64,000 nt of DNA. It comes from Amycolatopsis methanolica 239 (GTDB lineage Bacteria; Actinomycetota; Actinomycetes; Mycobacteriales; Pseudonocardiaceae). The stretch is from assembly GCF_000739085.1 (NCBI RefSeq), contig NZ_CP009110.1, positions 4,030,001 through 4,094,000 on the forward strand, given 5' to 3'. Below, in pieces: positions 1-64,000 of this stretch (its first letter is position 1; each line of letters opens with the position of its first letter). Both the position numbers and the translations under genes were made by a program. The notes under the pieces are model-generated. The model saw only the letters and a program-made list of their open reading frames with translations. It had not been told where the DNA came from and did not search any database.

Positions 1-262
1 CCGGCGCGTCCAGGTCGAGCGCGCCCTCGTCGGCCAGTTGCACCGCGAGCGTGGTGGTCCAGACCTTGGTGATGGACCCGATCTGGAACACCGAGTCCGG
101 GGTGGCCTCGACCCCGGTCGCCCGGTTCAGCACCCCGGCGGCCGCGTCGGCGACCTCGCCGCCCACGCCGACCGCGATGGCCGCGCCGGGCACCTCACGC
201 GTCTCGACCAGGCCGGGGAAGTCGTGTCCGAGCCAGCCGGTGATCTCGTCCAGGTCCGCCAT
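1..262 (-). CDS. Serine hydrolase (beta-lactamase/esterase family), N-terminal part
   Basis: The first 87 codons of a minus-strand gene that leaves the window at its left edge. The ATG is at 260-262. The protein has no signal peptide. It carries the SxxK nucleophile motif in the context FQIGSITKVWTT, about residue 57-68, which is typical of class C beta-lactamase-like hydrolases (PF00144), followed by the usual LADEGALDLDAP helix. In this family the serine of SxxK acylates with the substrate, which may be a beta-lactam, ester or D-amino-acid peptide. The substrate cannot be read from this part. The second (YxN) and third motifs lie outside the window. Confidence 0.8.
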   Translation of the reverse strand, partial: MADLDEITGWLGHDFPGLVETREVPGAAIAVGVGGEVADAAAGVLNRATGVEATPDSVFQIGSITKVWTTTLAVQLADEGALDLDAP

Positions 263-363
263 CGGGCCAAGGTAGCGGCGCCGGTGGCGGAAAAGTTCGT
301 TCGCGCGCACGAACGCGGCCCCGCGGATTGGTCGTGCCGGACGAATCCATGGGGCGGTCCACG

Positions 364-1097
364 TCAGTCCTGGTGGGCGGTCGCGATGGACTTCGCGCGC
401 CAGGGCTCGGTGTCGTCGGCGATGCGGTCGACCTTGACCTGCCAGCGGTCGATCGCGTCGCGGCCGAGCAGCAGGTGGGTGGGCAGCGTCTCCTGGCCGG
501 CGACCTCGTAGATCAGCGCCGCGCCCTGGACCGGGTCGCCCAGCTGGGTGTGGTTGGCCTCGCCGACCCAGTCCAGCGTCGTGCGCGCCGGGGTGCCGTC
601 GTAGGCCGCGATCCGGTTCTCCGGCAGGGACAGCGAGCTGGCGTCGAGGAAGTCGGTGCGGAACACGCCCGGCTCGACGACCATGCTCTGGATCCCGAAC
701 GGCGCGAGTTCGACCGACAGCGCCTCGCTGATGCCGGCCACGGCGAACTTCGACGCGCTGTACATGCTCACCCCGGGCTCGCCCTCGAAACCCGAGCGGG
801 ATCCGATGTGGACCAGCTTCCCGCCGCCCGCCTCACGCATGCAGGGCAGGACCGCGCGGGTGACGTTGATCAGGCCGAACACGTTGAGGTCGAACAGCGA
901 GCGCGCCTCGGCGTCGCTGATCTCCTCCAGCGCGCCCAGCAGACCGCGGCCGGCGTTGTTGACCAGCACGTCGATCCCGCCGAACCGGTCCACCACGGAC
1001 TCCACCGCGACCGCCACCGTGTCCCCGCCGGCCAGTGCCGCACGCGCGATCTCCGCACCGAGGCCGCGGACGTGCCGGTGATCAGCCAAGTAGCCAT
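364..1097 (-). pseudogene. SDR family oxidoreductase, frameshifted and internally shortened
   Basis: A short-chain dehydrogenase. The ATG at 1095-1097 opens [10 protein letters not shown], the Rossmann strand. Near 1068 the frame breaks: one base seems lost before GLGAEIARAALAGG, so the TGxxxGxG loop is split across frames. Just after, GGDTVAVAVESVVDRFGG joins the first helix directly to the strand before NNAG. The usual second to third beta strands, roughly 40 residues, are missing. The rest is intact: NNAGRG, the catalytic serine in HIGSRSG and the YSASK active site, ending at a TGA at 364-366. As written the gene cannot make a full NADP-binding fold. It is divergent from the SDR/IlvD chimera and lies near an MmyB-like regulator, a frequent partner of SDR genes. 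Confidence 0.8.
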
Positions 1098-1238
1098 TTC
1101 CTCGTCTCTCCTTCGCTTTCGGCGTTTGTGCCGGTGCCCCGCACTCAACCAGCGCAGAGCAGCGAAAAGTGCGCCGGACAGGGCCTCGCTCATCCTTGGA
1201 CGGAGTGGGCCACCCAACAACCTTGGCACGGCTGCCGA

Positions 1239-1257
1239 GGGGGACATCCTGTCCCCC
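1239..1257. promoter_or_regulatory. Inverted repeat in the divergent SDR promoter region
   Basis: A perfect inverted repeat with arms GGGGGACA and TGTCCCCC and a 3-nt spacer. It sits in the 257-bp gap between the two divergent SDR starts. About 30 bp to the left is GTGGGCCAC. A related pairing (a GTGGCCCAC core plus CCCCCTGTC) occurs upstream of the nearby MmyB-like regulator. This suggests a shared operator, which is inference. Confidence 0.4.
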
Positions 1258-1354
1258 GATCACCTGGGCGCGGTTGCGGCTCCATTTCCGGCTTCCGGGC
1301 TGGTTGGGTGACGGCATCGGGACGAAAACCCGCAACCGGGAAGGAAAAGCCGTC

Positions 1355-1496
1355 ATGTCGCAGGTCATCGCCGGAACCCCGCTCACCGGACGCGTCGCCG
1401 TCGTCGCCGGCCAGCAGCAGGATCGGGGCCGCCACCGCGGAACGGCTCGCCACGCTGGGGGCGAAGGTCGCGGTCGCCGCGCGCCGCAAGGACAAC
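1355..1496 (+). pseudogene. SDR N-terminal fragment fused to ilvD
   Basis: The ATG at 1355 follows a good ribosome site (GGAAGGA). The start reads [19 protein letters not shown]. After one missing base the other frame continues [19 protein letters not shown] and then [10 protein letters not shown]. This is the nucleotide-binding start of a short-chain dehydrogenase (beta1, the glycine-rich loop and beta2). At about 1495, around the sequence cttaag, SDR similarity stops and dihydroxy-acid dehydratase sequence begins without any intergenic space. The fragment is therefore the 5' stub of a gene whose remainder is gone, through a deletion in the genome or an assembly join. Confidence 0.75.
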
Positions 1497-3147
1497 TTAA
1501 GGCGATCCGCGAGGCCGGCGGCATCCCGCGCGAGTTCAACACCATCGCCGTCGACGACGGCATCGCCATGGGCCACGAGGGGATGCTGTACTCGCTGCCT
1601 TCGCGCGACCTGATCGCCGACTCGGTCGAGTACATGGTGCAGGCCCACCGCGCCGACGCGCTGGTGTGCATCTCCAACTGCGACAAGATCACCCCCGGCA
1701 TGCTGATGGCCGCGCTGCGCCTGAACATCCCGACGGTGTTCGTGTCCGGCGGCCCCGATGGAGGGCGGCACGGCGGTGCTCGTCGACGGCACGGTGCGCA
1801 CCCGCCTGCACCTGGTCTCCGCGATGTCCGACGCGGTCGCCGATTGGTGTCGGACGCCGACATCGCCCGCATCGAAGAGGCGGCCTGCCCGACCTGCGGA
1901 TCCTGCTCGGGGATGTTCACCGCGAACTCGATGAACTGCCTCACCGAGGCCCTGGGCTGGCCTTGCCGGGCAACGGCTCGGTGCTCGCGACGCACACCGC
2001 GCGCCGCGCCCTCTACGAGCGGGCCGGGCGTACGGTGGTGGACCTGGCCCGCCGCTACTACGACTCCGGCGACGAGAGCGTGCTGCCGCGTGCGATCGCC
2101 TCGCACGCGGCCTTCGACAACGCGATGGCGCTGGACCTGGCGATGGGAAGATCGACCAACACCGTCCTGCACCTGCTGGCCGCCGCGCACGATGCCGGGC
2201 TGGACTACACGCTGCACGACATCGAGCGCCGGTCCCGCGAGGTGCCCTGCCTGTGCAAGGTGGCGCCCAACGGCAGCTCCCTGATGGAGGACGTGCACCG
2301 GGACGGTGGGATCCCGGCGATCCTCGGGGAGCTGCACCGCGCCGGGCACCTGCACGAGGACGTCCGCAGCGTGCACGCCGACTCGCTCGCCGAGTGGCTC
2401 AAGACCTGGGACGTCCGCGGCGGCTCACCTTCGCCGGAGGCGGTCGAGCTGTTCCACGCCGCGCCCGGCTGCCGTCGCTCGGCCGAGGCGTTCTCGCAGT
2501 CGGAGCGCCGGCACGACCTGGATCTGGACGTCGCGGGCGGCTGCATCCGCGACGTCGCCCACGCCTATTCGGCCGACGGCGGGCCGGCGGTGCTGCGCGG
2601 GAACCTCGCCGAGGACGGCTGCGTGGTCAAGACCGCGGGCGTGGACTCCTCGATCCTGACCTTCGCCGGGCGGGCGGTGGTGACCGAGTCGCAGGAGGAG
2701 GCCGCCGAGGCGATCCTCGCCGGGCGTGTGCAGCCTGGCGACGTCGTGGTGGTGCGGTACGAGGGCCCGCGCGGCGGTCCGGGGATGCAGGAGATGCTGT
2801 ACCCGACGGCGTACCTGAAGGGGCGCGGCCTCGGCAAGGTGTGCGCGATGGTCACCGACGGGCGCTTCTCGGGCGGCACCTCGGGCCTGTCGATCGGGCA
2901 CGGCTCGCCGGAGGCCGCCGCGGGCGGCACGATCGCCCTGGTCGAGGACGGCGACCGGATCGTCCTCGACATCCCAGGCCGGACGTTGCATCTGGACGTG
3001 CCTGAGGAGGTGCTCGCCGAACGCCGGGCCCGCGCGACGTTCCGGCCGCGGAACCGTGAGCGCACGGTGTCCACAGCACTGCGCGCCTACGCCGCGATGG
3101 CCCTGTCAGCGGACAAGGGCGCGGTGCGCGAGGTGCCGGCCACGTGA
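1497..3147 (+). pseudogene. ilvD: Dihydroxy-acid dehydratase, 5'-truncated and frameshifted
   Basis: IlvD dehydrates dihydroxyisovalerate and dihydroxymethylvalerate in valine and isoleucine synthesis using an Fe-S cluster. The sequence follows E. coli-type IlvD closely from about its residue 63: [51 protein letters not shown] and [15 protein letters not shown], up to a normal C-terminus ending in SADKGAVRE. The first about 60 residues, including the first cluster cysteine region, are replaced by an SDR stub. Three frame changes lie at about 1759, 1850 and 1960, and beyond the last the frame is clean to 3147. The usual GGSTN loop reads GRSTN. It cannot be functional as written. Whether this is decay or sequence error is unresolved. 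Confidence 0.88.
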
Positions 3148-3154
3148 ACAGCAA

Positions 3155-4021
3155 TCAGCGCACCGGCAGCTCGCGCTCGGTGGTGTGCCAGTTGGCCAGC
3201 AGGCGCATCGAGGTTTCCGACGCGGAGCCGGGTTCAGTGGTGTAGACGAACAGGATCTGATCGGGGTCGCCGGCGGGGGGCAGCGCCTGGTACTGCACGG
3301 TGAGGTCGCCGACGAGCGGGTGGTGGTAGCCCTTGGAGCCGGTGGTGCGCCGGTGCACCTTGTGGTCGGACCACCACTTCCGGAAGTGTTCGGAGTGGAT
3401 GGACAACTCACCGACCAACGCTGACAGCTGGGGGTCGTCCGGGTAGCGGCCGGCGTCCAGACGCAGCATGGCGACCGTGTCCGCGGCAACGGCCTCCCAG
3501 TCCTGGTACAGCTCGCGGGCGTGCGGGTCGAAGAACACGAACCGCGCCTGGTTGCGGTCGGCCGCGGGCAAGGCCCGGAACTCGGTGATCAGTGCCCCCG
3601 CGAGCCGGTTGTGGGCCAGTACGTCGAGCCGCCGCCCGAGCACGAACGCCGGCGAGTGCACCTCGTCCAGCATTTCCACCAGCCGCAGCGTGGCCGGGTC
3701 CACCCGCTGCGGCCGGGCGCGCCGCTTGCGCACCGCAGGTTCCGGGCGGCCCAGGTCCATCAGGTGCTGGCGCTCGGCGTCGTTCAGCCGCAACGCGGCC
3801 GCCAGGGCGTCCGGCACCTCGGCCGAAGCACTGCGGCTGCGGCCCTGCTCCAGGCGCGTGTAGTAGTCCACGCTCACCCCGGCCAGCTGCGCCAGCTCCT
3901 CGCGCCGCAACCCGGGCACCCGCCGCCGGGCCGAGCCGTCCAGCCCCAGCTCCTCGGGGCTGACCCGGGACCGGCAGGTCCGCAGGAACTCCGCCAGCTC
4001 GCTGCTCTTCATGCCGCTCAT
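3155..4021 (-). CDS. MmyB-like helix-turn-helix transcriptional regulator
   Basis: A 288-aa regulator. An N-terminal Xre-type helix-turn-helix (about residues 10-75, containing RREELAQLAGVSVDYYTRLEQG) is followed by the MmyB/MTR-type ligand-binding domain (PF17765; RLDVLAHNRLA, FVFFDPHARELYQDW, WWSDHKVH, LPPAGDPDQ). In this actinobacterial family the second domain binds a fatty-acid-like or other small ligand, and the genes usually sit beside oxidoreductases they control. Here the damaged SDR genes are on one side and an acyl-ACP desaturase on the other. ATG 4021 is chosen; ATG 4012 is the alternative. It converges on ilvD with 7 bp between the stops. A palindrome 42 bp upstream suggests autoregulation. 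Confidence 0.9.
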   Translation of the reverse strand: MSGMKSSELAEFLRTCRSRVSPEELGLDGSARRRVPGLRREELAQLAGVSVDYYTRLEQGRSRSASAEVPDALAAALRLNDAERQHLMDLGRPEPAVRKRRARPQRVDPATLRLVEMLDEVHSPAFVLGRRLDVLAHNRLAGALITEFRALPAADRNQARFVFFDPHARELYQDWEAVAADTVAMLRLDAGRYPDDPQLSALVGELSIHSEHFRKWWSDHKVHRRTTGSKGYHHPLVGDLTVQYQALPPAGDPDQILFVYTTEPGSASETSMRLLANWHTTERELPVR

Positions 4022-4062
4022 GCCCGCGATTCTGCCCGGTGCTGCCCGCCCGGCGGGTGGTG

Positions 4063-4077
4063 AAGGTGGCCCACCTT
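4063..4077. promoter_or_regulatory. Palindrome upstream of the MmyB-like regulator
   Basis: AAGGTGG and CCACCTT flank a single C, giving a perfect 15-bp palindrome in the leader of the regulator gene. It is followed directly by TGTCCCCCTGTC. Both elements have counterparts in the divergent SDR promoter region near 1208-1257. Operator function is inferred from symmetry and position only. Confidence 0.4.
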
Positions 4078-4174
4078 GTCCCCCTGTCACCGCCGTTGGC
4101 CACCCCTCCGGTGCCTCAAGGTGCCGGACTTCGCGGTCACGGCCGATCCCCGCCGGCGGGCGTCGAGCCGGGAG

Positions 4175-5116
4175 TCAGGCGAGCGGGCGGTCCCGCGCGG
4201 CGTCGCGGGCGAGCGCGGCCGCGCGGCGGTCCTCGAAGCGGGAGGCCTGCGCGTCGAGTCCCTTGAGGAATGCGGCGAGCTCGTCGCGGGCGGCCTCGCC
4301 GACCTGGCCCAGACCCTCCAGCTCGAAGACCTTCCAGTACCGCAGCAGCGGCATCACGACGTCGTCGTGGTGGATGCGCAGGTCGTAGATCCCCGCCTTG
4401 GCGATCAGCGCGGCCTTGCGCGCGAAGCTCGGGATCACCGCGCCCGGCATCGCGAAGTCGAGCACCTCGTCGGTGATCGCCCGCATCATCGCGTCCGGCG
4501 TGATCTCCAGCGCCGCCTTCACCAGGTTGCGGTAGAACACCATGTGCAGGTTCTCGTCCGTGGAGACCCTGGCCAGCAGTTTCTCCGCCAGCGGGTCCTG
4601 GGTGTAGCGGCCGGTGTTGCGGTGCGACAGCCGCGTCGCGAGTTCCTGGAACGACACGTAGGCGCAGACCCGCAGCAACGGCTTGTCCCCGCTGTCGTAG
4701 CCGGCCTGCATGGTTTCCATGCGCATCCGCTCCAGCTCCACCGGGTCGACGGCGCGGGTCACCAGCAGGTAGTCGCGGATGCAGATGCCGTGCCTGCCCT
4801 CCTCCGCGGTCCAGCGGTGCACCCAGGTCCCCCACGCCCCGTCCCGGCCGAACGCGCGCTCGATCTCCCGGTGGTAGCTGGGCAGGTTGTCCTCGGTCAG
4901 CAGGTTGACCTCCAGGGCCGTCCGCGCCACCGGCGAGACGCGCGACTGCTCGGGATCCCACGCCTCGCCACCCAGATCCGCGAAGTTCCGGCCCTCGCTC
5001 CAGGGCACGAACTCGTGCGGCATCCAGTCCTGGGCCGCGGCGAGATGGCGGTTGAGGTTCTCTTCGACCGTCCCCTCGAGGTCGTACATCAGGCGGGTGG
5101 TGTCGGAAAGCGTCAT
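4175..5116 (-). CDS. Acyl-ACP desaturase (DesA family, diiron)
   Basis: A 313-aa soluble desaturase (PF03405) that inserts a double bond into acyl chains carried on ACP or CoA, using O2 and reduced ferredoxin. The diiron ligands are visible in the paired motifs EEGRH (about residue 107) and DENLH (about residue 190), with the first helix glutamate in ALEVNLLTEDN. There is no membrane segment, as expected for the class. Start ATG 5116 is preceded by AAGGA at 7 nt; a GTG two codons earlier (5122) is possible. It appears monocistronic. Two TACG-centred inverted repeats lie directly upstream and suggest control by a TetR-type fatty-acid regulator that is not in the window. Confidence 0.92.
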   Translation of the reverse strand: MTLSDTTRLMYDLEGTVEENLNRHLAAAQDWMPHEFVPWSEGRNFADLGGEAWDPEQSRVSPVARTALEVNLLTEDNLPSYHREIERAFGRDGAWGTWVHRWTAEEGRHGICIRDYLLVTRAVDPVELERMRMETMQAGYDSGDKPLLRVCAYVSFQELATRLSHRNTGRYTQDPLAEKLLARVSTDENLHMVFYRNLVKAALEITPDAMMRAITDEVLDFAMPGAVIPSFARKAALIAKAGIYDLRIHHDDVVMPLLRYWKVFELEGLGQVGEAARDELAAFLKGLDAQASRFEDRRAAALARDAARDRPLA

Positions 5117-5147
5117 GCGCACGTCCTTCGGGAGCCGGGCAGGAACC

Positions 5148-5177
5148 TACGAATCCGTAACCTACGGTACCGTAGGT
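5148..5177. promoter_or_regulatory. Tandem TetR-type operators upstream of the desaturase
   Basis: Two related 12-bp sites, TACGAATCCGTA (5148-5159) and TACGGTACCGTA (5163-5174), are spaced 15 bp apart start to start. The second lies inside a perfect 18-bp palindrome, ACCTACGGTACCGTAGGT (5160-5177). They lie 32-62 bp upstream of the desaturase ATG, where a promoter is expected. Symmetry of this kind is typical of TetR-family dimers. The identity of the regulator is unknown. Confidence 0.6.
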
Positions 5178-5580
5178 ACTGGCAACGCACGAGCGCCCCG
5201 ATGGGTTCCCGAGGAGCCTCCCCTGGTGCCCCGTCACACCCCGCTCCTGCGCCGGTCGAGCCGACAACACACCCTCAGCACGGATGCCGGCCCTCCCCCG
5301 AGTGCACGCTCGGCTGGTGCCCGAGCCCGGGCTTCGAACCCAGCAGGGAGCCGAAGCTTCCGACAGACGCTTGGTGTCGAGACCACGAGGCCGTGCTATG
5401 GCGCCGTCGGCGTCGAGCACAACGCCACGTCGGAACCGTCATCGCCCGGCTTTTTGACGGCGTCCCACGGAACGGCTGGACAGTCGAAGTTGCTCACCGA
5501 GACCCATTCATCGAGTCGTCTGTCCTGGACTACCGATCGACCTTGTTGAGCCTCGCCGGGCAGGCAGAACGAGGCGCGTC
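5178..5580. other. Gene-free stretch with a tRNA-like 3' remnant
   Basis: About 400 bp without a convincing gene, at the left edge of the accessory island. On the minus strand, plus positions 5327-5343 fold as a 5-bp T-stem with the loop TTCGAAG, and CTCGGGCACCA follows. This resembles the T-arm, acceptor strand and CCA end of a tRNA-Leu gene. No matching 5' acceptor half (GCCCGAG) or anticodon arm is visible, and the acceptor spacing is one base too long. It is at best a remnant, possibly an old attachment site. Confidence 0.3.
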
Positions 5581-6651
5581 GTGTCCTGGCAGAAAGTGCT
5601 CGTCAACCGCCGTTGTGCGCTGACCGGAGAGTCGCATGAGACGGCGACAGCTGCGCTTCGCTCGAGCGTGTCTGCTCTACCCACTGCCCAGCTTGCCCGC
5701 CATCGCGCGCTCGTAACGAAACAGCAGGTCCCGTCCCCGTTCAACCTCGATCCCGAGGTTTCTCTCACAGTGCGGACGGCAGTGCTGCCGGACGCCATCG
5801 CGCGACCCCAGATCGACCTCGAAGCCGGCCTCATGGAGGCCATCACCCGGGCGGTCCATCATCTGCACACTCACCCCGAGGCCAGCTTGACCCGGCCAGC
5901 CGAGGTGATCCGATCAGTTACTCCCCTGCCAGATCGTCTGCAGCTTCACGTCCATCCGGTGGCGGTGGCACCGTTGTTGTACGAAACGCTCCCCTTCGCC
6001 TTTCAGGAAACGGTGTCAGGCATCGAGGGACTACGCATCCGTTCGCACCGGCGGTCGACGGAACTGTTCCTGGTCGACGCTCCGGACGCTCGAGTGGAAC
6101 TGGTCGGAGTGGGCAGGGCGGCACGCTGCGCCGCGGAGGCCTACCAGGCGGTGCGCAACCGCGACACGGACAGCGGTGTGTCTCTGGCCGACGTGACGCC
6201 GGACAGGCTCAGCCGAGAGGAAACGCTCTCGCTGGAATCCTCCGGCCGCGCCTTCGGCCCGGTGGGTCTCGCGAGCGGGCTCCTACGCCGGATAGGCGTG
6301 CTGTGCCAGACCTTGTGGATCCAAACCTGGCCGACCGGATGCACCCACTTCAACGTCGAGTGGCCTGGTGACACCCCACGCCGACCCCAGGTCGGTCTCG
6401 CGCCCGCAGACCCGGTGTTCGGGATCCGCGGCGCCACGATCGGGACTGCGCCCGACCTGACGTTTCCCAATACCCATCTCGGCTGTTCGCATGGCGATCC
6501 TTGCGCCACACAACATCTTCGGTTCCGGTTCACCGACCTCCCCAGCGAGGACTCCAGTTCGCACACGGCTCTCGCCGGATTCAAGGCCGGCGCTCGCCCG
6601 GCCTGGGACGCCTGGCGTGAGACGTTCGGCGACAGCTCCGGCGAGGCATAA
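5581..6651 (+). CDS. Hypothetical protein, 356 aa, island orphan
   Basis: I do not recognise this protein. It reads open from GTG 5581 to TAA 6651 and looks soluble, with no signal peptide or membrane segment. Its residue use is natural, with histidine-rich patches such as AVHHLHTHPEASL and LQLHVHPVAV and cysteines in PTGCTHF and LGCSHGDPCATQH that could bind metal. Codon use is less strictly GC-ending than in neighbouring housekeeping genes, in line with acquired DNA. It converges on the exonuclease gene with 57 bp between the stops. The start is uncertain because no strong ribosome site precedes the GTG; an internal start is possible. A role with the TerB/helicase operon is possible from position alone. 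Confidence 0.55.
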   Translation: MSWQKVLVNRRCALTGESHETATAALRSSVSALPTAQLARHRALVTKQQVPSPFNLDPEVSLTVRTAVLPDAIARPQIDLEAGLMEAITRAVHHLHTHPEASLTRPAEVIRSVTPLPDRLQLHVHPVAVAPLLYETLPFAFQETVSGIEGLRIRSHRRSTELFLVDAPDARVELVGVGRAARCAAEAYQAVRNRDTDSGVSLADVTPDRLSREETLSLESSGRAFGPVGLASGLLRRIGVLCQTLWIQTWPTGCTHFNVEWPGDTPRRPQVGLAPADPVFGIRGATIGTAPDLTFPNTHLGCSHGDPCATQHLRFRFTDLPSEDSSSHTALAGFKAGARPAWDAWRETFGDSSGEA

Positions 6652-6708
6652 CCACCAGGGGCAGACGGGAACGCACCCGCACGACGCCGCCAGATGCGGG
6701 CAACCGAC

Positions 6709-7959
6709 TTAGGCAGCCATCGGCAAGGATTGGAGAACCCGGAGGAACGCGTGTTCGTCGACGATGGGGATTCCGAGTTCCCGTGCTCGATTGGCCTTGC
6801 CGGACAGAGAGTCGGGGTCGGCGGCGACAAGGAGATCAGTTCTGCCGCTCACCGACCCAGTGATGCGCAGCCCGGCCGCCGCCGCCCGCTGCGTGATCTC
6901 AGCGCGGGCCAGCTGCATCTCGCCGGTCAGTACGACGCGGTCACCCGGCCGCATCGTGAGACCGCCGGGCGTGGCGACACCCGGCGAGGCGGTTCGAGCC
7001 CGGTCGGGCTGCTCCTCCTCCAGTACGGCCTCGACGAGGGCCGGATCGAGTCCCAGCAGAATGGCGACGGTGACCAGGTCGTGCCGTTCCTCGTCGGTGA
7101 TCACGTCGTCCGACCAGGCAGCCCGGGCGAGGTCACGCAGGTAGCTGTAGTGCGCGGCGAGCGCGTCCGCGCGGTGCAGCCCCAACTGGTGCGCCAACTC
7201 GATCAGAGCGTCGGCCTCCGAGGCCGAGATCCGGCGGTCCAGCAGGGCCGCGTCGAGCATCGCGAAGTAGGCGTCGACCTGCGGTTCGTCGTCGTGGGGC
7301 AGGCGTTCCACCAGCCGGGCCAGAAAATGCGGCTCGACCTGCCCGAGCGGTGTCCGGTGGGCCGGCGCGGCGGCACCACAGGGCAGGCTCGGCCATGCCC
7401 ACCGGCTGACTCGCAGCTGCTGCTCGGTGGTGCGCACCGCCTCCGGAAAGCGCTGGAGCAGGTGCGCGAGGAGCATTGCCGCTCCCATCGCGTCGTCGCG
7501 CGCGGTGTGCCAGTTCATCGGCGGCAGGCCGGCAGCCGTACAGCAGTCGATGAGTGACCGTCCGCGCAGCGGCATCGCGCGAGCCGCGGTCCGCATCGTG
7601 CACACCCCGGCGTCCGCGTCGAGGGGGCTGGTCACACCCAGTCGTTCGAACTCGGCGTGCAGGTGCATCGCGTCGAACGGCCAGTTGTGCGAGGCGACGA
7701 CGCGGCCGCGGAGAAGCTCGATCAGGTCGCCGGCGATGTGCTCGAACCTCGGTGCCCGCCGGACTTCGGCCGCACGGATGCCGTGGATGGCCTGCGGGCC
7801 GAGGTCGCGGTCGGGGTTGATCAGCGTGGTCCATTCGCCGGTGACCGTGCCATCGGGGTCGAGGTGGACCACCGCGATCTCGGCGACACGGTGGTGGAAT
7901 CCGGGCAGCAGCCCGGTGGTTTCGGTGTCGACGACGGCGAAGCCTCGCAATCCGTTCAC
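6709..7959 (-). CDS. DnaQ-type 3'-5' exonuclease with TerB-like middle and BRCT domain
   Basis: A 416-aa three-part protein. Residues 7-175 form a DEDDh exonuclease: D11 and E13 in VVDTETTGL, HNWPFDA with D96, and HTARDDA with H151 and D156. Residues about 225-310 are helical with acidic turns (LLDRRISASEADAL, WSDDVITDEERHDL) resembling TerB metal-binding repeats. Residues 336-412 are a BRCT domain (RVVLTGEM, SGRTDLLVAAD, KANRARELGIPIV), as in DNA ligases. It should trim DNA or RNA 3' ends and dock on a partner through BRCT. It is the last gene of the operon. The GTG start overlaps the previous stop by 4 nt, so translation is probably coupled. Confidence 0.85.
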   Translation of the reverse strand: MNGLRGFAVVDTETTGLLPGFHHRVAEIAVVHLDPDGTVTGEWTTLINPDRDLGPQAIHGIRAAEVRRAPRFEHIAGDLIELLRGRVVASHNWPFDAMHLHAEFERLGVTSPLDADAGVCTMRTAARAMPLRGRSLIDCCTAAGLPPMNWHTARDDAMGAAMLLAHLLQRFPEAVRTTEQQLRVSRWAWPSLPCGAAAPAHRTPLGQVEPHFLARLVERLPHDDEPQVDAYFAMLDAALLDRRISASEADALIELAHQLGLHRADALAAHYSYLRDLARAAWSDDVITDEERHDLVTVAILLGLDPALVEAVLEEEQPDRARTASPGVATPGGLTMRPGDRVVLTGEMQLARAEITQRAAAAGLRITGSVSGRTDLLVAADPDSLSGKANRARELGIPIVDEHAFLRVLQSLPMAA

Positions 7960-8660
7960 AGCGGCAGCACCTTCGCACTCGCGGTCCGCACCGCCGCCAG
8001 CCAGGACGGCGGGAGTGCCTCGGGTTCACCCAGCGCGTCCCGGACATAGCTCCGCCGGTTCTTGACCTGCTCGGTCTCGGTCCACAGCTGCACCAGCCAC
8101 CGCAGCACGCGCGCCACCGTTATTGCCTGGGCGCCGGCCGAGGCGCCCGGCCCCTTGCCGATGCCGGCGAGAGTGCGCACGCCTTCGACATCCCGGGGCA
8201 TCACGTCCGGCAGCTCGCGTGGCCAGTCCAGTGCGGCAACGTTCTTCCGCTCGGCACGCGCATTCTCCACCACGTCCTCGATGGACTGTCGTCGGCGCGC
8301 GATCTCTTCGAACACCCCGGAAGGGGCGAACACCTGGCGTCGCCACCACCCGGTCTCGGCCAGCCCGGCCGCGGTGGTGAGTTCGCCGACCACAGCGTCG
8401 ATCTCGTCCTCGCCCGGCGCGGTGATCGCACGGCGCTCGAGCAGCGTGGTCAGACGGCGTGCGGTCTCGGCCGAGGACCGGTACGACTGTCGTGTCTCGA
8501 TCCAAGCGCCGGTCGGCGCACCCTGGGGGCTGACATGCCAGATCGCGATCGTCTCGTGGCCTTCGTCGTCGTGACCACGTGCGACCACGACGCTGCCAGG
8601 TGCCCACAATTCGGCAACCGCCACCGGCAGCCCGTGCCCCAATTCATCGGTCTGTGTCAC
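7956..8660 (-). CDS. Hypothetical protein, 234 aa, in the TerB/helicase operon
   Basis: I do not recognise the family. It is soluble, with no signal or membrane segment. The N-terminal third looks like a small beta fold (GSVVVARGHDDEGHETIAIWHV). The rest is helical and charged, with a conserved-looking KNRRSYVRDALGEP near the C-terminus. GTG 8660 has GAGGA 13 nt upstream. It begins 9 bp after the helicase stop and its stop overlaps the exonuclease start by 4 nt, so it is made together with both. An adaptor or accessory subunit for the helicase/exonuclease pair is a reasonable inference and no more. Confidence 0.75.
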   Translation of the reverse strand: MTQTDELGHGLPVAVAELWAPGSVVVARGHDDEGHETIAIWHVSPQGAPTGAWIETRQSYRSSAETARRLTTLLERRAITAPGEDEIDAVVGELTTAAGLAETGWWRRQVFAPSGVFEEIARRRQSIEDVVENARAERKNVAALDWPRELPDVMPRDVEGVRTLAGIGKGPGASAGAQAITVARVLRWLVQLWTETEQVKNRRSYVRDALGEPEALPPSWLAAVRTASAKVLPL

Positions 8661-8669
8661 AGCCCGTCC

Positions 8670-10901
8670 TCATTCCATCCGATCCTGATGTCTTGTGGCC
8701 GTGAGAACCCGCGCCACCTTCACGGCCCCGGCGCAATCGAGGTCCGCCGCAGCGAACTGCTCCTCCAGCAGCGACTCGCCGATCCATTCGTCGAACTTCT
8801 CCTGCGCCTTGTTGACGACGGTCGCGGCGACGGCGCGCGGATCCGGCTCGGTTCCTTCCGCGAAGTCGGCCAACGCTGCCGCGGCGGCCTGTGGTGTGGT
8901 CCCGCCCAGGCGAAGCGCAGCGCCTTCCGCGGAGGCGTCGACTCCCCGTGTGTTGAGGACGTGCACCAAGGTGTTCAGAGTCCGGTCGCCGGTCCACGGG
9001 AAGACGATCGTGTCTGCGCCCTCGGCGAGGAAGGGGTAACTGTCGAGGTGCGATGAGGCGTACGCGCGCCGAGCCTGGCCGAGCAACTCCACGGAACGGG
9101 AGTCGAGGTAGGCCGGGACAACCACGTCTTCCAGCAGTTCCCGCATCCGAGTACGGATCTTTCCGTGCACCGAGCCGGAGGCTTCCCCGAGGAAGGTCGG
9201 CCTGCCTCCCGCTGCCGGCGCCAGTTCGACCACCTTGTCGGATTCGTGGACGGCCACGACTCGCCAGCGGCGGCCGGAGAAGACCAGCAGCAGCCCGTCG
9301 TACAGCGGCAAGCTGATGGGCATCGTGCCCAGTTGCTGTCCGGCGGACACGAGCCGGTATTCCTCCGGACTCCGGAACGCCGCGTAGAAGGTGTAGTGGT
9401 TGACAACAGATTCGCCACGCGGTCCTAGCAGCAGGGTGCCGTCGGCGCTCTGGACGAGCACCTCCTGACAGCCGAGGTCGCGGAGCAAGGTGGCGAACTG
9501 AGCGCTGCTGACCGCGGCGAAGGGGCTGCCCCGGCCGCACAGCACCCGGAACGCCTCGGCAGGTGTGGCCCCGCCGTGCTGGGCGATCAGCGACAGGAGC
9601 TGCTGGACGAGTGTCGACAGGTGCAGCCGGGCCTGCTCGGGTGGCTCGCACCAACGCTCCAGCAGGAGTTCGATGGCTGCGATGAACTGCACCAGGGGGA
9701 GCTGGAGGCGGTCGAGCGTGGTGGAGCGGGCGTCCGTGGCGACGGCGGAGACATAGGCACGCAGCACGGCCGCCTCACCGCGCCGCCCGGAGCGGCCGAG
9801 GCGCTGGCGCAGCGCGGCCACCGAAGGCAGTGGCCCAATCTGCGCGACCTGGGCGACGGCGCCAATGTCGATTCCCATCTCCAGCGTGCTGGTACAGATC
9901 GCCGTGGCGGGCCGGCTCGGATCGCGCAGTGATGCTTCGACGTCCTGCCGCAGCTCCTTGGCCAGGTTGCCGTGGTGCGGGTGGAACTCGTTGGGCACCC
10001 GTGCGGCCGCGGATCGGTCGGCGAGTTCGGCCGCGAACTGCTCCACACTCCTACGCGAATTCGCGAAGACCAGATTCGTGCGCCCGCGCAGAGCGGTGAA
10101 AAGATGATCGGCGATGCCGCGGACCGCTGTATCAGGTGTCTCGCCACCCGGATCGGGCCGGCGGGTGACGTAGCTTCGGAGCTGCAGCCGGATCTCCTGC
10201 CCGCCACCGGTGGACACCAGGACCGTGACCCGATCACCGCCGCCGGGGCGCAGCTGCTCTGCCGCCAGGCGCATGTCGCCGAGGGTCGCCGACAGCCCGA
10301 TGCGTGGCACATGCCGGCCGAGCGCGGTCTCCAGCCGATGCAGCTGCGAGAACAGCTGCGCGCCGCGTTCCGTTCCGATGAACGAGTGCAGTTCGTCGAC
10401 CACGACGTGGCCCAGGGCCGCGAACAGCCTGCGGATCGCCGGCCCGCGCAACACGAACAGCGCTTCCAGCGACTCGGGGGTGATCAGCAAAATGCCGGAC
10501 GGGTTCTTCAGCACCGCCTGTTTACGCGACGCGGCGACGTCGCCGTGCCAGCGGTGTGTCGGGATGTCCAGACTTCCGCAGAGTTCCTCGGTTCGCCGGA
10601 ACTGGTCGTTGATCAACGCCTTGAGCGGGCCGACGTAGAGTGCCTGGGCCCCCGAACCGTTCGAGGTTCCCTGCTCCACCAGCGCCGAGCACACGGGCAA
10701 GAACGCCGCCTCGGTCTTCCCGGCCGCCGTCGCCGCGCCGATCAGCACGTCGTGCCCGTTCAGCACGGCAGGGATCGCCGCGTCCTGCACATCACGGAGC
10801 TCGGACCATCCCTGCTGCCAGACCCACCGCTGCACCCGTGGGTGGAGAAGATCGAAGTGCGCCGCCTCAGATGCGGAGGCTGGCGAGCTCATCGGCACCA
10901 T
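8670..10901 (-). CDS. Lhr-like superfamily 2 DEAD/DEAH helicase
   Basis: A 743-aa ATP-dependent helicase. Walker A is GAATAAGKTEAA (residues 55-66), motif II is DELH (169-172), motif III is SAT (204-206), and the second RecA domain has TSTLEMGIDIG (338-347) and motif VI QRLGRSGRRG (366-375). TSTLEMGIDIG and DELHSFIGTERG place it near Lhr and the BREX helicases rather than RNA DEAD-box enzymes. The C-terminal half lacks an obvious cysteine cluster, so no DUF1998 zinc site is seen. The start overlaps the upstream ATPase gene by 35 bp (ATG 10901, or 26 bp with ATG 10892). It probably remodels or unwinds DNA loaded by the BrxD-like ATPase. Confidence 0.92.
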   Translation of the reverse strand: MVPMSSPASASEAAHFDLLHPRVQRWVWQQGWSELRDVQDAAIPAVLNGHDVLIGAATAAGKTEAAFLPVCSALVEQGTSNGSGAQALYVGPLKALINDQFRRTEELCGSLDIPTHRWHGDVAASRKQAVLKNPSGILLITPESLEALFVLRGPAIRRLFAALGHVVVDELHSFIGTERGAQLFSQLHRLETALGRHVPRIGLSATLGDMRLAAEQLRPGGGDRVTVLVSTGGGQEIRLQLRSYVTRRPDPGGETPDTAVRGIADHLFTALRGRTNLVFANSRRSVEQFAAELADRSAAARVPNEFHPHHGNLAKELRQDVEASLRDPSRPATAICTSTLEMGIDIGAVAQVAQIGPLPSVAALRQRLGRSGRRGEAAVLRAYVSAVATDARSTTLDRLQLPLVQFIAAIELLLERWCEPPEQARLHLSTLVQQLLSLIAQHGGATPAEAFRVLCGRGSPFAAVSSAQFATLLRDLGCQEVLVQSADGTLLLGPRGESVVNHYTFYAAFRSPEEYRLVSAGQQLGTMPISLPLYDGLLLVFSGRRWRVVAVHESDKVVELAPAAGGRPTFLGEASGSVHGKIRTRMRELLEDVVVPAYLDSRSVELLGQARRAYASSHLDSYPFLAEGADTIVFPWTGDRTLNTLVHVLNTRGVDASAEGAALRLGGTTPQAAAAALADFAEGTEPDPRAVAATVVNKAQEKFDEWIGESLLEEQFAAADLDCAGAVKVARVLTATRHQDRME

Positions 10902-12195
10902 CGGTGTCGGGACCGGACTCGCCGGGCAGCGGAGCCAGATCAGGGTTGGTCTCGACGCTGACCCTCACCTGCCCGAGCAGCTCCCGCCAGTCGGTTCCAG
11001 GATTCTGCTCGAGCACGGCGAGCAGGTTCACGAACTCCTTGATCGTGTTGCGCGGCGTCCGGAAGTAGGCGTCACCGATCCGGCCCGCGCAGTGCTCCAT
11101 GAACGCGCCGAGGGCGTCGTCCGGAAGCAGGTAGGACGACGGGTCTCCGCCGGCATAGACGTGGCGGAGGCGTTCAAGCAGGACATGCATGTCCTCGGGG
11201 GTGAGGCTCGCCAGCCGCAGCACGGGTCCGGAGAGGTCGACCAGGCCGCCGACCGCGAAGTTGTTCTCCGCCAGGCGGCTGCGCAGGGCCTCGTAGCTGT
11301 ACAGCCCGCGACGGGTGTCCATCAGCAACTCCGGCGTGCCGCCGAAACAGAACCCGAGCCCTTCGACGTTGCCCTGCAGACAGTCGTTGACGATGCGCAG
11401 GACCTGCTCGTAGTTGGAGCGGCGAGCACCGGTGTGCGCCAGCTTGTAGAGGTTCACCATCTCGTCGAGGCACACCAGAAGCCCGGTGAACCCCGCCAGC
11501 CGCACGAACCGGGCGACGAGCTTGAGGTGGTCGTAGACGTTCGCGTCGTCGACGATGGTCCGGACGCCGAGCGCGGCGCGGGCTTCGGTGCGGGTGGCGA
11601 ACTCGCCGCGCAGCCAGCGCACCGCATCGGTCTTGAGCTGCTCGTTGCCGGTGTCGTGGCCCGTCCAGTACGCCCCGATGACCTGGGCGAAATCGTACCC
11701 GCCGACGCTTTCCGACAGCTGAGCCAGCTTGTCGGCGATGACCGCCCGCGGTGAGCGGTCCGACGCGGACGCCTCCTGGATCGCCGACGTGATGAACCGT
11801 TCGACGATGCCCGGCAAGGCGTTGCCGTCCGGAGTGGAGCGCGTGGCGAGGTTGCGCATCAGCTCGGCGTAGAGCGCGCGAGCCTGCCCGCCGCTGGCGT
11901 GCAGGCGCCGGTCCGGGGTGAGGTCGGCCGAGGTCGTGACCAGCTTGCGCTCGGCCGCGATCGACCGGACGAGGTTGAGGAAGAACGTCTTGCCCGCCCC
12001 GTACTCCCCGATGACGAAGCGCACGGCCGAACCGCCGTCGGCGATCCGGTCGATCTCCCGCCGCATCGCGACGACCTCGGAGGCCCGGCCGACCTGGATG
12101 TGCTGGAAGCCGGTGCGCGGCACCACCCCGGCACGCAGGGCGGAGACGATGGCGTCCCGGTCACGGGGGCGCAGACGAGCGCCGGAAGCGGTCAT
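10867..12195 (-). CDS. BrxD-like P-loop ATPase (DUF2791 family)
   Basis: A 442-aa ATP-binding protein. Walker A is GEYGAGKT (residues 63-70) and Walker B is LLVCLDEM (D244, E245). The pattern RTGFQHIQVGRASEV at the start and YFRTPRNTIKEFVNLL near the end match the DUF2791/BrxD family, known from BREX type 2 phage-defence loci and from TerB-linked DNA-processing clusters. It is probably an AAA-type loader or switch for the helicase. The ATG overlaps the TerB gene stop by 4 nt. No BREX core genes (pglZ, brxC, methylase) are present, so this is not a BREX locus. Confidence 0.88.
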   Translation of the reverse strand: MTASGARLRPRDRDAIVSALRAGVVPRTGFQHIQVGRASEVVAMRREIDRIADGGSAVRFVIGEYGAGKTFFLNLVRSIAAERKLVTTSADLTPDRRLHASGGQARALYAELMRNLATRSTPDGNALPGIVERFITSAIQEASASDRSPRAVIADKLAQLSESVGGYDFAQVIGAYWTGHDTGNEQLKTDAVRWLRGEFATRTEARAALGVRTIVDDANVYDHLKLVARFVRLAGFTGLLVCLDEMVNLYKLAHTGARRSNYEQVLRIVNDCLQGNVEGLGFCFGGTPELLMDTRRGLYSYEALRSRLAENNFAVGGLVDLSGPVLRLASLTPEDMHVLLERLRHVYAGGDPSSYLLPDDALGAFMEHCAGRIGDAYFRTPRNTIKEFVNLLAVLEQNPGTDWRELLGQVRVSVETNPDLAPLPGESGPDTDGADELASLRI

Positions 12196-14458
12196 TGCAG
12201 TATGTCCTTCGCGATATCGTGGTTGATTTCGAGGGGATCCTCGCCCTCGATGAGAAGCTCGTCGGTGGCATCCAGCGCGGCTTCGTTGAGCACCTCGAGC
12301 GCACCGCCCGGCAGCAGGGCGAGCGCAACGGCCAGGTCGTCGAACTCTCCTCGAGTGACGGTGTCCTTCTCGACGAGCTGCCGGAGAAGGGTGGTGTGGG
12401 CGGCGTCGAGTTCCGCTGCCGTCGCCTGGGCCGCGACCGGTGGTGGCGCGGGGACCGGCTCCGGTTCCTCCGCGAAGATCTCCGCGAGCTCGGCCGCCAC
12501 GGCCGCGGATTCCGCGCGCGTCCGGGCGAGGCGAGCGGGATCCAGGGTCAACGTAGCCGTTCGCTCGGGTTGCGCGGGGATTGCGCGCCCGGCGGGGGTC
12601 GCTCCGGGGAGCCGGACGGAGGTGAGCTCGTCCGGTTCCCCGGCCACGACGGTGGCGTGCAGCGTGGAGTAGACGTCGTTCGGGTCCAGTCCCAGCTCGC
12701 GGAACAACTTCTCCAGGGTCCTGACCTCGTCGGGAGTCACCCTTCCGTCTGCCGCGGCGATCGTGGTGAGAAGCCGGCCCACGTCGGCGCGGTGCTCGTC
12801 GGGGAGCACGCTGAGACGGCGGCGCAGCGCAGCCGCGGTGGGTGGCTTGGTCAGCACGAGCGCGGCGTGGGCGTCCAGCCGGATCCGCTCGTCGGTGCTC
12901 AGGTCGAGGCCGCTGAAGGCCAGGTCGCGCAGTGCTGCACGCTCGGGTTCGGTGACGGTGCCGTCCGCGGCGGCCACCAGCGTGCCAAGGTTGATGATTG
13001 CCAGGGCGGTGCCGTACCGCGGTCCCGGGGCGCTGACCGGCTCTTCTCCGCGGCGGAACACCACCACCGAGGAGGTCGGCGTCGGCACGCCACCGCCAAA
13101 CCGGACGTCCGGCTCAATCCCGAGCCCCCGCTTCTCCAACAGCTGCGCCACGGCCACCGCGTCGGCCCTGGCGAGCTTGCCGGTGATGGTCGGCCAGCGC
13201 TCGATCAGCTCCTGCGCTGGGACGACCGAGCGGCCATTGTCGTCGATGCCGCGCGCCGCCCAGGACCAAATCGCTCGGTCCGTTCATCTGCCCGATAGCT
13301 GACGCCCTTGGGCAGCAGGGCGACCGCGGCCGGGGAGCCGGTGTCGCCCGGGTGACGGCCGAGGTGCCTGCTGTAGGCGTCCAGATCGTCGGTGACCGCT
13401 TCGATCAGATCCCGGAGTTTCGTGACCGGCCCGGTCAGCTTGCCGACATCGGGCAGGTTCGGGTTCTCCAGCTTGACTTCACCGCCGAAGCCGCCGCTGG
13501 CCGGGAAGTAGCGGCTGCTCAACCGCGTCTTGTTGGGCTTGACGACCAGGCCGTCGCCGAACCGCTCCTGGTAGCGGGCCGTGAACAGCTCGTGGAACTC
13601 GTCCGGGCACCGCTGCGCGGGGGTTCGCAACCGTGTCTCGGGGTGGTGGGTGTACCAGGCCAGTGCCCAATCCGCAGGCAGCGGCCGGCCGGCGGCCACC
13701 AGTTGCCCCAACCCGAGCCGGAGTTCGGCCGGCAGTTCGTAGGTCCACTCCGGAAACGCCGGCGGCGGGCCGTTCCAGCGCGCGGTGGGGTCGAGGATCG
13801 CGACACAGTCCAGAAGGCTACTTGCGTACTGCTCGAACGAGCGGTTCCCCCGGTAGATCCCCAGCAACCGACGCACCTCGCCGGTCAGCAGGCGGAACTC
13901 CGCTGCGGGGTCCGGTGTGCCTGGGAGTTCGGTGAGCAAACGGCGTTCCAGGCCGTAGAAGTAGACGAAGACGTAGCCGATGTAGGCGCGCGGATTGCTG
14001 CGACCACCGGCGAGCCATGCCAGATACGCGGCGCGACCGCGGGGTGAAATGTCCGAATAGGACGGCCAGTAGTCCATCGTCTCGCCGGTCCAGTCGGGAC
14101 GCGCGCCGTCCACAGGCAGCGTGGGATCGATCAACGCCGGCTCGACACCATTTCCGGCCGCATCGGCCATGCTGCGTCCGAGGTACAACATGCCGCCACG
14201 GATAACGAGGCCTGCGACCTTGACGTCCCGTCCGGCCGGCACCCATTCCGCGTAAGACAGTGTCGCGGCCGGAAGTGCCGGGTACCGCTGGATGGGCGGC
14301 ATCGCCGCAACCGGCGCACTCACCTGCGGCGGCGGATGGACTGGCTGAACTGCCCGATCACCGCCGACAACCGGCGCGGATCGCGCGGATGCCCGCTTTC
14401 TCCGAATCAGCCAGATCACCAGCGCAAGCACCAGCAAGATGACGACAGCCAGCGCCAA
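12192..14458 (-). CDS. TerB_N-TerB membrane-anchored protein, interrupted by a frameshift
   Basis: First gene of the operon. TTG 14458 is supported by GGGGAGG 5 nt upstream. One transmembrane segment (residues 1-17, ALAVVILLVLALVIWLI, then RRKR) is followed by a TerB_N domain (PF13208-like; YAEWVPAGRDVKVAGLVI, SYSDISPRGRAAYLAWLAGGR, YIGYVFVYFYGLERRLL). The frame then closes at 13205. Another frame, open from 13283, continues the same protein: AIWSWAARGIDD, a TerB domain with two ADGxVTxxE metal-binding motifs (AAADGTVTEPERA, AAADGRVTPDEV) and a TerB_C-like tail ending in EINHDIAKDILQ. A one-base error or a genuine shift near 13275 separates the halves. It probably senses a signal or metal at the membrane and tethers the complex. 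Confidence 0.82.
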
Positions 14459-14710
14459 CTGGACCTCCCCGCGATCGATTCACCTGACCATCGCCGAGAT
14501 GCGGGCCGGAGTTACCGGCGTTACATGATCGTCACCGATCTCGATCTTGACAGGCGCTTCCCGAATCCCATCGGAATGTGGGAATTGATGACAAGTCCGC
14601 ACTCTGCACCACCGCCGAGCGAATCCGTTTCACTCACTTGCACCTACTTCGATGACGAAATCGTCACGGGTCCGGGGCACGGGTAACGGCGGCACTGACA
14701 ATGACGAACG
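14459..14710. promoter_or_regulatory. Divergent promoter region of the TerB operon and the 640-aa gene
   Basis: A 252-bp gap, visibly richer in A and T than its surroundings, that must drive both directions. It contains TTGACA at 14547-14552 on the plus strand with only a weak -10 match downstream. It also has a perfect inverted repeat TGACGA-AA-TCGTCA at 14653-14666. A further copy of TCGTCA-like sequence lies near 14530. These could bind one regulator that controls both sides. No regulator gene is in the island. Confidence 0.4.
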
Positions 14711-16633
14711 GTGCTTACGCCAGCCTTTGCAAGCCGCGAAAAGGGTGAAGCAGAATTGACAGCTGATTCTGACTCCGCGCATCGATTCGAGGAAATTCCT
14801 TGGCCCTGCCTGAAGCCCTACATGTCGGTCACCGTTCTGCGCTGCATCGGGGACGACCCCGCGTTCGGCTTCGGAACCGTCGTCCGGCTCCTCAAGAAAC
14901 CGCGACGACATCGGCCAGGGGCCGCCCTGCACACCATCGCCGAGACCGAACTGGACGCCGCCTCAGGCGATGTCATCGCCGGCTTCGACACGTTGACCGG
15001 CCTCGAGATCGACCAGTTGTTCGGCCAGGTGAACGTTCAAGCGAGTCCACCCGGCTGGGCCCTGCCGGGATCCGGCTTCACCGACTTGACGCACGAGCTC
15101 ACACTGGTCCTCCGACGTGGTGAACTGATCGCCGTGCGCGCCGAGAAAGGCGTGGCAGAGCGCCTCCAGAGACAGCTGGACAAACCGCCGCGACCACCGC
15201 TTCGTCGTCTTCCCACCAACGTCCTGGAAGCAGCCTTCCTCCAGGGCGCCGCGAAAAACATCTGGCTTCGGTCGGTCCAGCGACCCAGCTCGCGCCGCCC
15301 CTACAGCAAAGCACTGGGCGGAACCGATCTCGGCGTCGCACTGGATCCCGTGGAGGACAGCTCGTTCGCGTGGGGAGCAGCTCGCAGCGAGATGCTCGAA
15401 GACCCAGGTATCCTCTACCTCAAAGGCAAGGTGGGTGTCACCGCAGGCAAATCACAGATCTGGTTCAAGGACTCCACCGACTTCCACCAATACCTCCTCA
15501 CGGTGGGCGAAATCCTGCGAGTGTCCTCCGAAATCCTCACCGATCCTGGCATCTTCTCGGCATTCCCCGGCCTTGCCCAGGAAGTCAGCGATCCTGCCGA
15601 GATTTCCGGTGCGTACGAAGTGATCCCGATTCAACCGGACGAGACACCAGAAGCGACCAGCGGAGGCGACGAAGTCGTGGCGGCAGCCGAACTCCTTCAG
15701 GACGCGGTGCTCGAGGTCCGGGAAGGTGCTACCGGAACGAGGTTCACCATGGATGTCGGACTCGAGGGCGCCTCGAGCGGCCGGCTTGCCGCGAGCCTCA
15801 ACCGCGTCGATGACCGCTTCGTGCTCAGCATCGGGTTCGACCGCACTGCGCCCCAGCCACTACCAGCCGCGGAGCAGATTCTCGGCGCGCTGAACAGCGG
15901 TGACATGCTCGAAGTCCACTTCGGCTCCGGACACAAGTACTCGGCGGGCAAGGTCTGGAAGCAGAACTTCAGTCCGATCCCGTTTTCCGGCTGGTTGTGG
16001 GAGGACTTCGACGGCTACCGGATCACCAGGGAGAAGCCCGCCGGCGCCGAAGGGGCCCAAGCCATCCACGACGCCATCCACGAGAACGGTGACGACTCCC
16101 TGTTCGCCTGGATCGTCGACTACTGTTCCGAAGGATGGCTGCTCTGTGACGACAGTTCAGGGGAAGCGGCCGACTTCTTCCATCTCGACGCGGACAACCT
16201 GCTCCGGATCTTTCACGTCAAGGCATCGTCGAACAGCTCCCCTCGCCGGGGCGTGAAGGTGACCGACTACGAGGTCGTGGTGAGCCAGGCGCTGAAGAAC
16301 CTGACGTACATGGATCGGCGCAAGCTGATCGGCCGCCTCAGCCGTCCCTCACTCGCCGATCCGGCAAGCTGGATCGACGGCGATCGGGTTCACGACAAAG
16401 GAGCCGGCTTTCTGGAGAAGCTCGAAGCCGCCGGAGCACAGGGGCGGACCGAGGTGGTGATCGTGCAACCCAATCTCAGCAGAGGGCGGTACCGACAGCT
16501 GACTGCGGACATCGAGGCCGGCATTGTCTCCCGGGACACCCTGCGCCTGCAATTGCTCGAGATGCTGTTGAAGACCGCGCGACTGGCCGCAGTCCGGTAC
16601 GTCACCGATCTGACGGTGATCGGCAGCGGCTGA
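14711..16633 (+). CDS. 640-aa island protein with a possible PD-(D/E)XK nuclease segment
   Basis: I do not recognise the full-length family. The protein is large and soluble. Residues about 468-530 run WIVDYCSEGWLLCDDSSGEA, then ADFFHLD, IFHVKAS and YEVVVSQALKNL. The order acidic residue (D480/D481, E485, D488), strand, then K504 in HVK followed by a QA.KN helix resembles the C-terminal PD-(D/E)XK-like domains of restriction proteins. The middle acid before the lysine is replaced by His-Val. Residues about 575-605 (GRTEVVIVQPNLSRGRY) form another strand-loop. The start is uncertain: GTG 14711, or TTG 14756 preceded by AAGGGTGAAG. It is divergent from the TerB operon and is the likely effector if this is a defence island. 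Confidence 0.7.
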   Translation: MLTPAFASREKGEAELTADSDSAHRFEEIPWPCLKPYMSVTVLRCIGDDPAFGFGTVVRLLKKPRRHRPGAALHTIAETELDAASGDVIAGFDTLTGLEIDQLFGQVNVQASPPGWALPGSGFTDLTHELTLVLRRGELIAVRAEKGVAERLQRQLDKPPRPPLRRLPTNVLEAAFLQGAAKNIWLRSVQRPSSRRPYSKALGGTDLGVALDPVEDSSFAWGAARSEMLEDPGILYLKGKVGVTAGKSQIWFKDSTDFHQYLLTVGEILRVSSEILTDPGIFSAFPGLAQEVSDPAEISGAYEVIPIQPDETPEATSGGDEVVAAAELLQDAVLEVREGATGTRFTMDVGLEGASSGRLAASLNRVDDRFVLSIGFDRTAPQPLPAAEQILGALNSGDMLEVHFGSGHKYSAGKVWKQNFSPIPFSGWLWEDFDGYRITREKPAGAEGAQAIHDAIHENGDDSLFAWIVDYCSEGWLLCDDSSGEAADFFHLDADNLLRIFHVKASSNSSPRRGVKVTDYEVVVSQALKNLTYMDRRKLIGRLSRPSLADPASWIDGDRVHDKGAGFLEKLEAAGAQGRTEVVIVQPNLSRGRYRQLTADIEAGIVSRDTLRLQLLEMLLKTARLAAVRYVTDLTVIGSG

Positions 16634-16917
16634 TGCCGCCGTCCTGCAGACGCAGGGTCGCGGAGAAGTCCGAGTTGCGGCGCTGCGCCCACGGCGGCCG
16701 TCGTCGCAACCGTTCTGGCATTGCCAGCAGTTGACCTGATCAGCGTCCCGATGCAGCCACGGGCCTGGATGCAGCGCGAAGCCAGCGCGCTGACCTATTC
16801 CGGCTCGTTGGAGTAGCCAGGTTCGGCGCGCCGCGTTCCCGGCGGGGCTTCGCCGCGGCTCGTTCGGGCGACATCTGTCATACGGTGCTGCGGCCGCGGC
16901 ACAGCGCGGACAGCGTG

Positions 16918-17463
16918 CTACTCGTGGGTCCAGGTGCAGCCGCCGGAGAGTTCGAGGAACTCGCCGCTCTTGACGGTCACGCTGGTCGGCCCTTGCACGA
17001 GGCCGTTGGCGATGATGGCGCTGAAGTCGCCGGAGTCGTTGCTGTTGCGGGACCAGTAACAACCGAAGGAGTCCCGAGGACCCGCGGTCTTCCACCGGCC
17101 GGCCTTCGCGTCGGTGCCGATGCGGTGCACACCGTCGCTCAGGGTGCCATTGCCACCGGATCGAGGAGCCGCCGGGGCGGCGGACGAGATCACGGTCCGC
17201 GTCACGGTCTCCTGTGGGGCGGTGACGGTGCTGATGATCGTGACCGGCGCGGCCGTGGTCGCCGAAGCGGGCACGGTCACCGTGCGGGTGATGGTGGTCG
17301 GCGCTGCCGCGGCCGTCTGATCGACGGCCGGGCGCTGGACGGTCGCGCTTGCCGCGCCTACACCGGCGAGGAACGCGGCAACCACGCCGACGATCCACGG
17401 CCAGTGCCTCCCGGCACGAGTGCTGGCTGGGTTTTCGGGCGCAGGCGGAATCGGCTGGCTCAT
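16918..17463 (-). CDS. Membrane-anchored secreted protein of unknown function
   Basis: A 181-aa protein. A short cytoplasmic proline-rich start (PIPPAPENP) precedes one transmembrane helix (about residues 20-42, WPWIVGVVAAFLAGVGAASA). A low-complexity Thr/Val/Ala linker (TRTVTVPASATTAAP and similar) follows. The C-terminal 70-residue domain has two cysteines (FGCYW, GGCTW) and the pattern DGVHRIGTDAKAGRWKTAG, common in extracellular domains of actinobacterial proteins. The two cysteines probably form a disulphide. Start ATG 17463 follows GGAGAAAG at about 10 nt. It stands alone between the island and the LacI gene. Confidence 0.82.
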   Translation of the reverse strand: MSQPIPPAPENPASTRAGRHWPWIVGVVAAFLAGVGAASATVQRPAVDQTAAAAPTTITRTVTVPASATTAAPVTIISTVTAPQETVTRTVISSAAPAAPRSGGNGTLSDGVHRIGTDAKAGRWKTAGPRDSFGCYWSRNSNDSGDFSAIIANGLVQGPTSVTVKSGEFLELSGGCTWTHE

Positions 17464-17622
17464 GGCAGAGGTTCTTTCTCCGGTATTCGCGGAACCGCCG
17501 GGGGCTGCTGACACGGTCTTGGTGAACGGTGCCTCCGCGGTTGACCGGTGTTCGCCGTGTCTCTACCCGGAGTCGGCTGCCACCCTCCCCGAGTTACAGA
17601 CCAAGCCGTTCCCGCGACGCCG

Positions 17623-18672
17623 TCACGTGTGCGCCGGTCCGGTGGAGCGCCGCGGGATGAGGGTGGGTGTGGCGACGAGCGTGCGGGGCTGCTCGCCGCG
17701 GGAGGCTTCGCTGAGCAGTTCCAGCGCGCCGGCCGCGATCTGTCCGAACGGGACGCGCACGGTGGTCAGCGGCACGGGCAGGCGGCTGACGATGGGGATG
17801 TCGTTATAGCCGACGATCGACAGGTCCTCGGGCACGCGCAGCCCGAGCGCGTGGGCGGCGGCCATCACGCCGATGGCGGTGTTGTCGTTGACGGCGAAGA
17901 TCGCGGTGGGCCGGTCCGCCCGGTCCAGCAGGTCCCGGCCGGCGACCTCGCCGGATTCGATGGAAAACGCGTCCCCGGCGACCAGCCGGTCGTCGAAGCC
18001 GATCCCGGCCTGGTCGAGGGCTTCGCGGTAGCCGGCGCGCCGTTCCCGGGCGCTGGAGGCGTAGCCGGGGCCGCCGACCAGGCCGATGCGCCGGTGGCCG
18101 AGGTCGAGCAGGTGCCGGACGGCCAAGTGCGCCCCGAGGCGGTCGTCGCCGACGGCGGCCGGGCCGATGCCGTCAGTGCGCAGGGCCAGCGCGTGCGGCA
18201 CGTCCCGCGCGGTGGGCGTGCCCAGCCGCGCCGTGGTGAGGATCAGCCCGTCGACGCGACGGCGCACCAGGGTCTGCACCGCCAGCCGTTCGGTGTCGGG
18301 CTTGTCCTCGGTGGTGGCGACGATGGCGAACATCCCCCGGGCGCCCGCGGCGGCGGCGATCTCCTCGTAGAGCATCGCCATCACGGTGTCGGTGAGCCGG
18401 GGCACGATCACGCCCACCGTGTTGGTGCCCGCCCGGCGCAGCCCCGAGGCGAGCGGGTCGCGCACATAGCCGAGCTCGGCCGCGACCCGCCGCACCCGTT
18501 CGGCGGTGGGGCTGTTGGAGTGCGGCAGCCGCTCGTCCAGGACACGGGACACGGTGGACTTGCTGACCCCGGCGGCCCGGGCAACGTCGAGAATGGTCAC
18601 CACGGGGGTCAGGCTACTGGTCGGCGAGGACTTTCCGGACTCGCTGTTGACGGCGGGAGGCATGTGGCGCAT
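17623..18672 (-). CDS. LacI-family transcriptional regulator
   Basis: A LacI/GalR repressor. The helix-turn-helix reads TILDVARAAGVSKSTVSRVL, with the hinge helix following at PLASGLRRAGT. The periplasmic-binding-like effector domain is complete (TNTVGVIVPRLTDTVMAML, IGLVGGPGYASSARERRAGY, IFAVNDNTAIGVMAAA, VGYNDIPIVSRLPVPLTTV). ATG 18672 is used; ATG 18663 or GTG 18603, just before the helix-turn-helix, are alternatives because no start has a clear ribosome site. It is divergent from an aldolase/transporter pair. The LacI-type palindrome between them indicates that it represses that pair and perhaps itself, released by a sugar-acid-like inducer. Confidence 0.92.
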   Translation of the reverse strand: MRHMPPAVNSESGKSSPTSSLTPVVTILDVARAAGVSKSTVSRVLDERLPHSNSPTAERVRRVAAELGYVRDPLASGLRRAGTNTVGVIVPRLTDTVMAMLYEEIAAAAGARGMFAIVATTEDKPDTERLAVQTLVRRRVDGLILTTARLGTPTARDVPHALALRTDGIGPAAVGDDRLGAHLAVRHLLDLGHRRIGLVGGPGYASSARERRAGYREALDQAGIGFDDRLVAGDAFSIESGEVAGRDLLDRADRPTAIFAVNDNTAIGVMAAAHALGLRVPEDLSIVGYNDIPIVSRLPVPLTTVRVPFGQIAAGALELLSEASRGEQPRTLVATPTLIPRRSTGPAHT

Positions 18673-18677
18673 TCTAT

Positions 18678-18689
18678 GGGAACGTTCCC
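18678..18689. promoter_or_regulatory. LacI-type operator
   Basis: GGGAACGTTCCC is a perfect 12-bp palindrome with the central CG typical of LacI/GalR sites. A second, imperfect half-site (CAACCGTTCCCAG) follows at about 18691. It lies between the divergent LacI gene and the aldolase gene, 43 bp upstream of the aldolase ATG, so binding would cover the promoter. Confidence 0.7.
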
Positions 18690-18732
18690 GCAACCGTTCC
18701 CAGAACACGCCGACGAGAAGGAGAACTTCGAG

Positions 18733-19644
18733 ATGACACTGGATCTCCGTGGCCTCAACCCGGCGCCGGTCACCCCGTTCACGCCGGACGGCGAGGTGGA
18801 CCACGCCGCGATGGCGAAGCTCGGCACCTGGCTGGCCGGGCACGACGGCGTGAAGAGCCTGGTGATCCTCGGCCACGCGGGCGAGGGCACCTTCCTCACC
18901 CAGGAGGAGCAGGTCGCCACCATCGCCAACCTGGCCGAAGCCGTGGACATCCCGGTCATCGCCGGCATCACCGGCGAGGGCACCGCGGTCGCGGTCGCCG
19001 AGGCCAAGCGCGCCGTCGCCGCCGGCGCCAAGGCCGGGCTGATCTACCCCTCACACGGCTGGCTGCGCTTCGGCTACCAGGCAGGCGCGCCGCAGGACCG
19101 CTACCGGGCGATCTACGAGGAGTCCGGGCTGCCCTGCATCCTGTTCCAGTACCCGGACAACACCAAGGCCACCTACGACCTGGACACCCTGCTCGAGATC
19201 GCCGCGCAAGACGGCGTGTTCGCCACCAAGAACGGCGTGCGCAACATGCGCCGCTGGGACACCGATGTCCCGGTGCTCCGCCGCGAGCACCCCGACCTGC
19301 AGATCCTGTCCTGCCACGACGAGTACCTCCTGCACACCATGTTCGACGTCGACGGCCTGCTCGTCGGCTACGGCGGCCTCGCCCCCGAACCCCTGCTGGA
19401 GCTCATCGCCGCAGGCAAGGCCCGCGACTACCCCGCCGCCCGGGCCGTGCACGACCGGCTGCTGCCAGTCACCAAGGCCGTCTACCACCGCGGCTCGCAC
19501 ATGGAAGGCACCGTCGCGCTCAAGCTCGGCCTCAAAGCGCGCGGCATCCTCGAGCACGCCGGCGTCCGCTCCCCGCTGATCGACCTCTCCCCCGAGGCCG
19601 AAGAGGAGATCGTGCAGGCACTCAAGAGCGCCGAACTCGTCTGA
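18733..19644 (+). CDS. DapA-family aldolase/dehydratase
   Basis: A 303-aa class I lyase of the dihydrodipicolinate synthase/N-acetylneuraminate lyase superfamily. The barrel carries HAGEGTFLT (the GxxGE substrate loop), the general-base tyrosine in FQYPD and the Schiff-base lysine in FATKNGVRN. It therefore forms a lysine imine with a 2-oxo acid such as pyruvate. Pairing with a LacI regulator and an MFS carrier points to catabolism of a sugar acid or aromatic aldol adduct rather than lysine synthesis. ATG 18733 follows AAGGAG at 10 nt. The exact substrate cannot be read from sequence. Confidence 0.88.
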   Translation: MTLDLRGLNPAPVTPFTPDGEVDHAAMAKLGTWLAGHDGVKSLVILGHAGEGTFLTQEEQVATIANLAEAVDIPVIAGITGEGTAVAVAEAKRAVAAGAKAGLIYPSHGWLRFGYQAGAPQDRYRAIYEESGLPCILFQYPDNTKATYDLDTLLEIAAQDGVFATKNGVRNMRRWDTDVPVLRREHPDLQILSCHDEYLLHTMFDVDGLLVGYGGLAPEPLLELIAAGKARDYPAARAVHDRLLPVTKAVYHRGSHMEGTVALKLGLKARGILEHAGVRSPLIDLSPEAEEEIVQALKSAELV

Positions 19645-19656
19645 GCTCCACTCGCG

Positions 19657-19682
19657 TCCCGGCGGCGGCCCGGCCGCCGGGA
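19657..19682 (+). terminator. GC-rich hairpin after the aldolase gene
   Basis: TCCCGGCGGC and GCCGCCGGGA form a perfect 10-bp stem with a 6-nt loop, 12 bp after the aldolase stop. There is no T run, so it may only attenuate read-through into the MFS gene. Confidence 0.5.
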
Positions 19683-19742
19683 CCGGCGACAATGTTGTCC
19701 CCACGACTCCGCACCGCGGCGGAGGGCGAGGAAACGAAACCC

Positions 19743-21125
19743 ATGACGACTTTCGCTGCCGGCAGCCCCGGCGCGGCTGCTAAGGCCAACGCCGCGCTGG
19801 TGGCGCGGCTCGAGCGGCTCCCGGTCACCCGACGGCTCCTGATGATCCGCGTCATCATCGGCACCGCCACCTTCTTCGACGCCTACACCGTGCTGGTCAT
19901 CGCCTTCGCGATGCCCAAGCTGGTCACCGAATGGCACCTCACCCCCGCATGGGTGGGCCTGATCCTCTCCGCGGGTTACGTCGGCCAGTTCGCCGGCGCG
20001 ATCCTGTTCGGCTGGCTCGCCGAACGCATCGGCCGTCTGCGCACCCTGCTCATCACCATCGTGCTGTTCGTATCGATGGACATCGCGTGCCTGTTCGCCT
20101 GGAGCGGCGCCTCGATGCTGGTGCTCCGCTTCCTGCAGGGCATCGGCACCGGTGGCGAGGTGCCGGTGGCCAGCGCCTACATCAACGAGTTCGTCGGCGC
20201 CCGCAAACGCGGCCGGTTCTTCCTGCTCTACGAGGTCATCTTCCCGGTCGGCCTGCTCTTCGCCGGGCTCGCCGGCTACTTCCTGGTGCCGGAGTTCGGC
20301 TGGCGCGCCCTGTTCGTCGTCGGGCTCGTCCCGGCCGTGCTGATGATCCCGCTGCGGGTGTTCATGCCCGAATCCCCGCGCTGGCTCGCCGCCAAGGGCA
20401 AGTTCGACCGCGCCGACAAGGTCGTCACCATGCTCGAACGGGAGGCCGTCAAGGAAGGCAAACCGCTGCCCGAGCCCGCCGCCCGCCCGGTCACCGCACC
20501 CGCGACCGGCGCGGGCTGGCGCGACCTGTTCCGCGGCATCTACCTCAAGCGCACCCTGATGCTGTGGGCGCTGTGGATCACGGTCTACGTCATCAACAAC
20601 GGCTTGGTCACCTGGCTGCCCACGCTCTACCGGCAGGTGTTCGACCTGCCCCTGCAGACCAGCCTGCTCTACGGCTGGATCACCTCCGCCGTCGGTGTCG
20701 TCGCCTCCGTGCTCTGCGCGCTCTACATCGACAAGGTCGGCCGCAAACGCTGGTACGCCATCGCCTTCCTGGCCGCCACCGTGCCACTGGTGGTGCTCAC
20801 GGCCCTCGGCGCCACGACCGCCACGCAGGTGGTCATCCTCGCCCCGATCGCCTACGCGATCCTGCAGACCATCGCCTTTTCCCTCTACCTCTACTCCGCC
20901 GAGCTCTACCCCACCCGCTTGCGCGCCGTGGGCACCGGGTTCGGCAGCGCGTGGCTGCGCGCCGCTTCCTCCGCAGGCCCGCTGCTCGTCGGCTTCGTCG
21001 TCGCCGGCCTGGGCATCCGCTACGTCTTCGCCGCCTTCGCCGTGGTCGCACTGATCGGCGGCGTGGTCACCATCCGGCACGCCGTCGAAACCAAAGGCCA
21101 GGTGCTCGAAGAACTGTCCCCTTGA
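19743..21125 (+). CDS. MFS transporter (sugar/aromatic acid symporter type)
   Basis: A 460-aa major facilitator with 12 predicted membrane helices and the two signature loops: GWLAERIGRLRTLL (the A motif after helix 2) and DKVGRKRWYA after helix 8. It also has the RFLQGIGTGGEVPVASAYINE stretch typical of the AAHS/sugar-porter group. It should import the substrate of the adjacent aldolase by proton symport. ATG 19743 has GGAGG upstream. It follows the aldolase by 98 bp with a hairpin between, and was probably part of the same LacI-controlled unit. Confidence 0.9.
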   Translation: MTTFAAGSPGAAAKANAALVARLERLPVTRRLLMIRVIIGTATFFDAYTVLVIAFAMPKLVTEWHLTPAWVGLILSAGYVGQFAGAILFGWLAERIGRLRTLLITIVLFVSMDIACLFAWSGASMLVLRFLQGIGTGGEVPVASAYINEFVGARKRGRFFLLYEVIFPVGLLFAGLAGYFLVPEFGWRALFVVGLVPAVLMIPLRVFMPESPRWLAAKGKFDRADKVVTMLEREAVKEGKPLPEPAARPVTAPATGAGWRDLFRGIYLKRTLMLWALWITVYVINNGLVTWLPTLYRQVFDLPLQTSLLYGWITSAVGVVASVLCALYIDKVGRKRWYAIAFLAATVPLVVLTALGATTATQVVILAPIAYAILQTIAFSLYLYSAELYPTRLRAVGTGFGSAWLRAASSAGPLLVGFVVAGLGIRYVFAAFAVVALIGGVVTIRHAVETKGQVLEELSP

Positions 21126-21141
21126 GACCGCCGCCGGCGGT

Positions 21142-21171
21142 GAGTGCCCCGGAACGGGTTCCGGGGCACTC
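21142..21171. terminator. Bidirectional terminator hairpin
   Basis: A perfect 13-bp stem (GAGTGCCCCGGAA with TTCCGGGGCACTC) closes a 4-nt CGGG loop. It sits between the converging MFS and SRPBCC genes, 16 bp after one stop and 3 bp after the other, so it can serve both. Confidence 0.8.
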
Positions 21172-21174
21172 GTC

Positions 21175-21991
21175 TCACTGGTCGACCGTCAGCATGCCCG
21201 CCGGGACACCGGCGATCTCGACCTGGCGCCCGATCGAGTGCCGGCCCGGGAGTTCGTGGTAACGCCGGAGCCCGGCGATGCCACCGAGCCAGCCGGCCCA
21301 GCCGGGGTAGGGCGGGTTGTCCGGGTCGAAGCCGCTGTGCATCATCGTGAGCCGGGTCTTGCCGCCGGAGCCGTCCAGCTCCCAGCTGGTGGTCTCGCCG
21401 TCGGCGAACAGCAGGGCGGCCTTGCGGCCGGGTTCGAACTCGACGAACTTGGCCCCGCCGGGGTCCAGTTCGAACCCGCCCATCGCGAAGCGGCCGCCCA
21501 GACGGGGCTCGATGTCCACGTTGGCGCCGAACCACTTGCTGAACACCTCCGGCTGGATCATCGAGTCGAACACCTCCTCCGGGGCCGCGTCGATGACGAC
21601 CGACGCGCGCAGTTCGCTGGAGGTGAAGTCGACCATCGGGGTCAGCTCGCGGCCGGCCAGGTAGTCGGCCAGGTTGGCGATCGCGAGCGACCAGAACGTG
21701 TGGAGCGCGCCACGGGCACCGGCCTGGTCCGCGATCACCTCCTCGAAGCCGGGCAGGTCGCTGTGGCTGAGCGTGACCAGGGTGCCGTCCTCGTCCACGT
21801 GCAGCACGCGCTGGTGCGGTTCGGCGCCGTCCCGGTGTGAACCGGCCCCAGAACTCGTATCTGCCGGGCAGGTCGACCTCGGCGTGCTCAGCGAGCCAGA
21901 CACGCAGCGCGGCCGGATCGGTCAGCGCCTGGTAGGTCTCCTCCAGCCGGGTCGGCACGATCGTGGTCAGGATCAGGTCAGGTTCGCTCAT
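21175..21991 (-). pseudogene. Two-domain SRPBCC (AHSA1-like) protein, frameshifted
   Basis: The first domain starts MSEPDLILTTIVPTRLEETY with ALTDPAALRVWLAEHAEVDL, and then the frame is lost at about 21842, after GRFTPG. The other frame resumes with GAEPHQRVLHVDEDGTLVTL and runs through LPGFEEVIADQ, a second domain (ASVVIDAAPEEVFDSMIQP, FSKWFGANVDIEPRLGGRF) and a TGA at 21175-21177. Between HVDEDGTL and VTLSH about 25-30 residues of the usual strands seem missing, so there is a deletion as well as a frameshift. SRPBCC proteins bind hydrophobic ligands. The 14-bp overlap with the ArsR-type gene is the classic regulator/AHSA1 pair. Confidence 0.8.
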
Positions 21992-22433
21992 CGGGTTCTC
22001 CTCTGGGGTAGCAGGCGACGGCCAGCCGGAACGCGTCGCCGTCGGCCCCGCCGTAGCGGGTGAACAGGTCCTGCAGTGTCTGCCGCAGCTCGTCGAGGAA
22101 CGCCTTGCGTTGCTCCGGGCGCACCCGGATGTCGCCGGACACGCCGATCGACGGCAGGTCCGGGCGGGTGAGGCCGAGCGCGGCGATGTCCGCCTGCACG
22201 TCCTCCATCAGGTCGACCAGGTAGCCCAGGCTGAGCCGGTCGCGGGTCTGCCGCATCCCGATGCGGCCCACCAGGGCCGGGGACAACCAGTAGGACCGGC
22301 CTGCCGCCCGGTAGATCCCCTCGTGGATCCCGCGGACCCGGCGCTGGGCTACCTGACGCGCGAGGCCGGCGTCCAGCAGGCGCTTGACCTGGTAGTAGAC
22401 CCGCTGCGGGGTCTGGTCGAGCTCGAGGGCCAC
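21978..22433 (-). pseudogene. ArsR-type winged-helix regulator, 5'-truncated
   Basis: The open frame contains the recognition helix region ALELDQTPQRVYYQVKRLLD, the wing (GIHEGIYRAAGRSYWLSP) and a helical dimerisation tail (PEQRKAFLDELRQTLQDLF). The first helices of the fold, normally a KALAHPLRxRILxxL-type start, are absent. The only in-frame start is GTG 22433, inside the fold, and the divergent pseudouridine synthase begins 55 bp away. A 5' deletion probably removed the promoter and N-terminus. It overlaps its SRPBCC partner by 14 bp. Confidence 0.7.
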
Positions 22434-22488
22434 CTCGGTGCACGACCGGGGCGCGAACCTCGCGGGGGAGCGCCGGTAGGGTCCACCC

Positions 22489-23445
22489 GTGTCACGCAGG
22501 CCGGCCCCGCTGCCGCAGCGCCACGGGCTCGACCCGGCGCGGCTGAAGCTGCCCGACGAGGGGCCGTGGACCACGATTCGCGACCACCTCGCCGAGCGCC
22601 TCAGCCGCCTGCCCGCGGGACGGCTCGACGAGATGCTCGCCGAGGGACGGATCGCCGGCGAGAACGGCCCGGTCACCGCCGACACCCCGTTCCAGCCGGG
22701 CGCGTTCGTGTGGTTCCACCGCGACCTGCCCGACGAGGTGCCGGTGCCGTTCCCGATCGGCGTCGTGCACCGCGACGAGCACCTCGTCGTGGCCGACAAG
22801 CCCCACTTCCTGGCCACGATTCCGCGGGGACAGCACGTGCTGGAGACCGCGCTCGTCCGGCTGCGGCGCGACCTCGGACTGCCGGAGCTGAGCCCGGCGC
22901 ACCGGCTGGACCGCGCCACGGCGGGGCTGCTCCTGTTCGTCACGCGGCGCGAGTACCGCGGCCGGTACCAGACCCTGTTCCGGGACCGCCGCGTCACCAA
23001 GGAGTACGAGGCGGTCGCGCGGCACGACCCGCACCTGGACTTCCCCGTCACGGTGCGGAGCCGGATCGTCAAGGACCGCGGGAGCCTCACCGCGCGCGAA
23101 GTCGCCGGGCCGGTCAACGCCGAGACCCGCGTCGAACTGCTCGAGCACGCGGACGGCCGCGGCCGCTACCGGCTGGTGCCCGCGACCGGGCGCACCCACC
23201 AGCTGCGCGTGCACATGAACCACCTCGGGATCCCGATCCTGGGCGACCGCTTCTACCCCACCGTCGTCGACGCCCCGCTCGACGACTTCCGCCGCCCGCT
23301 GCAGCTGCTGGCCAAGACGCTGAAGTTCACCGACCCCGTGACGGGCGAGCGGCGGCACTTCGAAAGCAAGCTGACGCTGGGCGCGTGGGAGTCCTATGCG
23401 GACTGGAGCGGCGGCGAGGCGGGCACCGCATCGCGTCCCGGGTGA
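22489..23445 (+). CDS. RluA-type 23S rRNA/tRNA pseudouridine synthase
   Basis: A 318-aa RNA-modifying enzyme that isomerises uridine to pseudouridine. The catalytic motif is HRLDRATAGLLLF, with the essential aspartate in HRLDR, and GRTHQLRVHMNHLGIPILGD is the conserved second motif. VVHRDEHLVVADKPHFLATIP opens the catalytic core. A short S4-like N-terminus (LAERLSRLPAGRLDEML) comes first. GTG 22489 is the only reasonable start. Its stop overlaps a 38-codon ORF by one base. Confidence 0.92.
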   Translation: MSRRPAPLPQRHGLDPARLKLPDEGPWTTIRDHLAERLSRLPAGRLDEMLAEGRIAGENGPVTADTPFQPGAFVWFHRDLPDEVPVPFPIGVVHRDEHLVVADKPHFLATIPRGQHVLETALVRLRRDLGLPELSPAHRLDRATAGLLLFVTRREYRGRYQTLFRDRRVTKEYEAVARHDPHLDFPVTVRSRIVKDRGSLTAREVAGPVNAETRVELLEHADGRGRYRLVPATGRTHQLRVHMNHLGIPILGDRFYPTVVDAPLDDFRRPLQLLAKTLKFTDPVTGERRHFESKLTLGAWESYADWSGGEAGTASRPG

Positions 23446-23561
23446 TGGGGTTCGCTGCCCGGCCGAAGCGCATCACCCCCGGGGTGGAGATGCACGAGCT
23501 GGTGGCCGCCTTGCGGACCGAGCTGCTCGCCGAGCTGGGCGCCCTGGAACGGGCGCACTGA
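23445..23561 (+). CDS. Small ORF, 38 aa, translationally coupled
   Basis: ATG 23445 overlaps the TGA of the pseudouridine synthase in a TGATG arrangement, a common sign of coupled translation. The predicted peptide is basic then helical (GFAARPKRITPGVEMHEL, then ALRTELLAELGALERAH). I know no family for it. It could be a real small protein or a chance reading frame in GC-rich DNA. Confidence 0.35.
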   Translation: MGFAARPKRITPGVEMHELVAALRTELLAELGALERAH

Positions 23562-23569
23562 GCGGCTTC

Positions 23570-23583
23570 CCGCGGGCCCGCGG
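23570..23583. terminator. Palindrome between convergent genes
   Basis: CCGCGGGCCCGCGG is a perfect 14-bp palindrome between the pseudouridine synthase unit and the nitroreductase stop. Its position suits a weak bidirectional terminator. It has no T run. Confidence 0.35.
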
Positions 23584-24399
23584 TCAGCGCAGCTGGAAAC
23601 CCTGCCGCCGGAACGCTTCGCGCAGCCGGTCGCGGCCGCGCAGTCCCGCGACGCTGCCGAAGCGTTCCGCGACCCGCCGCACCCAACTGGGCTCCAGGCC
23701 CGCCTCGGTGTAGAAGTCGGCCAGGAGTTTCTCGTAGTCGCCGATCCCGTCGGCCTGCGTGGAGTCGTCGTAGCGCTCGTGGTGCAGTACCACGCGCTGC
23801 GCCAGCCGCGGCTTGACCCCGGTGGGCCGCGCCGGGTCCGCATGCCCGACCACGAGCCCGAACACCGGGAACACGTGTGCAGGCAGCCCCAGCTCGCGCG
23901 ACACCGCGAGCGGGTCGTTGCGCAACGCGCCGGCGAACACCGTGCCCAGCCCCAGGGATTCCGCGGCCAGCGCGGCGTTCTGGGCCGCCAGCGCGGCATC
24001 GATGACGGCCACCAGAGCGCTTTCCAGGTAGTCCGCCCCCTCGCCGGAGGCGCCCGCCTCCGCCGCGATCCGCCGGGCGCGGGCGAGGTCGGCGAGCCAC
24101 ACCAGCAGCAGTGGCGCCTCCGTGATGTGCCACTGACCGCCGGCGACCTCGGCCAGCCGGGCGCGCCGCCGCGGATCACGGACGGCGACCACGCTCCACA
24201 ACTGCAGGTTGCTCGACGACGGCGCGGACTGGGCCGCCGCGATCAGCGTGGTCAGCGTCGCGTCGGAGACCGGATCCGGCAGGTAGGCGCGCACCGAGCG
24301 GTGGGCCAGCTGCGCGGCCACCAGGTCGCTCCACCGATCGGGGAGGTCCGTCGGCGCGCCGGGACCGTACCGGGCGCGGTAGGGGTCCTCGACGGTCAT
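23584..24399 (-). CDS. Nitroreductase-family NAD(P)H:flavin oxidoreductase
   Basis: A 271-aa FMN enzyme of the nitroreductase fold (HRSVRAYLPDPVSDATL, AAQSAPSSSNLQLWSVV for FMN contacts, ESLGLGTVFAGAL, PVFGLVVGH). It resembles the NfsA/flavin reductase subgroup. It is the last gene of the 13-gene operon. The likely role is to supply reduced FMN to the luciferase-like monooxygenases encoded just upstream, which lack their own reductase. ATG 24399 overlaps the previous stop by 4 nt. Confidence 0.9.
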   Translation of the reverse strand: MTVEDPYRARYGPGAPTDLPDRWSDLVAAQLAHRSVRAYLPDPVSDATLTTLIAAAQSAPSSSNLQLWSVVAVRDPRRRARLAEVAGGQWHITEAPLLLVWLADLARARRIAAEAGASGEGADYLESALVAVIDAALAAQNAALAAESLGLGTVFAGALRNDPLAVSRELGLPAHVFPVFGLVVGHADPARPTGVKPRLAQRVVLHHERYDDSTQADGIGDYEKLLADFYTEAGLEPSWVRRVAERFGSVAGLRGRDRLREAFRRQGFQLR

Positions 24400-25463
24400 C
24401 GGCTGTCCTCCCTCAGCAACGGCAGCAGCTGGTCGCCCTGGCGTTTGATCTCCGGCAGGTACGGGGTGTCGGACAGGACGAAGTGCGTGATGCCCAGCGA
24501 CTGGTACCGGCGCAGCGACTTCGCCACGTCCTCGGCCGAGCCGACGAGCCAGGTGGTCCCCGCGCCGCCACCGCCGTAGCGGCCGGGCGCGGTGTAGAGG
24601 TTGTCGTCGAGCACGTCGCCTCGGGTGGCCAGCTCCAGGAGCCGTTGCTGGCCGGTGGCGACGAACCGGTTGGGGTCGCGGCTGATCGCGCCCTTCGCCA
24701 TCGCCTCGACCTTCGCCTCCGCGTCGGCCCACGCCTGCTCCGTCGTGTCCCGCACCAGCGTCGTCACGCGCAGCCCGTACTCCAGCGGCGCATGCTCCCG
24801 GCCGAGTTTCTCGCTCAGCCGCTCCAGCCGGTCGATCCGCTCGGCGACCCCGTCCAGCGGCTCGCCCCAGAACAACTGCACGTCGGCCTCGGTGGCGGCG
24901 ACCTCCTCGGCCGCCGCGGACGCGCCGCCGAAGTACAGGCGCGGATGGCGGCGCTCACCCCGCACCACCGGGCGCGGCGCCACCGTCGCGTCGGTGACGC
25001 TGAAGTGCTCGCCGTGGAAGGTGACGTTCTCCTCGGTCCACAGCCTGCGCACGATCCGCAGGAACTCCTTGGTGCGCGCGTACCGCTGGGCCTGGTCGCC
25101 TTCGCTGTCGCCGTAGGCGGCGAGGTTGTCCTTTCCGGACACGATGTTGACCAGCACCCGCCCCTGCGTGAGGTGGTCCAGTGTCGCGGCGGCGGAGGCG
25201 AAGTTCGCCGGCCGCCAGTAGCCGGGCCGCACCGCGATCAACGGCTGGAACGTCGTCGTGCGCGCGGCCAGTGCGGTGGCGACCGTGAAGGTGTCCGGCC
25301 GTCCCCAGCCGGTGCCGATCAGCGCGCCGCCCCAGCCGTGCTCCTCCAGGGCTTTCGCCTGTGCGGTGAGGGTGTCCAGGCTGTTGTGGTCGGCGGTGAC
25401 GGCGTCGCCGCGGTGGCCGGGCTCGGCCTGGTTCGGGATGTACCACAGGAATTCGGCACTCAC
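24396..25463 (-). CDS. LLM-class FMNH2-dependent monooxygenase, SsuD-like
   Basis: A 355-aa TIM-barrel flavin monooxygenase. It is close to alkanesulfonate monooxygenases: AEFLWYIPNQ at the start, PLIAVRPGYWRPANFASAAATLD, RVLVNIVSGKD, and the C-terminal VGSAEDVAKSLRRYQSLGITHFVLS. SsuD-type enzymes use FMNH2 and O2 to cleave C-S bonds of sulfonates. It is the fifth LLM gene of the operon. GTG 25463 with GAGGGAGC upstream overlaps the previous stop by 4 nt. The C-S substrate is inferred from family. Confidence 0.9.
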   Translation of the reverse strand: MSAEFLWYIPNQAEPGHRGDAVTADHNSLDTLTAQAKALEEHGWGGALIGTGWGRPDTFTVATALAARTTTFQPLIAVRPGYWRPANFASAAATLDHLTQGRVLVNIVSGKDNLAAYGDSEGDQAQRYARTKEFLRIVRRLWTEENVTFHGEHFSVTDATVAPRPVVRGERRHPRLYFGGASAAAEEVAATEADVQLFWGEPLDGVAERIDRLERLSEKLGREHAPLEYGLRVTTLVRDTTEQAWADAEAKVEAMAKGAISRDPNRFVATGQQRLLELATRGDVLDDNLYTAPGRYGGGGAGTTWLVGSAEDVAKSLRRYQSLGITHFVLSDTPYLPEIKRQGDQLLPLLREDSR

Positions 25464-26776
25464 GACAATGCTCCCTCGGTCAGGCGCGCCAGGAGACGGG
25501 CGCGCAGGGTCGGGTGGCGGTACCCGGTCTGGAACAGGCCGCGCTCCTGCAGGATCGGCACGACCAGCCGGGCGAAGTTCTCGAAGTCGACGGCGGTGTC
25601 GGCCGGCATCACCGTGAACCCGTCGGCGGCGCCGGCCTCGTACCACGCCTGCAGGTCGTCGGCGACCTGCTCGGCCGAACCGACCAGCAGCCGGTGCCCC
25701 GATCCCCCGGCGCCCCGCTGGACGAGCTCCCGCGGCGTGCGCGGCCCGTCGGCGATCAGGGCGCGGGTGGAGGCGCTGAACCCGGCGGAGAAGGCGCTCT
25801 CCGGCACCCGGTCCGGCAGGTCGGCGACCGTGATCGGATCATCCGGGCCGAACCTGTCCGGCGGCAGCCCGAGGTTCGCCACGAGCGCGGCGGACAACCG
25901 CTCGATCGGCAGTGTCGCGTACAGCTCCTGTTCCCGGCGCCGGGCCTGCCCTTCGGTCTCCGCGACGAGCACGACCACGCCGAGCGAGACCTTCACGTCG
26001 TCCGGGTGGCGCCCGGCTCCGGCCGCCCGCACGCGGATGTCGTCGCGGAAGGCCACGGCCTTGGCCTGGGTCTGCGCCACCGTGAACACCACGTCGGCGA
26101 ACCGCCCCGCCACCGCGAGCCCCTCCGCGGACCCGCCTGCCTGCACGATCACCGGCCGTCCCTGCGGTCCCGCGGTGACCGGCAGCGGGCCGGCGACCGA
26201 GAAGAACTCGCCCACGTGGTCGATGCGGTGGATGAGGTCGGGGTCGGCGTAGCGGCCGCCCCGCTTGTCGGCGACGATCGCACCCTGGTCCCAGCTGTCC
26301 CACAGCCGCGTGACGACCTCCAGGAATTCGTGCGCCCGCCGGTACCGCTCCCCCTTCGGCGGGTGCTCGGCGAGACCGAAGTTCGCGGCCGCCGCGGGAC
26401 TGCCGGTGGTGACGACGTTGACCGCGGCCCGGCCTCGCGTCACGTGGTCCAGCGATTGGAAACGCCGGGCGAGGTTGTAGGGCGAGTTGTAGGTGGTCGA
26501 GCTGGTGGCGATCACCCCGAGGTGCGTGGTGATCGCCGCCAGGTGCCCCAGCAGCACGAGCGGGTCGAGACCGGTGCCCGGCGCGTCCTCGATCTCGCCG
26601 CGCAGCGCCGGGCTGTCGCCGAGGAACACCGCGTCGATCTTCGCCTCCTCGGCGATCCGCGCGAGCCGCCGGTAGTGGTCGATGTCCACATAGGCCAGTG
26701 GGTCGGCGCGCGGGAGCCGCCACGCGGTGCGGAAGTGCCCGGGCGTCATCAACGACAGGTTCAGGTGGAAACTCAC
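25460..26776 (-). CDS. LLM-class monooxygenase, NtaA/SnaA/DszA type
   Basis: A 438-aa flavin monooxygenase of the NtaA/SnaA/DszA branch. Markers are [64 protein letters not shown] and [24 protein letters not shown]. Enzymes of this branch attack C-N or C-S bonds of chelators or sulfones using FMNH2. GTG 26776 is chosen because it gives the 4-nt GTGA overlap used across this operon; ATG 26791 is the alternative. Its uninterrupted middle is a useful reference for the shortened paralogue at 31930-33135. Confidence 0.9.
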
Positions 26777-27822
26777 GACGCCGGACTCCATCCCAGCAGC
26801 GGCGCGAGTTCCGTCGCCGTGTCCGTCAGCAGCCGCACGTGCTCGTCGAAGCCGGGCACCCCGGGCACGAAACTGACCAGCAGGTCGGTCACCTGTCGCA
26901 GGGCCGGGTCGGCGGCGAGCTCTCCCGCCAGCTCCGCGGCCGGGCCGAGCAGCGCGTGGTCGGCCGCCAGGTACTCCGCCACGCCGAGCCCGGCGGCGTC
27001 CCGCCGGTGCGACTGCCAGCTCTGCCACCGCCGCACCCCCGGCGTCACCAGCCGCACCGCCGCCGCCCGGTCCGGGTGCGGGTAGACCGCCCGCGACACC
27101 TGCACCCGCGGCGCGCGACCAGGCTCGGTCCACGCCGCCCGGTAGGCCTGGATCCACTCCGCCTGCGCCTGCTGCGCCTCGCGCACCGAACCGCCGCTCC
27201 ACGCGGTGGCGCGGGACAGTTGCAGCCCGTCCCCGGCGCGGCCGGCCGCCGCCGCGGACGCCACGGCCCGGCCGGGAGCGCTGGTCGTGGCCTGCCACAG
27301 CCGCTGCCGCACCCCGGCGCCGGGTGGGTGCAGCACCTCGCCGAGGCTGTTGAGCGCCTTGCCGTCGAGCACCTCGTGCAGCCGCGCCACCGCGGCGTCG
27401 AACTCGTCGTGCCGCCGGTCCAGGTCCCGCCCGAACGCCTCCCACGCGCCGGGGAACGGCCCCGATCCGACCCCGAGTTCCAGGCGCCCGCCGGACAGCT
27501 CGTCCAGGGTCGCCGCGTCCTCGGCCACCTTGAGCGGGTCCTCCAGTGGCAGCACCAGCACACCGGTGCCCAGGCCGATGCGGCTGGTGTGCTCGGCGAT
27601 CGCGGCGAGCACGACCAGCGGCGCGGACACGTGCTCCTTGCCCTGCCGGAAGTGCCGCTGGATCACCCAGCCCGAGTCGTAGCCCAGGTCCTCGGCGATG
27701 CGGAACAGCTCGATCCCCTGCCGGTAGGCCCGCGCCGGCGGCAGGTCGTCGTCGAGGTGCAGAAGGAAGTTCAGCCGGAACGGCCGCCCGTCCTCCACAC
27801 CCGCACCGATCGGGGCGTTCAC
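26773..27822 (-). CDS. LLM-class FMN-dependent monooxygenase (short form)
   Basis: A 349-aa luciferase-like protein. Markers are [61 protein letters not shown] and [20 protein letters not shown]. It differs from the NtaA branch and is nearer the bacterial luciferase/F420-like LLM group. GTG 27822 overlaps the aldo/keto reductase stop by 4 nt. Its substrate is probably the same imported compound or an intermediate of it. Confidence 0.85.
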
Positions 27823-28832
27823 AGCGCCAGCCCGGTGCCGTGCACGCCGTGCTCGTCGATCGCCGCCAGCTCCGCCTCGGTCAGCGGCGGGAAATCCAGC
27901 GCCCGCACGTTGTGGTCCAGCTGCGCGACCGAACTGGCGCCGATCAACGCCGAGGTGACCTCCGGGCGGCGCAGCACCCACTGCAGCGCCAGCTGCGCCA
28001 GCGACTGGCCACGGTCGGCCGCGATCTTGTTCAACGCCGCGGCCCGCTGCCGGTAGGTGTCGTCGATGACCTCCGGCGACAGGAAAGCGCTGTCCCGCGC
28101 CCGCGCGCCGTCGGGGATGTCCGCCAGGTACTTGTCGGTCAGCAGGCCCTGCGCCAGCGGCGAATACACGATCAGGCCGAACCCCTCGGCGGCGGCCAGC
28201 TCCAGCAGGCCGTTGCGCTCCGGCCGCCGGTCGAAGATCGAATACCGCGGCTGGTGGACCAGCAGCGGGACACCCGCCCGCCGCAGCAGCCCGGCGATCT
28301 CACGCGCCCGGTCCGGCTGGTAGTTGGAGATGCCGACGTAGAGCGCCTTGCCCTGCTGCACCGCGCTGACCAGGGCGCCCACCGTCTCCTCCAGCGGGGT
28401 GCTCTCGTCCGGGCTGTGGCTGTAGAAGATGTCGACGTAGTCGGTGCCCAGGTCGCGCAGGCTGTGGTCGAGCGAGGCCAGCAGCGACTTGCGCGAGGCG
28501 CCCTTGAGGTAGGGGCTCTTGCCGATCGGGTTGCCTGCCTTGGTGGACAGGATCAGCTCGTCCCGGTACGGCTTGAGGTCGCGCGCGAGCACCTGGCCGA
28601 AGAACTCCTGGGCGGCGCGGTGCGGCGGCCCGTAGCGGTCGGCGTTGTCGAAGTGGGCGATGCCCAAGTCGAAGGCGCGCAGCACGATCTCGCGCCGGGT
28701 GTCGTAGGAGTAGCCGGGGCCGAACTTCTGCCACAGCCCGAAGGAGAACGCGGGCAGGTCGAGACCGGAGTGGCCGGCGCGGCGGAACTCGGCGGCGTCG
28801 TAGCGGTCGTCGGCGGGCGTGTAGGTGCTCAT
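27819..28832 (-). CDS. Aldo/keto reductase (YghZ-like)
   Basis: A 337-aa NADPH-dependent reductase. The AKR tetrad is visible: HFDNADRYG (Asp, Tyr), ILSTKAG (Lys) and FYSHSPDE (His). The cofactor end is [18 protein letters not shown]. It is closest in pattern to YghZ/Kv-beta-like reductases that reduce small aldehydes. In this operon it could reduce an aldehyde released by oxidative C-S or C-N cleavage. ATG 28832 overlaps the preceding stop by 4 nt. Confidence 0.9.
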
Positions 28833-29848
28833 GAGGCCTTCCTGTTGTCGCGGACGGGGAAATCCCGGCCGGTGTCGCGTTCGAGGAACTGCGTTCCGGG
28901 GCTGACGATCTCGTCGATGCGGTCGAGGGTGTCCTCGTCCAGCTCGACGGTGGCGGCCTTGAGGTAGGCGGCCAGGTGCTCGCTGGTGCGCGGGCCGATG
29001 ATCACGCTGCTCACCGCCGGGTGGGTGAGCGCGAACCCGACGGCGAGGTCGACCAGGGACCGCCCGGTGTCCTCGGCGAGCCGGGCGAGCGCGTCGGCGG
29101 CGGCGAGCTTGCGCTGGTTGCGGTCCAGCGACACGTCGAACCGGCCGGGCACGAGATCGGCGCGCGCCGACTCCGGTTGCCCGCCACCGATCCGGTACTT
29201 CCCGGACAGCCAGCCCGCGGCGAGCGGCCCGTAGCCGAGCACGCCGACGCCGTACTTGCGGGTCACGGGGAAGACCTCGCGTTCGGCGCCGCGCACGAGC
29301 AGCGAATAGGGCAGCTGCTCGGTGTGCGGGGCGATGAGGCCGTGTTTTTCGGCCAGCCAGTGCGCCTCGACGAGCTGGTGCGCCGGGAACACCGACGTGC
29401 CGTAGTAGCGGATCTTGCCCTGGCGCACCAGGTCACTGAGCGTCTGCAGGGTTTCCAGCAGGCTCGTGCGCGGATCGGGCCGGTGCGCCTGGTAGAGGTC
29501 GAGGTGGTCGGTGCCCAGCCGCCGCAGGCTGTCCTCCACGGCGCGCACGATCCAGCGGCGGGACGTGCCCGCGTGCCGCGGCTCGTCGCCGACGCGGCCG
29601 GAGAACTTGGTGGCGAGGAAGATGTCGTCGCGCCTGCCCCGGATGGCCTTGCCGACGATCTCCTCGGAGCGGCCCTGGCCGTAGACGTCGGCGGTGTCGA
29701 TCGCGGTGATCCCGGCGTCCAGCGCGGCGTGGATGATGCCGACGCCGGCGGCCTCGTCCTGCCGGCGGCCGAAGTTCATGGCGCCGAGGGTGAGCGGGGT
29801 GAGCAGGACGCCGGTGCGTCCCAGCACGCGGGTGGGTTCGAGGGTCAA
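28829..29848 (-). CDS. Aldo/keto reductase, second operon copy
   Basis: A 339-aa AKR with AIDTADVYGQGRSEEIVG (Asp, Tyr), FLATKFSG (Lys) and LYQAHRPDP (His), plus SSVIIGPRTSEHLAAYL for NADPH binding. It shares the tetrad but little else with the neighbouring AKR, so the two are probably not a recent duplication. The start is TTG 29848, with AGGAGG 6 nt upstream. It starts 10 bp after the SfnB-like gene. Confidence 0.9.
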   Translation of the reverse strand: MTLEPTRVLGRTGVLLTPLTLGAMNFGRRQDEAAGVGIIHAALDAGITAIDTADVYGQGRSEEIVGKAIRGRRDDIFLATKFSGRVGDEPRHAGTSRRWIVRAVEDSLRRLGTDHLDLYQAHRPDPRTSLLETLQTLSDLVRQGKIRYYGTSVFPAHQLVEAHWLAEKHGLIAPHTEQLPYSLLVRGAEREVFPVTRKYGVGVLGYGPLAAGWLSGKYRIGGGQPESARADLVPGRFDVSLDRNQRKLAAADALARLAEDTGRSLVDLAVGFALTHPAVSSVIIGPRTSEHLAAYLKAATVELDEDTLDRIDEIVSPGTQFLERDTGRDFPVRDNRKAS

Positions 29849-29858
29849 CGTGGTCCTC

Positions 29859-31052
29859 CTAGAAGAGCCCGGTCGTCGGCGGTTCCTCGCCGGTGAGGTG
29901 ATAGGCGCCGGCGACCGCGGCCTTCCAGCGCCGTGGGTTGTGGTTGGCGACCACGCGGGCGTTGCGCCAGTGCCGGTCGAAGCCGAGGTCGCGGTCGGTG
30001 ATGGAGCCGCCCGCGACGTCGAAGAGCAGTTCGGCGGCGCGCAGCGCGGACTCGATCGCCACCACACCGGCCTGCGCCACCGTGACCGCGGCCTCCGCCC
30101 CCGCCGTGCGCGCCTGCGCGCCGGTCAGGCCGCGCACGCGCTCCAGCACCTCGGCGGCCAGCAGCACCGCCGACCGTGCGGCGTGCACCCGTGCCGCGAT
30201 CTCCCCCACGGTCTCCCGCACGTACGGGTCCTCGACCGACCTCGACGCCGAGCTGTGCTTGATCGGCCGGGCCTTCTCGCGGCCGAACGCGGCGGCGTCG
30301 TCGAGGGCGGCCGCGGCGATGCCCGCCTCGATCGCCGCCAGGTACAGCTGGGCGAACGATCCCAGCCACGGGTTGTCCAGCAGGTGGTTGTCCCGCGGCG
30401 CGATCTCCTCGGCCATGACGCGGACGTTCACCAGCCGCGTGGTGCCGCTGGCGGTGAGTCGCTGGCCGACGGCGTCGAAGTCGTCGAGCCGGTGCACCCC
30501 CGCGCGGTCCACCGGCACTGTGAAGAACACAACATCGCCGTTGTCGTCCAGGGCCGAGCCGGAGAACCACGACGCGTAGAGCCCGCCGGTCGAGTAGTAC
30601 TTCTCGCCGTTGAGCAGGTAGCCGTCGCCGTCGCGGCGCAACGTCGTGCTCACCGAACCGCTGGCGCCGCCGGTGCGCTCGTTGCTGGTTCCGGCGAACA
30701 GGTCCCCGGCCCGCAACCGCCGGAGCGTGACCTCCCGGTGCGGCAGATCGGGCCGCGTCGCGACCCGGTTCGCGGTGAGGAAGCTGCTGCGCAACGCCTG
30801 GGCGACGTTCGAGTCGGCTCGGGCGATCGCCACCACCAGGTCGGCCACGTCGCGCACCGAGCCGCCCGCCCCGCCGTCCCGCACGGCGATCCCGGTCAGC
30901 GTGATCCGCTGCTCGGCGAGCGCCCGGACGTCGGCGAAGGCGTAGTCCCGAGCGCGTTCCCGGACGGCGGCGGTCGCCCGCAAACGCGCGAGGATCGGGG
31001 CGACCGCGGCGCGGATGCCCTCGACGGTCGGGGCGGGAGCCACCGCGGTCAT
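29859..31052 (-). CDS. Acyl-CoA dehydrogenase-fold flavin monooxygenase (SfnB/DszC-like)
   Basis: A 397-aa protein of the acyl-CoA dehydrogenase fold. It lacks the catalytic glutamate context of true dehydrogenases and matches the SfnB/DszC monooxygenase group: AVRDGGAGGSVRDVADLVVA, YLLNGEKYYSTGGLYASWF, AAIEAGIAAAALDDAAAF, SVEDPYVRETVGEIAARVHA, DLGFDRHWRNARVVANHNP. These enzymes use reduced flavin to oxygenate sulfur compounds such as dibenzothiophene or dimethyl sulfone. ATG 31052 overlaps the upstream stop by 4 nt. It is the strongest pointer to an organosulfur role. Confidence 0.88.
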   Translation of the reverse strand: MTAVAPAPTVEGIRAAVAPILARLRATAAVRERARDYAFADVRALAEQRITLTGIAVRDGGAGGSVRDVADLVVAIARADSNVAQALRSSFLTANRVATRPDLPHREVTLRRLRAGDLFAGTSNERTGGASGSVSTTLRRDGDGYLLNGEKYYSTGGLYASWFSGSALDDNGDVVFFTVPVDRAGVHRLDDFDAVGQRLTASGTTRLVNVRVMAEEIAPRDNHLLDNPWLGSFAQLYLAAIEAGIAAAALDDAAAFGREKARPIKHSSASRSVEDPYVRETVGEIAARVHAARSAVLLAAEVLERVRGLTGAQARTAGAEAAVTVAQAGVVAIESALRAAELLFDVAGGSITDRDLGFDRHWRNARVVANHNPRRWKAAVAGAYHLTGEEPPTTGLF

Positions 31053-31930
31053 GCCGCCACCTCCGCACACAGGCCGAGCGCGGCCCGCAGGGTCGGTGGC
31101 GGGGCGGCCTCGGTCGCCCACGCCCGCAGCACCGCCGCCACCTCGCCGGCGCCGCCCGCGGGCACCAGCTCGACTCCGTCCAGCCGGTGCTCGTGCACCC
31201 ACGCCAGAACATCCGCGGGCGAACCCACCGGGACCCGGCCCAGCAACGTCACCTCCCGGCGGTCGCGGCCCACCGCGCGCAGCGCTTCGGTCAGCGCGTC
31301 GGCGGCCCCGGCCGCGTGCTCGACCACGACCACATCCGCGGACTCCGCCACCGCGGCCGGGTCGAGGACACCGAGGTCGGCGACCACAACGGGGCGGCCC
31401 TGCGCCGACGACGGCCCGTCCAGCGGACCCGCCACCCGGTAGCACGCGCCGTCGTGACCGACCGGCCGGATCAGCTCCTCCCGCACGACCAGAGCCGCCT
31501 CCTGGTCGCCGATCAGCGCCTGCCGCGGGAACGACTCCCACAGCCGGGTCAGGACACCGGCGTACTCGCTCCACCGCCGCGCCGGGTCCGCCGCGGCGGG
31601 ATCCGGGGCGGTCGCGTCGCTGACCTCGTCCCCGTCCCCGGCGAGCAGGGCGATGCCCGCCCGGCCCCCGGTGGCGCGGTCCAGCGACGACACCCGGCGC
31701 GCGGTGTTGTAGGGCGCGTGGTGCGTGGTCGGCACCTCGGCGACGAACCCGATTCCTGTGTGGACTCCGGCGAGGTGGGACGCGGTCACCGTCGGGTCGA
31801 GGGTGTGCGGGGTGTCGGCCAGGCGGATCGCCGCCACCCCGGAATCCCGGGCCAGTGCGGTCAGCGCGCTCGCCTCGCTCAGCGAGACGCGGTCACCGAC
31901 CGCGAGGGCCAGCTGCACGATCGTGCTCAT
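31049..31930 (-). CDS. LLM-class flavin-dependent oxidoreductase (short)
   Basis: A 293-aa luciferase-like protein, shorter than its paralogues. Recognisable parts are HHAPYNTARRVSSLDRATGG and RAGIALLAGDGDEVSDA near residue 90 and AQGRPVVVADLG near 190. The C-terminal barrel strands are abbreviated. It is probably a true but divergent member with a narrower substrate pocket; an inactive accessory copy cannot be excluded. ATG 31930 overlaps the preceding TGA by one base. Confidence 0.82.
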   Translation of the reverse strand: MSTIVQLALAVGDRVSLSEASALTALARDSGVAAIRLADTPHTLDPTVTASHLAGVHTGIGFVAEVPTTHHAPYNTARRVSSLDRATGGRAGIALLAGDGDEVSDATAPDPAAADPARRWSEYAGVLTRLWESFPRQALIGDQEAALVVREELIRPVGHDGACYRVAGPLDGPSSAQGRPVVVADLGVLDPAAVAESADVVVVEHAAGAADALTEALRAVGRDRREVTLLGRVPVGSPADVLAWVHEHRLDGVELVPAGGAGEVAAVLRAWATEAAPPPTLRAALGLCAEVAA

Positions 31931-33135
31931 CAGGCGGCTCCTTCCAGAGCAGGCAGGCCGAGGCCGAGGTGGGCGCGCAGCGTGGTGCCGTCGTAGTCGG
32001 TGCGGAACAGCCCGCGCGTGCGCAGTTCGGGGACGACGTGGTCGGCGAAGTCGTCGAAACCGGAGGGCAGCACGTCGGGCATGACGTTGAACCCGTCCGC
32101 CGCGCCGGCGCGGTACCAGGTCTCGATGTCGTCGGCGATCTGCTCCGGGGTGCCGGTGACGATGCGGTGCCCGCCGCCGCCGGACAACCGCTTGAGCAAC
32201 GTGCCCAGTGTCGGGTTCTCCCGGTCGATGATCTCCTTGACGACCCGGTAGAACGTCTGCGATCCGCCCGCCTCGTCGGGTTCGACGAGCAAGCCGGCCG
32301 GGATCGGTTCGTCGTCGCGCAGGCCGTCCAGCGAGATCCCCAGCTGGGCCGCGAGCCGGCCGCGGCCGTAGGCGTCCGGGAGCAGCTCGTCCAGCAACTC
32401 GCGGCGCCGCTTCGCCTCCGCCTCGGTGCTGCCGACGACGGTGGACAGCCCCGGCAGCACCACGATCTCCGCCGGGTCGCGTCCGAACTTGACGGCACCG
32501 GCGCGGATCTCCGCCCGGAACGCGCGCGCGTGCTCCAGGTCCTGGTCGGCCGAGAACACCACCTCGGCGACCCGGGATGCGAGCCGGCGCCCGTCGCTGG
32601 ACCCGCCGGCCTGCACCACCACCGGACGGCCCTGCGGCGAGGCGAACCGGGTGCGCGACGCCCACGCCGCCACCACCTGCTGGGTGAACCACGCGGCGCG
32701 CTGGTACCGCACCGCGTGGTCGATCTCGCCGTCCCGGCCGAAGTTGCGGGCCGCCACCGGTCCCGCGGTGGTGACCACGTTCCAGCCGAACCGGCCGCCG
32801 CTGACGTGGTCGAGGTCGCCGAGGCGGCGGGCCAGTTCGACCGGGTCGTTGTAGGAGGAGGACAGGGTGCCGATCAGCCCGATCCGCTCCGTCCGGGCCG
32901 CGATCCGCGCGAGCACCGTGGTGGGCTCGAAGTTGTTGCCGGTGCGGTGCTTGGTGCCGGGGTCCAGCGCCGGGCCGTCGGCCAGGAACACGGCGTCGAG
33001 CTTGGCCTCCTCGGCTTTCTTCGCGATCGAGGTGTAGTGCTCGATCGTGTAGCTCGCGGTGCCGTCGGTGCCCGGGTACCGCCAGGACCCGCCGAACACG
33101 CCCGCGTTGAGGATGTTGACGTTGAGGTGCAGCAC
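31930..33135 (-). CDS. LLM-class monooxygenase, NtaA/SnaA type, internally shortened
   Basis: A 401-aa NtaA/SnaA/DszA-branch protein: HYTSIAKKAEEAKLDAVFLA, FGWNVVTTAGPVAARNFG, SPQGRPVVVQAGGSSDGR and TGTPEQIADDIETWYRAGAADGF. Compared with the paralogue at 25460-26776, about 36 residues are absent between VVAAW and SPQGRP, where other members have a Trp/Asp-rich loop and the IHRIDHxGExFxVAGPL stretch. The frame is kept. Function may be lost, or the gap may be a sequence artefact. GTG 33135 follows AAGGAG at 7 nt. It begins 10 bp after the ABC ATPase gene. Confidence 0.85.
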   Translation of the reverse strand: MLHLNVNILNAGVFGGSWRYPGTDGTASYTIEHYTSIAKKAEEAKLDAVFLADGPALDPGTKHRTGNNFEPTTVLARIAARTERIGLIGTLSSSYNDPVELARRLGDLDHVSGGRFGWNVVTTAGPVAARNFGRDGEIDHAVRYQRAAWFTQQVVAAWASRTRFASPQGRPVVVQAGGSSDGRRLASRVAEVVFSADQDLEHARAFRAEIRAGAVKFGRDPAEIVVLPGLSTVVGSTEAEAKRRRELLDELLPDAYGRGRLAAQLGISLDGLRDDEPIPAGLLVEPDEAGGSQTFYRVVKEIIDRENPTLGTLLKRLSGGGGHRIVTGTPEQIADDIETWYRAGAADGFNVMPDVLPSGFDDFADHVVPELRTRGLFRTDYDGTTLRAHLGLGLPALEGAA

Positions 33136-33145
33136 TGTTCGCTCC

Positions 33146-34783
33146 TTACCGCGCGCCGGCCGCGGCCAGGCGCGTGCCGGGGATCGCGTCCAGCAGTTCT
33201 CGGGTGTAGGGGTGCTCCGGGGCGCCGAAGATCCGCTCCACCGGGCCGGTCTCGACCACCGCGCCGTCCTTCATCACGGACACGTCGTGCGCGATCAGCC
33301 GGACCACGCCCAGGTCGTGGGTGACGAACACGTAGCTCAGCCCGAACTCGGCCTGCAGGTCGACGAGCAACTGCAGGATCTGCGCCTGCGCCACGACGTC
33401 GAGCGCGCTGACCGCCTCGTCGAGCACCAGCACCTGCGGGGTGAGCGCCAGCGCGCGGGCGATCGCGACCCGCTGCCGCTGACCACCGGACAGCTGACCG
33501 GGCAGGCGGTGCAGGTGGCTTTCGTCCAGCGCCACCGCCGTCAGCAGCTCGACCACCCGGCCGGTCCGCTCACGCCGGGTGCCGCCCAGCCCGAACGCGC
33601 GCAACGGCTCGGCCACCAGCTTGGCGACCGTCCACCGCGGGTCGAGCGAGGTGAACGGGTTCTGGAACACGAACTGCAGGTCCCGGCGCACGGCGCGCAA
33701 CTCGGCTCCGCGCAGCCCGGTGAGCGAACGCTCGCCCAGGTGGACCGTGCCGGCCTCGGCGGTCGTGAAGCCGGCCAGGATGCTCGCCAGCGTGGACTTC
33801 CCCGCCCCGGACTCGCCCACGATCGCGTGCGTGGTTCCCTTGCGCACCACCAGATCCGCGGCATCCAGGGCACGCAGCTCACCGCGGCCCCGCAGCTGGT
33901 AGGTCTTGCTCAGGCCGTTCGCCCGCAACACCACCTCGCCCGGAACCACCGGGATGCCGGACGCCGGTTCCAGCCGCCCGGTGTGACGCGCCGGATTGGC
34001 GTCGAGCAACTGTCGCGTGTAGTCGTCGGCGGTGGCGTCCAGCACCTCCCGCACCGGACCGGATTCGACGATCCGCCCGCCCCGCATGACCAGGATGCGG
34101 TCCGACCGGTCCAGCGCCACCCCGAGATCGTGGGTGACCAGCAGGATGCCGATGCCCAGCTCCTCGCGCAGCCGCTCCAGGTGGTCCAGGATGACCTTCT
34201 GGAACGTCACGTCCAGCGCGCTGGTGGGCTCGTCGGCGACGATGATCTTCGGCTTGCCCGCCAGTGCGATCGCGATGAGCGCGCGTTGTTTCATGCCACC
34301 GGACAACTCGTGCGGGTACTGCCCGAACACGCGCTCCGCGTCGGCCAGGCCCGCGGTGCGCAGGCTCTCCAGCGCGGCCGCCCGGTGCTCGGCCGCGGTC
34401 CGCTTGCCCGGTTCGTTGAAGCGGACCGCCTCGACCACCTGCTGCCCGATCCGCTTGACCGGGTTGAGTGAGGTGTTCGGGTCCTGCGGCACGAACCCCA
34501 CGTGGTTGCCGCGCACCAGCGCCATCCGCTGGTCGTTCCACCCGGTCACGTCCACACCGGAGAACTCGATGGTGCCCGACCGGATCCGCGCCGAGTCCGG
34601 CAGCAGGCCCAGCGCACCCTGGATCACGGTGGTCTTGCCCGATCCGGACTCGCCGACCAGCGACACGAACTCGCCGGGTTCGACGTGCAGGCTGACGTCG
34701 TGGACCGCGGTGGTCCAGGCACGACGGCCGGTGCGGTAGTCGACCGCCAGGCCGGTGATCCGCAGCAGCGGGTCCTCGCTCAT
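33146..34783 (-). CDS. Dipeptide/nickel-type ABC transporter, fused tandem ATPase
   Basis: A 545-aa protein with two complete ABC ATPase domains, equivalent to DppD plus DppF joined. The first has GESGSGKT, LSGGMKQR and IIVADEPTSALD; the second has GESGAGKS, LSGGQRQR and VLVLDEAVSALD. It powers uptake by the two permeases and the binding protein encoded upstream. ATG 34783 overlaps the permease stop by 4 nt. The substrate is set by the binding protein, not by this subunit. Confidence 0.95.
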   Translation of the reverse strand: MSEDPLLRITGLAVDYRTGRRAWTTAVHDVSLHVEPGEFVSLVGESGSGKTTVIQGALGLLPDSARIRSGTIEFSGVDVTGWNDQRMALVRGNHVGFVPQDPNTSLNPVKRIGQQVVEAVRFNEPGKRTAAEHRAAALESLRTAGLADAERVFGQYPHELSGGMKQRALIAIALAGKPKIIVADEPTSALDVTFQKVILDHLERLREELGIGILLVTHDLGVALDRSDRILVMRGGRIVESGPVREVLDATADDYTRQLLDANPARHTGRLEPASGIPVVPGEVVLRANGLSKTYQLRGRGELRALDAADLVVRKGTTHAIVGESGAGKSTLASILAGFTTAEAGTVHLGERSLTGLRGAELRAVRRDLQFVFQNPFTSLDPRWTVAKLVAEPLRAFGLGGTRRERTGRVVELLTAVALDESHLHRLPGQLSGGQRQRVAIARALALTPQVLVLDEAVSALDVVAQAQILQLLVDLQAEFGLSYVFVTHDLGVVRLIAHDVSVMKDGAVVETGPVERIFGAPEHPYTRELLDAIPGTRLAAAGAR

Positions 34784-35631
34784 CCGTGGTCCTTTCTCAA
34801 CGACGTGCTGATCCGGTGGGTGGCGAGCACGACCGCGGCCAGCGCCACGCCCGGCAGCAGCGAAATCCACGGGTGCACGGCCACGAAGTCGCGGCCCTCG
34901 GCCACCAGCAGCCCCCACTCCGGCTCCGGCGGCGGGGCGCCGTAACCGAGGAACCCGAGCCCGGCGACCGACAGGATCGCCGAGCCGATCTCCAGCGCCG
35001 CCAGTGCGAGCACCGAGCTCAGTGAGTTCGGCACGATGTGCCGCACCACGACGCCGAGTCTGCGCACCCCCAGCCCGTAGGCCGCGCGTACGTAGTCCCG
35101 TGAGGCGACGGAGAGCACCTCGGCCCGCATCACCCGGGCGAACGACGCGATCGAGGAGATCCCCACGGCGAGGGCGATGTTGTCGGTGGCGTAACCCAGC
35201 ACCGACACGATCACCATGGCCAGCAACAGGTTCGGGATCGCCAGGAACACGTCGACCACCCGCATGATCGCGGTGTCGGCCCAGCCGCGGGCGAACCCGG
35301 CGACCAGCCCCAGCAGCGAGCCGGCGCCGAACCCGATCAGCACCGCGAACAGGGTCGCGGTCAGCGTGGTGCCGGCCCCGTGCACGGTGCGGGCGAACAG
35401 GTCCCGCCCCAGCCGGTCGGTGCCGAACCAGTGCTCGGCGCCGGGCGGGGCGAAGCTGGCGTCCGGGTCGCCGGCGTAGGGGCTGTAGGAGGTGAACAGC
35501 GACGGGAACAGCGCCCACCCGAGCGCCACCAGCACGATCACCCACGCCAGCACCAGCCCGCGCCGGCGCGCCGCCTCCCCGAGTCGCCGCAGCGCGCCGG
35601 ACCGGCTGGGCGCCAGCACGGTCGCCGTCAT
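34780..35631 (-). CDS. ABC transporter permease, DppC-like
   Basis: A 283-aa inner-membrane permease. A first membrane helix (VLAWVIVLVALGWALFPSLF) and the ApCR-like segment HWFGTDRLGRDLFARTVHG are typical of DppC/OppC. The EAA loop is RDYVRAAYGLGVRRLGVVVRH, carrying the contact to the ATPase. About six helices are expected. ATG 35631 overlaps the DppB-like stop by 4 nt. Confidence 0.93.
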   Translation of the reverse strand: MTATVLAPSRSGALRRLGEAARRRGLVLAWVIVLVALGWALFPSLFTSYSPYAGDPDASFAPPGAEHWFGTDRLGRDLFARTVHGAGTTLTATLFAVLIGFGAGSLLGLVAGFARGWADTAIMRVVDVFLAIPNLLLAMVIVSVLGYATDNIALAVGISSIASFARVMRAEVLSVASRDYVRAAYGLGVRRLGVVVRHIVPNSLSSVLALAALEIGSAILSVAGLGFLGYGAPPPEPEWGLLVAEGRDFVAVHPWISLLPGVALAAVVLATHRISTSLRKDHG

Positions 35632-36590
35632 CGGGTCCCCCTTCCCCCGGCGACCGCGAGCGTGGCGCGCAGACGCGGGTCCAGCAGCGGGTACACCAGG
35701 TCCACGACAAGGTTGATCAGCGCGAACGCGGCGGCGACGAACACCACGATCCCCTGCACCAGCGGCAGGTCGAGGGTGTTGATCGCGGTCTGGGTCATCC
35801 GGCCGAGGCCCTTGCGGGCGAACACGGTCTCCACGATGACCGCGTTGACCATGAGGCTGCCGAACGTCACCGCGGCGATCGTCAGCGCGGGCAGGCTCGC
35901 GTTGCGGAACACGTCGCCGACGATGATCCGCGCGCGGGTGGCGCCCTTGGCCCAGCTGGTCGTGACGTACCCCGAGCGGAACTCGGTGGCGAACGACCGC
36001 ACCAGCAGCTGCGCGATGGGCCCGGACACCGGGATCGCCAGCGTGACCAGCGGCAGCACCAGGCTCTGCCAGCCCCGCTCGCCGAACGCCGGGAACCAGC
36101 CCAGCCGGAACGCGAAGATCTGCAGCAGCAGGATCCCGGACAGGAACACCGGAATCGACACCGACGCCGTCGGCAGCGACTCCACCAGGTTGCGCAGCCA
36201 CCGCTGCCGGGTCGCGGTCGCCACCAGCGCGATGACGAACGCGATGACCAGCGCGAGGGCCAGCGCTCCCACGGCCAGGCCGAGCGTGGCCGGCAGGACA
36301 CCCGCGATCGAGGAGGCCACCGACGCGCCCGTCTGGGCGGAGGTGCCGAAATCACCGTGGACCGCGTGCCCGAGCCGGTCCAGGTACTGCACCAGCACCG
36401 GCTCGGTGAAGCCGTAGCTCTCGGCCACCGCCGCCTTCACCTCCGGCGGCACCGAGTTGACCTCGGCCGGGTCGAAGAGCAGGTCGACCGGGTTCGCAGG
36501 CAGGACGTAGAGCAGGATGAAGGTCAGCGTGAAGGCGGCCCAGACCACGAACACCGCCCGGCCGGCCTTGCCGGCGAGGTATCGCAGCAT
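35628..36590 (-). CDS. ABC transporter permease, DppB-like
   Basis: A 320-aa permease with the DppB-type start (MLRYLAGKAGRAVFVVWAAF), the NPVD motif after helix 1 and the ATPase-docking loop SGYVTTSWAKGATRARIIVG. Six membrane helices are expected. It forms the channel with the DppC-like subunit. The ATG is 1 nt after the stop of the binding-protein gene. Confidence 0.93.
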   Translation of the reverse strand: MLRYLAGKAGRAVFVVWAAFTLTFILLYVLPANPVDLLFDPAEVNSVPPEVKAAVAESYGFTEPVLVQYLDRLGHAVHGDFGTSAQTGASVASSIAGVLPATLGLAVGALALALVIAFVIALVATATRQRWLRNLVESLPTASVSIPVFLSGILLLQIFAFRLGWFPAFGERGWQSLVLPLVTLAIPVSGPIAQLLVRSFATEFRSGYVTTSWAKGATRARIIVGDVFRNASLPALTIAAVTFGSLMVNAVIVETVFARKGLGRMTQTAINTLDLPLVQGIVVFVAAAFALINLVVDLVYPLLDPRLRATLAVAGGRGTR

Positions 36591-36591
36591 G

Positions 36592-38304
36592 TCAGTTCCC
36601 GGGGTTCTTCCAGGCGTCCACGAAGTGGTTGCGGGACTGCGCGTCGAAGACGATCCCGTGCACGTACGGGGCGTGCGCGATGACCTGCGAGGGGTTGTAG
36701 ACCGGGTTCACCAGCGCGTACTTCTCCAGCAGGATGTCCTGCGCCTGCTTCGCGTAGGCGTTGCGGGTCGCCGGGTCCAGGGTGGTTTCCAGCTTGCCCA
36801 GCACCTGCGCGACCTCGTTCACGTCCACGTCCGTGGAGTCCGCGGAGAGGTAGGTGCTGTTGCCCGCCGAAGGACCGAACTGCAACGTGAGCGCGGCCGG
36901 GTCGTTGCGCGAGCGGTTGGCGGCGGTGATGTTCCAGTCGGTCTTCGCCTTGGCCTGCTGCGCGGTGTAGTCCGGGATGGGGACGACGGTGAGCTGCAGG
37001 TCGATGCCGATCTCCCGCAGGTCCTGCTGCACCGACTCGTAGGCGGGTTTGTTCACCACCAGGTTGCTGATGCCCAGCAGTTTCACGGTGAGCTTGCGGC
37101 CGTCCTTCACGCGGGTACCGTCCGCCCCGGGCACCCAGCCCGCCTGGTCCAGCAGCCGCCTGGCCTGATCCGGGTCGTACCTCAGGACCGAGCCGCTGTA
37201 GTCGGCGAATCCGGGCACCGACGGTTCGAGGATGGACTTCGCGATCGAGTAGGACGGGGTGAGGATGGTCTTCTCGATCGCCTGCCGGTCCCAGCCGAGC
37301 TGGATGGCCTTGCGCACGGCGATGTCGTTGGTGGGGAACAGCGAACTGTTGAAGGCGAAGTAGATCGCGGTGCCCGAGACGCCGCGGTGGATGATCTGGA
37401 ACCCCTGGTCGGCCAGCGGTTTCTCGTCGGTGGTGCCGACGTCCAGGGTGGCGTCGACGGTGCCCGAGACGAGCGAGCCGGTGCGCACGCTGGCCTCCGG
37501 GATCGTGTTGAACACGACCTTGTCCAGGTAGGCCTCGCCCTCGTGGTGCAGCGCGGGCGGCGACCAGTGGTAGCCGGCACGACGCGCCAGGACGGTCTTG
37601 ACCTGCGGTTCCCACGACTCGTAGACGAACGGGCCGGTGCCGATCACCTTCGTCGGGTCGGTGCGCTGGTCGGCGCTGAGCTTGAGCGTCGACAGGGACA
37701 GGAACCCGGGCTGGGCGTTCGCGGTGAACGAGGAGGCCTGCAGGAAGCTGGCCAGCGGCTGCGCGAAGCTGATCTTGACGGTGTAGGGGTCCAGAACCTG
37801 GGTTTCGCGGTAGCCGCGCAGCAGCGAGGCGCCGTTGGGCAGGATGCCCAGCGCGGGGTCGCCGTGGACGTACTGGTCGAAGTTGGCCTTGACCACCTCG
37901 GCGTCGAATGGCGAGCCGTCGCTGAAGGTCACGTCCCGGCGCAGGTGGAAGGTGAACTCGGTGAGGTCGCTGTTGTACTCCCAGGACTGCGCCAGCCACG
38001 GCGTGATCTCACCGGTGGCCGGGTCCTGCCAGGTGAGCTTGTCGGTGATGTTGTTGCCGATGAGCGATTCGGCGTAGTTGGTGCCCCACTGCGGGTCGGG
38101 GCTGCGCTGGTAGTCGATCAGCGCGAACTGCAGGGTGCCGCCGCGCACGGGCTGACCGGCGGCCGTGGCCTCGCCGGAGCCGCCGCCGCGGACGACCGCG
38201 ACGACGATCCCGGCGATCACGACGACCGCGATCGCCGCGGCCACCCAGCGCCATCTGCGGCGTGGGGCCCCGGCGTTGGCGAGGGTACTGCGAAGATCGG
38301 ACAT
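36592..38304 (-). CDS. ABC transporter family-5 substrate-binding protein
   Basis: A 570-aa extracellular binding protein (SBP_bac_5). A basic start (RRRWRW) and one hydrophobic helix (residues about 20-39) lead to the mature domain, with GGTLQFALIDYQRSPDPQWG, FTFHLRRDVTFSDGSPFDAE and WDRQAIEKTILTPSYSI. No lipobox cysteine follows the helix, so it is probably anchored by an uncleaved signal rather than lipidated. First gene of the 13-gene operon. ATG 38304 has GGGAGAAG upstream. The family binds peptides, nickel chelates, opines and other small organics, so the ligand is open. Confidence 0.93.
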   Translation of the reverse strand: MSDLRSTLANAGAPRRRWRWVAAAIAVVVIAGIVVAVVRGGGSGEATAAGQPVRGGTLQFALIDYQRSPDPQWGTNYAESLIGNNITDKLTWQDPATGEITPWLAQSWEYNSDLTEFTFHLRRDVTFSDGSPFDAEVVKANFDQYVHGDPALGILPNGASLLRGYRETQVLDPYTVKISFAQPLASFLQASSFTANAQPGFLSLSTLKLSADQRTDPTKVIGTGPFVYESWEPQVKTVLARRAGYHWSPPALHHEGEAYLDKVVFNTIPEASVRTGSLVSGTVDATLDVGTTDEKPLADQGFQIIHRGVSGTAIYFAFNSSLFPTNDIAVRKAIQLGWDRQAIEKTILTPSYSIAKSILEPSVPGFADYSGSVLRYDPDQARRLLDQAGWVPGADGTRVKDGRKLTVKLLGISNLVVNKPAYESVQQDLREIGIDLQLTVVPIPDYTAQQAKAKTDWNITAANRSRNDPAALTLQFGPSAGNSTYLSADSTDVDVNEVAQVLGKLETTLDPATRNAYAKQAQDILLEKYALVNPVYNPSQVIAHAPYVHGIVFDAQSRNHFVDAWKNPGN

Positions 38305-38562
38305 TGCACTTCTCCCGTGGGGACTGGAGCATCCTTTGTGGATGGTGGATGAGAGCGCCGGTGCCAGAAGCGACGATACGGCGCATCACGGGCTCTTCCA
38401 ACGGATCCCACGGATCAAGACGACATGTTGCGTCCTATGTGGACGCTGTCGCGGAACAACTCGATCCCACTACGGGTTTCGTGCAGTTTCGCTTAACGGA
38501 AGGCGCCTGGTCATTATGTGGGAAGCGTCGACAAGCGCCCAAGCCTGTTCCAGGCTGTGGGA
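38305..38562. promoter_or_regulatory. Divergent promoter region of the monooxygenase operon and LysR gene
   Basis: A 258-bp gap that must carry the promoter of the 14.7-kb operon (minus) and of the LysR gene (plus). LysR control of the operon is expected from the divergent arrangement. I see no long perfect inverted repeat. The stretch around 38400-38420 has repeated ACGGATCxxACGGATC-like units that could be part of a binding site. Nothing firmer can be supported. Confidence 0.35.
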
Positions 38563-39486
38563 ATGTACGACGTCCGGCGGCTGCTGCTGATCCGCGACCT
38601 CGCCGAGCACGGCACGCTCGGCGCGGTGTCGGAGCTGCACGGCATCACCACCTCCGCGGTGTCCCAGCAGCTGCGGGCGCTGGAGCAGGAGGCAGGCAGC
38701 ACGCTGCTGCGCCGTGACGGACGGGTGCTGCGGCTGACCCACGCCGGGCAGGTGCTGGTCCGGCACGCCGCGAAGGTGCTGCAGGCGCTGGACGAGGCCG
38801 AAAGCGCGGTCGCGGCCGCGCGGGAGGGCACGTCCGGGACGGTGACCCTGGTGGGGTTCCGCACCGCGCTGATGGCGCTCGCCCGCCCCGTGCTGGACCG
38901 CTTGCGGCACTCGGAGGTGAAGCTGCGGCTGGTCACCGCGATCAAGGAGCCGGCGCTGAACGCGCTGCGGGCGGGCGAGGCGGATCTGGCGATCACCTAC
39001 CACTACTCGTTCCGCAGCCAAACCCTGCCCGACGGTCTGGAGTCGGAGTTCCTGGTGGCCGACCCGCTGGTGCTGCTGGCGCCACCGCCCGCGCACGCCG
39101 GGGTGGAGCGGGACGGCCTGCGCGCGCTGGCCGAAGCCGACTGGATAGCGGCCTCGGAGGGCGCCCCGTCGATCGACTCGCTGCTGCACAACTGCCGGGC
39201 CGCCGGCTTCACGCCCCAGATCGCCCACCGGATCGACAACTTCGGCGACATGGCGCGCCTGGTCGAGGCCGGCGCGGGGGCCACCATCGTGCCACGGCTG
39301 GCCGTGCCGCCCGAACTGTCCCACCTGGTGGCCGCTTCGGTGGCCCACGGAACGCGGCAGATCTCGGTCAGCCGCCGCCGGGGCACGGCCGGCCACCCCG
39401 CCGTGGCCACCGTCGCGCAGGCACTGAAAGCGGCGATCAGCGACCGCGCCACCTGGCCGGGCACGACGGGGAGCCGCACGACCTGA
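38563..39486 (+). CDS. LysR-type regulator of the monooxygenase operon
   Basis: A 307-aa LTTR. The winged helix is MYDVRRLLLIRDLAEHGTLG, then ITTSAVSQQLRALEQEAG. It is followed by the linker helix and a periplasmic-binding-like effector domain (GTVTLVGFRTALMALARPVL, GEADLAITYHYS, MARLVEAGAGATIVPRL). ATG 38563 is chosen, since the upstream TTG-type extension does not align with the family. It is transcribed away from the ABC/LLM operon, the classic layout for a LysR activator of that operon. The effector is probably the imported compound or a sulfur-status signal, which is inference. Confidence 0.9.
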   Translation: MYDVRRLLLIRDLAEHGTLGAVSELHGITTSAVSQQLRALEQEAGSTLLRRDGRVLRLTHAGQVLVRHAAKVLQALDEAESAVAAAREGTSGTVTLVGFRTALMALARPVLDRLRHSEVKLRLVTAIKEPALNALRAGEADLAITYHYSFRSQTLPDGLESEFLVADPLVLLAPPPAHAGVERDGLRALAEADWIAASEGAPSIDSLLHNCRAAGFTPQIAHRIDNFGDMARLVEAGAGATIVPRLAVPPELSHLVAASVAHGTRQISVSRRRGTAGHPAVATVAQALKAAISDRATWPGTTGSRTT

Positions 39487-39701
39487 ACCTCGTCGGCGAG
39501 CATCCGCTCCCTCACTCCGAGGGCACCTCGTGCGCGGGAGGCCCCGGCGATGGTGACACCAAACGAGAACCGGGCGCACACCGAGCGAGCGGCGACCGCG
39601 AGTGAGCCGGCGGTCGCGTTGGATCGCCCGAAGAGCCCGGTCGGGCACGGCGTGCGGGTACTGACGCGTCCTGAGCGACTCGAGCCGCCGCGGCCACGCT
39701 C

Positions 39702-40587
39702 TACCCCCCTCCGGGCCGACTGGGGGTTCTTCGAACCGGCGGAGCCGGACGAGTACCCGCGGCTGGGCACCGCCTTCGGCTGGCAGGCGCACCGGGTCGA
39801 CGGTCACGACGTCGCCGCGCTGCTCGGGCTGCTGCGTCAGGTCGTCGCCGGCGCCACGCGCACCAGCCCGGTGGTGATCATCGCCGACACCCTGTCGGAA
39901 TTGGTCGACGAGGGCATCCCATCGTCGCGGGGACCGCCGATCTGAAGTACTCCAACGGCCTGGTCCGCTTCCAGGAGCGCCACCCGGACCGCTACGTCCA
40001 GTTCGGCATCTCCGAGCAGCACATGGTCTCCACCGCCTCGGGGCTGGCCACCACCGGCTGGCAGCCCTACGTGGCCACCGTCGCCTCGTTCCTCGCGCTG
40101 CTGGCCTGCGAGCAGATCCGCACCGACGTGGCCTACACCAAGCTCCCGGTCCGGCTGATCGGCCACCACGCCGGCATCACCCTCGGCTACTGCGGGACCT
40201 CCCACCATGCGACCGAGGACCTCGCCATCACGCGCAGCATCGCCGGGCTGACGGTGATCGCTCCGGCCGACGCGGCTCAGCTGCGCTCGGCCCTGCGCGC
40301 CGCGGCGGACTGGCCCCGGGCCGATCTACTTCCGCATCGGCCGCGGACAGGACCCGGATGTCTACGACGGCGACGACCGGGCCTTCACCGTCGAAGAGCA
40401 CAGCGTTCTCGGCGGGCTCGGCGGTGCGGTCGCCGAGGTCGTCGCCGAGCAGGGCCTGCGGGCACGGGTGGTCCGGCACGGCCTGCGCGACGAGTACGCC
40501 CTCATCGGACCGCCGACCCACCTGTACCGGCACTACCGGCTCGACGCGGAGGGAATCGCCCGGGCCGCCCGGGCGGCGGTGAGGTGA
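39702..40587 (+). pseudogene. Transketolase remnant (N- and C-terminal parts joined)
   Basis: Pieces of the two-part, thiamine-diphosphate transketolase type. First comes the end of the N-terminal half (FGWQAHRVDGHDVAALLGLL, then SPVVIIADT). It passes straight into the C-terminal half (GTADLKYSNGLVRFQERHPD, FGISEQHMVSTASGLATTGW, ACEQIRTDVAYTKLPVRLIG). One frame change lies near 39920 and a one-base insertion near 40319. After RIGRGQDPDVYDGDD about 60 residues are missing before FTVEEHSVLGGLGGAVAEVV and the normal end IGPPTHLYRHYRLD. The N-terminal cofactor site is absent. It is a decayed or collapsed gene. Confidence 0.8.
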
Positions 40588-40776
40588 CCGGCCGGTGCCG
40601 GGGCGCGCGGGGGGGGCCGCACGGGCTCCGGCACCGGCAGGCCGCTCCTCACGGACGCGCCCGGTCCGCCCGCCGGCCGACGATGGCCGCGAGGCCCCGC
40701 GGCGATCACAGGACCAGGCTCCGCCTCAGGTTCCGCTGCCGCACCGCCCTGCAGGCCCCGTCCGGAACGGGTCACA

Positions 40777-41418
40777 ATGGAGCACATGAAGAGGGGGCTT
40801 CGCCGCTGCATGCTGGCCTTGCTGGGCGTCTTGACGTTGGCGATCCCGTCGGCCACTGAGATGACGAGGCCTGCGGCACCGCAGGTTGCCGGGCCGCCGC
40901 CGGTCGTGCCGGGCTGCGAACAGGGTTGCGAAACCGTGTTCTCCGTCCCGCTGGAGGGCGGGCACCGGCTGGACGGGCTGCACGGAGTCGGCGGCAACGT
41001 GCTGGCGTACTGGGACGGCGCAAGTCTCGTCGGCACGACGCAGGTCCGCGGCAGCGACGGGCAGCCCTACGAGCGGGTGACGGCCGGCCTCTGCGGCGCG
41101 GGGCGCTGTTCCGTCGCGTTCGAGTTCGGCGCGCACTCGGCCGCCGTCGCGGCGCTGCGGCTCGACACGAAGATCACGGTGGACACCGCGGTGGAGGGCG
41201 TCGCGGCCGACGTGCGCGACCTCAACGCCGACGCCCTGCCGGACGCCGCGGTGCGGCAGAGCACCTACGAGCCCAGCTTCGCGCTCGCCCCGCTGTACTG
41301 GGTGACCTACGTGCAGCAGGACGACCACCTGGTACCCACCGGCTGCACGGCACCGGTGCAGGCCTTCGAGCCGGCCCCGGTGATCCCGGCAACCGGAGCC
41401 TGCCCGACGAACGTCTAG
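40777..41418 (+). CDS. Secreted protein of unknown function
   Basis: A 213-aa protein with a clear signal peptide (basic KRGLRR, then CMLALLGVLTLAIPSAT). The mature part has four or more cysteines (PGCEQGCETVF, GLCGAGRCSVAF, TGCTAP, ACPTNV), probably paired outside the cell, and a DVRDLNADALPDAAVRQST segment like FG-GAP calcium-binding repeats. ATG 40777 or, more probably, ATG 40786 begins it. It stands alone between two broken genes and has no recognisable enzyme motif. Confidence 0.78.
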   Translation: MEHMKRGLRRCMLALLGVLTLAIPSATEMTRPAAPQVAGPPPVVPGCEQGCETVFSVPLEGGHRLDGLHGVGGNVLAYWDGASLVGTTQVRGSDGQPYERVTAGLCGAGRCSVAFEFGAHSAAVAALRLDTKITVDTAVEGVAADVRDLNADALPDAAVRQSTYEPSFALAPLYWVTYVQQDDHLVPTGCTAPVQAFEPAPVIPATGACPTNV

Positions 41419-41671
41419 CACGCCGGGTGCGCCCCTCGGTGCTCATGCGCCGGAGATGATCGCCAGGCATCCGGCCATCGCTTTCACGTGTCGCTGTTGC
41501 GCCTGGCAAAGCCTCCGTTCTGCTCGTACGCGACTGTTCGCCGGGACGACGGAAGGGCGTCCAGCCAGGCGTCCGTGGCGCGGCGTTGCCGCAACCTCCA
41601 GTAGACACGTCGCAGCTGGCGTGGCCGCTCGGCACGGTGTTCCGGGACCGCGCGGAGCACGTGGGGTAGCC

Positions 41672-42398
41672 CTACGCCAGGCGGGTGCCGGTGAAGGACG
41701 CGAGCTCGGACAGGAGCTCGTCCTGGAACCGCTCGTCCCTGGCGGCGGCGCGCGGCTCGCGCGACTGCTCGTGGTACCAGTAGCCGCCGGCGGTGCGGGC
41801 GCGCGGGTCGTCGCTGGTGGCGAGCCAGTCCTGGGTGCGGTGGCCCTCGCGGAGGTCGTCGGGGGCGCCGGGGCCGCCCATCTTCGTCGGCACCCAGCCC
41901 GGGCCGACCGCGTTCACGGACACGCCCGGCCACAGCCGGGCGACCGCGAACGTCAGCGCCGTCACGAACAACTTGCTGTCCCAATAGGACGCCGTCGCGC
42001 GCCGGCCCGCCCAGTCCCGGCCGCGCACGTCCGGCCGCCCGCCGTGGTGCATGCCGCTGCTGAGGTAGATCAGCCGCGCCGGACGCCGGACCAGCGCCGT
42101 CAGCAGGTAGGGGGCGACGACGTTCACCGATGCGCGCGCCGGTGTAGACGCCGGCGTTGTGGATCACCACGTCCACCGGGTCGAGGGCGTTCACCTGCTC
42201 GGCGACCCCGCGGGTCTGCCGTGGATCGGACAGGTCCCCGGTGACAGCCTCGGCGCCCTGGTCGAGGAGTGCGGACACCGCGGTGAGCCGTGCGCGGCTG
42301 CGGGCATGGAGGACGACCTGGTGCCCGTCGTCGAGCAGGGTCTGGGCGGCCAGGCGGCCGAGGCCGTCGGCGGAACCGGTGATGAAGATGCGTGCCAT
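41672..42398 (-). pseudogene. SDR family oxidoreductase, frameshifted
   Basis: The start is good: ARIFITGSADGLGRLAAQTL (Rossmann loop TGSADGLG), then VTGDLSDP and VIHNAGVYTGARI. Near 42135 the frame changes and about a dozen residues are lost, resuming as VNVVAPYLLTALVRRPARLI with YLSSGMHH. The usual catalytic YxxxK reads YWDSK. The end is normal (VNAVGPGWVPTKMGGPGAP, TGTRLA, TAG). It follows nicD by 59 bp on the same strand, so it may share the transcript, but it has no role in the nicotinate route. Confidence 0.8.
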
Positions 42399-42457
42399 GG
42401 TGCCGCCAGCGTGCTACGTGACCGCCGTCCGCGGGAAGTGCCACGCTGCGGGCGGGC

Positions 42458-43330
42458 TCAGAGTTTCCGCAGCGCGTCGCGCAGGGTGGGCAGTGCTGTT
42501 TCGGGCTCGTCCCAGAACACCATGTGCCCGGCGCCGGGCACCGGCACCAGTTCGGCGGCCGGGTTGGCGCGGGCGGCTTCGGCGGCGCCGTCGGCGGTGA
42601 CGACCGGGCTGTCGCCGCCGTACAGGAGCACCGCCGGGGCGGGCACGTGCGGCCAGTCGTCGAAGAAGTCCTCGGCCTCGAAGCCGGCGTGGGTGGTCGC
42701 GATGGCGGTGCGGGAGCACGACGACAGCCACCGCGCGCGCAGCTCCTGCTCGCGGCGCGGCCACCGGGGCCAGGACTGCGCCACCTCGTCGGCATCGGTG
42801 CCGCGGCGGGCCTGGTCCAGCTGCCCGAGGAAGGCCTCCAGGGTGGTGGGGTAGGCGCCCCGCCCCGGGCCGCTCATCGGCGGGTCGACCAGGACGACAC
42901 CGCGCAGCTCGCGGCTGCCGCCGGCAGCGGCCCGTGCCGCGATCCGCGCGCCCATCGAGTGTCCGAGCAGGATGGGCCGTCGCAGGCCGAGGCCGGAGAC
43001 AACCGCGTCGACGTCCGCGGCGTAGCTACCCAGGTCGTAGCCCGCCGGCCCGGTGTCCGCGCTGTCGGACAGTCCGCGGCCGCGGACGTCGAGCACCAGC
43101 GGGCGCACGAGATCGGTGAGCTCGCGGGCCACGAAGTCCATCGTGATCGCCGGGCTGGTGATGCCGGGCAGCACGAGGAGCGGGACGCCGTTGTCGGGTC
43201 CGTAGTCGAGCACGTGCAGCCGCACCGCGCCGGACCGGACCCAGCGGCTCGTCGCGGGGATGTCGGCGAGGTCGGCCAGCGCGGGCTGGCTCAGTGTGCG
43301 GGCGGCCGGGGACTCGGACGGGATCACCAT
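42458..43330 (-). CDS. nicD: N-formylmaleamate deformylase (alpha/beta hydrolase)
   Basis: A 290-aa alpha/beta hydrolase. The nucleophile elbow is GHSMGARIA (Ser about residue 126), the acid lies in LLYGGDSPVV and the histidine in PGAGHMVFWDEP. The oxyanion strand is VLPGITSPAITMDF. In the NicD group this triad removes formate from N-formylmaleamate, the product of NicX. Here it sits in the same operon as a NicX, a maleamidase-type hydrolase and a maleate isomerase, which makes the assignment likely. ATG 43330 lies 1 nt after the nicF stop. Sequence alone would only say hydrolase. Confidence 0.82.
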   Translation of the reverse strand: MVIPSESPAARTLSQPALADLADIPATSRWVRSGAVRLHVLDYGPDNGVPLLVLPGITSPAITMDFVARELTDLVRPLVLDVRGRGLSDSADTGPAGYDLGSYAADVDAVVSGLGLRRPILLGHSMGARIAARAAAGGSRELRGVVLVDPPMSGPGRGAYPTTLEAFLGQLDQARRGTDADEVAQSWPRWPRREQELRARWLSSCSRTAIATTHAGFEAEDFFDDWPHVPAPAVLLYGGDSPVVTADGAAEAARANPAAELVPVPGAGHMVFWDEPETALPTLRDALRKL

Positions 43331-43331
43331 G

Positions 43332-44018
43332 TCAGGAAACCTTTCTGCCGGCTCGATCGGGCGCGCCGAGGTAGGCCACGGCGTCGTCCAGGCCGATCAC
43401 GTCGGCGTATTTCGCGTGCAGGTCGAACAACGCGGCGTCGTGCGGCCCGCGGGCCCGGTCGCCGCAGGCTTCGCGCACCACGAGGGTGTTGAAGCCGGAC
43501 TGCACGGCGTCCACGGCGGTCGCCCGCACGCACCCGGAGGTGGTCGCGCCGCACACGAGCACGGTGTCCGCGCCGAGGCCGGTGAGCAGGGCGGCCAGCC
43601 CGGTTCCGTGGAACGCCGAGGCGCCCTTCTTCAGCACGAGGTGGTCGCTGTCGCGGCAGTCCAGCCGGGGGTCGAGCGCGACGGCGTCGCTCCCTTCGCG
43701 GAGGCTGCGCATGCCCGGCGCTTTCCGGAGCCAGGCCACGCCGTCGCCGTCGGCCTCGGCGGCGGTGTAGCTGATCGCGGTGTAGACCACCGGGACGTCA
43801 CCGCGCCGGGCCGCGGTCACGAGTGCGGCGGCCGCGGTCACTTCGGCGGTGAGGTCGGCCCCGGACGGGAACCCGGGTTCGGTGAAGCCGCGGGTCAGGT
43901 CGACCACGACCAGGACCGGGCACTGTCCACGAGGGACGGTGGCACCGAACCCGGCCCGGTCGTAGACGGCGTCGGTCTCCGCGCCGTGTAGTCCGGGGTG
44001 GTGGTCATCGACGGGCAC
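43332..44018 (-). CDS. nicF: Maleamate amidohydrolase (isochorismatase-like cysteine hydrolase)
   Basis: A 228-aa cysteine hydrolase. All three catalytic residues are present: Asp in LVVVDLTRGFTEPG, Lys in LVLKKGASAFHGT and Cys in CGATTSGCVRAT. Members with GCVRAT and FxGTGL are N-carbamoylsarcosine amidase/maleamidase-like. In this operon it should release ammonia from maleamate to give maleate. GTG 44018 overlaps the CoxG-like stop by 14 bp. Contrast the degenerate homologue at 61763-62356. Confidence 0.85.
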   Translation of the reverse strand: MPVDDHHPGLHGAETDAVYDRAGFGATVPRGQCPVLVVVDLTRGFTEPGFPSGADLTAEVTAAAALVTAARRGDVPVVYTAISYTAAEADGDGVAWLRKAPGMRSLREGSDAVALDPRLDCRDSDHLVLKKGASAFHGTGLAALLTGLGADTVLVCGATTSGCVRATAVDAVQSGFNTLVVREACGDRARGPHDAALFDLHAKYADVIGLDDAVAYLGAPDRAGRKVS

Positions 44019-44664
44019 GCTGCAACTCCTTGATCAGTTTGTCCTGGGTGCGGATCCGGCCCAGCAGCCAGCCCTGGAACAGTCCCAGCGCAGCGGCGGC
44101 CGCGATCGGGGCGTACCGCTTGACGCCCGGGGGAAGCAGCATCGCCAGCCCGTCGAGGGATTCGCCGCTGTCGGCCGGGGCCGGCGTGCGCGGGGCGGCG
44201 GCCGGGCGGGGCTCCTCCCCCGGCGCGCTCAGCTGGCCGGCGAGGTTGCGGGCGAACTGGTCGAGCAACCGGGCCGACACGGCGCTGATGGCGCTCTTGC
44301 CGAACTGGGCGAGCTTGCCGCGGATGGACAGGTCGGTGCGCAGGTCGATGGTGGCGCCGCCGGGGGCCTCGCGGACGGTGAGCGTCACGTCGGCCTCGGC
44401 GTCCCCGTTGCCGTGTGTATCCGCTCCGCGCGCCGACAGCCGCAACCGCCGGGCCGCGGTGTCGACTTCGGTGAACCGCACCCGGCCGGAGTAGGCGGCG
44501 GTGATGGGGCCTACCTTGACCTTGACCCGGCCCAGGTAGGCGCCGTCCTCCTGACCGTCGAGGGTCGCGCCCGGGAGGCAGCTCGCCACCCGCTCGACGT
44601 CGTTGATCAGGGCGAACACCGCGTCGGGCTCGGCCGGGACGGACAGCTGGTTTTCCAGGATCAC
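44005..44664 (-). CDS. CoxG-like SRPBCC protein of the Mo hydroxylase
   Basis: A 219-aa protein. Residues 1-145 are the CoxG SRPBCC domain (ENQLSVPAEPDAVFALINDV, RVASCLPGATLDGQEDGAYL, GRVRFTEVDTAARRL). An Ala/Pro-rich linker follows, and a C-terminal hydrophobic segment (YAPIAAAAALGLFQGWLLGR) can anchor it to the membrane. CoxG homologues help assemble or localise CO-dehydrogenase-type enzymes, here the three-subunit nicotinate hydroxylase encoded just upstream. GTG 44664 overlaps the Fe-S subunit stop by 4 nt. Confidence 0.88.
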   Translation of the reverse strand: MILENQLSVPAEPDAVFALINDVERVASCLPGATLDGQEDGAYLGRVKVKVGPITAAYSGRVRFTEVDTAARRLRLSARGADTHGNGDAEADVTLTVREAPGGATIDLRTDLSIRGKLAQFGKSAISAVSARLLDQFARNLAGQLSAPGEEPRPAAAPRTPAPADSGESLDGLAMLLPPGVKRYAPIAAAAALGLFQGWLLGRIRTQDKLIKELQRARR

Positions 44665-45158
44665 TTCGTCGCTTCCTTCTCGGTGTCACGGCGGCGGGCC
44701 GCGGTCGCCGCGATGGCGTCCACAATGGTCTGGTAACCGGTGCAACGGCACAGGTTCGCCGAGACCGCTTCGCGGATCTCGTCGCGGTCCGCGTCGGGCT
44801 GCTGGGCGAGGAATCCCTCGGCGAGCATCAGGAATCCCGGTGTGCAGAAGCCGCATTGCAGACCGTGGTGCTCGCGGAAGGCCTGCTGCAGGTCGGCGAG
44901 CTCGCCGTCCCGGCCGAGCGATTCGACGGTGCGGATGTCGGCGTCTTCGGCCTGCACGGCGAACACGAGGCACGCGCGCACGGGTTCGCCGTCCACGAGG
45001 ACGGTGCAGGCTCCGCAGACACCGTGCTCGCAGCCCGCGTGCGCTCCGGTGAGGCCGAGGTCGTGGCGCAGCACGTCGAGCAGGGTCTTGCGCGGCTCGA
45101 CGACGGCTTCGTGCTCGCTGCCGTTGACGGTCAGGACGATCAGGTGGCGGTCGGTCAT
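44661..45158 (-). CDS. Mo hydroxylase 2Fe-2S subunit (nicotinate dehydrogenase small subunit)
   Basis: A 165-aa subunit with two [2Fe-2S] clusters. The plant-ferredoxin type is HAGCEHGVCGACTVLVDG plus ACLVFA (N-terminal domain). The helical type is LQCGFCTPGFLML and NLCRCTGYQTIV (C-terminal domain). It passes electrons from the molybdopterin site to the FAD subunit. ATG 45158 overlaps the large-subunit stop by 4 nt. Confidence 0.95.
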   Translation of the reverse strand: MTDRHLIVLTVNGSEHEAVVEPRKTLLDVLRHDLGLTGAHAGCEHGVCGACTVLVDGEPVRACLVFAVQAEDADIRTVESLGRDGELADLQQAFREHHGLQCGFCTPGFLMLAEGFLAQQPDADRDEIREAVSANLCRCTGYQTIVDAIAATAARRRDTEKEATK

Positions 45159-47557
45159 GCGGGCCTGCTCCGTTCCGGGTCGGCTGCCGCGTCGAGCGCG
45201 GCGAGCACGGTCTGCGGGTGCACCGGCGTGGTGTCGAGTTCGACCCCGGTGTGGCGCAGCGCGTCGTTGATCGCGTTGAGCACCGCGGCCGGCGCGCCGA
45301 TCGTGCCGCCCTCCCCGGCGCCCTTGGCCCCGTTCTCGGTAAAGGCACACGGCGTTTCCAGGTGGGACACGGTGATGTCGGGGATCTCGGTGGCGGTCGG
45401 CACCAGGTAGTCGATGAAGCTGGCGGCCGACGGTTCGCCGTTGTCGGCGTAGGTGACCTCCTCGAACAGCGCGCCCGCGATGCCCTGGGCGATCCCGCCG
45501 CGGCATTGCCCGTCGACGACCTGCGGGTGGATCACCACGCCGCAGTCCTCCACGCACGCGTAGCGCAGGATCGTGATGCCGCCGGTGCCCGGGTCGGCTT
45601 CCACGACCACGGCGTGGGTGGCGTTGGAGAAGGTGCCGTCGCCGGGCACGTCGAAGCTCGCGGTGGCCGTGAGCGTCGGCTCGACGTCCTTGGGCAGCAG
45701 GTTGCTGCGCAGGTAGGCGACGTCGGCGATCTCCTCGAACGACGCGCGCCGGCCCGGATCGTCGATCTGCACGACTCCGCCCTCGCCGTCGAGACGGACG
45801 TTGTCCGGCTGGGTGTCGAGCAGGTGCGCCGCGATCCGGCACAGCAGCTCACCCAGCCGCGTGGCCGCCAGCGCCACGGCCGAACCGCCGATGGTCACCG
45901 ACCGCGACGCGAAGGTCCCCCACCCGTAGGCGATGCGCTCGGTGTCGCCCTGGCGCAGCTTCACCTGGTCGATGTGCAGCCCCAGCCGGTCGGCGACGAT
46001 CTGCGCGAGCGTCGTCTCGTGGGACTGCCCGTGGTTCATGGTGCCACTGGTGACGACGACCGAGCCGGTGGTGTCCATCCGGATCTCCGAGATGTCGAAC
46101 CCGGGCACCACGGCCATCTTGCGTTTGGCGAAGGCGCCCGACCCGTACCCGGTCCGCTCGGAGAAACAGCAGAACCCGATGCCGATGTGCCTGCCCTCGG
46201 CGGCCGCCTTGTCCCGGAACTCGTACCAGCCCTCGTCGCGCAGGGTGGCTTCGGCCAGGTCCAGGGATTCCCGGTAGGTGCCGGGGTCGTAGGTGACGGC
46301 GTTGACCCCGGTGTAGGGGAACTGGGTGATCAGGTTGCGGCGCCGGATCTCCAGCGGATCGATGCCGAGTTCGCGGGCGGCGCGCTCCATGACCCGTTCC
46401 ATCGCCATCACGTACTGCGGCCTGCTGACGCCGCGGTAGGGTGCGGTGGGCGCCTTGTTGCTGGTGATGGCGCGGGCCCGGACCCGGTAGGCGGGCACCT
46501 GGTACACGCCGGGCATCTCCGCCGAAGCCATCAGCGGTTCGATCCCGGCGGTGAACGGGTAGCAGGAGTAGGCGCCCATGTCGCACACGATGTCGACGTC
46601 CAGTGCGGTGATGCGCCCGTCGGCGTCGAACGCGGCGCGGGTGCGGTAGCGCTGTTCCCTGGCCAGGAACCCGGCCGTCAGCGCCTCGCGCCGGTCTTCG
46701 ATCCACTTGACCGGCCGGTTCAGGCGCCGGGCCGCGGCCGCGACCGCGATCTCCTCCCGGCCGACCACGCACTTCTGGCCGAACCCGCCGCCCATGTCCG
46801 GGACGGTGACGCGCACGGTCCGCTCGGGCACGCGCAGCGAGCGGGCGAGCGCGGTGCGCACCTGGTGCGGGACCTGGGTGCACATCTGCACGAGCAGCTG
46901 GTCGTCGTGGTCGTCCCAGGACGCGATCACCCCGCGCGTTTCGAGCGGGAGGGCGTTCTGCCGTCCGCTGCGGGTGACGACCTCGACCACGCACCCGGCG
47001 TCGGCGAACGCCTCGTCCACTCCCGGGGTGTCGAACATGGACACGTTCAGCAGCACGTTGCCGGGCGCTTCCTCGTGGACCAGGGGCGCGTCCTGAGCGA
47101 GCGCCGTGTCCTCGGAGACGATCGCGCCGAGCGGCTCGTAGTCCACCACGGCCAGTTCGGCGCCGTCCTCGGCGACGTAGGGGTCGCGGGCGACGACCAG
47201 CGCGACCGGTTCGCCGACGAACCGCACCTTCTCCTTGGCGAGAATCGGCATCGCGGTCGTCGCGAACTCCTCGGGCGGGCGGTCCAGCAGCGCGACGATG
47301 TCGCCGAGGTCGAGGTCGGCCGCCGTGTAGGCGGCGAAGACCCCGTCGACCGCCAGGGTGGCCGACAGGTCGATCCCGGTGATCCGGCCGTGCGCGATCG
47401 TCGAGCGGACGAAGCACGCGTGCAGCGTGCCGGGCAGCTGGATGTCGTCGACGAAGCGTCCCCGGCCGGTGAGCAGACGCGGGTCTTCCCGCCGGGGCAC
47501 CGAGGCGCCGACCCAGCGTCCGCCTCGCCCGTCGAACTCGGGAGCTGCGTCGCTCAT
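45155..47557 (-). CDS. Mo hydroxylase molybdopterin subunit (nicotinate 6-hydroxylase)
   Basis: An 800-aa xanthine-dehydrogenase-family large subunit. Features in order: WVGASVPRREDPRLLTGRG (N-terminus), VRVTVPDMGGGFGQKCV, APYRGVSRPQYVMAMERVME (active-site loop in the AYRG position), MNHGQSHETTLAQIVADRLG, QGDTERIAYGWGTFASRSVT, and GAKGAGEGGTIGAPAAVLNA with the catalytic glutamate. It should hydroxylate nicotinate at C6 with water as oxygen donor. The substrate is inferred from the downstream pathway genes. ATG 47557 overlaps the FAD-subunit stop by 4 nt. Confidence 0.9.
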   Translation of the reverse strand: MSDAAPEFDGRGGRWVGASVPRREDPRLLTGRGRFVDDIQLPGTLHACFVRSTIAHGRITGIDLSATLAVDGVFAAYTAADLDLGDIVALLDRPPEEFATTAMPILAKEKVRFVGEPVALVVARDPYVAEDGAELAVVDYEPLGAIVSEDTALAQDAPLVHEEAPGNVLLNVSMFDTPGVDEAFADAGCVVEVVTRSGRQNALPLETRGVIASWDDHDDQLLVQMCTQVPHQVRTALARSLRVPERTVRVTVPDMGGGFGQKCVVGREEIAVAAAARRLNRPVKWIEDRREALTAGFLAREQRYRTRAAFDADGRITALDVDIVCDMGAYSCYPFTAGIEPLMASAEMPGVYQVPAYRVRARAITSNKAPTAPYRGVSRPQYVMAMERVMERAARELGIDPLEIRRRNLITQFPYTGVNAVTYDPGTYRESLDLAEATLRDEGWYEFRDKAAAEGRHIGIGFCCFSERTGYGSGAFAKRKMAVVPGFDISEIRMDTTGSVVVTSGTMNHGQSHETTLAQIVADRLGLHIDQVKLRQGDTERIAYGWGTFASRSVTIGGSAVALAATRLGELLCRIAAHLLDTQPDNVRLDGEGGVVQIDDPGRRASFEEIADVAYLRSNLLPKDVEPTLTATASFDVPGDGTFSNATHAVVVEADPGTGGITILRYACVEDCGVVIHPQVVDGQCRGGIAQGIAGALFEEVTYADNGEPSAASFIDYLVPTATEIPDITVSHLETPCAFTENGAKGAGEGGTIGAPAAVLNAINDALRHTGVELDTTPVHPQTVLAALDAAADPERSRPA

Positions 47558-48417
47558 CGCGTCACTCCTTCCTGCCAGGCCTGGTGCAGGGCGCCGGCGA
47601 CGAGGGTCCGGGTGAGCCGGCGGCGGTAGGCGCTGCTGCCGGCGGCGTCATTGGGCGGGTCGACGGCGCCGGCCGCGGCGTCGGCGCACGCGGCGAACAG
47701 ATCCGGTCCGGGGTCGCCCGCGGCGAGGACGGCCTCGGCCTCCGGGACCCGGATGGGCGCGGGCGCCACCCCGCCGATCACCACCCGGCTGCCGTCGCCG
47801 TCCAGGCTGACCGCGACGTCGACGATGGCGAAGTCGCCGTGGCGGCGGGCGAATTCGGTCAGCGCCGCCCGCGGCGCCGGCCGCGTGAAGCGCACCGCCG
47901 TCACGACTTCGTCCGGTTCGACGGCGGTGGTGTAGAACCCGTGGAACATCTCCGCGGCCGGGATTTCCCGCCGCCCGCCCAGTCCCTCCGCGATGATCAC
48001 GGCGTCGAGCAGGAGGGCGAGCAGGCACCATTCGGCAGTGGCGTCGCCGTGCACGATGCTGCCCGCCACCGTGCCGCGGGAGCGGATCGGCAGGTGCCCG
48101 ACCCACCGCATGGCGCGGGACAGCACGTCGAAGCCCGGCCCCAGCTTCGCCACCTCGACCGCCCGGTGCGTGACCAGCGCGCCGATCTCCAGCTGCGCGC
48201 CTTCGCGCCGCAGCCCGGTCAGCGCCGGGTCCCGGCGCAACGGCCCCAGGTCGACCAGGGCCGTCGGCCGGGCGAGCCGGAAGTTCATCATCGGCACCAG
48301 GCTCTGCCCGCCGGCGATCAGCTTCGGCTCCTCCCCGGCCGCGGCGAGCTCGCGAAGCAGGCCGATGGCGTCGGGGACGTCGTGGGCCCGGTGGTAGGCG
48401 AACACGGCGGGCTTCAC
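47554..48417 (-). CDS. Mo hydroxylase FAD-binding subunit
   Basis: A 287-aa medium subunit of the CO-dehydrogenase type: FAYHRAHDVPDAIGLLREL, LIAGGQSLVPMMNFRLARP (FAD pyrophosphate loop), IRSRGTVAGSIVHGDATAEW (second FAD motif) and a CO_deh_flav C-terminal domain. It transfers electrons from the 2Fe-2S subunit to the acceptor. GTG 48417 has GAGGAGAGG upstream. It lies 19 bp after the transporter gene. Confidence 0.93.
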   Translation of the reverse strand: MKPAVFAYHRAHDVPDAIGLLRELAAAGEEPKLIAGGQSLVPMMNFRLARPTALVDLGPLRRDPALTGLRREGAQLEIGALVTHRAVEVAKLGPGFDVLSRAMRWVGHLPIRSRGTVAGSIVHGDATAEWCLLALLLDAVIIAEGLGGRREIPAAEMFHGFYTTAVEPDEVVTAVRFTRPAPRAALTEFARRHGDFAIVDVAVSLDGDGSRVVIGGVAPAPIRVPEAEAVLAAGDPGPDLFAACADAAAGAVDPPNDAAGSSAYRRRLTRTLVAGALHQAWQEGVTR

Positions 48418-48436
48418 AGTCTCAACCTCTCCTCGC

Positions 48437-49831
48437 TCACGGCACCTGCGTGGTTGTCGCGGGCGCCATGGGTTTCACCGGCTCCGCGATCCGGTCGAGC
48501 TCGCGACCACGGGTTTCCGGCGCCCCCAGCATCATGAACACGACCGCGGCCACCACGAGCCCGCCCAGCACGGCGAACGTCAGCGGCAGGCCGAGCACCG
48601 GCCACAGGAGGCTGCCGAACACCAGCGGCGCGAAGCCGGTGACGGCCCGGCTCGACGACGACGCCCAGCCGAACCCGGAGGCACGCAGCTCGGTCGGGTA
48701 CAGCTCGGACACGTAGGCGTACATCACCGGGATGACCACCAGCGCCAGCATGCCGAACGCGCCGATCGCGATCACCGCGCCGGTGGGTGAGCCCAGCAGC
48801 AGCGAGAACACCACGAGCGAGAGCGCGGCGAGTGGCCCGGCGACGGCGACGATCCGTTTGCGGCCGACCTTCTCCACGAGCAGCACGGCCACCGCGACGC
48901 CGACGATGCCCAGCGCGTTCATCAGCGCGGTGGAGGCGAAGGCCGCGATCTCGCCGAACCCCTGGGCGCGCAGGATCGAGGGCATCCAGCTCAGGGCGGC
49001 GTAGTAGACCAGCATGACGCTGATGAACAACGACCAGGCGACCGCGGTGATCCGGGGGTTGAACGCCCACACCCGGCGCAGCTGGTCGAAGGCGGCGGTG
49101 ACCGCTCCCCCACGGGTGTCCTCCACCACGGCGGGCGGGATCGAGTACGGCTCAGCGGGCGCGCCCGTGCGGCGGACGAGCTCGTCGATGACCGCGCGGG
49201 CTTCCGCTTCCCGGCCCTTGCGTACCAGGTACAACGGCGATTCCGGGACTCCGCGCCGGATCCAGAACAACAGCAGCGCGGGCAGGATCATCAGCACCAG
49301 CATCCAGCGCCAGTTCCCGGACACCGGGACCAGCAACGTGGCCGTGACGGCGGCGAGGGTGGTGCCCACTGGCCACCAGCCGTCCATGGCCGAGAGCACC
49401 CGGCCACGGTGCCGCCGCGGGGAGAACTCGCTGACGATCGCGTAGTCCACCGGGACGCACCCGCCGAGACCCACCCCCGCCAGGAAGCGCAGGGCCAGGA
49501 AGACCTCCACGTTCGGCGAGAGCGCCCCGAGCACGGAAAACAGGGCGAACACCAGCAGCGTGACGCTGAACGCGCGTTTGCGGCCGATGCGGTCGGCCAC
49601 GGTCCCCCACACGACGGCGCCCACCGCCATGCCGATCAGGTTGGCGGTCGCCACCAGCCCCTTCTGCCCCGGCGACAACCCGAACTCGGCCCCGACCAGT
49701 GGGGTGAGGAACCCGTTCAACGCGACGTCCCACGCGTCGAACATGTAGCCCAGCCCACCGATGAGGAAGATCTTGCCCTGCACGCTCCAGCGCCAGGGCA
49801 GGTCCTGGACGATCTGATCTCCGGTACGCAT
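48437..49831 (-). CDS. MFS transporter, probable nicotinate uptake
   Basis: A 464-aa major facilitator of the aromatic acid/sugar porter type with 12 helices. GTVADRIGRKRAFSVT is the A-loop, and RFLAGVGLGGCVPVDYAIVS and VEKVGRKRIVAVAGPLA follow. It lies inside the nicotinate operon, between the monooxygenase and hydroxylase genes, as NicT does in Pseudomonas, so nicotinate or a hydroxylated derivative is the likely cargo. ATG 49831; spacing is 39 bp from the nicC stop. Confidence 0.87.
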   Translation of the reverse strand: MRTGDQIVQDLPWRWSVQGKIFLIGGLGYMFDAWDVALNGFLTPLVGAEFGLSPGQKGLVATANLIGMAVGAVVWGTVADRIGRKRAFSVTLLVFALFSVLGALSPNVEVFLALRFLAGVGLGGCVPVDYAIVSEFSPRRHRGRVLSAMDGWWPVGTTLAAVTATLLVPVSGNWRWMLVLMILPALLLFWIRRGVPESPLYLVRKGREAEARAVIDELVRRTGAPAEPYSIPPAVVEDTRGGAVTAAFDQLRRVWAFNPRITAVAWSLFISVMLVYYAALSWMPSILRAQGFGEIAAFASTALMNALGIVGVAVAVLLVEKVGRKRIVAVAGPLAALSLVVFSLLLGSPTGAVIAIGAFGMLALVVIPVMYAYVSELYPTELRASGFGWASSSSRAVTGFAPLVFGSLLWPVLGLPLTFAVLGGLVVAAVVFMMLGAPETRGRELDRIAEPVKPMAPATTTQVP

Positions 49832-49870
49832 GAATCGCTCCGTTGCGATTGTCGGCCAGTTCCGCGCGCC

Positions 49871-51142
49871 TCAGCGCGCGAACTGGTAGTTGATGGACTC
49901 GGTGTCGGGATCGGTGAGCGGGCTGCCGTTCCACAGCCAGTCGTAGGACACGTCGGACTCGCCGTCGAACCGGCGCAGCTTCTCGTCGCGTTCGCGCTGC
50001 TCGGGTCCGTCGGGGAGGTGGTAGAAGCTCATGTTCTGCAGGGAGGCGTCCTGGACCATCCCCGCGTGCTTGGCGCGCCGGTCGACGTAGCGGATCAGGG
50101 CGCCGTCGATCCCGTCGCGGGTGACGCGGCCCAGCTCTTCGGCGAGCACCGCGGCGTCCTCCATCGCCTGGGAGGCGCCCTGTGCCTGGTAGGGCAGCAT
50201 GGCGTGGCAGGCGTCGCCGAGCAGGGCGACCCGCCCGTCCACCCACACCGGGTCGCGCCGGCGCCGGTACATGGCCCACACCGACACGTCCTCGTCCTTG
50301 GCCTTCGACAACACGGTCGGCACCCGGTCGTCCCAGTCCTGGTACTCCGCCGCGAGCTCGGCGGCGGTCGCCGGACCGCTCCACTTCCGTTCGATCGTCT
50401 CACTGCACGGCACGATCGCGACCACGTTGAGGTACTGGCCGCCGCGGATCATGTAGTGCACGAGGTGCTTGTCCGGGCCGTACCAGATGGTCGAGTGGTA
50501 GCGGTCGACGAGGAACCGGGTGGCCGGGTCCTGGGCCACCAGGTCGCCGGGGATCAGGGCGCGGTAGGCCATCTCGCCGGAGAACACCAGGGTGTCGTCG
50601 AACCCGGCGAGGTCGCGGACGGCGGAGCGGATGCCGTCGGCGCCGATCACCACGTCGCCGGTGAAGCGGCGGCCGTCGGCGGTGATCACGACCGGGCGTT
50701 CCGGCTGGGCGCGGTCGAGCTCGACGACCCGCGCGCCGGTCGCGACCTGCACCACCGGGCCGTGGCCGTCCGGGTCGACGCACGCGTCCAGCAGCACGCC
50801 GTGCAGGTCGGCCCGGTGGTAGTGCCAGTACGGGGCGCCGTAGGTGTCGATGACCCGCTGTCCCAGCGGCAGCTGGGCGATGATGCTGCCGTCGGCCCAC
50901 CGGCGGCGGACCTGGTCCTGCGGCTCGGTGCGCACCCGCTCCAGCTGGGGACGCAACCCCAGGCCGATGAGGATGCGGCTGGCGTTGGGCGCGGTCTGGA
51001 TTCCCGCGCCGATCTCGCCGAGTTGCGGCGCCGCTTCGACCACGGTGACCCGCAGTCCGCGTTGCCGCAGCGACAACGCCGCGCACAGGCCACCCAGGCC
51101 ACCGCCGACGACCACGACTTCGAACGACTGGCTCGCGCTCAT
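49871..51142 (-). CDS. nicC: 6-hydroxynicotinate 3-monooxygenase (FAD)
   Basis: A 423-aa class A flavoprotein hydroxylase: GxGxxG in VVVVGGGLGGLCAALSL, GAGIQTAPNASRILIGLGL, the DG motif in VVIGADGIRSAVRD and GDACHAMLPYQAQGASQAME for FAD. NicC adds a hydroxyl while removing the carboxyl of 6-hydroxynicotinate, giving 2,5-dihydroxypyridine. The general family also includes salicylate hydroxylase. The assignment rests on the adjacent NicX and NicE. ATG 51142 overlaps the isomerase stop by 4 nt. Confidence 0.87.
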   Translation of the reverse strand: MSASQSFEVVVVGGGLGGLCAALSLRQRGLRVTVVEAAPQLGEIGAGIQTAPNASRILIGLGLRPQLERVRTEPQDQVRRRWADGSIIAQLPLGQRVIDTYGAPYWHYHRADLHGVLLDACVDPDGHGPVVQVATGARVVELDRAQPERPVVITADGRRFTGDVVIGADGIRSAVRDLAGFDDTLVFSGEMAYRALIPGDLVAQDPATRFLVDRYHSTIWYGPDKHLVHYMIRGGQYLNVVAIVPCSETIERKWSGPATAAELAAEYQDWDDRVPTVLSKAKDEDVSVWAMYRRRRDPVWVDGRVALLGDACHAMLPYQAQGASQAMEDAAVLAEELGRVTRDGIDGALIRYVDRRAKHAGMVQDASLQNMSFYHLPDGPEQRERDEKLRRFDGESDVSYDWLWNGSPLTDPDTESINYQFAR

Positions 51143-51912
51143 GCCGGCCTCCTCGTCTCGTCGCTCGTGCCCGCGAGCAGCCGCCCGGCGCCGGGCACGC
51201 GCGGCTCCAGCCCGAGTTCGGTCAGGATCTGGTACGTGGTCGCGGTGGCCGCCGACAGGACCGGGATCCCGATCTCGTCCTCGACGGGCTGGATCGACGG
51301 CAGCGACGGCATCTGCACGCACGCCGACAGCACCAGCGCGTCCACTCCGGACAGATCGAGCTTGCGGTAGTGCTCGCGCAGGTCGGCCGGGTCCAGCCGC
51401 GCGACGGCGAGATTGTCCGGCACCTCCAGCGACAGCGCGTCCACCACCTCGACCCCGGCGTCCTCGAGGTAGTCGGCCACCGCCTTCGTGAGCGGCTTCA
51501 GGTAGGGCGTGATGATCGAGATCTTGCGCGCGCCGAGCGCGGCGATGCCGGACAGCAGCGCACCCGCGCTGGACACCACCGGCGCGGCGCAGCCCTCGGC
51601 GCGCAGGACGCGGGTGATGTCGTCCTCGGCGGTGCAGTGGTAGCCGGGTCCCTGGGCCATGATCGCCACCAGGCAGGCGGTGGCGACCACGTCCGGGCGG
51701 GCGTCGGCGAGTTCGGCCGCCGCGCGCCCGGCCTGGGCGTTCATCGCGCGCAGCTGTTCGGGGTCGACGTGCTGCATCCGGGCGCGCGCGGAGTGGAAGA
51801 CGAACGCCTCCCCCGGCTCGGCCTCCTCGCGGGCGCGCAGCATCCGCGGCAGCTCGGTCTCCATGGTGAGGTTCGAGCTGGGGACGATCATCCCGATGTG
51901 GTGGTCGGTCAT
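51139..51912 (-). CDS. nicE: Maleate cis-trans isomerase
   Basis: A 257-aa Asp/Glu racemase-superfamily enzyme. IGMIVPSSNLTMETELPRML is the maleate isomerase signature start. Two catalytic cysteines are expected and are seen in ATACLVAIMAQGPGYHC (first) and VLSACVQMPSLPSI (second). It converts maleate to fumarate, the last step of the nicotinate route. ATG 51912 overlaps the nicX stop by 4 nt. Confidence 0.92.
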   Translation of the reverse strand: MTDHHIGMIVPSSNLTMETELPRMLRAREEAEPGEAFVFHSARARMQHVDPEQLRAMNAQAGRAAAELADARPDVVATACLVAIMAQGPGYHCTAEDDITRVLRAEGCAAPVVSSAGALLSGIAALGARKISIITPYLKPLTKAVADYLEDAGVEVVDALSLEVPDNLAVARLDPADLREHYRKLDLSGVDALVLSACVQMPSLPSIQPVEDEIGIPVLSAATATTYQILTELGLEPRVPGAGRLLAGTSDETRRPA

Positions 51913-52955
51913 CGCTTCTCCACCGGGCGCATTTCCTTGACGGTCAGCTCGCCGGCATCGACGATCAGCTCGTCGTCGAGGTAGAGCGAGTTGCCGCGCA
52001 TCGGGATGTCGAAGTGGCACGGCGTGTCGTTGGGGCCGCCGAGCTCGTTGTTGGGGCCGATGGAGAACATCACGTTGCCGTAGAAGCTGCGCAGCTCCAT
52101 GCCCATGCCGCCGGGGAACTGGGTCAGGCCGTGCCAGTGCGCGCGTTCGTCCAGGCCCCAGCCCACGTGGCTCATCCCGTACCCGCGGGGGTCGTGGAAG
52201 CTTTCGATGTAGGAGCGCAGCAGGTCGGCGTCCAAACCGGACGATCCGGCGCCGCCGCGGATGTCCCGGATGAAGCCCTCCTCGATGGTGATCTCCACCG
52301 GGGTCTGCACGTAGGTGTTGAACGGCAGCAGCACGTCGCCGGGCGAGAGCACGATCTTGCCGTCGACGCCGTCGTCGGCGCCGCCGGTGAACACGAACGC
52401 GGCGGGCCAGTGGTCCCATCGGCCGGGGGTGTCGGTGTAGCCGTACTCGGACACGGTCGGGTACATGCCGAGCCGGTAGGTGACGTCGGTGCCTGCCGGG
52501 CTGGTGATCCGCATGGTGCTCGCCTTGGCGAGCAGCTCGGCGCCGATCTCCACCCGTTCGCGGAGTTCCTTGGTGGGCATGAGCCGGGCGAGCAGCTCGG
52601 GCGGCTCGACGGCGGTGAGGATGCGGGTGCCTGCTTCCTGGATCGCGAACTGTTCCTTGCTGAACAGCAGGAACGTGCAGTCGACGACCATGTCCACGTC
52701 CTTGAGCGCCTCGACCGCGCGGGGGATGTTCCCGAGCCCAGAGTCACCCACGGCCCAGGCGCCGGACGCGCTGGCCGGCGAGGGCAGTCGCATGTGGTAG
52801 GTCGCGGCGCCCAGCTGCTGGGCGGCCCACAGGAAGGCGTCGGCGTACTCCGCTCGCTCGCCGCCGCGGGTCAGCACGACCACGGTCTCGCCCTCGTGCA
52901 CGCCCGAGAACGTCAGCTGGCGCAAGCAGATGTCGTTGAACAGGTTCTGGTCCAT
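51909..52955 (-). CDS. nicX: 2,5-dihydroxypyridine 5,6-dioxygenase
   Basis: A 348-aa non-haem Fe(II) ring-cleaving dioxygenase related to M29 aminopeptidases. The metal ligands fit H263 (GMSHVGWG), H314 and D316 (CHFDIPM), matching the His, His, Asp triad known for Pseudomonas NicX with nearly the same spacing. It opens 2,5-dihydroxypyridine to N-formylmaleamate. First gene of the operon. ATG 52955 follows GGAGGTGG at 6 nt, and upstream in-frame starts are not needed. The divergent MarR gene and a palindrome in the gap suggest repression lifted by a pathway intermediate. Confidence 0.93.
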   Translation of the reverse strand: MDQNLFNDICLRQLTFSGVHEGETVVVLTRGGERAEYADAFLWAAQQLGAATYHMRLPSPASASGAWAVGDSGLGNIPRAVEALKDVDMVVDCTFLLFSKEQFAIQEAGTRILTAVEPPELLARLMPTKELRERVEIGAELLAKASTMRITSPAGTDVTYRLGMYPTVSEYGYTDTPGRWDHWPAAFVFTGGADDGVDGKIVLSPGDVLLPFNTYVQTPVEITIEEGFIRDIRGGAGSSGLDADLLRSYIESFHDPRGYGMSHVGWGLDERAHWHGLTQFPGGMGMELRSFYGNVMFSIGPNNELGGPNDTPCHFDIPMRGNSLYLDDELIVDAGELTVKEMRPVEKR

Positions 52956-53097
52956 CGTTGACCACCTCCGCCTATAATCCGAACACGTATTATCCGGATA
53001 CGCAAGAGTTTGGGCGGGGCAGTCACGGCGACGCGATCGTCCGGACACGTAGGATCACGGGAAGTCGCGAGCCTGGAGTCATGCTGGGAGGGTCTTG
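52956..53097. promoter_or_regulatory. Divergent nic promoter/operator region
   Basis: A 142-bp gap between nicX and the MarR gene. It holds CGTAT-TATCCGG-ATACG (52986-53002), whose 10-bp core TATCCGGATA (52991-53000) is perfectly palindromic, and nearby TATAATCCG (52973-52981) repeats one half. The sites overlap where a -10 element for nicX is expected (TAATAC on the minus strand). This is a good candidate operator for the MarR protein. No experimental consensus was consulted. Confidence 0.55.
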
Positions 53098-53601
53098 ATG
53101 GGTGAGCCAGTGCGGGCAGGCCGACGCGGCCGGGGAGCCCCGGCCGTCACACCGGCGCCGCCCCCGGATCTCCTGGCCGCCCCCGGCTACGGCGCCCGCC
53201 GCATGTACCAGGCCTACCTCGCCGCGTGGAACCGCCACGTGGACCCGGTGCTGACCGGTCCGCAGTTCGCGGTCCTCTCCGCCGTGCGCGCCTACCCCGG
53301 CAATGACCAGAGTTCCCTGGCCGGCGCGGTCGCCCTGGACACGTCCACGATGGCGGACCTGTGCCGCAGGCTCGAACAGCGCGGCCTCATCCGGCGGGTC
53401 GAGTCGCCGCGCGACGCGCGCCGCAAGCTCCTGTCGCTCACCGAGGAGGGCTCGGCGGTGCTCACTCAGGTGAACCGACGGGCGCGCCGCCTGGACAAGG
53501 CGCTGCTCGGCTCGGATTCGAGCGACGTCGACGTCGCGGGGCTGCTGAACACGCTCGGCGCGCGCTGGGAAGCCGTGGCGGCGCTCGACGAGCTGAACTG
53601 A
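53098..53601 (+). CDS. MarR-family regulator of the nicotinate operon
   Basis: A 167-aa MarR protein. After a basic, proline-rich extension comes the winged helix (LTGPQFAVLSAVRAYPGNDQ, then ALDTSTMADLCRRLEQRGLI and the wing RRVESPRDARRKLLSLTEEG), with dimerisation helices at both ends. It is divergent from nicX, the same layout as nicR in Pseudomonas, so it probably represses the operon until an intermediate such as 6-hydroxynicotinate appears. ATG 53098 follows GGGAGGG; a TTG one codon earlier is possible. Confidence 0.9.
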   Translation: MGEPVRAGRRGRGAPAVTPAPPPDLLAAPGYGARRMYQAYLAAWNRHVDPVLTGPQFAVLSAVRAYPGNDQSSLAGAVALDTSTMADLCRRLEQRGLIRRVESPRDARRKLLSLTEEGSAVLTQVNRRARRLDKALLGSDSSDVDVAGLLNTLGARWEAVAALDELN

Positions 53602-53747
53602 CGACGGCTCGCTCGATGTGCGCACCGGGAGGTTGCGCGGCACGGCGGCATTCCCGGTCCCGGATCGGCGGCGGCCTGGCGGAGCCGCCGGGCGGCGGTC
53701 ACCGTCGCGCCGATTTCGTTTGAAACCGCGGTCGCGCCGCGGGCAGG

Positions 53748-54389
53748 ATGCCGGGCATGGATCTCCTCGCGGTGCTGCCCGCCTTCGCCCTGGCCGTGGT
53801 CCTGATTTCAGCCTCGCCGGGGCCGGCGATGGCCCTGATCCTGCGCCGGGCGGCGGTGCGGGGGTTCCGCGGGGCGGTGCCGACCGTGCTCGGTCTCGAG
53901 GCCGGGCTGTACGTGTGGGCGTTGTTCGCCGCGGCGGGACTGGCGGCTTTGGTCGCCGCGTCGGAGGTCGCGTTCCTCGTGCTGCGTGTCGTTGGCGCCG
54001 GGTTCCTGATCTACCTGGGGGTCAAGGCGTGGCGGTCGGCCTGGCGCCCAGCCGAGCCCGCTGACGAACCGCCCGCGGCGTCGGCCAAGGGCTGGGCCAA
54101 GGCCTTCGCCGAGGGCGTCATCGTCATGCTGGCGAACCCGAAACTGGCCGCGTTCATGATCGCGTTCTACCCGCAGTTCGTGCCCGACGGGCGGCCCTTG
54201 TTCGGCACGACCGCGCTGCTCGCCGTGTTCCAGGTGGCCCTGGAGACCGTGCTGTACCTAGCGCTGGCGGCCGCGGTCGGCCGGGCAGGCGGGTGGTTCC
54301 GCCGGCCCGCGGTCCGCCGCAGGCTCGACACGCTCAGCGGCGCCGTCCTGATCGCCCTCGGGGTGCGGATGGCGGCGGAAAGCCGGTGA
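53748..54389 (+). CDS. LysE/RhtB-family exporter
   Basis: A 213-aa inner-membrane protein with about six helices and the family's signature ISASPGPAMALILRRAAVRG after helix 1, then VVGAGFLIYLGVKAWRSA and VIVMLANPKLAAFMIAFYPQF. LysE/RhtB proteins export amino acids or related small molecules. ATG 53748 (or 53757) begins it. The cargo is unknown and the neighbours give no hint. Confidence 0.92.
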   Translation: MPGMDLLAVLPAFALAVVLISASPGPAMALILRRAAVRGFRGAVPTVLGLEAGLYVWALFAAAGLAALVAASEVAFLVLRVVGAGFLIYLGVKAWRSAWRPAEPADEPPAASAKGWAKAFAEGVIVMLANPKLAAFMIAFYPQFVPDGRPLFGTTALLAVFQVALETVLYLALAAAVGRAGGWFRRPAVRRRLDTLSGAVLIALGVRMAAESR

Positions 54390-54392
54390 CGG

Positions 54393-54953
54393 TCAGCTCG
54401 CGGTGCGCTTGGCGTTGAAGCGCGCCTTCTTCTGACGGTTCCCGCACGTGTTCATGTCGCACCACTTGCGCGTGCGGCTCTGGCTGGTGTCGAAGAACGC
54501 CGCCTTGCAGGTCGGCGACGCGCACAGGGCCAGCTTTCCGTCTCGCTCGCCGGCGATGATGCTGATCGCGTCGTCGGCGATCACGCCGAGCGCGTCTTCC
54601 ACGGCCGACGGCGAGCTGAGCCGCCACCGCCGCTCCCCCTCGGGCGTCAGCACAGCCGCCGCCCGGCCCCGAACGCTGCGGTCGTTGATGACCGCAACCG
54701 CGGCGGCGGGGAGGGCTTCGCGGATCGCGGCTGCCGTCGCGGCGGCGTGGATCGCTTCCCGCAGTTCTTTGGCGAGTTCCAGCTGGGCGGGGGTGCAGGA
54801 GTCCACGGCGAGGCCGTACACCGCCAGCCAGTCGACGAGCCGCTGCGGCGTGGGGATGCGCTCCACCGGCTCGCCGTGACGCTCCGACAACGTCCCCGTG
54901 AAGCTGGTCGCCAGCACGCTACCGAGGCGGAATTCGGGAAGCCCAGTACGCAT
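54393..54953 (-). CDS. CGNR zinc-finger (ABATE domain) regulator
   Basis: A 186-aa protein. The N-terminal ABATE ligand-binding helices (ERIPTPQRLVDWLAVYGLAV, then LELAKELREAIHAAATAAA) are followed by the C-terminal CGNR zinc finger: LCASPTCKAAFFDTSQSRTR, then KWCDMNTCGNRQKKARF. This family is thought to act as stress-linked transcription regulators. ATG 54953. It converges on the LysE gene with 3 bp between the stops and is divergent from the epoxide hydrolase, which may be its target. Confidence 0.93.
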   Translation of the reverse strand: MRTGLPEFRLGSVLATSFTGTLSERHGEPVERIPTPQRLVDWLAVYGLAVDSCTPAQLELAKELREAIHAAATAAAIREALPAAAVAVINDRSVRGRAAAVLTPEGERRWRLSSPSAVEDALGVIADDAISIIAGERDGKLALCASPTCKAAFFDTSQSRTRKWCDMNTCGNRQKKARFNAKRTAS

Positions 54954-55032
54954 GGAACCACCGTAGCCGGTTGCGCGTCCCCGGGACGAGTGTTAGAACC
55001 GTCTTAGCCGGTTCGCCGATGGAGGAGGGCTC

Positions 55033-56178
55033 ATGCCCAGCAGCGACGTGCACGCATTCGAGACCCACACGACCGACGCCGAGCTCGACGACCTGCGCGC
55101 GCGATTGGCCGCGGCGCGGCTACCCGAGCCCGAAACGGCCCGACGCCGATGGGAGCAGGGCGTTCCGCTCGCCGACCTGGTCGAGCTCGTGCACTACTGG
55201 CGCACCGGCTACGACTGGCGGTGGTTCGAGAGGCGCCTCGACGAGATCAGCCAGTTCCGCACGACCATCGACGGCCTGGGCATCCACTTCCTGCACCGCC
55301 GGTCCGCGCGCGCGGAGGCCACTCCGCTGATCCTTACCCACGGCTGGCCAGGCAGCGTCGCCGAGTTCGTCGACGTGGTGGACGAGCTGGCCGATCCGGA
55401 AGACGCGGCCGCGCCGGCGTTCCACGTCGTGGTCCCGTCGCTGCCCGGCTTCGGCTACAGCGACAAGCCGTCCACCACCGGGTGGGGCACCGAAAGGATC
55501 GCGGCCGCCTGGGTGGAGCTGATGGGCCGGCTCGGCTACCGCGAGTTCCTCGCGCACGGCGGGGACTGGGGCGGCAACATCACCACGGTCCTCGGCGGCC
55601 GGTTCCCGGAGCACGTGCTCGGCATCCACAGCACCTTCGCGGAGGGGCCGCCCGGGTTGAGCGCGGACGGGCTGACGGCGGTCGAGCGCAAGTGGGCCGA
55701 GGACACCCGGCACTTCTGGCGCCACCGCGCGGCGTACGCGAAGCAGCAAGCGACCCGGCCGCAGACCATCGGCTACTCGCTCGTCGACTCGCCGATCGGG
55801 CTGCTCGCCTGGATCCTCGACAAGTTCGCCGAGTGGTCGGACACCGAGGACAGCCCGTTCGAGACGATCTCCCGGGACCGGGTCCTGGACGACGTGACCC
55901 TGTACTGGCTGACGCGGACGGGCGCGTCAGCGGCGCGCATCTACTACGAGAGCCACAACTCGCTGGATCCGGAACTCCGGGTCGACGTCCCGTCGGCGAT
56001 CACGATGTACCCGCGCGACATCGAGAAGTGCCCGCGCCCGTGGGCGCAGGAGCGGTACCGGCAGATCGTCCGGTGGCGGTCGCCCGAACGCGGGGGACAT
56101 TTCCCGTCGCTGGAGGTTCCCGGGTACTTCGTCCAGGACCTGCGCGACGGCCTCGCGGCGGTCATGGCCGCTCGCTGA
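55033..56178 (+). CDS. Epoxide hydrolase (EHN-type alpha/beta hydrolase)
   Basis: A 381-aa enzyme with the N-terminal EHN domain (FETHTTDAELDDLRARLAAA, WFERRLDEISQFRTTIDGLG) and an alpha/beta hydrolase core. HGWPGS forms the oxyanion hole, the nucleophile is Asp in HGGDWGGNI, and the histidine lies in RGGHFPSLEVP. It opens epoxides to diols through an aspartyl ester. ATG 55033 follows GGAGGAGGG. Natural substrates in soil actinomycetes are unknown. Confidence 0.93.
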   Translation: MPSSDVHAFETHTTDAELDDLRARLAAARLPEPETARRRWEQGVPLADLVELVHYWRTGYDWRWFERRLDEISQFRTTIDGLGIHFLHRRSARAEATPLILTHGWPGSVAEFVDVVDELADPEDAAAPAFHVVVPSLPGFGYSDKPSTTGWGTERIAAAWVELMGRLGYREFLAHGGDWGGNITTVLGGRFPEHVLGIHSTFAEGPPGLSADGLTAVERKWAEDTRHFWRHRAAYAKQQATRPQTIGYSLVDSPIGLLAWILDKFAEWSDTEDSPFETISRDRVLDDVTLYWLTRTGASAARIYYESHNSLDPELRVDVPSAITMYPRDIEKCPRPWAQERYRQIVRWRSPERGGHFPSLEVPGYFVQDLRDGLAAVMAAR

Positions 56179-56258
56179 GCCCAGTCCAGTGCCGCCTTCG
56201 CAGGCGAGGGTTGCGCCCCTGCGGTCCGTGGTAGTCCCAGGTCCGAGGGAGGGCGGAC

Positions 56259-57476
56259 ATGGTGGAGCGGGCCGAGGTGGTCGTGGTCGGCGCGGGGCTG
56301 GCCGGGCTGGCCGCGGCCCGGACCCTGCAGGGCGCCGGGCTGCACGTGCTGGTGTGCGAGGCCGGGGACGACATCGGTGGCCGGGTGCGCACCGACGTGG
56401 TCGACGGTTTCCGCCTCGACCGCGGGTTCCAGGTGCTGCTGCCGGCCTACCCGGCGGTGCGCGAGATGGTCGACGTCGCGGAGTTGCGGCTGCAGCACTT
56501 CACGCGGGGGGTGGTCGCGGACGGGCAGGCGCTCGCGCCGCCGTGGCGGCACCGGAGCGCGCTGCGGGACCTGCTCGCCTTCGGCGCCGGACGGCCGCGG
56601 GATGTCGCGGCTCTGCTGGCGATGTCGGCGCGGGACGTGCTCGCGCCAGCCCGCCGGCTCAAGGCGGGCGGGGATTCGACGATCGCCGAGGACCTGGCCC
56701 GCCGCGGGGTAAGCGCGCGGACGGTCGACGAGGTGATGCGGCCGTTCCTCGCCGGGGTCTTCCTGGACCGTCCACTGCGGACCTCCGCCCGGGCCTTCCA
56801 CCTGGTGTGGCGGAGCTTCCTGCGTGGCGGTGGCGCGTTGCCCGCGTCCGGGATGGGCACGCTGCCGCACCTGCTCGCCCGCGACCTGATGCCCGGGACC
56901 GTCCGATGTGGAGTGCGGGTGACCGGGATCTCCGGCGACGGCGTCACGACCGACCGCGGCGAGGTGCGGGCAAAGGCGGTCGTGGTGGCCGCGCCCGAGG
57001 TCCTGCTGGGCGTGCCCGAGCCGGACTGGCACGCGGTGACAACCTACTACTACCGGACGAGCGGCCGCCCTCCGCTGCGTCAGCCGACGCTGCTCACCGA
57101 CAGCGGCGAGCTGCTGGTCAACACCGCGGTGATCAGCGCCGTCGCCCCGGGGTACGCGCCGCCGGGGCAGACGCTGGTCGCCGCGTCGGTGCCGGAACGC
57201 TGCGACACCGGCAACGAGCTGGAGCCGCACGTGCGGACCACGCTCGCGCAGGTCTACGACACGTCGACGACGGACTGGGAGCTGGTGGAGACCTACGCGA
57301 TCGCGCGGGCGCTGCCGGTCATGCCGGCCGGCCACCCGCTACGGCAGCCGGTGCGGCTCGCGCCGGGCCGCTACGTGTGCGGCGACCACCGGGACACCAG
57401 CTCCATCCAGGGCGCGCTGGTGTCCGGCCGCCGCGCGGCCGCGGCCGTGCTGGCGGACCTGCACTCCCGCCCGTGA
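56259..57476 (+). CDS. FAD-dependent oxidoreductase (phytoene desaturase/amine oxidase-like)
   Basis: A 405-aa flavoprotein. The dinucleotide motif is VVVVGAGLAGLAAARTL followed by the GG motif DDIGGRVRTDVVDGFRLDRG. The C-terminal FAD contact is YVCGDHRDTSSIQGALVSGR. RRAAAAVLADL ends the fold. The group contains protoporphyrinogen oxidase-like and phytoene desaturase-like enzymes. No isoprenoid genes are nearby, so the substrate is open. ATG 56259 has GAGGGAGGG upstream. Confidence 0.88.
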   Translation: MVERAEVVVVGAGLAGLAAARTLQGAGLHVLVCEAGDDIGGRVRTDVVDGFRLDRGFQVLLPAYPAVREMVDVAELRLQHFTRGVVADGQALAPPWRHRSALRDLLAFGAGRPRDVAALLAMSARDVLAPARRLKAGGDSTIAEDLARRGVSARTVDEVMRPFLAGVFLDRPLRTSARAFHLVWRSFLRGGGALPASGMGTLPHLLARDLMPGTVRCGVRVTGISGDGVTTDRGEVRAKAVVVAAPEVLLGVPEPDWHAVTTYYYRTSGRPPLRQPTLLTDSGELLVNTAVISAVAPGYAPPGQTLVAASVPERCDTGNELEPHVRTTLAQVYDTSTTDWELVETYAIARALPVMPAGHPLRQPVRLAPGRYVCGDHRDTSSIQGALVSGRRAAAAVLADLHSRP

Positions 57477-57492
57477 CCGCCGGCCGCGGTCC

Positions 57493-58371
57493 TCATCGGA
57501 CACCCGTCTTCACCGGTCGCAGCGGCGCGGCCGGCCGTTGCCCGGCGACGATCGCGGCCAGGGCGAGCGCGAAACCGGTCAGCTGGACCGGCCCGAGCGT
57601 CTGCCCCAGGACGACGACCCCGAGCAGCGCGGCGACCATCGGCGACAGCAGGCCGAGCACCGCGACCGAGGTGACCGGTAGCCGGGTGATCCCGCGGAAC
57701 CACAGCACGTACGCCAGCAGCCCGCCGACGAGCCCGAGCCACAGGTAGCCGAGCACGGCGGGCAGGTCGACCGCGGGCGGCGCGCCCTCGACCAGGAATG
57801 TCACCGGCACCAGGAACAGCCCGCCCGCGCTAAGCTGCCAAGCGGCGAACGCGGTCGGGCCGACACCGGCGGGGCGGCCCCACTTCTTGGTGAGCGTGAC
57901 GCCCAGCGCCATGGTCGCCGCGCCGCCCAGGCCGGCCAGGATTCCGGCCACGTCGAAGCCGGCGGCCGGGCCGAGCACGACCAGGCCCACCCCGACGACG
58001 CCGGTCACGCCCCACGCGAACCGCCACGCCGACGGGCTTTCCCGCAGGACCGCGACGGCGAGCACGGCCACGACCAGCGGCTGCGTGGCGCCCAGGGTCG
58101 CCGCGACCCCGCCGGGGAGCCGTTCGGCGGCGACGAACAGCAGCGGGAAGAACAGGCCGATGTTGAGCACTCCGAGCGCGGCGGCCTTCCACCACCAGGC
58201 GCCGCGCGGCAGCGTCCGGGTGACGGCGAGGGCGATCAGGCCCGCGGGCAGCGCCCGGAGCAGGCCCGCGAACATCGGGTGCGCGGGCGGCAGCAGTTCG
58301 GTGGTGACGACGTAGGTCGATCCCCAGACCACGGGCGCGAAGGCGGCCAGTGCGGTGTCGCGGAGTTTCAC
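57493..58371 (-). CDS. EamA/DMT-family transporter
   Basis: A 292-aa membrane protein with ten helices in two EamA repeats (AFAPVVWGSTYVVTTELLPP, AVLGLLSPMVAALLGVVVLG). DMT carriers export amino acids, nucleosides or drugs. GTG 58371. It is divergent from a LysR gene with a perfect inverted repeat between them, so it is probably that regulator's target. It converges on the flavoprotein gene. Confidence 0.9.
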   Translation of the reverse strand: MKLRDTALAAFAPVVWGSTYVVTTELLPPAHPMFAGLLRALPAGLIALAVTRTLPRGAWWWKAAALGVLNIGLFFPLLFVAAERLPGGVAATLGATQPLVVAVLAVAVLRESPSAWRFAWGVTGVVGVGLVVLGPAAGFDVAGILAGLGGAATMALGVTLTKKWGRPAGVGPTAFAAWQLSAGGLFLVPVTFLVEGAPPAVDLPAVLGYLWLGLVGGLLAYVLWFRGITRLPVTSVAVLGLLSPMVAALLGVVVLGQTLGPVQLTGFALALAAIVAGQRPAAPLRPVKTGVR

Positions 58372-58424
58372 GGTTCCAGTCTTGGCGCCCGTGATCGATG
58401 AGTCCAACACATGTCCGTCATCTG

Positions 58425-58447
58425 ATCCATCGTGATGCACGATGGAT
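58425..58447. promoter_or_regulatory. Perfect inverted repeat ahead of the LysR gene
   Basis: ATCCATCGTG and CACGATGGAT flank a 3-nt ATG spacer, giving a 23-bp site with T-N11-A-type symmetry. It lies between the divergent DMT transporter and LysR genes and ends 2 bp before GTG 58450, so bound LysR protein would cover its own start region and repress itself. Confidence 0.65.
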
Positions 58448-58449
58448 GG

Positions 58450-59325
58450 GTGGAACTCCAGCAGATGCGGTACGTCGTCGCGGTGGCCGAAACGGGCAGC
58501 TTCACCCGCGCGGCGCAGCGGTGCCTCGTGGTGCAGTCGGCGCTCAGCCATCAGATCGCCCGCCTGGAACGGGAGCTGGGTGCGCGCCTGTTCGACCGCA
58601 CCAGCCGCCGGGTGCGGCTGACCGCGGCGGGAGCGGCTTTCCTGCCCGCGGCGCGGCAGTGCCTGGACTTCGCCGAGCGGGCGGCGGCGGAGGTGGCGGC
58701 CGCGGTCGGCGAGGTGCGCGGGCGGCTGAGTGTCGGGGTGATCCCGACGGTCGCGGCGGTCGACCTGCCTGCCGCGCTGCACGAGTTCCGGCGGCGTTAC
58801 CCGCAGGTGCGGGTCCGCCTGCGGATGGCGGCGAGCCACGAACTGGTCGAGCAGGTCCGGCAGGGCGCGCTGGACCTGGCGTTCCTCGGTCTGCCGCTCA
58901 CGGCGCGGCCCGAGGGCGTGCGGGCGCACGAACTGGCGCGGGACCGGCACGTCGCCATCGTCGCGCCGGAGCACCCGCTGGCCGCCCGCGCGGAGACCGA
59001 CCTGCGGACCCTGGCCGGCGAGGAGTTCGTCGACTTCCCGGAAGGCTCCCCCGGCCGCACCCAGTCCGACCAGGCCTTCGCCGCCGCGGGACTGACCCGG
59101 AACGTGGCCTTCGAGGTGACGACGGCGGACCTGATGGCCGGCCTCGTGCGGGAAGGCCTGGGTGTGGCGATGCTGCCGTCGACCTACGCGCCCGGCCTGG
59201 CGGGCGTGGCCACCGTGCCCGTCACCGACGCCCCCGCGCGGATCGAGCACCTGGTGTGGAGCGCGGCCGGGCTGCCCCCCGCGGCCGCCGCGTTCCTCGA
59301 GGTGCTCGGGGTTGCGGTCGGATGA
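58450..59325 (+). CDS. LysR-type regulator next to the DMT transporter
   Basis: A 291-aa LTTR: ELQQMRYVVAVAETGSFTRA, then CLVVQSALSHQIARLERELG for the winged helix, and an effector domain (GRLSVGVIPTVAAVDLPAAL, QGALDLAFLGLPL, GLVREGLGVAMLPSTYAP). GTG 58450 is chosen because it gives the usual family start and leaves the inverted repeat outside the coding region; GTG 58432 and ATG 58435 would put the repeat inside it. It probably controls the divergent transporter. Confidence 0.9.
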   Translation: MELQQMRYVVAVAETGSFTRAAQRCLVVQSALSHQIARLERELGARLFDRTSRRVRLTAAGAAFLPAARQCLDFAERAAAEVAAAVGEVRGRLSVGVIPTVAAVDLPAALHEFRRRYPQVRVRLRMAASHELVEQVRQGALDLAFLGLPLTARPEGVRAHELARDRHVAIVAPEHPLAARAETDLRTLAGEEFVDFPEGSPGRTQSDQAFAAAGLTRNVAFEVTTADLMAGLVREGLGVAMLPSTYAPGLAGVATVPVTDAPARIEHLVWSAAGLPPAAAAFLEVLGVAVG

Positions 59326-59335
59326 CGCACGATGC

Positions 59336-60193
59336 TCAACGAACGCCGTCCGCGGCCGCTGTCGCAGGGGCCACCGGAGTGAACGGGCGCAGCTCTTCCC
59401 GGCCGCCGTGGACGACGATGCAGGTGGATTCGGGCACCTCCCGCCACGCCCCACGCAGGTCGCCCAGCGGCTCGGACACTACGAGCCGCGCGTCGTCGGA
59501 CAGCACGTGCAGCGCCGGGTTGTCCGGGTACTGGTGCCGGAGCGTGGACAGGTCGACGCTGTGGAACAGCGACCTCGACCGGGCCTCGCTGGAATACCGG
59601 AACGCCCACGTGGTCTCCCCGTCGGTCGTGGCGACTGTCATCTGGATCGGGTTCACCACCGAGTGGCGCCGGCCCACCTCTTCGACCAGTCCGACCGTCC
59701 GGGCCACCGCGGCGACCGGATCGGCCTCCAGGCCGAAGGTCACGGCGAGGTAGAACAGGATCTCCGAGTCGGTGGACCCCTGGATCTCCGGGAAGAGCAG
59801 CGGGTCGACGGCCAGGGTGAGCTCGCGTCGCACGGCGGGGAACCCGGCGATGAGCCCGTTGTGCATCCACAGCCAGCGGCCGTGGCGGAACGGATGGCAG
59901 TTCGTCTTCTGCACCGCCGATCCCGTCGATGCGCGGATGTGCGCGAACACGTGCCCGGATTCGAGCTGCGCCGCGATCTCGCGAAGATTGCGGTCGTTCC
60001 AGGCGGGTTCGGTGCTCAGGAACAACCCCGGAGTCGGCACGTTGCCGTACCACCCGACACCGAACCCGTCCCCGTTCGTGGTTTCCGCACCAAGGCGCGC
60101 GTGCTTGCTCTGCAGGACGAGCGAGTTCGCGGGCCTGTAGAGGAGCTCGTCGAGGCGCACAGGCGAACCGGAATACGCCAGCCAGCGACACAT
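59336..60193 (-). CDS. Class II glutamine amidotransferase-like protein
   Basis: A 285-aa N-terminal-nucleophile hydrolase. The start MCRWLAYSG gives Cys2 as the nucleophile after methionine removal, which fixes ATG 60193. NGDGFGVGWYG, FAHIRASTGSAVQKTNCHPF, WLWMHNGLIAGFP and GSTDSEILFYLAV are the glutamine-binding and oxyanion parts. It resembles YafJ/EgtC-type amidotransferases. No ergothioneine genes are adjacent, so a hydrolytic role on gamma-glutamyl compounds is a guess. It converges on the LysR gene, with 10 bp between the stops. Confidence 0.92.
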   Translation of the reverse strand: MCRWLAYSGSPVRLDELLYRPANSLVLQSKHARLGAETTNGDGFGVGWYGNVPTPGLFLSTEPAWNDRNLREIAAQLESGHVFAHIRASTGSAVQKTNCHPFRHGRWLWMHNGLIAGFPAVRRELTLAVDPLLFPEIQGSTDSEILFYLAVTFGLEADPVAAVARTVGLVEEVGRRHSVVNPIQMTVATTDGETTWAFRYSSEARSRSLFHSVDLSTLRHQYPDNPALHVLSDDARLVVSEPLGDLRGAWREVPESTCIVVHGGREELRPFTPVAPATAAADGVR

Positions 60194-60407
60194 ATCGGGC
60201 CTCCCACATCGGCACGCACTCCCTACTGTCGCCGCCACGCGATCCGCGGTCCTCGTCCGCGACGGGTGAGCTTCGAGTCACCCACGCGGTGTCAGGGATC
60301 GTGCCGGTGACGTGAACCGCCGTGAGGGTCATTGCCCGGGCATGGCGACACCATCTCCGGGGTACCCCCGATCGAGTGATGGTCGGGGTGGATGATGAGG
60401 CGCATCG

Positions 60408-61217
60408 ATGACGAGCAGTGCGGCGACGAACAGAACCACGGGCCGGCCGGCGGGGGTGCGGGGCCGTTCCGCGGCACAGGCCGCCGGTCGCGCGGGCATG
60501 GTCTGCTGGGGTCTGGTCCACCTGGTAGTCGCCTACCTGGCGCTCCGCGTCGCCTCGGGGGACGGCGGCAAGGAGGCCGACCAGAAGGGCGCGCTGCAGG
60601 AGGCCGGGTCCACCGCGGCCGGCCAGGTGGTGCTGTGGGTGCTCGCGATCGGGCTGATCGCGTTCGGGGGGTGGCTGTTCTTGATGACCGCCCGCGGCTA
60701 CACCTGGGTGCCGAAGCGGGGCACGCGGATGCGCAAGCGCGTCGGGTCCGCGGCGCGGGGTGTGGTGGTGCTGGCACTGGCCTACACCGCGATCCGGCTC
60801 GCGACGGGTAGTGGCTCGGCCGGCGGCCGCAGCAGGCGTTCACCGCGCGGCTGCTCCAGCTGCCCGCCGGGCAGGCGCTCGTGGCGATCGCCGGGGCGGC
60901 GGTGGTCGCGGTCGGAGTCGCCGCGGCGGTCAAGGGGTTCAAGCGCAGCTTCCTCGAGGACCTGGACCTGCCGGACCTGCCGGCCGGCACCCGCAAGTCG
61001 GTCGAGTGGCTCGGCTCGGCCGGGTACATCGCCAAGGGCGTGGTGTACGCGATCATCGGCGGTCTGCTCGGGTACGCCGCGCTGCGCTCGGACGCCGGCC
61101 AGGCTGGCGGGGTCGACAAAGCCCTCCGCACGCTCGCGGCCCAGCCCTACGGCGTCGTCCTGCTGGCGGTGGTGGCGATCGGGCTGGCGGCGTTCGGCGT
61201 CTACTGCCTCGCCGCGG
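60408..61217 (+). pseudogene. DUF1206 membrane protein, frameshifted
   Basis: A multi-helix actinobacterial membrane protein with repeated GxxxxG-type helix pairs: AGMVCWGLVHLVVAYLALRV, WLFLMTARGYTWVPKRG, then ARGVVVLALAYTAIRLATGS. Near 60830 the frame changes. The other frame continues LLQLPAGQALVAIAGAAVVA, VGVAAAVKGFKRSF, GYIAKGVVYAIIGGLLGYAA and IGLAAFGVYCLAAAR. The end is also unclear: the frame runs on into the next gene without a stop, unless a second slip near 61218 leads to EPSG and a stop at 61248. ATG 60408. The function of DUF1206 is not known. Confidence 0.75.
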
Positions 61218-61259
61218 CGCGCGCACAAGAGCTGAGCCTTCTGGCTAAGCTGACGCCCG

Positions 61260-61651
61260 TGACCATCTGGACGGACGTCATCAACTACGTACGCATCCGG
61301 TACGAGGTGCTGGAGGAGAGCGAGCACTGGCTGCGCTTCCGCCTGGACACCGACGGCGGCCGCACCCAGCAGGTCACCGTGCACCACCTGCCCGACGTCG
61401 ACGGCGCCGAGTGGGCCGAGATCTCCTCGGCCGTCGGCTGGGCCGACAAGATCGACCTGCGCCGCCTGCTCGAGCTGGCGGGCGGCTCGTCGGTCGGCGG
61501 CGCCGCGATCGTGGACGGGGTGGCGCTGATCAAGCACACCGTGCCGCTGACATCGCTGCACCTGCGAGAGGAGTTCGAGCGGCCGCTGCTGTCGGTCGTC
61601 GCGCAGGCGGACGCGTTCGAGAAGGAACTGTCCAGCGGCGACGAGTTCTGA
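61260..61651 (+). CDS. Small YbjN-like/chaperone-fold hypothetical protein
   Basis: A 130-aa protein read in frame from GTG 61260: TIWTDVINYVRIRYEVLEES, then RFRLDTDGGRTQQVTVHHL and LELAGGSSVGGAAIVDGVAL with FEKELSSGDEF at the end. The alternating strand-helix pattern and length fit small sensory or chaperone-like domains of the YbjN/T3SS-chaperone fold. The upstream DUF1206 frame reads through into it without a stop. The fusion may be an artefact, since both parts occur as separate proteins. No catalytic motif is seen. Confidence 0.6.
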
Positions 61652-61762
61652 CCCGCACTCCACCAGCCCCCGCACGGGTGGTGCGCTCCGGGCGGGAACT
61701 TCCCAGCCCGGTGCAGCCGCTCTGGGTGAAGGCCGCGGACGGCGGCGGCGAAGGTGACCGCG

Positions 61763-62356
61763 CTAGCCGGCGGTGATCTCGGCGGCGGTGCGGCAGCCGG
61801 CGGTGGCGAGGTCGAGGTTGGCCAGCGACGCGAGGTGCACGGCCTCGTCGGCGGCGGCCACGCAGTCGCTCACGGGATGGACGACGAACCCGAGGTCGGT
61901 GGCGTGGCGTGCGGTCTGCTCGACGGTCAGGTTGGTGGCCACGCCGGTGACGTACAGCGTGGTGATGCCGCCGTCGCCGAGGCGGGCGGCGAGGTCGTTG
62001 CCGGCGAGCCCGGAGAGTTTCTGGTTGTCGGCGACGTGGTCGGGCTTGGCGAGGTGGGTCATCTCGGGAATGAGCTGGGTGCCGCCCGCGTCGGGCCGGA
62101 CCTGCTCCTGTGCTTGGCCGACGGCGGTCATGAACGCGGTGTTGCGCACGAGCCTGCCCTCGTCCTCGGGGATCGTGAAGCGGGTGAAGTAGACCGGGAT
62201 GCCGGCACCGGCGGCCCACTCGTGGAACCGGACCGCGCGGGCGACGACCCCGCTGTGCTCGACGGGCGCGGCGAGCATGCCGCCGAAGAAGCCCTCCGGT
62301 TTGATGACGTTGACCTGCCAGTGCAGGGCGAGCACGGCGCTGTGTTCGACGGTCAC
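61763..62356 (-). CDS. Isochorismatase-fold protein lacking the catalytic residues
   Basis: A 197-aa cysteine-hydrolase-fold protein. The three catalytic positions are changed. The Asp of the family's IDMQ reads HWQ in LALHWQVN. The Lys region before SAF reads DNQKLSGLAGNDL with Asn in its place. The nucleophile Cys of NVCVE reads Thr in GVATNLTVEQTARHA. The core is otherwise well kept (VPVYFTRFTIPE-like IPVYFTRF, YVTGVATN, HPVSDCVAAADEAVH). It is probably a binding or regulatory relative rather than an enzyme. ATG 62356 is the start. The functional maleamidase at 43332-44018 shows the intact triad. Confidence 0.82.
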   Translation of the reverse strand: MTVEHSAVLALHWQVNVIKPEGFFGGMLAAPVEHSGVVARAVRFHEWAAGAGIPVYFTRFTIPEDEGRLVRNTAFMTAVGQAQEQVRPDAGGTQLIPEMTHLAKPDHVADNQKLSGLAGNDLAARLGDGGITTLYVTGVATNLTVEQTARHATDLGFVVHPVSDCVAAADEAVHLASLANLDLATAGCRTAAEITAG

Positions 62357-62419
62357 CCCCCGAGCCTATCGGCGACCTACAGTGGGAGGCAGCAGTTTCT
62401 GCGGGGAAAGGAGCAGGCC

Positions 62420-62797
62420 ATGGCCGTCCAGCTCAACCACACGATCGTCGAGGCCCGGGACCGGGAGGCGACGGCGAAGTTCCTGACGGAGATCCTCGGG
62501 CTGCCCGACCCGGTGCCGTACGGCCCGTTCCTGGTGGTGCAGACCTCGAACGAGGTGTCGCTGGACGTGGTCGGCGCCGACGGGCCGGTGCACCCCCAGC
62601 ACTACGCCTTCCTGGTGAGCGACGCGGAGTTCGACAGCATCTTCGAGCGGATCACGGCGCGCGGGCTGGAGTACTGGGCGGACCCGTTCGGCCAAGAACC
62701 GGGCCGCATCAACCACCACGACGGCGGCCGGGGCGTGTATTGGAACGACCCGAACGGGCACCGGCTGGAGATCATCACCAAGCCCTACGGGGGCTGA
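62420..62797 (+). CDS. VOC-family (glyoxalase/dioxygenase fold) protein
   Basis: A 125-aa single VOC module: LNHTIVEARDREATAKFLTE, ILGLPDPVPYGPFLVVQTSN, then GGRGVYWNDPNGHRLEIITK. Possible metal ligands are His in LNHTIVEA, His in HPQHYAF and Glu in RLEII. VOC proteins include glyoxalases, resistance proteins and extradiol dioxygenases, and this one is too short to say which. ATG 62420 follows GGAAAGGAG at 7 nt. Confidence 0.92.
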   Translation: MAVQLNHTIVEARDREATAKFLTEILGLPDPVPYGPFLVVQTSNEVSLDVVGADGPVHPQHYAFLVSDAEFDSIFERITARGLEYWADPFGQEPGRINHHDGGRGVYWNDPNGHRLEIITKPYGG

Positions 62798-63000
62798 CGG
62801 CCACGGACGGTCTGCGACGTTGGTCTACCTGCGGTTGCGTGGTTGCCGCGACGAACCCGCTGAGTGCCAACCAGAGTTAACCCCGCATGACCTGATCCGT
62901 CCGCCCGGGACGATCACCGGTACACCGCGTTAACGCCGGCGAAGCGGCGGTGACACCGCTGCCCGGTGCACTGTTCCACGACCCGCACCAGTTGCGGGGC

Positions 63001-63106
63001 GCGTCTAGGGTTCCGCCACCGCCGGGGTGGGTCTGGTCCGAGAGACGCAGGCGGTCCGCGCCGGATGCGGAACCGTTCCACGGCGGGAGAAAAGCCCGGG
63101 AGGCCA
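63001..63106 (+). ncRNA. Guanidine-I (ykkC) riboswitch
   Basis: The 360-bp gap before the permease contains the ykkC aptamer's invariant elements in order and with correct spacing: CTAGGGTTCCG (63005-63015), CTGGTCCGAGAGACGC (63033-63048), a variable hairpin, then CACGGCGGG (63079-63087) and AGAAAAGCCCGGGAGG (63088-63103). Guanidine-I riboswitches turn on guanidine exporters, guanidine/urea carboxylases and associated permeases when guanidine binds. The gene behind it, an APC permease, is a known class of target. The left part of the gap (62798-63000) shows no other feature. Confidence 0.93.
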
Positions 63107-63121
63107 TCACGGCCCCGGGCT
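63093..63121 (+). terminator. Riboswitch expression-platform hairpin
   Basis: AGCCCGG pairs with CCGGGCT and inner GGCC with GGCC around an ATCAC loop. The left arm is the 3' end of the aptamer (GCCCGGGAGG). Aptamer folding and this hairpin therefore exclude each other, as in a guanidine ON-switch. There is no T run, so Rho-dependent or translational control is also possible. The ribosome site CGGAGGCGG lies 30 bp further on. Confidence 0.65.
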
Positions 63122-63157
63122 GCGTGCGTGGTTCGGGGAGCAGATCCGGAGGCGGGT

Positions 63158-64000
63158 ATGTCCGTCACGCATCCCCAGACCACGCCAGACGCCGACGCCG
63201 GCGACCTGTCCGGCTTCGGCTACGGCCAGCAGCTCAAACGCAAGATCGGGTCCTACGGGTCGTTCGCCGCGGGGTTCTCCTTCGTCTCCTTCCTCACGAC
63301 CGTCTTCCAGCTGTTCTTCTTCGGCTTCTCCTTCGCCGGCCCGGCGTTCTGTGGTCAAGCCGCCTCGGTGGGCGGCTGTGGGGCTGGACCGCGGGCTGGC
63401 TGATGATCGTCGCGCAGACGGTCACCCTCGCCGGCGCCGCGATCGCCCCGCAGGTCGTGCTCCCGCCGGTCTGGTCCGGCTTCCAGCTGATCCCGGGCGA
63501 CTCCGCCCTGACCTCCCCCACCGGCGCGGCCAACGCGGTCCTGCTGGGCGCGCTGCTGCTGGCCGTTACCACGGCTATCAACGCCATCGGCGTACGCCTG
63601 ATGTCGGTGATCAACAGCGTGGGCGTCACCTGCGAACTGGTGGGCGTCGCGCTGTTTTGCGTCGCGTTGTTCTCCCGCGCCGAGCGCGGCCCCGGCGTGG
63701 TGCTGCAGACGCAGGGCATCGAGGGCCACAGCTACCTGTGGGCCTTCGCGGTGTCCGGGTTGATGGCCGCCTACGTGCTCGTCGGTTTCGACAGCGCGGG
63801 CGAGCTGTCCGAGGAGACGCACAACCCGCGCCGCACCACGCCGCGCACCATCCTGCGCGCGGTGCTGATCTCCGGCCTCGGCGGCGCGCTCATGCTGCTG
63901 GCCACCCTGATGGCCGCGGGCAGCGTCACCGACGGCAGCCTCGGCGCCCCGGCCCTGGGCCTGCCCGGCGTGCTGATGAGCCGCCTCGGCGACACGCTCG
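63158..64000 (+). pseudogene. APC-family permease under guanidine riboswitch, internally deleted, partial
   Basis: ATG 63158 follows CGGAGGCGG. The start (GFGYGQQLKRKIGSYGSFAA, then FVSFLTTVFQLFFFGFSFAG) is that of the amino-acid permease group found with urea/guanidine carboxylase genes. At about 63345, after GPAF, the frame changes and roughly 35 residues (helix 2 and its loop) are missing. The other frame continues WSSRLGGRLWGWTAGWLMIV, APQVVLPPVWSGFQLIPGDS, INAIGVRLMSVINSVGV, VLVGFDSAGELSEETHNPRR and ALMLLATLMAAG to the window edge. It should carry guanidine or a related compound if intact. Confidence 0.82.

Follow-up and report, generated by a model that had tools for sequence, protein, structure and literature searches.

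A Shango operon packed with a DUF6218 gene and a DEDDh exonuclease gene in Amycolatopsis methanolica 239

Background

Shango is described as a three-part defence system of TerB protein, ATPase and helicase; the literature consulted assigns it no effector. According to one report, the three Shango genes of P. aeruginosa PA14 cause a modest 10-100-fold reduction in plating of many phages, and anti-phage activity is also cited for E. coli (PMC10250203).

The locus considered here lies in a stretch of 64,000 nucleotides from Amycolatopsis methanolica 239 (the window), positions 4,030,001-4,094,000 of a genome that is 7.24 Mb on a single contig. PADLOC names the core of its minus-strand operon as Shango (SngA, SngB and SngC). 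Behind this core follow a gene of the DUF6218 family and a gene for a separate exonuclease, termed EXO. The core is known; the exonuclease link to Shango and the nature of DUF6218 are new as far as the searches show.

The Shango core and its packing

The eight frames of the locus (Table 1) have a GC3 of 0.76-0.91 and look coding. Six of them, all minus-strand (14458 to 6709), stand in the tight order SngA (two parts), SngB, SngC, DUF6218, EXO. Neighbouring frames overlap by 4 bases at 12192-12195 and at 7956-7959 and by 35 bases between SngB and SngC (10867-10901), and a gap of 9 bases separates SngC from DUF6218. The five tightly coupled genes of the original prediction are therefore right as to packing, except that the TerB protein occupies two frames.

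Table 1. Features of the locus, in window coordinates
Feature	Position	Strand	Evidence or remark
Variable island, whole feature inside	5231..17624	.	12.4 kb; ~1.7 kb of other DNA here in G358 and G440
356-aa protein	5581..6651	+	no family reaches the cut-off; no proven partner of the system
EXO, DEDDh (DnaQ-type) exonuclease + TerB-like + BRCT	6709..7959	-	RNase_T 1.3e-17; BRCT 1.3e-6
DUF6218 (234 aa), predicted DEDDh-like fold without catalytic residues	7956..8660	-	Pfam 1.7e-86
SngC, SF2 (DEAD/Lhr-like) helicase, without fused exonuclease	8670..10901	-	PADLOC PDLC03960 1e-262
SngB, BrxC/BrxD-type P-loop ATPase	10867..12195	-	PADLOC PDLC03959 8.9e-178
SngA C-terminal part, TerB + TerB_C, other frame than N-terminal part	12192..13157	-	PDLC03958 1e-42, model 303-525
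SngA N-terminal part, hydrophobic segment + TerB_N	13205..14458	-	PDLC03958 8.7e-48, model 30-270; TerB_N 5.1e-54
Divergently encoded 640-aa protein; C-terminal domain PD-(D/E)XK-like	14711..16633	+	homologues, motif, fold

All three Sng proteins match their PADLOC models and keep the A-B-C order of Shango. The original prediction had assigned these genes to no named system, its reader having missed Shango; because the core is this named and characterised system, the prediction falls for that part by its own terms. Its anti-phage, DNA-processing reading survives in outline, with DNA sensing and degradation as putative functions. The individual domain calls fared better: SngB carries a BrxC/BrxD-type ATPase domain (2.7e-152), in keeping with the proposed BrxD-group ATPase, and SngC a DEAD helicase domain (4e-30). 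SngB is the sole match in the genome at E <= 0.001. Among the best 80 of at least 527 relatives, which come from many phyla, SngB identity to the window copy ranges from 61 to 85%.

SngA contains TerB_N (5.1e-54), TerB (4.3e-13) and TerB_C (9.1e-23) in order, spread over two frames. The domains of the predicted TerB_N-TerB protein are present, then, and the single gene is not, although relatives encode a single protein. When the intact SngA proteins of four other loci (L081, L097, L036 and L098) are aligned to the window, the matching frame changes near 13274; each half shows ~64% identity to the L081 protein. Mutation, regulated frame shifting or an error in sequencing may lie behind the split; because of the split, the window's Shango copy may be inactive, if the sequence is not in error. 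A hydrophobic segment in the SngA N-terminus, which had been called membrane-anchored, is confirmed (mean Kyte-Doolittle 2.99 over 19 residues), and the N-terminus is probably anchored in the membrane.

The exonuclease and its DUF6218 partner

EXO retains an intact catalytic set in the D-x-E, D, H, D arrangement (D11, E13, D96, H151 and D156). These residues are complete in 17 of 17 DUF6218-paired exonucleases of the window type, the window included, a count that leaves out six more distant exonucleases. The TerB-like middle of EXO reaches only 0.82 against Pfam; an hhalign comparison with the SngA TerB region (probability 93, P 3e-7, 34 columns) supports a TerB-like domain. Together with the RNase_T and BRCT matches, this bears out the exonuclease-TerB-like-BRCT fusion originally described. 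Neither EXO nor the 234-aa protein belongs to Shango proper, in agreement with their earlier placement outside any named system.

The 234-aa protein itself, first listed as unknown, is a member of the named Pfam family DUF6218. Its predicted structure has the overall DEDDh fold, the first strand lacks D-x-E, and the DEDDh catalytic residues are missing. Over 50 sequences, no Asp position is even nearly invariant; of the Glu positions, E197 is invariant and E75 and E195 almost so. On the strength of the structural model, DUF6218 is a probable pseudo-exonuclease. Direct profile comparison of the DUF6218 and EXO alignments was not significant (probability 3.6), and comparison with exonuclease domains alone gave P 0.0028 and probability 11 over 16 columns. 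In hmmsearch, scores between DUF6218 and exonucleases reached 11.1 and 10.2 bits at best; the highest-scoring control had 7.0 (1938 shuffled or reversed sequences, 1552 reported). Because the sequence similarity is marginal, the claim of homology rests on the predicted fold.

DUF6218 was found in 30 of the 249 Pseudonocardiaceae genomes drawn (the window and 29 other loci). A class-wide draw of 296 genomes, including one other of the window's family, yielded it in the window genome only. A DnaQ-type exonuclease adjoins DUF6218 or lies within ~1 kb of it in 22 of the 30 genomes, mostly without Shango: 17 have a window-type exonuclease adjacent (split over two frames in L079) and five another DnaQ-like exonuclease within ~1 kb. 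The other eight have no exonuclease nearby by profile (L070, L074, L078, L089, L092-L094 and L096). L096 has a DUF6218 fragment only. No match was found on plasmids, phages or viral contigs, where the viral scan used one peptide pattern that matched four stretches and gave zero relatives, and a literature search found no publication on DUF6218. A family that was until now unknown gains a predicted fold and a frequent neighbour.

Among these 30 genomes, Shango stands beside the DUF6218-EXO pair only in the window and in L081 (G512, same genus). In L081, an opposite-strand gene for an Mrr-like restriction endonuclease lies between SngC and DUF6218. The sister Shango locus L097 has no DUF6218-exonuclease pair within the 21 kb examined. 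Among the loci examined, the packed SngABC-DUF6218-EXO operon is seen in the window only.

Exonucleases fused to SngC in other actinobacteria

In 20 distinct actinobacterial Shango loci, a DEDDh exonuclease is fused to the C-terminus of SngC, as detected with a profile built from window-type exonucleases, which found a DEDDh domain in frame behind the helicase. The fusion occurs in two of six class-sample regions (L034 and L035) and in 9 of the 19 Actinomycetota-titled loci among the best 80 of at least 527 relatives (L102 is cut by a contig end); another 14 Pseudonocardiaceae loci include 10 with it. L212 duplicates L120 and was removed. It was found in none of the 57 other loci with an SngC frame (of 61) among the same best 80, nor do these frames extend more than 37 residues past the helicase match (contig ends truncate several of them, and L110 is broken in two). 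Since the scan took the best 80 of at least 527 confirmed relatives, these counts are not population rates. Shango evidently needs no fusion, as none was seen outside Actinomycetota in the scanned loci.

Of 21 fused exonucleases (L212 counted), 17 have the full D, E, D, H, D set; three of the incomplete ones have E as the third residue, and L127 lacks two residues. The exonuclease profile extends into the TerB-like stretch in six fused proteins, as judged by eye. Among the 249 genomes drawn, 18 carried Shango at E <= 1e-60, two of these at only ~290 bits; of the 16 full-score genomes, the fusion is present in ten and the separate pair in two, which leaves four with neither. In a literature search with partial journal coverage, no title or abstract on an SngC-exonuclease fusion was found.

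The fusion may also be related to the form of SngA. In Actinomycetota (n=32), a strongly hydrophobic SngA N-terminus was found in 0 of 20 fusion loci versus 7 of 12 unfused loci (Fisher p 2.4e-4, uncorrected for relatedness). The range scored covered 150 residues ahead of the point where the SngA match begins and 60 beyond it; L100, L109 and L220 were skipped, and the window (unfused, segment 2.99) was left out. The fused locus L132 has a hydrophobic segment (2.65) in open frame far upstream of its SngA match, outside the counted range. At the same threshold, 32 of 54 remaining loci have the segment, with eight skipped. The SngA counts suggest that an exonuclease fused to SngC is traded against a membrane segment in SngA.

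In the SngC tree, the window joins L081 and L097 (100/99), and all three belong to a fusion-free set of nine rows (100/96). Mapping the fusion onto this tree takes 6 gains or losses, at least 4 of which are required by well-supported branches. In the EXO tree, the 17 rows of window-type paired exonucleases cluster together (100/98), separate from the fused exonucleases. Since the trees place both SngC and EXO of the window outside the fused groups, an origin of the window EXO by fission of a fused SngC-exonuclease is not supported and is improbable. The same trees suggest that broadly similar exonucleases were joined to Shango more than once, and the window pair and the SngC fusions look like separate recruitments.

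The island and its other genes

Two close relatives (G358 and G440) align on both flanks of the island at ~94-97%, with island borders that differ by 5-15 bases between them; in G358 the neighbouring desaturase gene is 99% identical and the LacI gene 97%. A tRNA-like 3' end of 29 bases lies at 5315-5343. It has no second copy in the genome at up to 3 mismatches, and ARAGORN finds no tRNA there. It was rejected as a tRNA attachment site, and for these two reasons no integration mechanism is claimed.

The 356-aa protein has 8 homologues besides the window's own, the three named being from Amycolatopsis. For the 640-aa protein there are 27 besides its own among the matches listed. In the aligned homologues its C-terminal part shows a conserved GExADF...HxK...Q pattern, and in fold comparison this part resembles PD-(D/E)XK nucleases weakly, with unrelated hits of the N-terminal part ranking higher. 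A full-length Foldseek search with the 640-aa model gave no usable match. The aligned conservation and the weak C-terminal fold matches lend support to the PD-(D/E)XK-like motif noted earlier. The gene is present in 28 of the 249 Pseudonocardiaceae genomes, in some as fragments.

How the locus may work

The explanation we favour, with a little less than even confidence, is that the locus is a Shango operon with a hydrophobic SngA N-terminus and a nuclease arm supplied in trans by the DUF6218-EXO pair. SngA would recognise a DNA site or hold it at the membrane; there SngC, driven or licensed by SngB, would open the DNA, and EXO would degrade the exposed strand 3'-to-5'. DUF6218 would be an inactive EXO partner that binds substrate or restrains EXO, and EXO may be tied to SngA through TerB-TerB contacts. 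The Sng model matches, the 20 SngC fusions, the pairing of DUF6218 in 22 of 30 genomes, the intact catalytic sets, the DUF6218 fold, the TerB-like domain common to EXO and SngA, and the compact packing all speak for this. Against it stand the five-gene packing seen in the window only, the parts divided by an Mrr-like gene in L081, the lack of the pair in L097, the mostly Shango-free DUF6218-EXO pairs and the eight DUF6218 genomes without a nearby exonuclease, as well as the separate EXO clade, the fusion-free SngC clade of the window, the frame-split SngA and the marginal DUF6218-exonuclease similarity.

Alternatively, one island may hold two independent modules, an ordinary Shango and a self-contained DUF6218-EXO unit for defence or DNA repair that came to lie behind it and shares its transcript by chance. 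This is a real possibility, though one to which we give somewhat less credence. Outside the window, 16 loci have a window-type exonuclease next to DUF6218; 15 of them show no Shango gene within 11-20 kb (L081 is the exception), and the ten neighbouring frames scanned in eight such loci are mixed, including HsdM and SMC/SbcC-type ATPases (L073, L087) as well as metabolic genes. The gene parting Shango from the pair in L081 and the paired clade of the EXO tree point the same way. However, the 9-base spacing to SngC in the window, the TerB domain common to EXO and SngA and the fusion of a like exonuclease to SngC elsewhere are harder to reconcile with chance.

That the island is decaying and non-functional, with SngA broken and the rest drifting, is improbable. 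It would account for the two SngA frames and their switch near 13274, but both halves retain ~64% identity to an intact SngA, the other frames match their families without a stop or frame change, and a sequencing error would look identical. Least credible by far is the new seven-gene system first proposed, which would include the 640-aa and 356-aa proteins. All of the genes do share one island that is absent at this site in two relatives, and the 640-aa protein is nuclease-like. Yet the 640-aa gene occurs in only 3 of the 16 Pseudonocardiaceae Shango genomes (G000, G351 and G394) and is adjacent only in G000, the window genome; on this distribution neither its membership nor the seven-gene system could be retained. 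Moreover, the gene orientations diverge, the 356-aa family has few members, and the seven genes occur together in no other locus examined.

If the in-trans nuclease arm is taken further, the destructive arm of Shango could in general be a DEDDh 3'-5' exonuclease with two packagings in Actinomycetota: fused to SngC beside a soluble SngA, or as an active exonuclease with its dead twin DUF6218 acting in trans beside a membrane-anchored SngA. We regard this generalisation as rather unlikely. If true, DUF6218 would be a pseudo-exonuclease subunit of a defence system; we know of no named defence system with such a subunit. The natural helicase-exonuclease fusion in 20 distinct loci offers a concrete, testable idea of how Shango acts on DNA.

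Comparison with known systems

SngB is a relative of BrxD (5.2e-47) and SngC of BrxHI (5.8e-116), which recalls BREX; however, both score better as Shango. SngB reaches 156 bits versus the BrxD equivalog cut-off of 350, and a BREX assignment was rejected. The BREX core also includes genes such as pglZ and a methylase, and no other BREX core gene was named among the eight proteins of the locus scanned. EXO matches the PADLOC candidate PDC-S48 over nearly its entire length (5.8e-159). PDC-S48 is listed in PADLOC as a single gene and its name marks a candidate, whereas the window EXO sits in an operon with Shango and DUF6218.

The anti-phage protein Hna and the exonuclease-DinG system likewise join an ATPase or helicase to a 3'-5' exonuclease, but they belong to other protein families, and their abstracts mention no TerB protein or BrxD-type ATPase (PMC13381803, PMC12345164). 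Because Hna, an exonuclease with an ATPase site, and exonuclease-DinG combine both activities, a Shango-exonuclease mechanism appears plausible by analogy. Shango itself is the closest match: the window has SngA with TerB_N, TerB and TerB_C, the SngB ATPase and the SngC helicase in the order A-B-C. It differs in having SngA in two frames and in the DUF6218 and DEDDh exonuclease-TerB-BRCT genes packed behind SngC.

Surroundings of the island and of related loci

In the flank of the variable island that carries the anti-phage system Shango, a match to the ASdes sRNA (Rfam RF01781; 64.6 bits against a gathering score of 40) runs antisense to a fatty acid desaturase gene. A CCA-terminated tRNA-like 3' end lies barely within the left border of the island, and no other copy of it was found genome-wide with up to 3 mismatches allowed.

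Arrangements of the Sng genes in compared loci are given in the Table. The SngC helicase of locus L123 is unfused, that is, without a C-terminal DEDDh exonuclease, and is nested within fused loci in the SngC tree. A different DnaQ-like exonuclease subfamily is encoded close to DUF6218, on the opposite strand, in L068, L069, L071, L075 and L082; L071 has an additional match on the same strand.

Shango adjoins a gene for an Mrr-like restriction endonuclease with a hydrophobic N-terminal part in L081, and a JetD-like (Wadjet) gene in L218.

Coordinates of features in the window and in compared loci
Location	Strand	Feature
Window 4178-5122		Fatty acid desaturase gene
Window 4734-4801	+	ASdes sRNA match
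Window 5315-5343	-	tRNA-like 3' end
L081:10259-10987	opposite	Mrr-like gene separating Shango from the DUF6218-exonuclease pair
L111:4892-9992		Two consecutive SngA frames preceding SngB
L123:13788-19853		2022-aa frame with several helicase domains, after SngC
L218:13001-14287	opposite	JetD-like gene immediately after Shango
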